From contig JAJTFW010000015.1 of assembly GCA_021299095.1 (NCBI GenBank), forward strand, positions 1 through 34,899: a stretch of DNA of 34,899 bases, written 5' to 3'. This DNA comes from Sphingobacteriales bacterium (GTDB taxonomy: Bacteria > Bacteroidota > Bacteroidia > AKYH767-A > OLB10). This document shows, piece after piece, positions 1 through 34,899 of the stretch; position 1 is the first letter of the stretch, and the number at the start of each line of letters is the position of its first letter. The position numbers and the translations under genes are program-made. The notes under the pieces were generated by a model. That model was not told the DNA's origin and made no database searches. It saw only the letters and a list, made by a program, of their open reading frames with translations.

Positions 1-2064
1 GTCTCAACGTTCTCTTATTGCCTGAAATGGGATACCATGGACCAGTATTATCCGTGGCGGCGTTTTGTGGTTGAGTCCCTACGCAGCGGAATCCTACCGC
101 TTTGGAATCCCTACGAGCAATTCGGCTACCCAATCCATGCCGATCCTCAAAGCGGGTGTTGGTATCCTTTCCTGTGGTTGGTCTCCCTTGTGGGTGATTA
201 CAACCTCCCTGCATTGCACTTGGAGTTCATGCTGCATGTTTTGGTTGGAGGTTGGGGTATGTTCAGGTTGTTGAGTTACAACGGTACCGGTAGACGCGAA
301 GCATTTCTTTTGGGTTGTGCCTACCTCTGCTGCGGGATCTTTGTTGCAAATGCGCAACATCTCACCTATGTCATTTCTGCAGCATGGATTCCTCATGTAG
401 TGTATCGGTTTCAACGCTTGTCGCATGCGGATTCTGTATTTCGGGAGATACCCGGATTTGTAATCTGCACTGCTCTGTTACTTTCTGGCGGATATCCGGC
501 ATTTACCATTGTTCTGGCCTATCTATTGGCTGGTTATGCTAGTTGGCAATTGTTTCATCGGCAAGGTTCGGTACTTAAGGTTCGATCCTATTTAATTCAA
601 CTGGCCTTTTCACTCGTGGGAATTTTGATTCTATGTGGAGGATTTGCGGTTAGCATTTTTCAAAGCCTGGAATTCGTTTCGCGCACGCAAGGCCTTGATT
701 ATCGGATTGCTTCCTGGGGGCCGTTTTCTCCTCAAAGCCTGATTTCATTGCTGGTTCCACTTTCAACCACGCGAAGCATCGATTTCATCAACACTGACAT
801 CAGCATGGCGTCTGTGTATTGTGGTCTGTTTGCCTTGGCTGGATTTGTGATGTACATCTGGTCCGTTAAAAGCCGAACGGATTGGGTGAATTTGTCTTTG
901 GTCACACTCTTTCTGTTGGCATCATTCGGAGCATATACCCCTGTGCACAGAGTATTGGTAGACTTTGTTCCCCTGTTCGATTTGTTCAGGTTTCCGAGCG
1001 TATTCAGGATGTTTTTCATCATCGGTGTTTTTTTATGTGCAGGACCCGTGCTGACTCGATCGGGCAGTCAGGAGCAAATCCTGGCTTTTTCTTTCTTACG
1101 GATAATCGTATTGGTTTTCGTTTTCGCCTCATTTGGACCCGCTGTGTTCAATTCCGCTTTTGTAAATCCAGACCGGTTCATCAACGGCTTAAGCACGCAG
1201 GAGGCGGTCATCGTGCAAGGGGTTTTAGTGTTCCTGGTTCTTTCTGCAGTTTTATGGTGCTTCAAAAGGGGGTACCCTCAGGGCATGCGGCGACACGCTC
1301 TGACCGTTTTACTTTTGATCGAGCTGCTGTTGTCTGTACAGTTGAATGCCCCTGTTACAATTGTTTCGTCATTCCGCGGGATCCAGACCCAGGAAGCGCT
1401 AAACGACTTTCAGGTTAAAGGGTATCCGGTGCCTCCAGTCAGAGCTTCCGGTTCATTCAATGATTCTATCGCAGCACCGGCACCCTTGTGGAGGAACCTG
1501 TGTTTGTTGAAGAAATGGCCTGCTGGAGATGGTTACAATTCGTTTCAGACTCGGAATTACGTCTCTTTTACCGATAATCCTACTTTGTACGGGAAGCGCA
1601 AACCTTCTGCGTGGGTGTTTTTCGCTGAAGGTTGTTTTCCCATTTCCGATTCGGTTCAGTGCTGCGACTCGTTACCGACCAATTGGGTTTTTATCAATCG
1701 GTTGAAGCAGAATCTGGTATCAGGATCAGTCACTGATGTAGAGCGGTTTGAGCCTGGTCGAATTTCGGTTCGGGTTAATGCCGGATCAGACTCATCTCTA
1801 CTGGTTGTACTTCAGCAGGGTGCCCCCTGGTGGAGAGCTGAGGTGGATGGCAATCCAGTGCCTCAAGTTCCTGTGGATGGGTTGTTTCTTGGAGTCCGGC
1901 CGGGGCTGGGTCAGCATATAGTCGACTTTACCTATGATAACCCTTTGGTATTGTGGGCTTTCCGCATTTCATTGGCGGGTTGGTTCTTGATGCTTGTTTG
2001 GTGTATTTGGCAATTAGCCTACGGTTTCAGGAATCGTTTACAGAAAGACTCTGGCTTGGGATAA
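1..2064 (+). CDS. YfhO-type polytopic membrane protein, 5' end cut by window edge
   Basis: The reading frame is open to base 1, so the start lies outside the window; 687 codons are visible. The visible N-terminus (WDTMDQYYPW, then PLWNPYEQFGYP) matches the first extracytoplasmic loop of YfhO-family proteins, where a first membrane helix normally precedes it. About ten further hydrophobic segments follow, then a soluble extracytoplasmic region (roughly residues 460-650) and a last helix near the C-terminus. YfhO proteins are GT-C-like membrane proteins linked in Firmicutes to glycosylation of surface polymers; the Bacteroidota members are poorly characterised, so the substrate is unknown. The FKBP gene follows after 33 bp in the same direction but has its own promoter-like element. 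The family call is fairly sure, the function is not. Confidence 0.8.
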   Translation, partial: VSTFSYCLKWDTMDQYYPWRRFVVESLRSGILPLWNPYEQFGYPIHADPQSGCWYPFLWLVSLVGDYNLPALHLEFMLHVLVGGWGMFRLLSYNGTGRREAFLLGCAYLCCGIFVANAQHLTYVISAAWIPHVVYRFQRLSHADSVFREIPGFVICTALLLSGGYPAFTIVLAYLLAGYASWQLFHRQGSVLKVRSYLIQLAFSLVGILILCGGFAVSIFQSLEFVSRTQGLDYRIASWGPFSPQSLISLLVPLSTTRSIDFINTDISMASVYCGLFALAGFVMYIWSVKSRTDWVNLSLVTLFLLASFGAYTPVHRVLVDFVPLFDLFRFPSVFRMFFIIGVFLCAGPVLTRSGSQEQILAFSFLRIIVLVFVFASFGPAVFNSAFVNPDRFINGLSTQEAVIVQGVLVFLVLSAVLWCFKRGYPQGMRRHALTVLLLIELLLSVQLNAPVTIVSSFRGIQTQEALNDFQVKGYPVPPVRASGSFNDSIAAPAPLWRNLCLLKKWPAGDGYNSFQTRNYVSFTDNPTLYGKRKPSAWVFFAEGCFPISDSVQCCDSLPTNWVFINRLKQNLVSGSVTDVERFEPGRISVRVNAGSDSSLLVVLQQGAPWWRAEVDGNPVPQVPVDGLFLGVRPGLGQHIVDFTYDNPLVLWAFRISLAGWFLMLVWCIWQLAYGFRNRLQKDSGLG

Positions 2065-2069
2065 TTCGG

Positions 2070-2077
2070 TACCTTCG
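2070..2077 (+). promoter_or_regulatory. Candidate -7 promoter element of the FKBP gene
   Basis: TACCTTCG differs at one base from the Bacteroidota -7 consensus TAnnTTTG and lies 20 nt before the FKBP start codon. No convincing -33 TTTG is seen at the usual 19-nt distance. The same octamer precedes the TIGR02757 gene on the other strand. Confidence 0.4.
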
Positions 2078-2097
2078 CGGCTCAATAACTCACGGAA

Positions 2098-2790
2098 ATG
2101 AACCTCAAGAAAAGCATCATTCCTGTCTTCGCCGCAGCCCTCGTGGTCGTGGCTTCTTGCAACGCACAGGACAACAAATCATCAAACACCAAAATGAGCA
2201 GCACAATCGATTCGGTCAGCTACGGACTTGGCGTAGCCATTGGAAACAACTTGAAGGGCAGTGGTTTCGATTCACTTAAAATCGAAATTCTTGCTCAGGC
2301 TTTGACGGATGTGTACGCCGGCAACGCTACCATGAAGCAGGAGGATGCTGATCGTATCATCCAGGGATTTATGATGGAGAAAGAGCGCGCCAAGGGCTCC
2401 GAGAATCTGAACAAAGGACAGGCATTCCTGGAGGAGAACAAGAGCAAGTCTGGCGTGAAAGTAACTGCCAGTGGCCTTCAGTACATCGTTATGAAGGAAG
2501 GAAACGGAGCTAAGCCAGGTCTGAACGATAAGGTTACCACCCATTACCACGGAACATTGACCGACGGAACAGTTTTCGACAGCTCTGTTGAGCGTGGTCA
2601 GCCTGCCAGTTTCCCTGTTAGTGGCGTTATTCCCGGTTGGACAGAAGCCCTTCAATTGATGAGTGTAGGTTCCAAGTGGAAGCTGTTTCTGCCATCAAAT
2701 CTCGCCTACGGTGAGCGTGGTGCTGGAGGAAAGATAGGTCCAAATGCAGTCCTCGTATTTGAGGTGGAACTACTTTCGATCGACAAGTAA
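2098..2790 (+). CDS. FKBP-type peptidyl-prolyl cis-trans isomerase, lipoprotein
   Basis: This 230-residue protein catalyses cis-trans isomerisation of prolyl bonds and probably acts as a folding factor in the cell envelope. It begins with a lipoprotein signal (VVVASC, lipidated Cys at about residue 19). An FkpA/Mip-type helical dimerisation domain follows (about 35-115), then a complete FKBP domain (about 120-229) with the VFDSS, GVIPGW and AYGERG motifs that line the active site. Length and order match FkpA/FklB/Mip proteins. The start is the ATG right before the signal peptide. It is followed by a strong terminator, so it is probably transcribed alone or as the end of the YfhO unit. Confidence 0.93.
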   Translation: MNLKKSIIPVFAAALVVVASCNAQDNKSSNTKMSSTIDSVSYGLGVAIGNNLKGSGFDSLKIEILAQALTDVYAGNATMKQEDADRIIQGFMMEKERAKGSENLNKGQAFLEENKSKSGVKVTASGLQYIVMKEGNGAKPGLNDKVTTHYHGTLTDGTVFDSSVERGQPASFPVSGVIPGWTEALQLMSVGSKWKLFLPSNLAYGERGAGGKIGPNAVLVFEVELLSIDK

Positions 2791-2814
2791 TCATTGATTC
2801 AGATGATCAACACT

Positions 2815-2840
2815 GGGGGCCTTTCTGGCCCCCTTTTTTT
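2815..2840 (+). terminator. Rho-independent terminator after the FKBP gene
   Basis: A perfect 7-bp GC stem (GGGGGCC/GGCCCCC) with a 5-nt loop is followed directly by seven T residues, 24 nt after the stop codon. Confidence 0.92.
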
Positions 2841-2885
2841 GTGGATAAAGGGCAGTGGGAATCCGACTTCCTGAGCCATAATTGT

Positions 2886-2893
2886 TAAATTTG
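2886..2893 (+). promoter_or_regulatory. Candidate -7 promoter element for the three-gene exported-protein cluster
   Basis: TAAATTTG fits TAnnTTTG exactly and lies 69 nt before the first gene, downstream of the FKBP terminator. The -33 region 19 nt upstream is not a clear TTTG. Confidence 0.4.
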
Positions 2894-2962
2894 GCATGCT
2901 TTTTACTGTTCCCGGATTCCTTTTCACCGCATGTCGATTGATTAGGTAAAAGGATAGGATTT

Positions 2963-3430
2963 ATGCGAGCCATGTTTCAACCATTCTTCGCCATTATACC
3001 TCTGATGACATTGTTTATCGGACTTTCATTGAATGCAATGGGGCAGGAGCCGGATCGGCGGGGCACGATTGAGTTCATCAACCAAATGCTTTCACCGGAT
3101 ACATACGTTGACCTGGATCAAGGAACTTTGTTCGCTGAATTTCGTGATTCAACGGGGCAGGTGATTCGAAAGGACCGAGTGGAAATCCCCGATTTCGGCG
3201 AAGTCATCGAATTTGAATACGAGTCTGGATTGTTGTGTATTCCCTGCAGCAAGTACATTCCTGGATGTGTTACCCGCGAGCTCGTGCTTCAAAAGGTTAG
3301 ACGCGGCTACGATCGTTTCAGCATTCCATTGTCTGGCCCAGAGGAGTACGAACCCCTTCGAAAGGCATTCGATCATTTGTTTAAAATCTTAACTGTAGGG
3401 GGGTACCGTGAGACGGTTATTTTTAACTGA
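2963..3430 (+). CDS. Exported protein of unknown function with a CxxC motif
   Basis: I do not recognise this 155-residue protein. It starts with a signal peptide (hydrophobic about residues 5-25, probable cleavage after NAMG or just before QEP), so it is exported. The mature part is a small mixed domain with a cysteine cluster at C92, C95 and C102 (CxxC-x6-C) that could bind metal or form disulfides. An alternative ATG lies three codons in. It is the first gene of a three-gene cluster: its last 23 bases overlap the next gene, which implies translational coupling. Function should be read from the cluster, not from homology. Confidence 0.7.
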   Translation: MRAMFQPFFAIIPLMTLFIGLSLNAMGQEPDRRGTIEFINQMLSPDTYVDLDQGTLFAEFRDSTGQVIRKDRVEIPDFGEVIEFEYESGLLCIPCSKYIPGCVTRELVLQKVRRGYDRFSIPLSGPEEYEPLRKAFDHLFKILTVGGYRETVIFN

Positions 3431-3932
3431 ACTTTTCTGTGTGTTCATGTTCTGCAGCGCCTTCGCTCAGATCCCTGATCCCGTTCTTTCCAATGAATCA
3501 TTGAAGCGGGGAATGATTTATTTTGGTCAGGGAAATAAGAAGGATGCTTTGAAGTACTTCCAGATGGCGATTGACGCCGACTCGACCAATTATGATGCGT
3601 GGATCAAACGTGGCTTTACACGCGGAGCATTGGAAGATTTCAGTGGTGAGATTTCAGACTACACATTCGTTATTGCAAAAGACCCCTCGCATGTGCATGC
3701 ATACATTTCCCGAGGTAGTGCCTTTAGGCGGCTCGGTAACCTATCGCAGGCCATGTCTGATTTTAACCGGGCCTTGGAAATAGATCCTGAAAATCAGGAA
3801 GCCTACAACAACAGAGGATTCGTCTATAAGGCACAGGGAAATATGGAGCAGGCTTGTCAGGATTGGAATTCTTCTCGAAAACTCGGGAATCCCGAAGCTA
3901 AAGTCATTTTAAAAAACAATTACTGCAAATGA
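3408..3932 (+). CDS. Exported tetratricopeptide-repeat (TPR) protein
   Basis: The start is GTG, preceded by a G-rich ribosome-binding site (GGGGGG) about 4 nt upstream, inside the end of the previous gene. The 174-residue product has a signal peptide (cleavage near AFAQ, residue 21) followed by about four TPR units (roughly residues 31-165), with the classic pattern GNLSQAMSDFNRALEIDPEN around 110-130. TPRs are protein-binding scaffolds, so this is likely a periplasmic or outer-membrane-facing adaptor. Its stop overlaps the next ATG by four bases (ATGA). It may hold the two flanking cysteine proteins together, but that is inference. Confidence 0.85.
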   Translation: MRRLFLTELFCVFMFCSAFAQIPDPVLSNESLKRGMIYFGQGNKKDALKYFQMAIDADSTNYDAWIKRGFTRGALEDFSGEISDYTFVIAKDPSHVHAYISRGSAFRRLGNLSQAMSDFNRALEIDPENQEAYNNRGFVYKAQGNMEQACQDWNSSRKLGNPEAKVILKNNYCK

Positions 3933-4339
3933 CCCGTATGCGCAGATTCAGGTTCTGGGGTGTTTCGTTGCTTTTAGCTCTTGGTTTCTTTTTGTCGATC
4001 GGCTCGCAAATCAAGCCTGATGAATATGACCTGAATAAGTGTTTGTTCAAGTACAAGTCCGAATGGTCAAGGCCATGCCTTCAATGCAAGGATTATTCGA
4101 AAAGTTACCGTGCCTATTTCCGAAATGTATGTGAAGAAGTGTTGGAGGTGAAACTGGCTGCTCAGGAAAAAGACCGCCGCTGGAAAACCTATACGTTCCG
4201 TGAAGTGCAACCGGGCGACAGCCTCGTAGCATATGCCTGTAAGGGGACTGGTAAATACCTCTATTGGGTGAAGAGGCCGGATGATTTACAGTACGTTTTT
4301 CCTACAGATGAGGAAATCAACGAATCGTTTTCCGACTAA
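3929..4339 (+). CDS. Exported or membrane-anchored protein of unknown function with a CxxC motif
   Basis: This 136-residue protein has a positively charged N-terminus (MTRMRRFRF) and one hydrophobic segment (about 10-27), which is a signal peptide or anchor. The rest contains five cysteines: C38, C50 and C53 (CxxC), C68 and C104. The segment around residues 68-115 (a Cys, then PGDSLVAYAC, then an aromatic YLYW stretch) looks like a small beta-rich domain seen in other Bacteroidota exported proteins, but I cannot name a family. It is joined to the TPR gene by an ATGA overlap. Its last four bases overlap the end of the convergent TIGR02757 gene. Confidence 0.7.
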   Translation: MTRMRRFRFWGVSLLLALGFFLSIGSQIKPDEYDLNKCLFKYKSEWSRPCLQCKDYSKSYRAYFRNVCEEVLEVKLAAQEKDRRWKTYTFREVQPGDSLVAYACKGTGKYLYWVKRPDDLQYVFPTDEEINESFSD

Positions 4340-5127
4340 GCATTTTTGATGCGTTGATACCGGTTGAATACACCGGTGCCATACAATGCGAAGTCATACC
4401 TGATTGGATCTGTCGAGTCCAATTTCCGTAACCTGTGGGTAAGTTCGGTTACAGCTTTCCAGTCATCCTGTTTCCTATTTAACAGGCCCAGTTCGCGCGC
4501 CACAGTACCCGAGTGCAGATCCAACGGAATGTACAAGGCTGATGGTGGAATTTTGTTCCAAATTCCAAAATCGACTCCACGATTGTCTTTCCGCACCATC
4601 CAGCGCAGAAACATATTGATCCGTTTGGCAGAACTGTTTCGCGAGGGGTCTGCGAAGTGTTTTCCCGTCCGGACTTGTGGCCTGTAGCGCATGAATTTTT
4701 GCCTTACGCTTGATATGGTTGCTCCCATATCAGCATCGGATTCCTGAAAAGACGTACTGAAACAGCCTTCCAATCCCTTCTCAGTGTTGTAGAGCTGCTG
4801 CAAGGCCTTCATGAAATAGCAAAGGTCTACGCCATTGAAAGTGCGATGTACGTAGCTGTTGAAGCGCTTTCTCTCCTGGCTGGAGTGCTCCAGAATGAAC
4901 GAAAATGGAGCCATGTCCATTCGCTCAACGAGTTCAAGTGCGTTCTTCAATATGACTGGCCGTTGTCCCCAGGCAATCGTTGCGGTGAGAAACCCGGCGA
5001 TTTCAATATCCTCCTTTTTCGAAAACCGATGGGGGATGGAAATCGGATCATCCTCAATGAACTCTGGCCTGTTGAAACGGTCAGCCTGTTCATCTAAGAA
5101 AGTTCGAAGTTGCTCCGGTGTTTGCAC
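4336..5127 (-). CDS. TIGR02757 (DUF2400) family protein
   Basis: This 263-residue protein matches the TIGR02757 family, widespread in Bacteroidota and of unknown function. The N-terminus (FLDEQADRFNRPEFI, then DDPISIPHRF) and the segment IAGFLTATIAWGQR are family hallmarks, as is the C-terminal DPIRYDFALYGTG. The start is GTG (complement of 5125-5127), four bases after a TACCTTCG element, which leaves almost no leader. The protein has no signal or membrane segment, so it is cytosolic. It overlaps the stop of the opposing gene by four bases, with no terminator between them. A relation of the fold to HhH DNA glycosylases is possible but not shown here. Confidence 0.9.
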   Translation of the reverse strand: MQTPEQLRTFLDEQADRFNRPEFIEDDPISIPHRFSKKEDIEIAGFLTATIAWGQRPVILKNALELVERMDMAPFSFILEHSSQERKRFNSYVHRTFNGVDLCYFMKALQQLYNTEKGLEGCFSTSFQESDADMGATISSVRQKFMRYRPQVRTGKHFADPSRNSSAKRINMFLRWMVRKDNRGVDFGIWNKIPPSALYIPLDLHSGTVARELGLLNRKQDDWKAVTELTHRLRKLDSTDPIRYDFALYGTGVFNRYQRIKNA

Positions 5128-5131
5128 GTAG

Positions 5132-5139
5132 CGAAGGTA
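5132..5139 (-). promoter_or_regulatory. Candidate -7 element right next to the TIGR02757 start codon
   Basis: TACCTTCG on the minus strand, one mismatch to TAnnTTTG, ends 4 nt before the GTG start. If real, transcription would begin at or next to the start codon. No -33 TTTG is seen. Confidence 0.4.
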
Positions 5140-5159
5140 TATGAGCTTAGGCTAAAATG

Positions 5160-5189
5160 CCCGAGGGCCGCTTTTGGCGACCCTTCGGG
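5160..5189. repeat. GC-rich hairpin in the divergent intergenic region
   Basis: An imperfect inverted repeat: CCCGAGGG-C-CGC pairs with GCG-A-CCCTTCGGG around a TTTTG loop, with one bulged T and one mismatch. There is no T-tract on either side, so it is not a standard terminator. The 404-bp stretch 5128-5531 otherwise shows only the two promoter candidates at its ends. Confidence 0.5.
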
Positions 5190-5495
5190 TCCGGCATCAC
5201 TCCGGCCGGAACGACAAAACCCTGATGCTGCCAAACTACACAGGCTGTAATCCTTTTGCCATGGACAGTGACATTCAAGTTTCGGACTCTTTCAGGAAGA
5301 TAATAAAGCCGGCATGGTTCAGGGTTTAGTATAAACTATTGAATTTCAATGGTTGGTATTGGACAGCGTCAGCCCGAAGTCAGTTGTTTGATTGTGTGCT
5401 GTTGAAACTTTTCACGTGGTCACAAGCAAATTCATTGTATCGATTTGAAAATAAGGGATTTCGAATTCAGTTGTCTAAAAAGATTTTAACCAATC

Positions 5496-5526
5496 ATTGT
5501 TTTCCATTTTCGGCTTCGTTGATTTG
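5496..5526 (+). promoter_or_regulatory. Candidate promoter of the 5532 gene
   Basis: ATTG (5496-5499) and TTGATTTG (5519-5526) are separated by exactly 19 nt, the Bacteroidota -33/-7 spacing. Each has one mismatch to TTTG and TAnnTTTG. The element ends 5 nt before the ATG. Confidence 0.4.
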
Positions 5527-5531
5527 AGCGC

Positions 5532-6992
5532 ATGATAACCAGAAGGCAAGAATCGACACTATTCAATGCGGTGATTGAGCGTCTCACGCAATCGGAAATC
5601 ACCGCCATGAACGACCGGAGCAGCCCGGTTTTGAAATCGAATGACTTTCGTTCATTACTCGGTGGGACTCCTGTTAGAATTAACTCTGCTAATCAAGAGC
5701 ATGCCGTAATCAAACCGGCAGCAAAGGATGAAATGCACATTCTGGGTCGTTTTTTCAGACTTGCGTATGTCGTATCGTCTTGTCAAATACAAGCTGGCAA
5801 GCAGCCTGATTCGACAGATGCTGTGGACAGGTTGGTCATGTTTGAATACGCATGGATATTGCTGGAACGGCTCGAGTTTCGAAAAGCACGCCCCGAGGCT
5901 TTATTACAAATCAGCGAATTACTCCTGAACTGGTGCTCAACTGTTCAATTACTAGAGCAGATCCAGTTGCTGCATGGATTCCGATATCGAATCTATTTGT
6001 GTGCGGGCAAGTTGGAGGATGCTAAATCCAGCGCTGATTATGAGAGCGAAATTGCTATTCTGACTAAATCGACTCGTCAACTTGAGTTGTTGATCACTAC
6101 AGCAATCGGGCGTGGTGTGTTTGGGTGTTTGGGTGATCCGCACTTCATGTCCGATTTGGCCATGTGGACTGATGATCGATTCGTATTTGAAATCCAGTCG
6201 GATTATTTCGATTTTTTGGTTCAGCTTGTTCGGTTTATCAAGAGTAGGGTGCATTCGGAGCCTGATGTAGATTCCGGTTTTGAGGAATTGGTCCGAATTA
6301 TGTCGCGCCCGGGCCTGATAAGACACATTAAACGCTCTCCTTTCCGTACAGCAGTACCATTTGCCTGGCCACATGTTAGGGATGTTCATGGGTTGGATGA
6401 GTTTGGATTTCATCAAACATGGTCGGCTTGCCATCCGCTCTGGTCTTTCCTTGCCGAATGGCATGTCCACAAACTGTTACTGAATGGTCAGTTTGATACT
6501 GCGCTACGCTGGATTCCATACTTGAATCAATCCGGGGTAAGCGCGTTTCAGAGTCTATATTTCCACGTGTCTGCCATACTGTTCAGCGGAAAGTTTAGGG
6601 AGTCAAGAGTCTTGATGCTGGAGTGGCGCAAGTATCAACCTCAAAATCCGATGGAGGATTTTACCCTCCGAATAATGGAATTACGTATCCATTGGAACAA
6701 GACCGAGTGCGACTTTCTCAGTGCACGCATTGAAGCGCTGCGTAAGTACGCGGAAAGACATCATCATGAATCAGGCTTTCGTGATTTTTACGGGCTGTTC
6801 GTTCGTTTGTTATCGTGCCTTTCACGAAGTTGGTTCGATTTCGCACAATTCAAGGAAAGGCATGAACAAGACCTGGAGCGTCTGAAGAGGGCACAGGCTC
6901 AGGAATACGATGACCCTGTTTTTGCCTATGAGCCCTGTTGGATTTTCTTTGATCAGAAACGCTTTGAAGTCCCTGTTCGAGGCCCATATTGA
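5532..6992 (+). CDS. Unrecognised helical, TPR-like protein
   Basis: I do not recognise a family in this 486-residue protein. It has no signal peptide or membrane segment and is rich in predicted helices, with repeated hydrophobic/aromatic patterns such as LEWRKYQPQNP and ALRWIPYLNQSG that resemble degenerate TPR units in the C-terminal half (about residues 310-420). The N-terminal 60 residues look poorly structured. It stands alone: 404 bp of non-coding sequence precede it, and the next gene begins 70 bp downstream with its own -7-like element. The long intact frame makes it a real gene. Helical-repeat scaffold is the best guess, and the role is unknown. Confidence 0.7.
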   Translation: MITRRQESTLFNAVIERLTQSEITAMNDRSSPVLKSNDFRSLLGGTPVRINSANQEHAVIKPAAKDEMHILGRFFRLAYVVSSCQIQAGKQPDSTDAVDRLVMFEYAWILLERLEFRKARPEALLQISELLLNWCSTVQLLEQIQLLHGFRYRIYLCAGKLEDAKSSADYESEIAILTKSTRQLELLITTAIGRGVFGCLGDPHFMSDLAMWTDDRFVFEIQSDYFDFLVQLVRFIKSRVHSEPDVDSGFEELVRIMSRPGLIRHIKRSPFRTAVPFAWPHVRDVHGLDEFGFHQTWSACHPLWSFLAEWHVHKLLLNGQFDTALRWIPYLNQSGVSAFQSLYFHVSAILFSGKFRESRVLMLEWRKYQPQNPMEDFTLRIMELRIHWNKTECDFLSARIEALRKYAERHHHESGFRDFYGLFVRLLSCLSRSWFDFAQFKERHEQDLERLKRAQAQEYDDPVFAYEPCWIFFDQKRFEVPVRGPY

Positions 6993-7028
6993 GCGGGCAA
7001 CAGGTACCCGATAAGCACGATTTATCCA

Positions 7029-7036
7029 TACCTTTA
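7029..7036 (+). promoter_or_regulatory. Candidate -7 element of the C25 protease gene
   Basis: TACCTTTA, one mismatch to TAnnTTTG, lies 26 nt before the ATG at 7063. A -33 match at 19 nt is lacking. Confidence 0.35.
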
Positions 7037-7062
7037 TAACTAAATAAATCAGCCCTATTGGT

Positions 7063-10000
7063 ATGCGCAATTTCTCCTACACTCGCCTTGGCCTGTTTCT
7101 GCTGTTCTGCTTACCCGGATTTATGTCTTTTGGGAACACGGAAAGATTCAATGGATTCAAGGTTCTAACTTCCAATGCGGATGGTAAAACGGTGATGGAG
7201 TTTACGCTGAACTCTTATTCACTTATGGCTGCACCCGGACTAAAGGGTTTTTCTGTAATAAAGGCTGGGGGTGGAGCAGCGCTGTTAGAAGCCGGTGCTC
7301 CCGATTTGCTGCAGTTTTCTGCATCTCTCGTGATCCCTGATCTCGGAAATATGCGGTTTCGAATCCTTGAGTCAGAAACGGTTCTCATGCAGGATATCCA
7401 TCTTGCGCCTTCCAAGGGAAATCTTCCTCGCACGATTAATCCTGCCGATGTGCCGTATCAGTTTGGGGCTCCTTATTCTGCCGATGCCTGGTATCCTTCC
7501 AATCAGGTTGCTATGCGTACACCATACATCTTTCGGGATCTCCGCGGCCAAGCCATGTCGGTCAGTCCTTTCCGCTACAATCCGGTTCGGAAGGAACTGG
7601 AGGTGACAAAACGTTTGATTATTGAAGTGTATCCAGACGATTCAGCCCTTCCAGGTGTCAATGAAATCATGCGTTTAGAAGCTCAGCCGGTATTGACTTC
7701 GGACTTTATGCCATTGTACGAGCGTCGCTTCATCAATTTACCTTGGGTTCAGTACCAACCTTCGCCTGAGAACAGCAAGATGCTGGTGATTTGTCATAAC
7801 GCTTGGATGCCGCTCATGCAGCCATTCGTAAACTGGAAGCGCCAGCGTGGAATGGAGGTTGAATTGGTAGATGTGACAACCGCTGGTTCTAGTGCGGCAG
7901 GCATCAGTCAGTTCATATCATCGCGTTATCAATCCGACAGCATATCCTTTGTTTTGCTGGTTGGGGATGCTGCCTATTGCCCGACGCCTACGCCGAATGG
8001 AGATGCGGCTGATCCTTCTTATGGGTTTATCGTAGGTGCAGATGCCTACGCTGAAGTATTTATCGGACGATTTTCTGCAGAAAGCGACGCGGATGTGATT
8101 ACACAGGTGCAACGCACTATCGCCTACGAACGCGATGCTTCTCCCGCAGACGTTTCAATCGGGAGGGGAGTGGTGATCGGGAGCGACCAAGGGCCCGGAG
8201 ATGATAATGAAATGGATTGGGAGCATGCAGTGAATATGCGAACTGACCTTCTGGCGTTCACCTACACGGATGTAGCTGAGTTGTATGACGGCACCCATTC
8301 GTCCACCACCGATTCTGCAGGTGATCCGGGCCCTGCGGATCTCTTTAATCTATTTCAGCAGGGAATCGGTGTGATGACATACACGGGCCATGGCAGTTCT
8401 ACATCGTGCTCTACGACCGGTCTCTCCAACGGAGACGTGCAAAATATGACTAACACAGGACGCCTGCCGTTCATTTGGTCCGTTGCTTGCGTCAATGGCG
8501 ATTTTGCGAGTCCTGGCTCGGGTCCATGCTTTGCTGAGACTTTTCTGCGGGCACAGGTCAATGGACAAGCGACCGGCGCCGTAGCTACATTGATGTCATC
8601 CATAAACCAAAGTTGGAATCCGCCCATGGACGCACAGGACGAAATGGTGGATCTGTTGGTACAGGCTGTACCGGGACATCAGAAATTCACTTTCGGCGGT
8701 ATATCGGTCAACGGTTGCATGCACATGAACGATCAGTATGGACAGGCAGGCGATGATATGACAACAACTTGGCATTGTTTCGGTGATCCATCCCTGCTGG
8801 TTCGAACTGAGGCGCCCACCGCCATGGCCATATCGCATCCCCCGGTATTGATTTCGGGTTCGAATTCCTTGTCCGTTCTCTGCAGTCGCCCCGATGCATT
8901 GATTTCACTTACACATTCCTCCGGTTCCATGGGCTTATCGGTCGCTGGTGTTGGGCCGGTTGTTTTTTCGTGCCCTGGATTGAACGCGCCTGATACACTT
9001 TGGATTACAGTTACCGCTTTCAACGCCCAAACTTATGTAGGCTATGTCTTGGTCATTCCGGCCGGTGTACCGTATTTGGACGGTGATTTATCCGGACTGA
9101 TTGAAACCGGAACACAGGTAAATGGTCAGGTCGACTTCAATGAGTCGATTACCCAGGACATTGTGTTGGATAATTTTGGATCGGCCGATGCCACAGCGGT
9201 AGCAATAAGCGTCACCACAACCGATCCTTACATCAGCATCACCTCCGCTTCAATTCAACCCTTGCCTGTAATCGCTGCGGGGAGTTCGGTTACTTTGGCT
9301 CAAGCATTCGGTTTTGATGTGGCGAATGGTGTCCCGGATCAACATCCTGTGACGTTTCAGATCAGTTGCATTGATGGTGCTGGATTGGCCTGGGCAAGTA
9401 CAACCGGTTTAATTGTTAATGCACCTGCTCCTGTATTTGGTCCGATTTCGGTTAATGATTCCCAAGGTGGTAATGCCAATGGGCTGCTGGAAATCGGTGA
9501 AACGGCTACGCTTGAATTCAGCTTACAGAATGCAGGTCACAGTATCCTGCCTGCAGGGTCTGTATTGATTAGTTCTTCTTTTCAATCGCTGACTTTGTTG
9601 TGCGGCGGAACCCTTTCGCATCCGGATGTTTTGCCCGGTCAATCGGTGCAATTGACGTGTCAGGCTTCGCTCACTGGAAATGTCGCTATTGGAACAACCT
9701 TTGGTGTAGATGCTGCTCTCCTGAACACTGCCTATCCGCAACAAGCCAGTTTTTCGCTTAGTGCCGGAGAGATTCTCGAGGATTTTGAGACAAATGATTT
9801 TACCCGATTCGCCTGGAATATGGCTGGCAACCAACCTTGGGTCACAACCAATCTGCAACCATATCAAGGAGCCACCTGCGCTATGAGTGGAGTTATCACC
9901 GACAATGAGAGCAGTGAATTGAACATCAGTCTGCTTTCACTGGCGGATGATTCTGTTTCCTTCCATTATCGGACCTCCACTGAGCAGGGCTGGGATTTCC

Positions 10001-10464
10001 TCCGCTTTTTCGTTGATGGTATTCAACAAGGTCAATGGAGTGGCATCGCTCCATGGCAGTATGCATCATTCGCTCTCCCTGCCGGACAGCACGACCTGCG
10101 CTTCGTTTATACCAAAGATGATATTGTCAGTGCTGGTGATGACCGGGTCTGGCTGGACAATATACGGTTGCCGTTTGGAACAACTATTTCGGGATTGTCG
10201 GACGCTGCTTCAACTGCCGCTCAATTAATGGTGTATCCAAATCCTGGAAGCGGCTTGTTTCGTGTTTTGGCATCAGACTTTAATGCAGAGCGCTGGATGC
10301 TTTCGGATCTTACGGGTCGAATCGTTCTAACTGGAAACAGCTCCGGTATGAACGGAAATGAAATCCAGATAGATGGATCCATTTTGCCTTCGGGTCATTA
10401 TCTATTAGGACTTTACGGAACGCAAGGTAGGAGGCAGGCTCGAATATGCGTTGTGAATCCCTGA
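7063..10464 (+). CDS. Gingipain-type C25 cysteine protease with T9SS C-terminal sorting domain
   Basis: This 1133-residue protein is a secreted or cell-surface endopeptidase. In order it has a signal peptide (about 1-24), a propeptide-like beta domain (about 25-235), a peptidase C25 domain (about 240-585), an Ig-like domain, two CARDB-like beta domains (about 670-900), a MAM/jelly-roll-like domain (about 903-1042, starting EDFETNDF) and a type-A T9SS sorting domain (about 1055-1133, starting MVYPNPGSG). The catalytic pair is H443 (in TGHGSS) and C476 (in VACVNGDF), spaced 33 residues apart as in gingipain RgpB (H211/C244). It should cross the outer membrane through T9SS and be anchored or released there. 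It stands alone. Substrate specificity cannot be read from the sequence. Confidence 0.93.
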   Translation: MRNFSYTRLGLFLLFCLPGFMSFGNTERFNGFKVLTSNADGKTVMEFTLNSYSLMAAPGLKGFSVIKAGGGAALLEAGAPDLLQFSASLVIPDLGNMRFRILESETVLMQDIHLAPSKGNLPRTINPADVPYQFGAPYSADAWYPSNQVAMRTPYIFRDLRGQAMSVSPFRYNPVRKELEVTKRLIIEVYPDDSALPGVNEIMRLEAQPVLTSDFMPLYERRFINLPWVQYQPSPENSKMLVICHNAWMPLMQPFVNWKRQRGMEVELVDVTTAGSSAAGISQFISSRYQSDSISFVLLVGDAAYCPTPTPNGDAADPSYGFIVGADAYAEVFIGRFSAESDADVITQVQRTIAYERDASPADVSIGRGVVIGSDQGPGDDNEMDWEHAVNMRTDLLAFTYTDVAELYDGTHSSTTDSAGDPGPADLFNLFQQGIGVMTYTGHGSSTSCSTTGLSNGDVQNMTNTGRLPFIWSVACVNGDFASPGSGPCFAETFLRAQVNGQATGAVATLMSSINQSWNPPMDAQDEMVDLLVQAVPGHQKFTFGGISVNGCMHMNDQYGQAGDDMTTTWHCFGDPSLLVRTEAPTAMAISHPPVLISGSNSLSVLCSRPDALISLTHSSGSMGLSVAGVGPVVFSCPGLNAPDTLWITVTAFNAQTYVGYVLVIPAGVPYLDGDLSGLIETGTQVNGQVDFNESITQDIVLDNFGSADATAVAISVTTTDPYISITSASIQPLPVIAAGSSVTLAQAFGFDVANGVPDQHPVTFQISCIDGAGLAWASTTGLIVNAPAPVFGPISVNDSQGGNANGLLEIGETATLEFSLQNAGHSILPAGSVLISSSFQSLTLLCGGTLSHPDVLPGQSVQLTCQASLTGNVAIGTTFGVDAALLNTAYPQQASFSLSAGEILEDFETNDFTRFAWNMAGNQPWVTTNLQPYQGATCAMSGVITDNESSELNISLLSLADDSVSFHYRTSTEQGWDFLRFFVDGIQQGQWSGIAPWQYASFALPAGQHDLRFVYTKDDIVSAGDDRVWLDNIRLPFGTTISGLSDAASTAAQLMVYPNPGSGLFRVLASDFNAERWMLSDLTGRIVLTGNSSGMNGNEIQIDGSILPSGHYLLGLYGTQGRRQARICVVNP

Positions 10465-10488
10465 GGAGTGCAGGGCTTTGGAACATAG

Positions 10489-10512
10489 TTGCCTCAATTG
10501 GACGGGAGGCAA
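10489..10512. terminator. Weak hairpin between convergent genes
   Basis: A perfect 7-bp inverted repeat (TTGCCTC/GAGGCAA) with a 10-nt loop lies between the stops of the C25 protease and the lipoprotein. No T-tract follows on either strand, so terminator function is uncertain. Confidence 0.3.
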
Positions 10513-10521
10513 AAGTGAAGT

Positions 10522-11001
10522 TCAGCTTTTGACGAAGTGAATCGTGTACGTTACCGTTGACATGATTGTCGAGTCATAAAACGATTCTTCCAACTTGAGA
10601 TTGGCGTTTGTTAGTTCGAGTATGGTATAGGTTGCCTCAGAATTGCTGCCTGGCTCCAAAACGAGCAGATTTTGGTTGTTAGCAAAAGCCCAAACACCTG
10701 TTTCAATGATTTGTGGATTTCCAACCTGGCATTTAGTTGGGCCCTCGTCAATCGAATAGGTGTAATTGCTGTTGTAGTTAAAGATATTGTCAAGTTCGCA
10801 TGTAGAAAAGAGAGCAGCTGTACTGTCTGTTCCGTTGATGAGAAAGTTGGTAATGCGCCACCCATTGCTGGTAAGCAAATCGAATTTCGTTCGCTGAGGT
10901 TCGTTCTCAGATTCATCCTCTTTTTTGCAACCGAATATCAGCGTTAATACGAGTAGTGGAAGTAGTAATCGTAAGCCTAAGCCTAAGCTTAGGTTTTTCA
11001 T
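10522..11001 (-). CDS. Small lipoprotein, lipocalin-like
   Basis: This 159-residue protein has a lipoprotein signal (LTLIFGC, Cys at about residue 25, followed by KKEDE). The remaining sequence alternates short beta strands and has the pattern of Bacteroidota lipocalin-like lipoproteins: a W near the start (NGWRITNF), a central GVWAF strand and a closing strand TYTIHFVK. The call is based on general pattern, not on a diagnostic motif. The signal peptide begins with a run of Leu-Ser/Leu-Gly codons built from a repeated hexamer (TTAGGC). It is separated by 70 bp from the gene upstream on the same strand. Confidence 0.65.
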   Translation of the reverse strand: MKNLSLGLGLRLLLPLLVLTLIFGCKKEDESENEPQRTKFDLLTSNGWRITNFLINGTDSTAALFSTCELDNIFNYNSNYTYSIDEGPTKCQVGNPQIIETGVWAFANNQNLLVLEPGSNSEATYTILELTNANLKLEESFYDSTIMSTVTYTIHFVKS

Positions 11002-11071
11002 GACATGCGGTATGACAAATCGAGGTAAAAAAAAGTAAGACAGGTTAACGATTATTCATCGTCGAAAGGGA

Positions 11072-11611
11072 TCAGGATTTCCCTTTTTCTCCAACGAAGT
11101 GGTCCTTTTCATCGCGAAACAGTACGTTGAAGGTGGTGAGACTGCCGTAAATGCGGGTCAGATATTGCTGAAGATTAATTTTTTCCTCTTCATTCAATCC
11201 TTCATGCGCATTGATGCGTTGCTCCATCACCCGAAGTCTGTCTCGCAGCATGATGATTTTATTGAAAAACACATCGATGGGTACTTCCTTGGGTTGAAGT
11301 CCACCTTTTCCGGGTTGTAAAATCAGTTTTCCACCAATCCAGCGGTCGCCCATCGGAACCGTCTCCTGTAGGTCGCTGTGCCGTTTGATGATATTGGTGA
11401 GGATCCGTTCAACCTCCGATAAACTCACGAGATCAGTCTCCGGTTCGGCTGCATCCAGCACCTCCAATGCATTGTAGTTCCGGGAGATTTCCACCCGGCC
11501 TTTTTCCATGAAAACAACGGAATACGTTTTTCCCTTGACATTGATGACCACACCTGTTCCGAATTCAGGGTGTCGGACTCGTGATCCTATTCCAAGTTCT
11601 CCTTCGTACAT
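11072..11611 (-). CDS. Conserved Bacteroidota protein with CarD/tudor-like N-terminal domain
   Basis: The 179-residue protein begins with a small beta-barrel signature (GIGSRVRHPEFGTGVV, then YSVVF and a conserved G) as found in the CarD-type RNA-polymerase-interacting domain and in the C-terminal tudor domain of UvrD/PcrA helicases. A charged, mainly helical region follows (about 60-179), including a probable coiled-coil hairpin at about 120-165 (MLRDRLRVMEQRI). It has no signal peptide and is cytosolic. A role bound to RNA polymerase or nucleic acid is inference from the N-terminal domain only. It is divergent to the YciO gene, with 43 bp between their start codons. Confidence 0.75.
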   Translation of the reverse strand: MYEGELGIGSRVRHPEFGTGVVINVKGKTYSVVFMEKGRVEISRNYNALEVLDAAEPETDLVSLSEVERILTNIIKRHSDLQETVPMGDRWIGGKLILQPGKGGLQPKEVPIDVFFNKIIMLRDRLRVMEQRINAHEGLNEEEKINLQQYLTRIYGSLTTFNVLFRDEKDHFVGEKGKS

Positions 11612-11616
11612 GACTG

Positions 11617-11624
11617 TATATTTG
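11617..11624 (+). promoter_or_regulatory. -7 promoter element of the YciO/Sua5 gene
   Basis: TATATTTG is an exact match to TAnnTTTG, 30 nt before the ATG, in the 43-bp gap between divergent start codons. No clear -33 is seen. Confidence 0.5.
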
Positions 11625-11654
11625 TAGTACTTGCAAAACTAATCAATCAGATTC

Positions 11655-12275
11655 ATGCGCTTGAAAATACACCCCCTCAACCCCGAAGTCCGGAAGATCG
11701 CTCAGGTAGTGGAGGTGCTACGGAAAGGCGGGATCGCTGTCATTCCTACGGATACGATTTATGCCTTTGTGTGCGATCTGAATCAATACCGTGGATTCGA
11801 AAAAATTTGTCGCTTAAAGGATGTGCGCCCCGACAAGGCGCATTTTTCACTCCTCTGCGCTGATCTCGGCAACATCAGTTCGTATACCAAGCCATTTGAC
11901 CGAAGCACCTATAAACTACTGAACAAAGCCCTGCCAGGGCCCTATACGTTCATTTTGGAAGCTGGAAGCGAAGTCCCTTCTTTGTTTCGATCGCGTAGGA
12001 AAACCATAGGGCTTAGGGTTCCTGACCATGCGATTGTGATGGCTTTGATTGCCGAGTTGGGAAATCCGCTCGTAGCGACCTCGTTGCACGACGAGGACGA
12101 GCTCATGCAATATCCAACCGATCCCGATGAAATCGTTCAACGCTGGGATCACCATGTGGAACTCGTGGTGGATGGTGGTCTGGGTAACCTGGTTCCAAGT
12201 ACGGTAGTTGATTGTACAGGTGATGAGCCCGTGCTGGTCAGAGAGGGTGCTGGCGATAGCTCTATACTGCTTTGA
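11655..12275 (+). CDS. YciO/Sua5/YrdC-family protein (threonylcarbamoyl-AMP synthase-like)
   Basis: The 206-residue protein belongs to the YrdC-fold family that binds tRNA and ATP. Sua5/TsaC members make threonylcarbamoyl-AMP for the t6A37 modification of tRNA. Visible motifs are the N-terminal GGIAVIPTDTIYAFVCD (about 25-41), RPDKAHFSLLCADL (about 60-72), LPGPYTFIL (about 93-101) and NPLVATSLH. The details KAHFSLLC and the lack of a Sua5 C-terminal domain fit the YciO branch, whose role is less settled than that of TsaC. It ends one base before the stop of the convergent nnrDE gene. Confidence 0.85.
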   Translation: MRLKIHPLNPEVRKIAQVVEVLRKGGIAVIPTDTIYAFVCDLNQYRGFEKICRLKDVRPDKAHFSLLCADLGNISSYTKPFDRSTYKLLNKALPGPYTFILEAGSEVPSLFRSRRKTIGLRVPDHAIVMALIAELGNPLVATSLHDEDELMQYPTDPDEIVQRWDHHVELVVDGGLGNLVPSTVVDCTGDEPVLVREGAGDSSILL

Positions 12276-12276
12276 G

Positions 12277-13794
12277 TCAGGACTCCCCACCAATCTCTCG
12301 GTAAGCCTGGCCGAAATAATTGGGAAGTGTTCCCGGAGTCATTGTCAGGATATGCTCCTCGCGTGCATAAATGTCAGCGGCAAGTCCGTGTACGTATACA
12401 CCCGTTAAAACGGCCCGCATCGCCGAATGTCCCGATGCCAGCAGGCCACAAATCAAGCCGGTCAATACATCGCCTGAGCCCCCCTTTGCAAGTCCGTTGT
12501 TTCCAGTGGGATTGAAATACAACTGTCCGTCGGGGCAGGCGATGCAGGTGAAGCGTCCCTTCAAAGCGACAAAGCAACCATATCGCTTTGCAAACGAACG
12601 AAGGGCTTCGGTACGCTCAAATGGATTGGCTATGCGGCCTACAAGCCGCTCAAATTCTCCCGGATGCGGTGTTAAAATGGTTCCTGCGGGCATGAATTGC
12701 AACCAGGTAGGATTTTCAGCCAGGATATTCAATCCATCGGCATCGATTACCATGGGCCCTGAAAAGTCCTGGAGCAAACGTTTCAGCACATTGGCGGTTT
12801 GCGGGTCTGTGCCTGTACCGGGACCAAATCCGATTGCGGAGTAAAGTTCCGGTTTGATGATTTCTGATAAACGGTCCGAGCATTCATCCGGTGAGACCAT
12901 GGCTTCAGGAGCAGCAGTTTGCACAGGAATAAGGCAATCGGACGGGCAGCGAAGCGTTACGCGCCCTGCACCACTGCGTAGACAAGCCTGCGTTGCCAGT
13001 AAGGATGCTCCACATTTTCCTCTGCTGCCCGCTACCAACAGGGCATGGCCGAAGGTTCCCTTGTGCCCGAAAACAGGCCGTTCTGGTTGTAAGGCGGAGA
13101 TATCCGGATGACTCGGTATAAATCCGATTGCAGGAGCACCCGCAAGGCAATCAGGGTCAAGTCCGATGTCAAGGAATTGCCAGTTGCCACAAAATACTTC
13201 GTACTCAGGATAGAACAATGCTTGACGGGGTGCACCAAGGCAAAGCGTTACCCAGGCTTTTATAACCGAATCCGGATTTGATGTAGCCTGATCTCCGAAT
13301 AAGCCGGATGGCATATCGATTGAAATGACTCTGCTGGAAGAGCCGTTTATCGCTCCTATAAGCTCCAGCATCAATCCTTCTGGTGGGCGACTTAATCCCG
13401 CGCCCAAAAGTGCATCAATAATTAATGTTTCGGTTTCAGGATTCTGCCAATCATGACCTGAGCTTAGCTCATCGGGACTAATGCCGGTTTTAGCTGTCCA
13501 TAAACCGAGGTTGTGCTTAAAGCCCTCAGAGCTGACTTGGTTCGCTGATGCAAGGCGGACCCGCACGTCTTTTCCACGCTCCCATAGTTTTCGGGCAATG
13601 GCCAATCCATCACCACCGTTATTTCCTGGGCCACAAATAATCAGGAAGCCGATACCAGCGGGTATCTGCTGATCAATCCATGCGACGCAAGCATCGGCGG
13701 CACGCTCCATGAGTTCATGCGATTGAAGCCCCTGCTTTTGGATGGTCTCCTGATCGATGTTACGCAGCGTTTCGCTTTTGAGTATTTTGATCAT
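12277..13794 (-). CDS. nnrD: Bifunctional NAD(P)HX epimerase / ADP-dependent NAD(P)HX dehydratase
   Basis: The 505-residue protein repairs hydrated NADH and NADPH. The N-terminal half (about 1-215) is the NnrE (YjeF_N) epimerase with CGPGNNGGDGLAIAR at about 54-68. The C-terminal half (about 225-500) is the ribokinase-like NnrD dehydratase, with GPGTGTD at about 318, LTPHPGEFERL at about 361 and NNGLAKGGSGDVLTGL at about 432-447, which holds the catalytic aspartate. This is the usual fused form (E. coli YjeF/NnrDE). It is the last gene of the eight-gene operon and starts 3 bp after the MBL exonuclease gene. There is no terminator visible before the opposing gene. Confidence 0.96.
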   Translation of the reverse strand: MIKILKSETLRNIDQETIQKQGLQSHELMERAADACVAWIDQQIPAGIGFLIICGPGNNGGDGLAIARKLWERGKDVRVRLASANQVSSEGFKHNLGLWTAKTGISPDELSSGHDWQNPETETLIIDALLGAGLSRPPEGLMLELIGAINGSSSRVISIDMPSGLFGDQATSNPDSVIKAWVTLCLGAPRQALFYPEYEVFCGNWQFLDIGLDPDCLAGAPAIGFIPSHPDISALQPERPVFGHKGTFGHALLVAGSRGKCGASLLATQACLRSGAGRVTLRCPSDCLIPVQTAAPEAMVSPDECSDRLSEIIKPELYSAIGFGPGTGTDPQTANVLKRLLQDFSGPMVIDADGLNILAENPTWLQFMPAGTILTPHPGEFERLVGRIANPFERTEALRSFAKRYGCFVALKGRFTCIACPDGQLYFNPTGNNGLAKGGSGDVLTGLICGLLASGHSAMRAVLTGVYVHGLAADIYAREEHILTMTPGTLPNYFGQAYREIGGES

Positions 13795-13797
13795 TGA

Positions 13798-14733
13798 TCA
13801 GTCTATAAACGAAAAGGAAAGTCCGGATAGTTCTTCGGCATCGTGCAATTCCTGTCCGTCACCATGTATGGTATAAATTTCTCTGGCTCCGCTTTCAAGA
13901 ATCGTTCGGATCAAAGAAGGCCAGTCGGCGTGGTCGCTAACGGGTAATGCAAAATCGTACAACTCGTGTTTTTCATCCCATCCGGTGGCGAATGCGCGGA
14001 TGAAATGAGTTCCCTTGCGATAGTTCAGTAGGGTGGGAGGTGGGACAAGGTATGCGATTCCGCGCTCCTGACGAAACAACTCACGTCTGAAAGGCTCCCA
14101 AGGGCCGAGTTGGAATCCCATTTGTTCATAGACTTTGTGATAATCGTGCATATTCGGGTGTATCATGACTCGAATTCCCGGGATATGGTCGTTGAGAAGT
14201 CTTGTGATGCGTTGTGCCTTTCCTAATGAATAGGCACCGATCATCAGGTTGGCTTTTTCGGGAAGGGGAATCGATGCAATGATTCCTGCAGCATCGGGAT
14301 GCACTTTGTCGCGGGCAGCAAAGGTTGTTTCCGTAATCAATACATCACAACGCACAGGTTCGAATGCTTCGCAGGTTGGATCGGCCTCCCGTTTGAAGTC
14401 GCCGGTATAAACGTGGATTTTTCCTGCATGCTCCCAACGGATCTGCGAAGATCCAAGTATATGGCCTGCCGGATGAAAACTGAAAGGCACACCATTTAGC
14501 TCGAAAACTTCTCCATATGGGATTGCATGCAAATGCCTTGCAGGGTAAGTGAATCGCTTACGGATAAGAGCGGCTGTACCTTCGCTGCAATATGCATGCT
14601 CATGGCCCGGAGCTGCATGGTCACCGTGGGCGTGACTGATCACTGCATGCATCACAGGTTCCAGCGGATCAAGATGTATGCCTGTGCCCGGAATCCGGTA
14701 TCCCTTGGCATGTCGTTCAAGCGGTGCAGGCAT
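13798..14733 (-). CDS. Metallo-beta-lactamase-fold, ligase-associated-type DNA exonuclease
   Basis: The 311-residue protein has the metal motif HAHGDH (H34, H36, D38, H39), a further ligand region FHPAGHILGSSQI, YTGDFKRE and the beta-CASP-like end VSDHADW. This is the pattern of the putative exonuclease family TIGR04122, members of which usually sit beside an ATP-dependent DNA ligase and a DEAD/H helicase. Here no ligase or helicase gene is present; it lies between coaE (17-bp overlap) and nnrDE (3-bp gap), so it is co-transcribed with housekeeping genes. Nuclease activity is inferred from the family, with DNA or RNA as the possible substrate. Confidence 0.82.
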   Translation of the reverse strand: MPAPLERHAKGYRIPGTGIHLDPLEPVMHAVISHAHGDHAAPGHEHAYCSEGTAALIRKRFTYPARHLHAIPYGEVFELNGVPFSFHPAGHILGSSQIRWEHAGKIHVYTGDFKREADPTCEAFEPVRCDVLITETTFAARDKVHPDAAGIIASIPLPEKANLMIGAYSLGKAQRITRLLNDHIPGIRVMIHPNMHDYHKVYEQMGFQLGPWEPFRRELFRQERGIAYLVPPPTLLNYRKGTHFIRAFATGWDEKHELYDFALPVSDHADWPSLIRTILESGAREIYTIHGDGQELHDAEELSGLSFSFID

Positions 14734-15337
14734 CCTGTTGGTTTTTAATAGTTAACTCGCGCAACTTTTTATCGATTTCTATCACTTGAGGAAGAACTGC
14801 TAGTTTGTCATCATTCACAATACGATATGCACATCGTTCACGCTTTTTCGATTCAGGCCATTGTTGCTTCATAATGGCCTGTATTTCAGTTTCACTTCGT
14901 AAGTCACGTTTCATCACGCGCTTAATGCGGAGATCCTCCGGCGCTTCAACAAGGATGAAATGGTCGAGGCCAGCATCAGCGCCGGATTCGAATAATATAG
15001 CGGCCTCTTTGAGTATGTAGGGCGCTGAGACGTGGTGCTCGCACCACAAGGTAAAGTCGTTTGCCACGGCAGGATGAATCAATGCATTAAGCCTGTTGAG
15101 TGCCTCTGGATTTGAAAATACCACCTCAGCGATTTTCTTGCGGTCTGGCTTGTTGTTTTCATTGAATACCTCGCTACCTAACAGAATTTTGATGTTTTCG
15201 ACAAGCTTCGGATTGTTTTCCATCAGCCAGCGCGCCCGGAAGTCGGCGTTGTATACCGGTATGCCGAGCAGATTGAATAGCCGTGCAACGACACTTTTCC
15301 CGGTTCCAATTCCCCCTGTGAGGCCGATCTTCAGCAT
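14717..15337 (-). CDS. coaE: Dephospho-CoA kinase
   Basis: The 206-residue enzyme phosphorylates dephospho-CoA with ATP, the last step of coenzyme A synthesis in the cytosol. The P-loop GLTGGIGTGKS is at about 5-15, followed by NADFRAR (about 30-36), the conserved LIHPAV (about 86-91) and the lid region RDLRSETEIQAIMKQQ. Length is as expected. It starts 3 bp after the ybbR-like gene and overlaps the MBL gene by 17 bp, so translation of the three is probably coupled. Confidence 0.96.
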   Translation of the reverse strand: MLKIGLTGGIGTGKSVVARLFNLLGIPVYNADFRARWLMENNPKLVENIKILLGSEVFNENNKPDRKKIAEVVFSNPEALNRLNALIHPAVANDFTLWCEHHVSAPYILKEAAILFESGADAGLDHFILVEAPEDLRIKRVMKRDLRSETEIQAIMKQQWPESKKRERCAYRIVNDDKLAVLPQVIEIDKKLRELTIKNQQDACTA

Positions 15338-15340
15338 ATC

Positions 15341-16273
15341 TTAACGTTTGCCCAGTACGAGTACGGATTCAGGATTCAACCGGGACTCTTGGCACCAGAA
15401 AGGTTGATGTAGGATCGTTATCAGGCTATATCCATCAACTGTTTTATCCGGATGTGTATGAAGAAGGAACAGTTCTGGTCGAGTTGCAGCTACTCTGCTA
15501 ATCGGGACACGGCACTTCAGTTCAATAGTAGATGGCAATACGGCTTCATGTCGGCTGCATCGCACTGGTATTTTCAGCACAACCTCGGTCGATGGCTCGA
15601 ATGGTTGATACATCCACACCGATTGGTTTGAGGTAAATGTCTGGACCGAATCCTTGAGTTTGACCTGCATTCGGTAAAATCCCGTATGGTTGCTGTTGAA
15701 TTGCAAGGAGTCCGGCGGTGCGATGACAGCAACGGCACTTCGAATCGCGTTGAACGAGTAAATGGTGATGCTGTCTGGTACAAGTACGGCTGGAGAAGAA
15801 GGAAGGAAACGAGCGTCGGGTTTGGGATTCCAACTTGTTTTTACCGGAGTACGTGATTGGTACAATCCCTTTGAAACAATTGGAAGCAATTCCGGCTGGA
15901 GGGTAAGCACTTTTACGTCAGGATGTTCCTTTCGCAGAAGTGATACGATGTGTTCACGTACATGAATCGTGCTGTCTGTCGTGCGATGGGGGAGGGAACC
16001 CGGTTGAATCACTTCGCGACCGAGCATGGATTGCACACCCAGCAGTTGAAAGCCTTTGCCTTGTAGTTCAATGGTTACCGATTGCTTGTCCGATAGACCG
16101 GAAACGGCATGCTGGGGCAATGAGTAATCGACCGGAATACTTAGCTGAACGGAATACGTTTTGTTCAAGGCATTCACCGTCCAGATGATGGCAGCAAGTA
16201 GAACGCAAAAGGCAAAGGTGAACGCCTCCTGGCGGCGGCCGGCGAAAATGGAAATTAAACGGTTCGCAGTCAC
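15341..16273 (-). CDS. YbbR-domain (CdaR-like) membrane-anchored protein
   Basis: The 310-residue protein begins with GTG and has one N-terminal membrane helix (about 17-33) and an extracytoplasmic region with YbbR-type beta repeats, seen in segments such as VQLSIPVDYSL, VTIELQGKGF and VVLKIPVRCS. In Firmicutes, CdaR (YbbR) regulates the diadenylate cyclase CdaA; no cyclase gene is visible here, so that role cannot be assumed. The position between yajC and coaE is common in Bacteroidota. It starts 46 bp after yajC and ends 3 bp before coaE. Confidence 0.82.
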   Translation of the reverse strand: MTANRLISIFAGRRQEAFTFAFCVLLAAIIWTVNALNKTYSVQLSIPVDYSLPQHAVSGLSDKQSVTIELQGKGFQLLGVQSMLGREVIQPGSLPHRTTDSTIHVREHIVSLLRKEHPDVKVLTLQPELLPIVSKGLYQSRTPVKTSWNPKPDARFLPSSPAVLVPDSITIYSFNAIRSAVAVIAPPDSLQFNSNHTGFYRMQVKLKDSVQTFTSNQSVWMYQPFEPSTEVVLKIPVRCSRHEAVLPSTIELKCRVPISRVAATRPELFLLHTHPDKTVDGYSLITILHQPFWCQESRLNPESVLVLGKR

Positions 16274-16319
16274 TCCGCACTAAGGTAGTGCATTGAGTGG
16301 CATCGGTCCCTGGGAGGGA

Positions 16320-16643
16320 TTATTTTTTAGCTTCCTGCGGCGCGAATTGTCGGGAGGCTTCGGCTGAAACGGCCGACTTTTCGATTTTAACCCGAACGCC
16401 CTCTGCAATCTCTAGGGTTAAGGTTGAATCAGAAACCTCGATCACTTTGCCGTGCACACCACCAATGGTAACGACCTTGTCACCTTTTGTCACTTTGTCC
16501 TTGAATTCACGCTCCTGTTTGGCTTTTTTCATTTGTGGCCTCATCATGAAAAAGTAGAAAATCACGACGACCATCAGAATCATTACGAGCTGTTGCATGG
16601 GGCCTGCGCCTGAGGGCGACTGAAGGAGAATGTTCAGGAACAT
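16320..16643 (-). CDS. yajC: Preprotein translocase accessory subunit YajC
   Basis: The 107-residue protein has a single membrane helix (about 18-35, VMILMVVVIFYFFMM) followed directly by the family signature RPQMKKAKQ and the cytosolic domain with GDKVVTIGGVHGKV (about 53-66). YajC binds SecDF and supports the SecYEG translocon in the inner membrane. Size and order are typical. It begins 12 bp after the DUF1573 gene in the long operon. Confidence 0.96.
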   Translation of the reverse strand: MFLNILLQSPSGAGPMQQLVMILMVVVIFYFFMMRPQMKKAKQEREFKDKVTKGDKVVTIGGVHGKVIEVSDSTLTLEIAEGVRVKIEKSAVSAEASRQFAPQEAKK

Positions 16644-16655
16644 AGGGGTATGGTA

Positions 16656-17129
16656 TTATGGTTTGGTGTTAACTTTAATGACTTCTCCCGTAAGCCTAAG
16701 TACCCGAGTGGTCGGCGTGGTATTGGCGAGTACGGTGATATCCTTGTCAATTTGCCCTGCGATTCCTTCACTGTTGAACACCACCTTAATTTCTCCGCGT
16801 TCACCCGGCGAAATCGGATTTTCGGGGTAGCTGGGGGTTGTACATCCGCAGGAGGCTTTTACCTGTGAAATGATCAGGTCTGCAGTACCGCTGTTGGTGA
16901 AACTGAACACGTGGGTTACCTTTTCTCCGGAATTGATGGTTCCGAAATCGAATTGCATCTCATCGAATGTGAATGCAGGTGTTGCAGAATTCCCTGTTTC
17001 TCCTTCCGCACTCGCCGGATTGCTGACGATGTCGGGCGACACGCGCTCCTGAACCGAATCGTTGGACGACTGTGAACATGCTCCCAGTAAAACAAGCAGC
17101 ATTAGAAATTGGAATCGGTTATTCGACAT
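16656..17129 (-). CDS. DUF1573 lipoprotein
   Basis: The 157-residue protein carries a lipoprotein signal (LVLLGAC, Cys at about 18). A DUF1573 domain follows (about 50-155) with the typical FDFGTINSGEKVTHVFSFTN and the conserved KASCGCTTP motif (about 95-103), then an Ig-like ending. DUF1573 proteins are abundant and uncharacterised in Bacteroidota. It lies between nusB and yajC (12 bp on each side), a conserved order in the phylum that suggests an envelope role beside the Sec machinery, though this is inference. Confidence 0.9.
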   Translation of the reverse strand: MSNNRFQFLMLLVLLGACSQSSNDSVQERVSPDIVSNPASAEGETGNSATPAFTFDEMQFDFGTINSGEKVTHVFSFTNSGTADLIISQVKASCGCTTPSYPENPISPGERGEIKVVFNSEGIAGQIDKDITVLANTTPTTRVLRLTGEVIKVNTKP

Positions 17130-17141
17130 GGCTGAATCAGG

Positions 17142-18077
17142 TTATTCGACGAGTCCCCGCCCGGTTTTGTGAATTTTACCCTGGCTTTTCAATTCAATGA
17201 CCAATTTATCGATCACACCATTGATGAAACCTTTGCTGTTGGGCGTGCTGTAATCCTTTGAGATGTCTATGTATTCGTTTATGCTGACCTTAACGGGAAT
17301 GTTTTCGATGTTGAGGATCTCACACAGCGCCATTTTCATGAGGATGATGTCGACCAAGGCGATCCGGTCGGCATCCCAGTTTTTTGTTTTGTCGGCGATG
17401 AGTTGGTGGAAATAGCCGTCATCCCGGATTGTTTTCTGTATGAGTTCTCGCATGAACTGTAGGTCGTCCTCCTCGTCTTTGAGGATGGTTACCAAACGAA
17501 ACCCACCTTCGCGCTGAACTTCGGTTGTTTTGACCGCCATACCTTCAACGAGGTCCAGACTTTCAGCCCAGTAAATGCTTTTCTCCTCGAGGAAATGGGT
17601 GAAGGTCTCTGTGCCGTGAAAAATTTCCTTGATAAGCCATTTCAGGAATGCCCTTTGACCTTCCGCACCATGGCTTCCCCCCGATATGTACTGCAGGTAG
17701 GTGTCCTGCTGACGAATATGCTGAAAGACCTGTTTTACAGTATCGAGGTCCTGTTGCCAGGACATTTTCGATTTTTTGAAAGCAGCGGAAACTTCCGTGG
17801 ATTCTTCCAGCCAGCGGATGAATTCGAGATCATTCAACTTACTGGCGGCTGTGCGTCGTTTTCCCGTTACGAGCGACGCAGGCGCGTCTTCATAATACAG
17901 TCGGTCCTGGTGCGCCAATTCACTTAGGAAACCGAGAACGGTGAGATACAGTTCGTGCGTTTTTTCGGTTCCGTTCACCAGTTCCCGTTCAGCCCGGGCG
18001 ATGTCTTGCTGCTCGGATTGGAAATAGGAATACAGAGCCTGCATGACCCGTATTCGAAGATGCCTTCTGCTTAACAT
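17142..18077 (-). CDS. nusB: Transcription antitermination factor NusB, long Bacteroidota form
   Basis: NusB with NusE (S10) binds the boxA RNA of rRNA operons and supports antitermination. The product has 311 residues, about twice E. coli NusB. The N-terminus starts like NusB (LSRRHLRIRVMQALYSY), an inserted or extended helical region fills about 30-200, and the typical NusB core lies near the C-terminus (ALVDIILMKMALCEIL, then IPVKVSINEYIDISKDYS and FINGVIDKL). This layout is usual in the phylum, not a defect. It starts 18 bp after the leucine dehydrogenase gene. Confidence 0.93.
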   Translation of the reverse strand: MLSRRHLRIRVMQALYSYFQSEQQDIARAERELVNGTEKTHELYLTVLGFLSELAHQDRLYYEDAPASLVTGKRRTAASKLNDLEFIRWLEESTEVSAAFKKSKMSWQQDLDTVKQVFQHIRQQDTYLQYISGGSHGAEGQRAFLKWLIKEIFHGTETFTHFLEEKSIYWAESLDLVEGMAVKTTEVQREGGFRLVTILKDEEDDLQFMRELIQKTIRDDGYFHQLIADKTKNWDADRIALVDIILMKMALCEILNIENIPVKVSINEYIDISKDYSTPNSKGFINGVIDKLVIELKSQGKIHKTGRGLVE

Positions 18078-18095
18078 GGTTGGTCGCAGTCCTGA

Positions 18096-19205
18096 TCAAT
18101 AGGTGGATTTCACCTTACTGATATCGGAGATGCGTTTTTCCGCCATGGCCATTGCGGCCACCTGGGTGTAAATTCCTTCTGATTGCGCTTTGCGGTGAAT
18201 ATCCAACGTAACGTTGTAAATCCCCTCGGTCTGGTTCAGTGCCCGCTGGCGGTTGTAACCTATTTTTTCGGAATAAACGTTGATGAGTCCCCCGGCGTTG
18301 ATGACAAAATCAGGTGCGTAAATGATGCCTCTGTCCTTCAGCATTTTGCTGTGGAGTACCTCATCAGCCAATTGATTGTTCGCGGCGCCGGCTACAATCT
18401 GACAACGCAGGCGGTTGATGTTCTCGGTATTTAATGTAGCACCCAGCGCACAGGGTGCGTAGATGTCCATTTCAAGATCGAATACCAGCTCTGGAGCTAC
18501 GACTGCAGCGCCATAAGTTGCGGAAACATGGTTGAGCTGCTCAGCATTGATATCACTGATGAAGACCTGGGCGCCTTCTTCGGTCAGGTGCTTGACCAGG
18601 TTTTCTCCCACATGGCCATCACCTTGAACCATCACTTTTTTTCCATGCAGCGCATCGTTGCCCCATGCGAATTTGGCTGAAGCTTTCATCCCCATGTAAA
18701 CACCATAGGCAGTGACAGGAGATGGGTCGCCACCTCCACCCATTGATTCGGGTAGGCCGGTGACATGCCGGGTTTCCATGGCAACGTATTCCATGTCGCG
18801 GGTACTGGTTCCCACATCTTCGGCCGTGATGTATTTCCCGTTCAGATTATTCACAAATCGCCCGAATTTCCGGAATAAAGCTTCGGTTTTGTCTTTGCGG
18901 CTATCACCAATGATGACTGCCTTTCCACCGCCCAGATTCAGGCCGGAAATGGCAGCCTTGTAGGTCATTCCACGTGAAAGCCGGAGCACATCGTTGAGCG
19001 CTTCAGCTTCTGAGGCATATGACCACATGCGCGTACCTCCCAGGGAAGGTCCCAATACGGTGTTATGGATAGCAATAATGGCTTTTAGTCCAGTTTCGGG
19101 GTCGTTACAAAAAACGACCTGCTCATGAAGGCTTGACGACAGCGACTCAAACACCGAACTGGCAACTGCTGGCATCTCGGCCTTCTTTTCTTTCACATCG
19201 ATCAT
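18096..19205 (-). CDS. Leucine (Glu/Leu/Phe/Val) dehydrogenase
   Basis: The 369-residue enzyme oxidatively deaminates branched-chain amino acids with NAD+. Catalytic lysines are K83 (MTYK) and K95 (GLNLGGGK), the substrate region LGPSLGGTRMW is at about 51-61, and the Rossmann loop GDGHVG is at 196-201. Length is close to Bacillus leucine dehydrogenase (about 364). I chose the ATG at 19205: an ATG-less extension to 19304 is possible, but a perfect TACCTTTG promoter element lies inside it and the extra residues do not fit the family. It is the first gene of the eight-gene operon that continues into nusB. Confidence 0.92.
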   Translation of the reverse strand: MIDVKEKKAEMPAVASSVFESLSSSLHEQVVFCNDPETGLKAIIAIHNTVLGPSLGGTRMWSYASEAEALNDVLRLSRGMTYKAAISGLNLGGGKAVIIGDSRKDKTEALFRKFGRFVNNLNGKYITAEDVGTSTRDMEYVAMETRHVTGLPESMGGGGDPSPVTAYGVYMGMKASAKFAWGNDALHGKKVMVQGDGHVGENLVKHLTEEGAQVFISDINAEQLNHVSATYGAAVVAPELVFDLEMDIYAPCALGATLNTENINRLRCQIVAGAANNQLADEVLHSKMLKDRGIIYAPDFVINAGGLINVYSEKIGYNRQRALNQTEGIYNVTLDIHRKAQSEGIYTQVAAMAMAEKRISDISKVKSTY

Positions 19206-19227
19206 ATCGGGTGCGATTACAGAGCGG

Positions 19228-19235
19228 CAAAGGTA
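19228..19235 (-). promoter_or_regulatory. -7 promoter element of the leucine dehydrogenase-to-nnrDE operon
   Basis: TACCTTTG matches TAnnTTTG exactly, 22 nt before the ATG at 19205. A T-rich run sits about 19 nt further upstream in place of TTTG. Its position fixes the start codon of the first gene and makes it the only evident promoter for eight genes. Confidence 0.65.
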
Positions 19236-19291
19236 GGCTTTTTTATACGCATGTGGAAAAAAAATGAGGAGGTGTCGGCTTGCATTTCGAG

Positions 19292-19299
19292 TATCTTTA
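19292..19299 (+). promoter_or_regulatory. Candidate -7 element of the ABC exporter gene
   Basis: TATCTTTA, one mismatch to TAnnTTTG, lies in the divergent region between the leucine dehydrogenase and ABC genes and would give a leader of about 60 nt. Confidence 0.4.
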
Positions 19300-19318
19300 C
19301 GCACTGAAAATCAAAGTA

Positions 19319-19356
19319 ATGAACCGGTGTTACCGAATGCGCCGGTTTAAGTAGGA
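19319..19356 (+). promoter_or_regulatory. Possible leader ORF and hairpin before the ABC exporter
   Basis: An 11-codon frame (ATG at 19319, TAG at 19352-19354; four arginine codons) ends on the AGGA ribosome-binding site (19353-19356) of the TTG-started exporter gene. A 6-bp inverted repeat AACCGG/CCGGTT (19322-19327 and 19342-19347) lies inside it. This layout suits translational coupling, but a chance ORF cannot be excluded. Confidence 0.35.
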
Positions 19357-19364
19357 AACGACCC

Positions 19365-21152
19365 TTGCGCCACCTTCGACCCCTTCTCACGTATTTTGGC
19401 CGTTACCGCTGGCACCTTTTGGGGGGGATTCTGTTTGTGACCATTTCCAACCTTTTTGGGATTTTTCCGGCTCAGCTTACCCGCAATGCCCTGGACCTCG
19501 TAGCCGAGCAGCTCGGTGCATACCGACTTGCAAAGGGCTTCGTGGTTTCCGACCTCGTGTACAAAAACCTCATGTCATCGATCTTCCTGTTCGGGTTGTT
19601 GGTGCTCATTATGGCCGTTTTGAAAGGCGTATTTATGTTTTTGATGCGCCAGACCATCATTGTCATGTCCAGGCATATCGAATACGACATGAAAAATGAG
19701 ATTTACGCGCAGTATCAGCGTCTTGGGCCAGCTTTTTATAACCGGAATAGTACTGGTGACCTCATGAACCGCATCAGTGAAGACGTCGGTCGGGTTCGAA
19801 TGGTTGTCGGGCCTGCCGTAATGTATGCCATCAACATGGTGGTCATGTTTATTCTGGTCCTTTGGGCCATGTTCAGTGTCAATGCCCGGTTGGCGACCTA
19901 CGTCCTTCTGCCCTTACCCTTACTTACCTTTTCAATTTACTGGGTGCACAAACGTATTAACCGTCAAAGTGAAACGGTTCAACGGAAGTTAAGCGAGCTC
20001 ACCACATTCGCTCAGGAGTCCTTTTCCGGAATCCGACTTTTAAAGGCTTTTGCTGCTGGTGACCGGTATGCACGGACTTACGCTAGCCTCACCGAAGATT
20101 ACTCCAATGAATCCATGCGTCTTGTGCGTATCAACGCCGTATTCATGCCTGTCATGGCCTGGTTGGTTGGAATCAGTACAATTCTGACGGTGCTGATCGG
20201 CGGGAGGGAGGCAATGGCCGGCAGGGTAACCATCGGAAACATCGCCGAGTTCGTGTTGTACGTAAACATGTTGACCTGGCCGGTTGCCGCATTAGGCTGG
20301 ATCATCTCCATGGTTCAGCGCGCAGCCGCGTCTCAGATGCGCATCAACGAGTTCATGGAGGAAAAACCTGAACTCGTCAGTGGGTCAACGCCAATTCAAC
20401 GTATCAATGGTGACATCCGTTTCGAACAGGTATCCTATCGATACAGCTCCGACCGTGCGTATGCTCTCGAGGGAATCAGCGTGAACTTACCTGCCGGGAC
20501 TCTCCTTGGGGTCATCGGTAAAACAGGCTCGGGAAAATCCACATTCGCTCAACTGTTGCTTCGGATGATGGACCCCGATCAGGGAATGGTCATGGTCGAT
20601 GGAACGGATTTGAGAAAGTTGGATTTGGATATGTACCGCTCCAAAATCGGTTATGTTCCTCAGGATACGTTTCTGTTTTCAGATACAATCAGTGCAAATA
20701 TCTCCTTTGGTTGTAAGGGAGGTGTGAACCAGGAACAAGTGGAACAGGCTGCCCGGCTTGCGGTCGTTCATGAAAACATTGTCGGTTTTCCAGAGCAGTA
20801 TGATACCCGGATCGGTGAACGAGGTATAACCCTCTCGGGTGGGCAAAAACAGCGGGTGTCGATCGCTCGGGCGATCATTCGGAACCCCGATCTCCTGATT
20901 TTTGATGACTGCCTTTCAGCAGTAGATACGTTTACCGAGGCAAGTATTTTCAGCAATCTGCGTTCGATGCTTAAGGGTAGAACTGGCGTGTTTATTAGCC
21001 ATAGGGTGCATACGGTTCAGTCCTGCGATCACATTGTGGTGCTGGATAAAGGGCGAATTGCCGAACAGGGCTCGCACGCCGATTTGGTGGCAGCAGGTGG
21101 CTTGTATGCACAATTGTTAGAAAGCCAACTCAAGGAAGAGTCGGCCGCATGA
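19365..21152 (+). CDS. ABC exporter half-transporter (MsbA/MdlB-like fused permease-ATPase)
   Basis: The 595-residue protein fuses six membrane helices (about 15-310) to a nucleotide-binding domain (about 345-590) and exports lipids or drugs from the inner membrane. Walker A is IGKTGSGKST (about 384-393), signature LSGGQKQRVS is near 490 and the H-loop SHR is near 546. Walker B ends in DD (D514, D515) where an active site normally has DE, as in the degenerate subunits of heterodimeric exporters (TM287, BmrC). TTG at 19365 is the only plausible start: no ATG or GTG precedes it before an in-frame stop at 19320, and AGGA lies 8 nt upstream. No partner half-transporter lies nearby. Confidence 0.9.
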   Translation: MRHLRPLLTYFGRYRWHLLGGILFVTISNLFGIFPAQLTRNALDLVAEQLGAYRLAKGFVVSDLVYKNLMSSIFLFGLLVLIMAVLKGVFMFLMRQTIIVMSRHIEYDMKNEIYAQYQRLGPAFYNRNSTGDLMNRISEDVGRVRMVVGPAVMYAINMVVMFILVLWAMFSVNARLATYVLLPLPLLTFSIYWVHKRINRQSETVQRKLSELTTFAQESFSGIRLLKAFAAGDRYARTYASLTEDYSNESMRLVRINAVFMPVMAWLVGISTILTVLIGGREAMAGRVTIGNIAEFVLYVNMLTWPVAALGWIISMVQRAAASQMRINEFMEEKPELVSGSTPIQRINGDIRFEQVSYRYSSDRAYALEGISVNLPAGTLLGVIGKTGSGKSTFAQLLLRMMDPDQGMVMVDGTDLRKLDLDMYRSKIGYVPQDTFLFSDTISANISFGCKGGVNQEQVEQAARLAVVHENIVGFPEQYDTRIGERGITLSGGQKQRVSIARAIIRNPDLLIFDDCLSAVDTFTEASIFSNLRSMLKGRTGVFISHRVHTVQSCDHIVVLDKGRIAEQGSHADLVAAGGLYAQLLESQLKEESAA

Positions 21153-21180
21153 ACCGACTCCCTGGCTTTCCGTAAAAAAT

Positions 21181-21211
21181 TTTGGTTCGGTCGATTTTTT
21201 TGTTATTCTTG
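21181..21211 (+). promoter_or_regulatory. Promoter of the DUF3276 gene
   Basis: TTTG (21181-21184), exactly 19 nt, then TATTCTTG (21204-21211): a Bacteroidota -33/-7 pair with a single mismatch. The start site would fall near 21216, upstream of the ATG at 21241. Confidence 0.65.
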
Positions 21212-21240
21212 TCTTGGGAACCAACCTAAAACACCACCCG

Positions 21241-21594
21241 ATGAACGAATTCGAAACCCAGCAGAACCGCGACACACACTTCTCGAAGCGGATCAGAGCC
21301 GGTAAACGGACGTATTATTTCGACGTGAAAGCCACCCGTGGGAACGACTACTACATCACCATCACCGAAAGTAAGCGTAAGCCCGGTGAAAGTGAGGATC
21401 GTCCCTTTTTTGAAAAGCACAAGTTATTCCTGTACAAAGAGGATTTCGAAAAGTTCACCGAGGGCTTGCATGAAGCCTTGGATTTCATTCGCGAAAAGCG
21501 TGCTGGCGAGCACGATTCTGCTCCTGCACATCCAGGTTATGCCGAGGCTGGCCAAGGCTACTCCAACATCGAGTTCGATGACCTTGGACGATAA
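21241..21594 (+). CDS. DUF3276 (PUR-alpha-like) protein
   Basis: The 117-residue protein matches the DUF3276 family of small PUR-domain proteins, known in Borrelia and Bacteroidota as nucleic-acid-binding regulators. The core is RIRAGKRTYYFDVKATRGNDYYITITESKR, followed by a PFFEKHKLFLYKEDFEKF segment (about 58-75). The last 20-30 residues look disordered. A TTG at 21214 would add nine residues but lies at the predicted transcription start, so I chose ATG 21241. It has its own promoter and a terminator after it, so it is a single-gene unit. Confidence 0.88.
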   Translation: MNEFETQQNRDTHFSKRIRAGKRTYYFDVKATRGNDYYITITESKRKPGESEDRPFFEKHKLFLYKEDFEKFTEGLHEALDFIREKRAGEHDSAPAHPGYAEAGQGYSNIEFDDLGR

Positions 21595-21618
21595 GACGAA
21601 TGATTGAATAAACAGAGA

Positions 21619-21646
21619 AGCCTTGCGACATGCAGGGCTTTTTTTT
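21619..21646 (+). terminator. Rho-independent terminator after DUF3276
   Basis: An 8-bp stem AGCCTTGC/GCAGGGCT with one G-T pair and a 5-nt loop (GACAT) is followed by eight T residues. The opposing response-regulator gene ends at 21645, so on the minus strand the same hairpin has only a weak U-rich tail. Confidence 0.88.
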
Positions 21647-22448
21647 AACCTATTCGTGTAAGTTCGACATTGATATTGGCCTCAAGTGCCTCTATGATTC
21701 GTGAAATCGGATCGAGGTCGGATGGTATTTTTCCTTCTCTTAACAATTCCGTAAAAGTGCCGAATTGAGCTGCATCCTGTTCAGGACACAATAGGAATAC
21801 GGGTGATTTCAATTTATGTGCAGCCTGAAATGCCTGTTCGATTCCTGCAACGAGAGAGGGGTCTCCCAATCCGTTTTGAATCTCTGCATGCAGCTCGGGT
21901 ATTTGCCGCGAAAGCATACTTAGGAATACTCTGACATCGGACAAATTGTAACTGAACAAGTCGTGCACCTTTTCCATGCCTTTTACATCCCGAGTTTCAA
22001 CTCCCGGAAACTGCACCGGTTCTGCATTTAGCATTAAGGTTGAAAGCAGTTCGGTAAGATCCTGAGGACTATACGGCTTTGTGAGGTAGCCGTCCACACC
22101 GGCTTCTGCAGCATCTTGCCGGTCATGCTCTCCTGCATTGGCTGATATGACAACCAGAATGGGGCGTTTTCCGGATTCAGGGTTCAGGGAGCGAATGGTG
22201 CTACAAAGGGTATATCCGTTCATTCCAGGCATTTCAACATCGGTGAGTACAATGTCGAATGGTTCAGCATTGAAGAGGTCAAGTGCTTCTTTTCCGCTGC
22301 TTGCCAGCACGACGTTGGGCATACCCAATGAATTCAAAATCCGCTTACCCAGAAACAGGTTTACCCGGTTGTCATCAACCAATAAGACACGAATGGATTC
22401 GGCTGATTTTCCGTCGAGGGTCATGAATCGGAGGGATTCGTTGCTCAT
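21645..22448 (-). CDS. Response regulator with receiver and Hpt domains
   Basis: The 267-residue protein has a receiver domain (about 19-140): acidic pair D25/D26, phospho-acceptor D70 in LTDVEMPG, S102 and K124 (TKPY). A second part (about 150-265) carries HKLKSP with H211, the phospho-histidine motif of an Hpt domain. It lacks DNA-binding, histidine-kinase or enzymatic output domains, so it is a phosphorelay intermediate or a binding switch. It starts 7 bp after the CHU_C adhesin gene and is the last gene of the T9SS operon. There is no kinase in the window; its partner is unknown. It is not PorX, which has a PglZ domain. Confidence 0.92.
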   Translation of the reverse strand: MSNESLRFMTLDGKSAESIRVLLVDDNRVNLFLGKRILNSLGMPNVVLASSGKEALDLFNAEPFDIVLTDVEMPGMNGYTLCSTIRSLNPESGKRPILVVISANAGEHDRQDAAEAGVDGYLTKPYSPQDLTELLSTLMLNAEPVQFPGVETRDVKGMEKVHDLFSYNLSDVRVFLSMLSRQIPELHAEIQNGLGDPSLVAGIEQAFQAAHKLKSPVFLLCPEQDAAQFGTFTELLREGKIPSDLDPISRIIEALEANINVELTRIG

Positions 22449-22455
22449 AGTCGGA

Positions 22456-24096
22456 TTAACGCAACAAGGTGACTGTTCCCAGAATTTTCTTTTTCACCTT
22501 GATTCCCTCACTGTCTAACCCGGTGAAATTGATCCTGTAACCGTAAACGCCAATCGGAGCCTGTTCGCCTTTGTAGGTGCCATCCCAGCCGTTTTCAGTG
22601 TCTTCGCTATAAAATATTTCTTGTCCTCTCCGGTTGTATATCCTGAAGTTGTACTGGAGTACATTGTTGATGTATGGCTTGAAGATGTCATTGATGCCGT
22701 CGTCGTCCGGAGTGAAAGCGTTGGGTACGAAAATGGCCGGGTCGCAGCTTTCGTCAACGAACATTTCAGCTCGTCGCACACATCCGTTGGCCCTGTTTAC
22801 TGTCACAGAGTACGTTCCGGGTTGCAAAATGGTGATCCGACGGGTGGCGGATCCCGTAGACCATTGCCAGATCAGGCCGGGACCAGCGTCAAGCCTCAGG
22901 GTGTCGTAATAAAAGAAACAATACAGGGAATCATCACCAAGCGGAACAGGCGGATTCGACTTGAAGGCAGGTACGCGAACTGTATCGGTGGCGCTGCATG
23001 CACTGTTGGTCACCGTTACGACATAATCACCTGTGTCGCTCAGAAGAGCGACGGGTGTCAGAGATCCGGTACTCCACACATAATCGATGCCACCAGGAGT
23101 TGTTGCATCCAGTTGGATGGAATCTCCTTCACAAATTAACGTGTCGGAGACCAGATTTACGGGTGGTGGAGGCAGGATTTGTATGGTCACCGAGTCTGTG
23201 ATGCCCTCGGCGTGTAGGTAATAGGTGTAGGGTCCGCCTGGAGGCACCACCACGTCTTTGTTGATGCTAAACGTATCCGTCGGATTTCCGGTAATGGTCC
23301 ACCAATAGGGGAGATTGCAATCTGCTGTGAGAATGGTGCTTTCACCTGGGCAAATAATCGTGTCCCCGTCAATATTCACTCGCACATTTAGTGGGCGTAC
23401 TACAATATCATCGAAGAAATAGTAGGCACAGGTTTCTACTGCCTGACATCCTGAATTTCGCGCTCCTGTGTTTGTAAATGCGAAAGCCGGAGCGGATGCG
23501 CTGGTTCGAAACAGCCCGATGGTGATGTACTCTTCACCTCCTTGCGCCTGGAAGTTTCCTGTGATCGGAATCCAGAAATTCCGGTCTGTAACTGTATTGA
23601 ATTCCTTCACAGTGGCGAACAAATTGATAGGAGCACCTGGCGAGTTTTGAGCCGGCTTCTGCTTTGAAACGAGTGCGCCGAGAAGATTAATGGCATACTG
23701 TGCACTATCGGCCAACTGAACCACCATTTCAACACGGTAGTTTTCATTCGGCAGCAGTGGTGCCTTCAACTTTGCACAGAGGTATTCACGGTTTCCATTG
23801 GGAATTTGGAATGAAAGTCCAACATAATGGTTGAATCCATTTTCCTCGTCACAGTCGCCAGTTCCATTGGCCGGAATCCCAACCCAGTCGCAGGTGTTCA
23901 CGCTTCCTGTAGAGAAGCCGCGCTCATAAAGATCTGGAGTTCCGTTCAGGCCATCCCAATCTTGCAACTTACTCCAGTCCCCTTCGCCAATGGGTGATCC
24001 TGTTACCAGTTCAAAACTAGGATTTGGAACAAGGTTTTGAGCAGCAACGCACGTCCATATCAACAGGAAAATTGCACCAAGCAGAATGCGTTTCAT
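22456..24096 (-). CDS. T9SS-secreted surface protein with gliding-motility-associated (CHU_C) C-terminal domain
   Basis: The 546-residue protein has a signal peptide (about 1-20), an N-terminal domain beginning NLVPNPSFELV that resembles carbohydrate-binding or jelly-roll modules in such proteins (about 22-235), two or three short Ig-like repeats rich in Cys and Ser/Thr, such as ICPGESTILTA, and a CHU_C domain (about 456-546) starting FVPNAFTPDDDG. CHU_C (type B) domains direct T9SS export and surface delivery. The start is the ATG at 24096, which overlaps the stop of the upstream gene as TGATG; a GTG just before it adds one residue. It probably serves as an adhesin. Confidence 0.88.
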   Translation of the reverse strand: MKRILLGAIFLLIWTCVAAQNLVPNPSFELVTGSPIGEGDWSKLQDWDGLNGTPDLYERGFSTGSVNTCDWVGIPANGTGDCDEENGFNHYVGLSFQIPNGNREYLCAKLKAPLLPNENYRVEMVVQLADSAQYAINLLGALVSKQKPAQNSPGAPINLFATVKEFNTVTDRNFWIPITGNFQAQGGEEYITIGLFRTSASAPAFAFTNTGARNSGCQAVETCAYYFFDDIVVRPLNVRVNIDGDTIICPGESTILTADCNLPYWWTITGNPTDTFSINKDVVVPPGGPYTYYLHAEGITDSVTIQILPPPPVNLVSDTLICEGDSIQLDATTPGGIDYVWSTGSLTPVALLSDTGDYVVTVTNSACSATDTVRVPAFKSNPPVPLGDDSLYCFFYYDTLRLDAGPGLIWQWSTGSATRRITILQPGTYSVTVNRANGCVRRAEMFVDESCDPAIFVPNAFTPDDDGINDIFKPYINNVLQYNFRIYNRRGQEIFYSEDTENGWDGTYKGEQAPIGVYGYRINFTGLDSEGIKVKKKILGTVTLLR

Positions 24097-26135
24097 CACT
24101 TCAGTTCTTCGATGCGGATGATTTCAATTCTTCTTTCCAGCGCCGCGCCCAAGCTGTATACCGAACGGGCTTGTTCGTTGAGCCGGTCACTTACGGTGCT
24201 GGTTGCGTCTTCTCCGGAGGGAATGAACGTGATATTCAAGCGCCCATTGGTCAGAAATGGTTCCAGGATTCCCCCTTCCCACGACCTCCAGAAATTCAGC
24301 AGGCTGTTAATCCTCCGCTCTGACAAAGTTAGGTTGTAACGGGTTTCAGCCAAAGGACTGGCGGTTCCTTTTACGGTAATCGTCAGGCGATTTTCGGAAC
24401 CCTGCAAGCGAAGGATTAACTGGCGTGTAAAAGAGTCCAGTTTATCCATGTGCCCCTTGACAGAATCCCTGAAAAACATATCAATAGCTGTGGACTGCTC
24501 GTGCGAGCTTTGCTCACGGATGTAGGCATCTTTTCTCAGCAGGTAATTGCGGCAAAGGGTGTCCACCTGGCTTCGGGTAGTGGATTTTCTGCTGCGAGGG
24601 TCCGGATAATCGTTGTCAAAATACAATCGGATGGGGAATGTTTGGTTCAGGTAGTTGAGCTGCTGGTTGCCGGTAAGTGCCTTGAAATCGCCATCAGAAA
24701 GTAAGCTGACTGTCAATCCTGAACCTGAAATCGAATCCGCGTAATCGTTGCTTGAAAGGGTGATTTCTCTTAAGGCTTTATTTACAGATGTATCTGCTTC
24801 GATGCTGAATAAATCGTAACAACACGCCGAACCATCCAGCGATTGTGCCGGGGGGCGATTGCTGACTAACAGCGTATGGCGTTTAGGTCCGTAGGAACGG
24901 GTCATGTACAGATCGTTATAGGAACTGTTGTATGGAATCGGGAGAAGGTTTGCCTTTTCGGTAGCCTTTGACAGTTGGATGGAATATAAATCCAAGCCAC
25001 CGACTCCACCTGGGCGTTCACTGCTGAAATAAAGCGTATCGGTGAACGCATCATAAAATGGCGTCCATTCATCATGTTCGGTATTGATGGAATTGCCGAG
25101 GGATTCTGGTGCCGAAAAGCGTCCCTGATTCATACGCGCTTTATAAAGGTCCGTTCCTCCAAGGCCACCAGGACGGTTACTCGAATAAAAGAGGACATAC
25201 CCTTCGGCTCCATCGGTTGAAAGGCAAGGTTGTGTTGAGGTATAATCGGGCGAATTAATCCGGTTGTCAAGACGAATAGCTTCACCCCAGTTGTTTCCGC
25301 TTTTTGAGCTGATATACAGTGCACACTTTAAAATGCCATATGCATCTTCCAGGCAACGGCTAAAGACCATCCATTTGCCATCCGGTGAAACCGATGCATT
25401 GGCTGTGTTGAAAGAAGGCTGATTGATGGTATTTTCAATCAATGTGGAAGGGCTTCTGCGCAACGCCTGAGCAGGTGGATATGGCGTTATCGCTAAACGG
25501 GATGTCTGCTTTTTATTTTCATCCGTTCCTGTGAGGTACCGAAGTGAGGAATACAACAGCAAGCTGTCACCGATGAAACATGGAGCAAAGTCCGATTGAG
25601 CAGTGTTCACATCGCCACCCACTGGATACAGACCAACAGGAAAAGTATCCTGGACAGCTGCTTGTGTCTCACGCAGAAATATTCGGAGCTGCATGTTTTG
25701 CATACTGCTATCGGGAATCAAGGCTGCCAACTGGTTGATTGCGGTATCGGCCTGCTCAAAAATGCCAGAACGCTTACTTGTTTCAACTACAAGCCTGAGC
25801 AATTGGGCCATTTCGGCGGTACTCAATTCTGATTTCTTTTTTTTCTCGCCCAGTGCAATAGCTTGGTATGCAAATTCGAGTGACTGCTTGTAATTAAACA
25901 ACCTGAATTCAGCTTCTGCAAGGGCTGAAAGTACGACGGGATCTTCCCCGTAAAGCAGCGCCTGTTGTAAAAAAGATTTTGCACCGAATGCATCTTGTTT
26001 TACAAGGCAGGCCCGTGCTGCATTCATATAGGCTTGTTTCGATTGTGCAACAACGGGTTGTTGATTCGCTACAATCAGGTGCAGGAACAGAATCGAAAAT
26101 ACGCGCAACACACTGCGGGTCAGTAAACGGGACAT
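24096..26135 (-). CDS. PorE-like protein: TPR, PD40 beta-propeller and OmpA-like domain
   Basis: The 679-residue protein has a signal peptide (about 1-30), TPR-like helices (about 33-150), PD40/WD40-like propeller blades (about 180-440; repeated motifs such as SPDGKWMVFSR, YFSSERPGGVGGLDLY and FYSSNRPGGLGGTDLY) and an OmpA-like C-terminal domain (about 500-679) with GTASPLAETRYNLTLSERRI and RRIEIIRI. P. gingivalis PorE has TPR, propeller, a carboxypeptidase-regulatory-like domain and OmpA, and anchors the T9SS to peptidoglycan. Here I see no clear regulatory-like domain between propeller and OmpA. It overlaps the PorP/SprF gene by 16 bp and the CHU_C gene by one base. Confidence 0.88.
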   Translation of the reverse strand: MSRLLTRSVLRVFSILFLHLIVANQQPVVAQSKQAYMNAARACLVKQDAFGAKSFLQQALLYGEDPVVLSALAEAEFRLFNYKQSLEFAYQAIALGEKKKKSELSTAEMAQLLRLVVETSKRSGIFEQADTAINQLAALIPDSSMQNMQLRIFLRETQAAVQDTFPVGLYPVGGDVNTAQSDFAPCFIGDSLLLYSSLRYLTGTDENKKQTSRLAITPYPPAQALRRSPSTLIENTINQPSFNTANASVSPDGKWMVFSRCLEDAYGILKCALYISSKSGNNWGEAIRLDNRINSPDYTSTQPCLSTDGAEGYVLFYSSNRPGGLGGTDLYKARMNQGRFSAPESLGNSINTEHDEWTPFYDAFTDTLYFSSERPGGVGGLDLYSIQLSKATEKANLLPIPYNSSYNDLYMTRSYGPKRHTLLVSNRPPAQSLDGSACCYDLFSIEADTSVNKALREITLSSNDYADSISGSGLTVSLLSDGDFKALTGNQQLNYLNQTFPIRLYFDNDYPDPRSRKSTTRSQVDTLCRNYLLRKDAYIREQSSHEQSTAIDMFFRDSVKGHMDKLDSFTRQLILRLQGSENRLTITVKGTASPLAETRYNLTLSERRINSLLNFWRSWEGGILEPFLTNGRLNITFIPSGEDATSTVSDRLNEQARSVYSLGAALERRIEIIRIEELK

Positions 26136-27139
26136 ATTACACGGCGTTGTGTGTCGGGTTTAATCTTTCTTGAGGAGTAAATGATACTGATTTCCGGTCC
26201 GCCTCGGCTATTGCTAGCATTCCGTAAGTCCGATACGTTTATGTCGTACGAGATGGCGTAGCTGAACTTGCCTCTGTAGAGGTAAAGTGCAGGAACTATG
26301 GCGTCCTTCAGTCTGTAATGAATGGCTAAGCCGGCAGCAGTGGATTGTAGCGTATTTTCTCCTTGCAGCATTCGTACTTCGGTTCCAATCAAATACTCTG
26401 CTGCACCCGATTGCAACATCACACTCATTTGAGGTATCAACCGGATGTTATCGGTTAGGTCATGTTGCACGGCCAGGTTGTATTGACTTAAAACGGGTCT
26501 TCTTTCATTACCGCCAGCAAAAGGGTCCTTGGGTCGGTTGAGATGCAGCATACCCAATCCGAAAATCCAGTTGGTCGATTCGCCCAATCGTTCCCAGCTG
26601 AAACCGAAGCCCAGGTCACTCCATGTTGTGGTCGGTGATACGAAGTTTTCACCACTTAATGCTGCAGGGTCAAATGCATCTCCGTCAAACTGGTTGTCGA
26701 ATCTCAATCGGCTGAAATCAATGTTGCGGTGGCCGAAGCCCCAGGAAACTCCGCCGCTGAAGAAATGAACTGAATCACTATTCAATGACTTACGGTAGGA
26801 TACGGATAGCCTGGCCGATAGCCTACGTAGTATACCATCACCCGCAACATCGTGATGAATCAGTACTCCAGCACCTAAATTTTTCGGTAGTTTTTCTTTG
26901 AAAGAGCTGACTGGTGCATCTATAAAGAATGCTGCGGTTCGGTAAGGTACCGTGACCGACGACCATTGGCTACGGTATATTCCTCCTGATCGGATGTCTC
27001 CGTCAAAATGACCTGCCGCTGCGGGGTTGTATAGTATTCCCATACGGCTCCACTGTGAAAAATGAATATCCTGCGCATTGACCGGTTTTATTCCTGTCAA
27101 AATCCACACAAGGTACAGGGTGAGTATCCGCGTTTTCAT
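26120..27139 (-). CDS. PorP/SprF-family T9SS outer-membrane protein
   Basis: The 339-residue protein has a signal peptide (cleaved near NAQ) and the family N-terminus QDIHFSQWSRMGILYNPAAAGHFDGD, followed by RSQWSSV. Alternating beta strands fill the rest and suggest an outer-membrane barrel. PorP/SprF proteins bind or anchor specific T9SS substrates with CHU_C domains, such as SprB with SprF. I chose the ATG at 27139, which overlaps the stop of the adhesin gene (ATGA), over an upstream extension to 27190 that lies inside that gene and precedes the signal peptide. Its partner is probably the adhesin on either side. Confidence 0.93.
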   Translation of the reverse strand: MKTRILTLYLVWILTGIKPVNAQDIHFSQWSRMGILYNPAAAGHFDGDIRSGGIYRSQWSSVTVPYRTAAFFIDAPVSSFKEKLPKNLGAGVLIHHDVAGDGILRRLSARLSVSYRKSLNSDSVHFFSGGVSWGFGHRNIDFSRLRFDNQFDGDAFDPAALSGENFVSPTTTWSDLGFGFSWERLGESTNWIFGLGMLHLNRPKDPFAGGNERRPVLSQYNLAVQHDLTDNIRLIPQMSVMLQSGAAEYLIGTEVRMLQGENTLQSTAAGLAIHYRLKDAIVPALYLYRGKFSYAISYDINVSDLRNASNSRGGPEISIIYSSRKIKPDTQRRVICPVY

Positions 27140-29505
27140 CTGATCAGGGTCAGATTGGATTTTTTTAGAAATGTGGCCTTGTTGAAGCATGTGGCCTCAA
27201 GTACGACTACGTAAACATCCGCAGGTGCATCACGACCTTCGAACCGACCGTCCCAACCTCGTTGCTGATCTTCGGTTTCAAATACCTTCTGACCCCAGCG
27301 GTTGAAAATCATCAGGTGCATTTTTTCGATTGTATTACCCCGTATCCTGAATCCATCGTTGCGCTGGTCTGCATTCGGTGTGAATGCGTTGGGTACAAAT
27401 AGTTCGGGCTCGTCACAAATAACCCGGATGACACTTAGTTGAATCGTATCGGATGCCGGACAGCCATTGGCATCCAAAACCTGAACGATGTAACTAATGT
27501 CCTCCGTAGGGCTTGCAAGTGGATTTTGCACACTGGTTGAATTCAAGCCTGAGCCGGGACTCCAGCTATATGTGAAATTTCCGGTCGGCGTAAGGGCGTA
27601 TAGTTGTGTGCTTTGTCCATAATATAGGATGTTCGCGTCAGCAGTAGCAATCACCGATGGAAATGAGTCTGTATAAAGGACTTCAATCGAATCTACTGCG
27701 AAACAGCCGAGAGGATCCGTAACAACAGCACTATACAAACCAGGGCACAAACCAGTTGCCGACGAGCCATTTTGCTGGAGAGAGTCGTTCCATGCAATGG
27801 TATATGCGCCGTTACCACCGGTTGCGGTTACAGTGGCACTACCTGCACAAATTCCGCCGCAGTAATCTGGTGTTGTATTCAGATTAATCACCAAGGGTGC
27901 TGGTTCCCCAATCGTAATAGTAGCTAATGCAGTGCAGTTTCGGCTGTCGGTAACCGTTACCGAGTAGCTGCCGGCGCACAGGTTATTGGCCGTAGGGCCA
28001 TTCTGGTTTTGCGGGTCATTCCATTGGTAAATGAATGGTGGTTGACCAAACTGGCTGCCAACTGTGGCCGATCCGTTGCAGTCGCCAAAGCAATTGGCAG
28101 GGGCAATTACTTGGGGTTGAACCTGGAGAGCCGGACCGATAAGCAATGGACGACGTAGTGTATCAATACAACCCCTGTCGGATGTGGCTATCAACGTCAC
28201 GGTATAAATTCCCGGTTGAGAATACGTGTGGGTCGGGTTGGATTGGTTCGCTGTCGACCCATCTCCAAATTGCCATTTCCAGTCTACGGTTGTTCCTCCA
28301 GTAGCGACTGAGTCGAAGAATTGAGCCGTATTATTGCAAGGGTCGATGGTGAATCTGAATCCAGGAGCGTAATCAGGAAGAATCGTAACGCTTCCGATGG
28401 TCGTATCCACACAGCCCGGATCAGTTGGCGATACAGCAATCAGGGTCACCGTGTATACGCCAGTATCGGGATAGGTGTAATTTGGTTCGAAGGCTGAGGA
28501 TGTGTCTGAGTTTATGCCCGACACGCCGAAGTCCCAGAAGTAACTACCTGCATTGAAACTGAAATTTTGAAAAGCAACCGTATTGCTTCCGCAGCTGATG
28601 AGAGGATTTTGAAGTGCAGCGACTACCAGATTAGGACAAGGAACCACATTCAATTGAAAGTCACGTCGGGTATATCCAATCAGAATACCGTTCCTAAACT
28701 CCTTGGCCCGTATACCGATTACGAATTGCCCAAGTGTGTTGGGGTATGCAGTTAGCAGTCCGGTATTGACATCAATGTTCATGGGAGGGATGCCGCCAAG
28801 CATATCCTGTTGAGAGTAGGGAGCTTGAAACACAACTGGTGCGTATGGTGGGGGATTCGGTGGTTGGGGAATGGGGTTAGCAACCGTACCGCCTTCATGT
28901 GGGGTTATCAGTTCATAAGCGATCGAATCCCCTTCGAAATCCGTGGCCGAGTGATCAAAGATGAACGGGACTCCGGCACAGATGAAAGGTGGAGGCCAAA
29001 GTGTGAACACAGGGTTACTGTTGGCTGCATACACATCAACTCCTGAAATCCGGGCTTCATAGGTTGCGCCGACTGCATCAGGGGTAACGATGTTCAGGAT
29101 GGTCATATTTCGACAGCAACGCTGATACGCAAGAATATATCCTCCAGGGGAAGGTGGCAGGTATATGGTATCGGTATATACAGTCCTTTCGTAGCAAATA
29201 TTGGTTGGCGGAACAAAGCAGGGACCGTTGATTGTTGGTGGAACGGTGTCGAGCTCAATGAATGTAAACAGCTTTTCTCTGACCAGTGTGTTGGTTATCG
29301 CATTAAAGATTCCGACCGATGCTGGATTATCGAAAGGCGGTACGCCATTCCAGCAGTCTCTGTACACTGTTAAATTGATGCGGTAAACGTTATTCCCCAG
29401 GTAGCGGTAATTCAGTTCTCCACCGACAATGTGAGTCGCCCTGAGGGAGCCGCATGAAACAAACATCAGCAGCAATAAAAGAAGCTTTCGTAGCCACATC
29501 TGCAT
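27136..29505 (-). CDS. Large T9SS adhesin with PKD and SprB repeats and CHU_C domain
   Basis: The 789-residue surface protein starts with a signal peptide (residues 1-24; alternative ATG at 29499). An N-terminal beta-rich region follows (about 25-300; HIVGGELNYRYLGNNVYRI), typical of Bacteroidota adhesins. Then come two PKD domains (about 305-380 and 385-460; YFWDFG, WKWQFGDGST), two SprB-type repeats (about 463-538 and 540-615; GSYSVTVTDSRNC) and a CHU_C domain (about 700-789; FVPNAFTPNADQRND) for T9SS export. SprB is the gliding adhesin of Flavobacterium; this is much smaller, so gliding is possible but not proven. First gene of the five-gene operon. Confidence 0.92.
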   Translation of the reverse strand: MQMWLRKLLLLLLMFVSCGSLRATHIVGGELNYRYLGNNVYRINLTVYRDCWNGVPPFDNPASVGIFNAITNTLVREKLFTFIELDTVPPTINGPCFVPPTNICYERTVYTDTIYLPPSPGGYILAYQRCCRNMTILNIVTPDAVGATYEARISGVDVYAANSNPVFTLWPPPFICAGVPFIFDHSATDFEGDSIAYELITPHEGGTVANPIPQPPNPPPYAPVVFQAPYSQQDMLGGIPPMNIDVNTGLLTAYPNTLGQFVIGIRAKEFRNGILIGYTRRDFQLNVVPCPNLVVAALQNPLISCGSNTVAFQNFSFNAGSYFWDFGVSGINSDTSSAFEPNYTYPDTGVYTVTLIAVSPTDPGCVDTTIGSVTILPDYAPGFRFTIDPCNNTAQFFDSVATGGTTVDWKWQFGDGSTANQSNPTHTYSQPGIYTVTLIATSDRGCIDTLRRPLLIGPALQVQPQVIAPANCFGDCNGSATVGSQFGQPPFIYQWNDPQNQNGPTANNLCAGSYSVTVTDSRNCTALATITIGEPAPLVINLNTTPDYCGGICAGSATVTATGGNGAYTIAWNDSLQQNGSSATGLCPGLYSAVVTDPLGCFAVDSIEVLYTDSFPSVIATADANILYYGQSTQLYALTPTGNFTYSWSPGSGLNSTSVQNPLASPTEDISYIVQVLDANGCPASDTIQLSVIRVICDEPELFVPNAFTPNADQRNDGFRIRGNTIEKMHLMIFNRWGQKVFETEDQQRGWDGRFEGRDAPADVYVVVLEATCFNKATFLKKSNLTLIR

Positions 29506-29509
29506 TACC

Positions 29510-29517
29510 CAATGATA
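29510..29517 (-). promoter_or_regulatory. Candidate -7 element next to the adhesin start codon
   Basis: TATCATTG on the minus strand, one mismatch to TAnnTTTG, ends 4 nt before the ATG at 29505. No -33 TTTG is found. Confidence 0.35.
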
Positions 29518-29530
29518 CGCAATTCACAGC

Positions 29531-29550
29531 CCCGAAGCGGGTGTTTTTTT
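29531..29550 (+). terminator. Terminator-like hairpin facing against the local genes
   Basis: CCCG-AAG-CGGG followed by TG and seven T residues. All genes here are on the minus strand, so on the plus strand it could only stop antisense transcription. The short stem makes it uncertain. Confidence 0.3.
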
Positions 29551-29582
29551 CAATGTATTTCCACCGCTTCCTGTTGGAAGGT

Positions 29583-30197
29583 TTAACGTACAGCCAGATT
29601 TAGTAAACGCTCGCCTTCCAGCTCGGCAATTAGTTGATCACCTGCCTGCACTTTTCCTACCCCTTCGGGAGTGCCTGTGAAGATATAATCGCCGATTTTC
29701 AGGGTAAAATAGGCCGATACGAACGCGATAATGCGGTCAACGGAGAAAATCATATCGGCCGTATGACCGGACTGCCTTACTTCGCCGTTAACGTGCAGCG
29801 TGAAGCGCAGATCCTGAACCGATTTGTTAAGTCGCTGGAGGGGAATAAAAGTTCCAACGGGCGCCGATCCGTCGAACCCCTTGGACAACTCCCAAGGCAA
29901 GCCCTTGCTTTTCAATTTGCTTTGCGTGTCACGGGCAGTGAAGTCAATTCCAAGACTTACTTCATCGTAGTACCGGTGGGCAAAACGCTCTTCGATGTGT
30001 TTTCCAACTTTATTGATGCGAACTACAAGTTCGGTTTCGAAATGAAAATCTTCCGCGTGGTCTGGAATGAAAAACGGTTGCCTGGCAGGGATTAACGCAG
30101 TTTCCGGTTTCATGAAAATAACCGGTTCCTCCTCTACAGCATTGTTGAGTTCACGGGCATGCGCGGCATAATTGCGTCCTACACAAATAATTTTCAT
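29583..30197 (-). CDS. Fumarylacetoacetate hydrolase (FAH)-family enzyme
   Basis: The 204-residue cytosolic enzyme has the compact FAHD1/YcgM form. Motifs include GRNYAAHA (about 7-14), the metal-binding HFETELVVRI (about 51-60), GIDFTARDTQ (about 82-91), KGFDGSAPVG (about 105-114) and FTGTPEGVGK (about 173-182). Relatives hydrolyse acylpyruvates or decarboxylate oxaloacetate; the exact substrate cannot be read here. The start overlaps the glycosyltransferase stop (ATGA), so it ends the GWxTD-GT2-FAH unit. Confidence 0.93.
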   Translation of the reverse strand: MKIICVGRNYAAHARELNNAVEEEPVIFMKPETALIPARQPFFIPDHAEDFHFETELVVRINKVGKHIEERFAHRYYDEVSLGIDFTARDTQSKLKSKGLPWELSKGFDGSAPVGTFIPLQRLNKSVQDLRFTLHVNGEVRQSGHTADMIFSVDRIIAFVSAYFTLKIGDYIFTGTPEGVGKVQAGDQLIAELEGERLLNLAVR

Positions 30198-31197
30198 AAC
30201 TGAGAAGGAAATCGTTGAATCGGCAGACTGCTGAAGGATTTGATGCGTTTGAAGTAAAAATCGAACAGAATACTACCTTGGTAAATACCGGTCTTGTTCA
30301 TCGACGACTGAAGCGATTCTTTCCGAATGGAGGAGGGCTGCATGGACAACTTGTAAAAGCTGAAATGAGCTCGCACAACTGCCCAGGTGTCTTTCGCATC
30401 GCCATCCAGCAGGAACTTCAGTCCGGCCACTCCATCGAGCAACAATCGAATCGGTATGATCCACAGCAAGATTGGCCAGGAAAGATTCTTCGTTAACATG
30501 AGCAGGTTATTTCTGAAGTTGTAAAAGGTTTTTCTGGGATTCTTTTTAGGCAATGTTCCGCCTCCGACATGGTATACGGTACTTTGCGGTATGACCACGA
30601 TGTTGTGTCCTTTTTTTCTGAGACGCCAGCACAAATCGATTTCTTCCATGTGCGCAAAGAATCGCTCATCGAACCCGCCTTCATTTTTGAAAAGGTTGGC
30701 GCGGATTATCATACAGGCACCGGTTGCCCAGAATACAGGCATGATGGAATCATATTGGCCTTTATCGACCTCAAGTGAATTCATGATTCGCCCTCTGCAA
30801 AATGGGTAGCCGAAGGTATCGATGAATCCGCCGCAGGCCCCGGCATGCTCGAACAAATTGCGGTGTTCATAGGAGCGGATTTTGGGCTGGCACGCTGCGG
30901 TTTCGGGATGGGTGTCCATCCAATTGATCAAAGGCCCAAGCCATCCGGTTGAAGTTTCAACATCCGAATTCAGCAGCAAAAAGTAGTCCCACCGGTGAAG
31001 CCAAAATTACGATCCAGTTTGATGATTTCAACTTGCGGGAAATCACTGATCAGCAGCGCTACAGAATTATCTGTTGAAGCGTTATCTGCAACAATGATTC
31101 TGGCAAGATGAGATGAATCGGCAATGACACCTGGAAGAAAACGTTTCAGGAACGACGCTCCATTCCAATTCAGAATGACGATAGCAACGCGCTTCAC
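30194..31197 (-). pseudogene. Family 2 glycosyltransferase broken by a small frameshifting deletion
   Basis: Starting with GTG at 31197, the first part has the GT2 N-terminus AIVILNWNG, the nucleotide-sugar motif ADNASTDNS and RNFGFTGG, then stops at 30970. The remaining 261-residue frame begins LLNSDVETSTGWL (NSD is the DxD-like motif) and runs through PVFWATGACMIIR, EEIDLCWRLRKKG and a C-terminal hydrophobic region. Related enzymes have about ten residues (a YNxAL... helix) between GG and DYxLLNSD. These are missing, together with one extra base, so about 31 bases seem to have been lost. The unbroken gene would make a membrane-associated glycosyltransferase of about 340 residues. A sequencing or assembly error is possible. 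It is 24 bp downstream of the GWxTD gene and overlaps FAH by four bases. Confidence 0.8.
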
Positions 31198-31221
31198 CTT
31201 TTGCTCGATTTATAATTAGAA

Positions 31222-32688
31222 TCAACGCGGATTCTGGAAAATCTGTTCGAAGTTTTCTCCATACGTGGTGCGGACTTTCGTTTTATCCACATCATTCATG
31301 GATTCGGTTCGCCGCTTCAACCTGACCATCCATTGCGTGTCGAAAATTTCACCGCGCGCATCGCTATGTAACAAGCTGAAATCATTGCCACCGATTTCCG
31401 GGCAGTAAAAAATAAACTTCCGGTTGGTTTGATTGCCAATTGTATAATACTGCCAGATTTCGTAGGGGTACGTCCCGGGCTCATTGTAGTTGCGACTGAT
31501 CTGGTTTGGGATTCCGTAACGCAAATAAACCCGGCCTCTCTCAGTCATGTATCCTCTCTTTCTGCCAACGGAATAATTGTCGTTCACTTTTTTGACTTCT
31601 GCAGCGTATTTCTGCCAAGCCTCCTGAGGTGCAGCAGGATTTCGCCTGTACCAGAAATCATAAAAGAACTGCTGCATTTGTACAAGATCAGCGATAGTTA
31701 GCTGATTGATTGCAAACGTATTCTCATTCGGATTGGAAATAGGCCAAAGACTACGGATTGATTCGGCAAGCGAGTCCTTGTTGGTGAAGAACAAAACGAA
31801 TGTTCCTGCTAAATCGCGATTTGAAAAAACCAATTCACCATTTTCACTGCTCGCTGCGACCGGATTGCTTCGTTGAAAAAACACCGATTGCTCGGCCAAG
31901 AGCTTGTTCTCCTTGTCCCTTAATTCGAGTAATAACTGGTAATTTCCAGAGGAGAGTTGACGAATATCGATTTCGTTCAGGACAGGAATGACCGCCGCCG
32001 ATTTCACACGCTTGAATCCTGTATAGGAATCCATGACGCGCTTACCCTCATTCAAAATAATCTTGTAGGTTATAAGTAAATCACCACCATCGGCAAAAAC
32101 GGGATAGAGTTCGGCGTAGTACGACAAGGACTCTCTTGAACGATCAAAAAAGTCATCAACCAGTGGCTCAGTTTTCAGGCTTTTGTCACTTTCATCTGTC
32201 CAATGTCGGCTGATGAATTTGATATCAGAAATGCAGTCTTTCGATTTGAAATCGGGGATTTCAATATCCTGCACGACTTTTTGAGCCTTGTTTTCTGCGC
32301 GTTTTGAATCCCTTAATTCCAGTTCGAGCTTATACAAGCCCGGACTCAAACCAATCCGGTGTACATCATTAAAGTCTTCGATTGAGGCAAGCGTATCGCT
32401 CGTTTCCGGACCCAATAGATTGAACTTGTCGAAATACCGCACGCTGTCGCCTTTCGAAATCACCAGTGTGGCTTCGACCGTGGCGCTGAATTTTCCATTG
32501 CCTAAAGCTGAATAGCCGACGCTGAAACCATCGATTAGCGTATAGGTTTCAATGTATGGACCGACGCCCGGCGCTTGAAACACGCAATGCGAGAAGCGGG
32601 CTTGAAGTACCTTGCCTTGGGCTGAAGCCGATTCGGGAAGGCTGATTAGGCAAAGGCTAAACAGGAAACAAGTAACAATCCGTAGCAT
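31222..32688 (-). CDS. GWxTD-domain exported protein
   Basis: The 488-residue protein has a signal peptide (cleaved near ASAQ, about residue 24). Ig-like beta domains follow (about 30-290; GKFSATVEATL, GLYKLELELRD, GNYQLLLELRD). A C-terminal GWxTD domain (about 300-470) contains FFYDFWYRRNP, RGRVYLRYGIP and PYEIWQYY. GWxTD proteins are conserved in Bacteroidota and related phyla; the function is unknown, though envelope roles are assumed. Downstream are a glycosyltransferase and the FAH gene. The ATG is 4 nt from a TATCTTTG element. Confidence 0.9.
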   Translation of the reverse strand: MLRIVTCFLFSLCLISLPESASAQGKVLQARFSHCVFQAPGVGPYIETYTLIDGFSVGYSALGNGKFSATVEATLVISKGDSVRYFDKFNLLGPETSDTLASIEDFNDVHRIGLSPGLYKLELELRDSKRAENKAQKVVQDIEIPDFKSKDCISDIKFISRHWTDESDKSLKTEPLVDDFFDRSRESLSYYAELYPVFADGGDLLITYKIILNEGKRVMDSYTGFKRVKSAAVIPVLNEIDIRQLSSGNYQLLLELRDKENKLLAEQSVFFQRSNPVAASSENGELVFSNRDLAGTFVLFFTNKDSLAESIRSLWPISNPNENTFAINQLTIADLVQMQQFFYDFWYRRNPAAPQEAWQKYAAEVKKVNDNYSVGRKRGYMTERGRVYLRYGIPNQISRNYNEPGTYPYEIWQYYTIGNQTNRKFIFYCPEIGGNDFSLLHSDARGEIFDTQWMVRLKRRTESMNDVDKTKVRTTYGENFEQIFQNPR

Positions 32689-32692
32689 GCTT

Positions 32693-32700
32693 CAAAGATA
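32693..32700 (-). promoter_or_regulatory. -7 promoter element next to the GWxTD start codon
   Basis: TATCTTTG matches TAnnTTTG exactly and ends 4 nt before the ATG. With the usual spacing the transcript would begin at or next to the start codon. A clear -33 TTTG is missing. Confidence 0.5.
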
Positions 32701-33290
32701 GCTAGTGGTCAAGCAATTTCAGATGTATGTTTGAGGGGTTGTGACGAGTTGAAGACATCGGAATTAGCCGTTTGCAGTCGGGTGCATTAGTTTGTTTCGG
32801 GTGTTATTTGCCTATTGTTTCCGATTTTTGCCGTGGAGGGAGGCGGATGGCCGGCCCCTGACGCAAGGGGGGCTTTTATGGTCTTATGGTGCCCATTTTG
32901 ATAAGTCACAATCCGTTAAAATTGCCCAAGCACAAGGGAGTTAAAGTTGAATTTCCGACCAAGTCGGTCGTTGTAAAGGGCTTCAATTAAAAAGCCAATG
33001 CAAAAGCGGTGTGCTATCCATTTCACATGTGCGAGGGGTAATCGACCAATGATGGTTCATCCCCATTAGCTGAATAGCAAGTAAGGTTTACCTCATACCG
33101 TGCTTCACTCTACTTCCTGGTGATGCCTTTGGGAAAGTCCTGCACATAAGCAGCTCCGGTCATCTTTTTTTACGTCTTTTCCGACTCGAGGGGGCACTAT
33201 AGTATCAGAGGGGAAAATACAGGGCGTACGTACTTACTCGATTTCAACGTTCATTTCTGGTATTACATCCAAGCAAGCTTGGCTTTTACC
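32701..33290. other. About 590 bp without a recognisable gene
   Basis: No long frame or known RNA was recognised on either strand. Visible structure: a repeated CGGGTG unit (32779 and 32798), a GC-rich hairpin (CCCCT-GACGCA-AGGGG at 32855-32870, followed by GGC and T4), and a small stem at about 32957-32971 (CCGAC/GTCGG). It separates the GWxTD operon from tRNA-Ser and could be remnant DNA, a regulatory region or an unknown RNA. Confidence 0.5.
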
Positions 33291-33320
33291 TAAAATGAAA
33301 ATGCCCCCAGCGGGGGCATT
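33291..33320 (-). terminator. Terminator of the tRNA-Ser gene
   Basis: A perfect 9-bp inverted repeat AATGCCCCC/GGGGGCATT with a 3-nt loop (33300-33320), followed on the minus strand by the T-rich TTCATTTTA. It lies 10 nt after the end of the tRNA. Confidence 0.85.
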
Positions 33321-33330
33321 GGTTGTTATT

Positions 33331-33418
<88 letters not shown>

Positions 33419-33606
33419 GGGGACAAAGATAATGGATGGAAGTATTCGAGGGAAACTGAATTGGCCAGATTTCTTACATACGATTGACGCCCCAAGGTCA
33501 ATTTTCTGATTTGGCTCTTCATTCCGATAGCGCCTTGAGAACGAAAAGCATTCTGGGTCTCAATAAGGCTACTTCTGAACTTTCAACTCAGGAGCGGGTG
33601 GAATCC

Positions 33607-34899
33607 TTATTCGCGGATCCAACGAATCGTTTGATTCCAATTTTTGCCGCTGAGCCGGATTAAATAGGGGCCAGGGGGGAGATCAGATACTGGAATGGAA
33701 TTTTGGTTGGCCGACAAGCTTCCAGACTTAACTGACTTCCCGAGTAGGTCAACGATTAAAAATTCAGTAAATTCTACATCCGGTAGGCCAGTGATGTTAA
33801 GATTGTTGAATGCCGGATTCGGCAGGATTTCAATCCGAGGTTGGTGCTGTTCTTCAATTTCTCCGGTACTCGTCGGACATGCCACGATGAACTGCCCCAT
33901 CATGCCATGGTCTTCATGCGGCAGCATATGACAGTGATACATGTATGGAAATATGCTGTCGCAGAAATCTTCAAATCGTGCGATAAATCGGACGGTTCCC
34001 ATGCCAGCGGGCACCAAAACAACATCTTTTTTGCCCGCCAAATGAGCGGGAGGGGCAGCGCCATTTATATCCAGGATGGTGAATGAGGTGTTGTGAATGT
34101 GAAACGGATGGGCAATAGGGGATTGGTTGGTGAGGGTCCAGATTTCAGTGTTGCCCAATGGAATGGTATAGTTGATGATATTTTGGTCGAACATCTGGTT
34201 GTTGATCATGAATGGGCCCTGAATCGCTGTGGGCCCCATATTCATGGGCATGAAGGTCAGACTTCGGGTTGCGTTGGCTGATCCAGGAGGAATCGGGTTT
34301 GACGGAACCAGTGTATTGGGAATTGAGCTTATTGGATTACTGCCAGCCGCTTGAACCTGTATTCGTAAAAGACGAAAGTCAGCGCCATTCAGCGGGTTAG
34401 TGCTGTATCCAGGGATGATCTGGCCTGGCCCCATACCGGGTTGGGAAGCACCGTACACCGCATTGGGTAAATGGGATGCGAAACGGATCATGTCCAAGGT
34501 CTGACCATTCAAGCCTCCAAGGTCCAACAATATTTCGGCCCTCTCGCCAGGTGAAAGACTCAATCGGCTTAACAAAACTGGAGCTTCCAGTAAGCCGCCA
34601 TCGGTGCCGATCAGATTGAAACTGAAGTTGCCTTGAAAACCAATGTTAAATACGCGTTCGCTGGCCGCGTTCAAAATACGCAATCGGATAACCTGAGCAG
34701 GGGCGTTCAAAATCGGATCGATTGATCCATTTACAACTACCGTGCTATCAAATGGATTGTCGAAGCTGATCTGGTTGGACGTATCAAATGACTTTGTTTG
34801 GACAATCAAGGGGAAGTCGTCTGTACCATAGGTGCGGGGTAAGGCAAGTGTGGATTCAATACTATCTCTCACGATAATCATCCCCGTAGCTCCTCTCGA
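33607..34899 (-). CDS. Multicopper oxidase with T9SS sorting domain, 5' end cut by window edge
   Basis: The frame is open to the right edge, so the first cupredoxin domain with its HWH ligands lies outside. What remains starts with GMIIVRD, the end of domain 1, then domain 2 and domain 3 with the copper ligand motifs HPFHIH (around 34105) and HCHMLPHEDHGMM (33898-33936), which carry the type 1, 2 and 3 copper ligands, including the HCH. A type-A T9SS sorting domain follows (ILPNPAFNNLNI, about the last 75 residues). The enzyme is probably CotA/CueO-like and acts at the cell surface, oxidising copper, iron, manganese or phenols. No neighbour points to a substrate. Confidence 0.92.
   Translation of the reverse strand, partial: SRGATGMIIVRDSIESTLALPRTYGTDDFPLIVQTKSFDTSNQISFDNPFDSTVVVNGSIDPILNAPAQVIRLRILNAASERVFNIGFQGNFSFNLIGTDGGLLEAPVLLSRLSLSPGERAEILLDLGGLNGQTLDMIRFASHLPNAVYGASQPGMGPGQIIPGYSTNPLNGADFRLLRIQVQAAGSNPISSIPNTLVPSNPIPPGSANATRSLTFMPMNMGPTAIQGPFMINNQMFDQNIINYTIPLGNTEIWTLTNQSPIAHPFHIHNTSFTILDINGAAPPAHLAGKKDVVLVPAGMGTVRFIARFEDFCDSIFPYMYHCHMLPHEDHGMMGQFIVACPTSTGEIEEQHQPRIEILPNPAFNNLNITGLPDVEFTEFLIVDLLGKSVKSGSLSANQNSIPVSDLPPGPYLIRLSGKNWNQTIRWIRE

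Follow-up and report, generated by a model that had tools for sequence, protein, structure and literature searches.

A REC-Hpt gene in a T9SS adhesin operon, traced by homology to the C-terminal end of a TPR hybrid histidine kinase

The window, by which we mean the whole stretch of 34,899 nucleotides that was analysed (Sphingobacteriales bacterium, contig JAJTFW010000015.1), contains an operon for T9SS adhesins that ends in a gene for a 267-aa REC-Hpt protein. Related genomes have homologues in this slot that encode a complete cytosolic TPR-HisKA-HATPase-REC-Hpt hybrid histidine kinase; the gene here lacks the kinase half and is best described as what is left of the C-terminal end of such a kinase. 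The first-pass annotation had seen in it a possible phosphorelay switch for the T9SS and did not foresee an origin from a hybrid kinase, the intact form of which we recognize, by homology, in other genera. A single family holds in this one slot an intact hybrid kinase, an ATPase-dead form, a kinase-less TPR-REC-Hpt protein and bare REC-Hpt, a natural series that is repeated independently in a sister family. From this series, the valued part of the kinase would seem to be the phosphotransfer pair, rather than the sensor or the ATPase, and it is also indicative of a regulator that moves together with a T9SS cargo-anchor operon. To our knowledge, little has been described of T9SS regulation beyond PorX/PorY/SigP, and our literature search returned no relevant paper on Bacteroidetes TPR hybrid kinases with Hpt, or on the T9SS with hybrid kinases.

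The operon and its REC-Hpt protein

Five minus-strand genes, overlapping or tightly spaced, make up the operon, and their coordinates, overlaps, gap and domains agree with the first-pass annotation. As called from open reading frames and Pfam/NCBIfam matches, they begin with an adhesin of 789 aa (27136..29505) with PKD and SprB repeats and a CHU_C type B sorting domain, followed by a PorP/SprF outer-membrane protein of 356 aa (26120..27190; PorP_SprF domain match of 108 bits), whose likely start at the internal ATG 27139 gives a 4-bp overlap with the adhesin gene. The PorE-like gene (24096..26135; 679 aa, with a PD40 region and a divergent C-terminal part) overlaps PorP/SprF by 16 bp, and its product shows partial similarity to PorE, at 122 bits against an NCBIfam cut-off of 600. 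A CHU_C (type B CTD) T9SS cargo of 547 aa comes next (22456..24099; CHU_C match of 58.7 bits), overlapping the PorE-like gene by 1 bp if translated from ATG 24096 or by 4 bp from GTG 24099, and the REC-Hpt gene (21645..22448), called from its reading frame, Pfam, alignment and a structure model, starts 7 bp past the CHU_C stop. The operon has the cargo-PorP-PorE arrangement, with a CHU_C cargo gene adjoining PorP/SprF and PorE-like genes, the latter below its cut-off. Its adhesin-PorP-PorE triad matches the reported anchor complex of PorE, PorP and type B CTD cargo (PG1035; SprF-SprB), for which the accessible part of the source reports no regulator (PMC9143113), whereas the window operon has a kinase-derived gene attached.

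Upstream on the minus strand lie a gene for an FAA-hydrolase family protein, co-directional with the operon (29583..30197; reading frame, domain and gene-order comparison), and genes for a family-2-type glycosyltransferase (30194..30979) and a GWxTD-domain protein (31222..32688), both called from their reading frames and gene-order comparison. Several relatives likewise have the FAA-hydrolase gene conserved on the upstream side of the adhesin gene, and the glycosyltransferase homologues in relatives are longer, at 337-358 aa.

Judged from spacing only, the REC-Hpt gene would be co-transcribed with the adhesin operon, as the 7-bp gap leaves too little room for an intergenic promoter. Consensus scans, which are poor predictors, found no promoter-like signal at the CHU_C/REC-Hpt junction, whether sigma-70-like or of the Bacteroidetes TTTG/TAnnTTTG type, and a promoter of its own, which the first-pass annotation had named as counting against its proposal, was set aside on this weak evidence. 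On the 3' side of REC-Hpt, before the convergent gene at 21214-21594, is a minus-strand hairpin with a T-rich tail (AAGCC-TGC/GCA-GGCTT, 21612..21640; -10.8 kcal/mol, z -2.0), a possible bidirectional terminator.

The receiver occupies residues 21-135 (Response_reg, 95 bits, Pfam) and its residue set is complete, with the acid pair D25 and D26, the phospho-Asp D70, S102 and K124. The Hpt helical bundle spans approximately residues 156-266, with H211 in an HxLK motif; a sequence check placed D70 and H211 where they had first been reported. At 13.6 bits the Hpt match falls below the Pfam cut-off of 24.6, as it does in all f1 short forms examined, and its assignment draws on three lines of evidence: an AF2 prediction (pLDDT 92) in which the C-terminal domain forms a helical bundle with H211 within a long helix, top PDB matches of that prediction to Hpt domains of hybrid kinases (3myf and BarA 3iqt; TM 0.60-0.69, with Foldseek E only 0.07-0.15), and homologues whose Hpt exceeds the Pfam cut-off. 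HisKA, HATPase_c and PglZ were all absent from the 267-aa protein in Pfam searches, and the domain search gave no output domain besides REC and Hpt, in line with the earlier reading of a protein that has neither DNA-binding nor enzymatic output. A PorX-like fold was considered and rejected: PorX ranked first in Foldseek, yet with a TM of 0.40 and an rmsd of 18, so that the REC part alone aligns.

Descent from a TPR hybrid histidine kinase

Other genera of the window's family have, in the same slot, a longer protein that ends in the REC-Hpt unit; its length is 842-881 aa, or 611 aa in G010. In the proteins of G005, G012 and G008, Pfam identifies TPR repeats, HisKA, HATPase_c, Response_reg and Hpt, and in the first two of these genomes the full TPR-kinase homologues occupy the operon slot. 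Over REC and Hpt the window protein is 28-39% identical to the TPR hybrid kinases; these kinases of the same order are its direct homologues, from which it differs in having no TPR, HisKA or HATPase. We also considered that the kinase half might have moved, and searched 16 genomes with the TPR-kinase part of G005. No relocated half was found in the short-form genomes, where the matches were limited to the generic kinase core plus the stretch immediately preceding it, and never spanned the full TPR part; relocation was therefore rejected, and in the window genome the kinase half appears to be absent rather than encoded elsewhere.

Two further forms complete the series. All four g4 genomes (G006, G013, G017, G019) encode TPR hybrid kinases with an intact HisKA and H-box, in which HATPase_c was undetected and the N-box asparagine and the G1 motif DxGxGI (G1 Asp) are lost (L129:7580-10114, L131:9484-12012, L135:7339-9873, L136:8103-10661), and we read this form as a natural pseudo-histidine-kinase in the operon slot. 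It is to these ATPase-dead forms that RcsD of the enterobacterial Rcs phosphorelay comes closest in idea, being a phosphotransfer protein built like a hybrid kinase, in which the kinase domain is inactive and the Hpt relays phosphate between a different kinase and a regulator (PMC13317618). RcsD sits in the membrane and has retained its dead kinase domain. The window form, by contrast, is a soluble protein that possesses an intact REC and from which the kinase and sensor portions are gone entirely. The G010 protein combines TPR-like repeats and REC with the aligned C-terminal region, has neither HisKA nor HATPase, and groups with the REC-Hpt genomes both in the adhesin+PorP+PorE tree (support 0.95) and in the REC-Hpt tree (0.95), on a long branch; its domain set and placement fit a history in which the kinase domains were lost first and the TPR second.

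In the sister family f3, the same TPR kinase, at 858-872 aa, comes directly after homologues of the window's glycosyltransferase and GWxTD genes, uninterrupted by any T9SS gene, an order seen in G025, G031, G033, G035, G037, G038 and G039. In G036, another f3 genome, a 290-aa REC-Hpt protein is all that the slot contains (L146:9135-10007), 51 bp past the glycosyltransferase; its Hpt scores 42.5 bits, over the Pfam cut-off, and T9SS genes do not adjoin it. Comparison of the slot identifies this short form as an independent truncation of the same kinase. Kinase activity would have been lost at least three times with REC and Hpt kept, namely in the line of G010, g1, g5 and g7, in g4 and in G036. 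As a side observation, both families have conserved the GWxTD and glycosyltransferase pair on the upstream side of the kinase slot.

Linkage to the T9SS genes and history of the locus

A genome search recovered REC-Hpt homologues of about 270 aa in ten relatives at 43-47% identity. Far from being absent at this position in relatives, which the first-pass annotation had held would speak against it, the gene is present in every close relative checked and recurs beside the PorP/SprF-CHU_C operon in all 11 genomes of genera g1, g5 and g7 (window included), on the same strand and 7-34 bp after CHU_C. Among relatives with the short form, the order adhesin-PorP-PorE-like-CHU_C-REC-Hpt is identical wherever the contig extends far enough, REC-Hpt is followed there by a homologue of the convergent 126-aa gene, and the retention of the five-gene order at 36-63% protein identity is far beyond chance. 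Counting kinases and remnants together, 21 genomes of the window's family have one, and it adjoins the T9SS block in 18 of them; in G008 the kinase is separated from the triad, and no T9SS linkage was seen in G015 or in G011, where the kinase is apparently split across two contigs.

The partnership is not universal. The triad occurs without the kinase in f4 (G026, G029), in f5 (G027) and in G004 of the window's own family, the last of which indicates that the kinase is dispensable for the anchor operon, and f3 keeps an adhesin homologue alone at the loci read. As the f3 kinase stands without T9SS genes and two further families have the triad without a kinase, anchor operon and kinase locus appear to have merged; the simplest history that gene order suggests is an insertion of the triad between glycosyltransferase and kinase in the ancestor of the window's family, after which the kinase half would have been lost. 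The first-pass annotation had held that a distant kinase unrelated to the T9SS would speak against its proposal, and as regards ancestry this applies in part, the protein's former kinase having existed apart from the operon.

The f3, f4 and f5 arrangements are what would be expected if REC-Hpt were a passive hitchhiker that serves an unrelated phosphorelay, its location a by-product of that insertion. We regard this as a rather unlikely explanation. It sits poorly with the g4 genomes, in which both flanks have changed and adhesin, PorP, PorE and kinase have nevertheless remained together, with G008, in which CHU_C and kinase are still paired after parting from the triad, and with the tightening of the spacing in the short forms. 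The g4 rearrangement with an intact block and the 18 of 21 linkages favour a selected link, and are not strong enough to argue for control of secretion. What survives of the switch first proposed is its conserved linkage to the operon; the protein does not look purpose-built, and is rather a reduced hybrid kinase kept with it. A role in secretion or adhesion, suggested by gene order, is possible but unproven.

Proposed function of the retained pair

The retained REC and Hpt end probably acts now as an in-trans phosphotransfer intermediate fed by another kinase, for which RcsD offers a precedent; with no catalytic domain in the protein, the phosphate must come from elsewhere. Another histidine kinase of the cell would phosphorylate D70 of the receiver in trans, the phosphoryl group would pass from D70 to H211, and H211 would then hand it to a separate response regulator, or the flow would be reversed and the pair serve as a sink. 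Made in step with the T9SS type B adhesin and its PorP/PorE anchor, the protein would tie signalling capacity to expression of the surface complex. A candidate phosphate donor in the window genome is a PAS-HisKA-HATPase-REC-Hpt kinase beside a sigma-54 regulator (G000 contig C47, L134:9593-13333), the nearest there to the lost TPR kinase. As a compensating kinase it was discarded, because genomes that retain an intact TPR kinase have similar hybrid kinases of about 790-800 aa as well, which makes it no clear replacement. The window genome also encodes another short REC-Hpt protein, whose gene is separate from the operon and flanked by a lone REC gene and a sigma-54 regulator (contig C56, L133:7825-10305), and short REC-Hpt proteins are thus not unique to the T9SS operon.

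A more specific proposal, that the kinase-less relay directly links a cytosolic phosphorelay to the secretion or display of that particular adhesin, as a T9SS branch apart from or feeding PorX/PorY, seems to us unlikely. The window genome has PorX (L175:981-2558, 847 bits), SprA and GldL, so that the T9SS and its known regulator are both present. The likeness to PorX/PorY lies in a cytosolic REC protein connected with the T9SS; PorX is a REC-helical bundle-PglZ protein encoded elsewhere, and the window REC-Hpt has no PglZ.

More doubtful still is a direct output of the CheY/PorX kind, in which the phosphorylated REC would bind a T9SS part such as the cytoplasmic end of GldL (PorL) and tune secretion, with Hpt mainly loading or unloading REC. 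Such a role draws on Flavobacterium johnsoniae PorX, whose CheY-like domain, once activated, binds GldL (PMC10951265), as well as on the presence of PorX, SprA and GldL in the window genome and of the gene inside a T9SS cargo operon. We found no precedent for a second T9SS-bound REC, and the Hpt histidine, needless for pure binding, is invariant in every form; the f3 homologue does not stand beside T9SS genes, and the structural match to PorX is confined to REC.

The coding sequences are those of a working protein. D25, D26, D70, K124 and H211 are invariant among the eleven REC-Hpt sequences, whose identity to the window protein is 36-44%, and no stop codons occur within the genes. The dN/dS of REC-Hpt is 0.017-0.13 overall, being 0.017 for the pair G007/G022 and 0.07-0.13 for further pairs, in which saturation of dS is frequent. 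Low dN/dS and invariant phospho-site residues together mark the gene as functional rather than decaying, with its phospho-sites under purifying selection. That it is a functionless remnant en route to loss, as the missing kinase half and the drift of its Hpt from the Pfam consensus might suggest, is contradicted by these data across three genera and has a negligible chance of being correct. Between G007 and G022, no genes of the operon are under stronger constraint than CHU_C and REC-Hpt, with a dN/dS of 0.017 each, the other three having values of 0.06-0.09.
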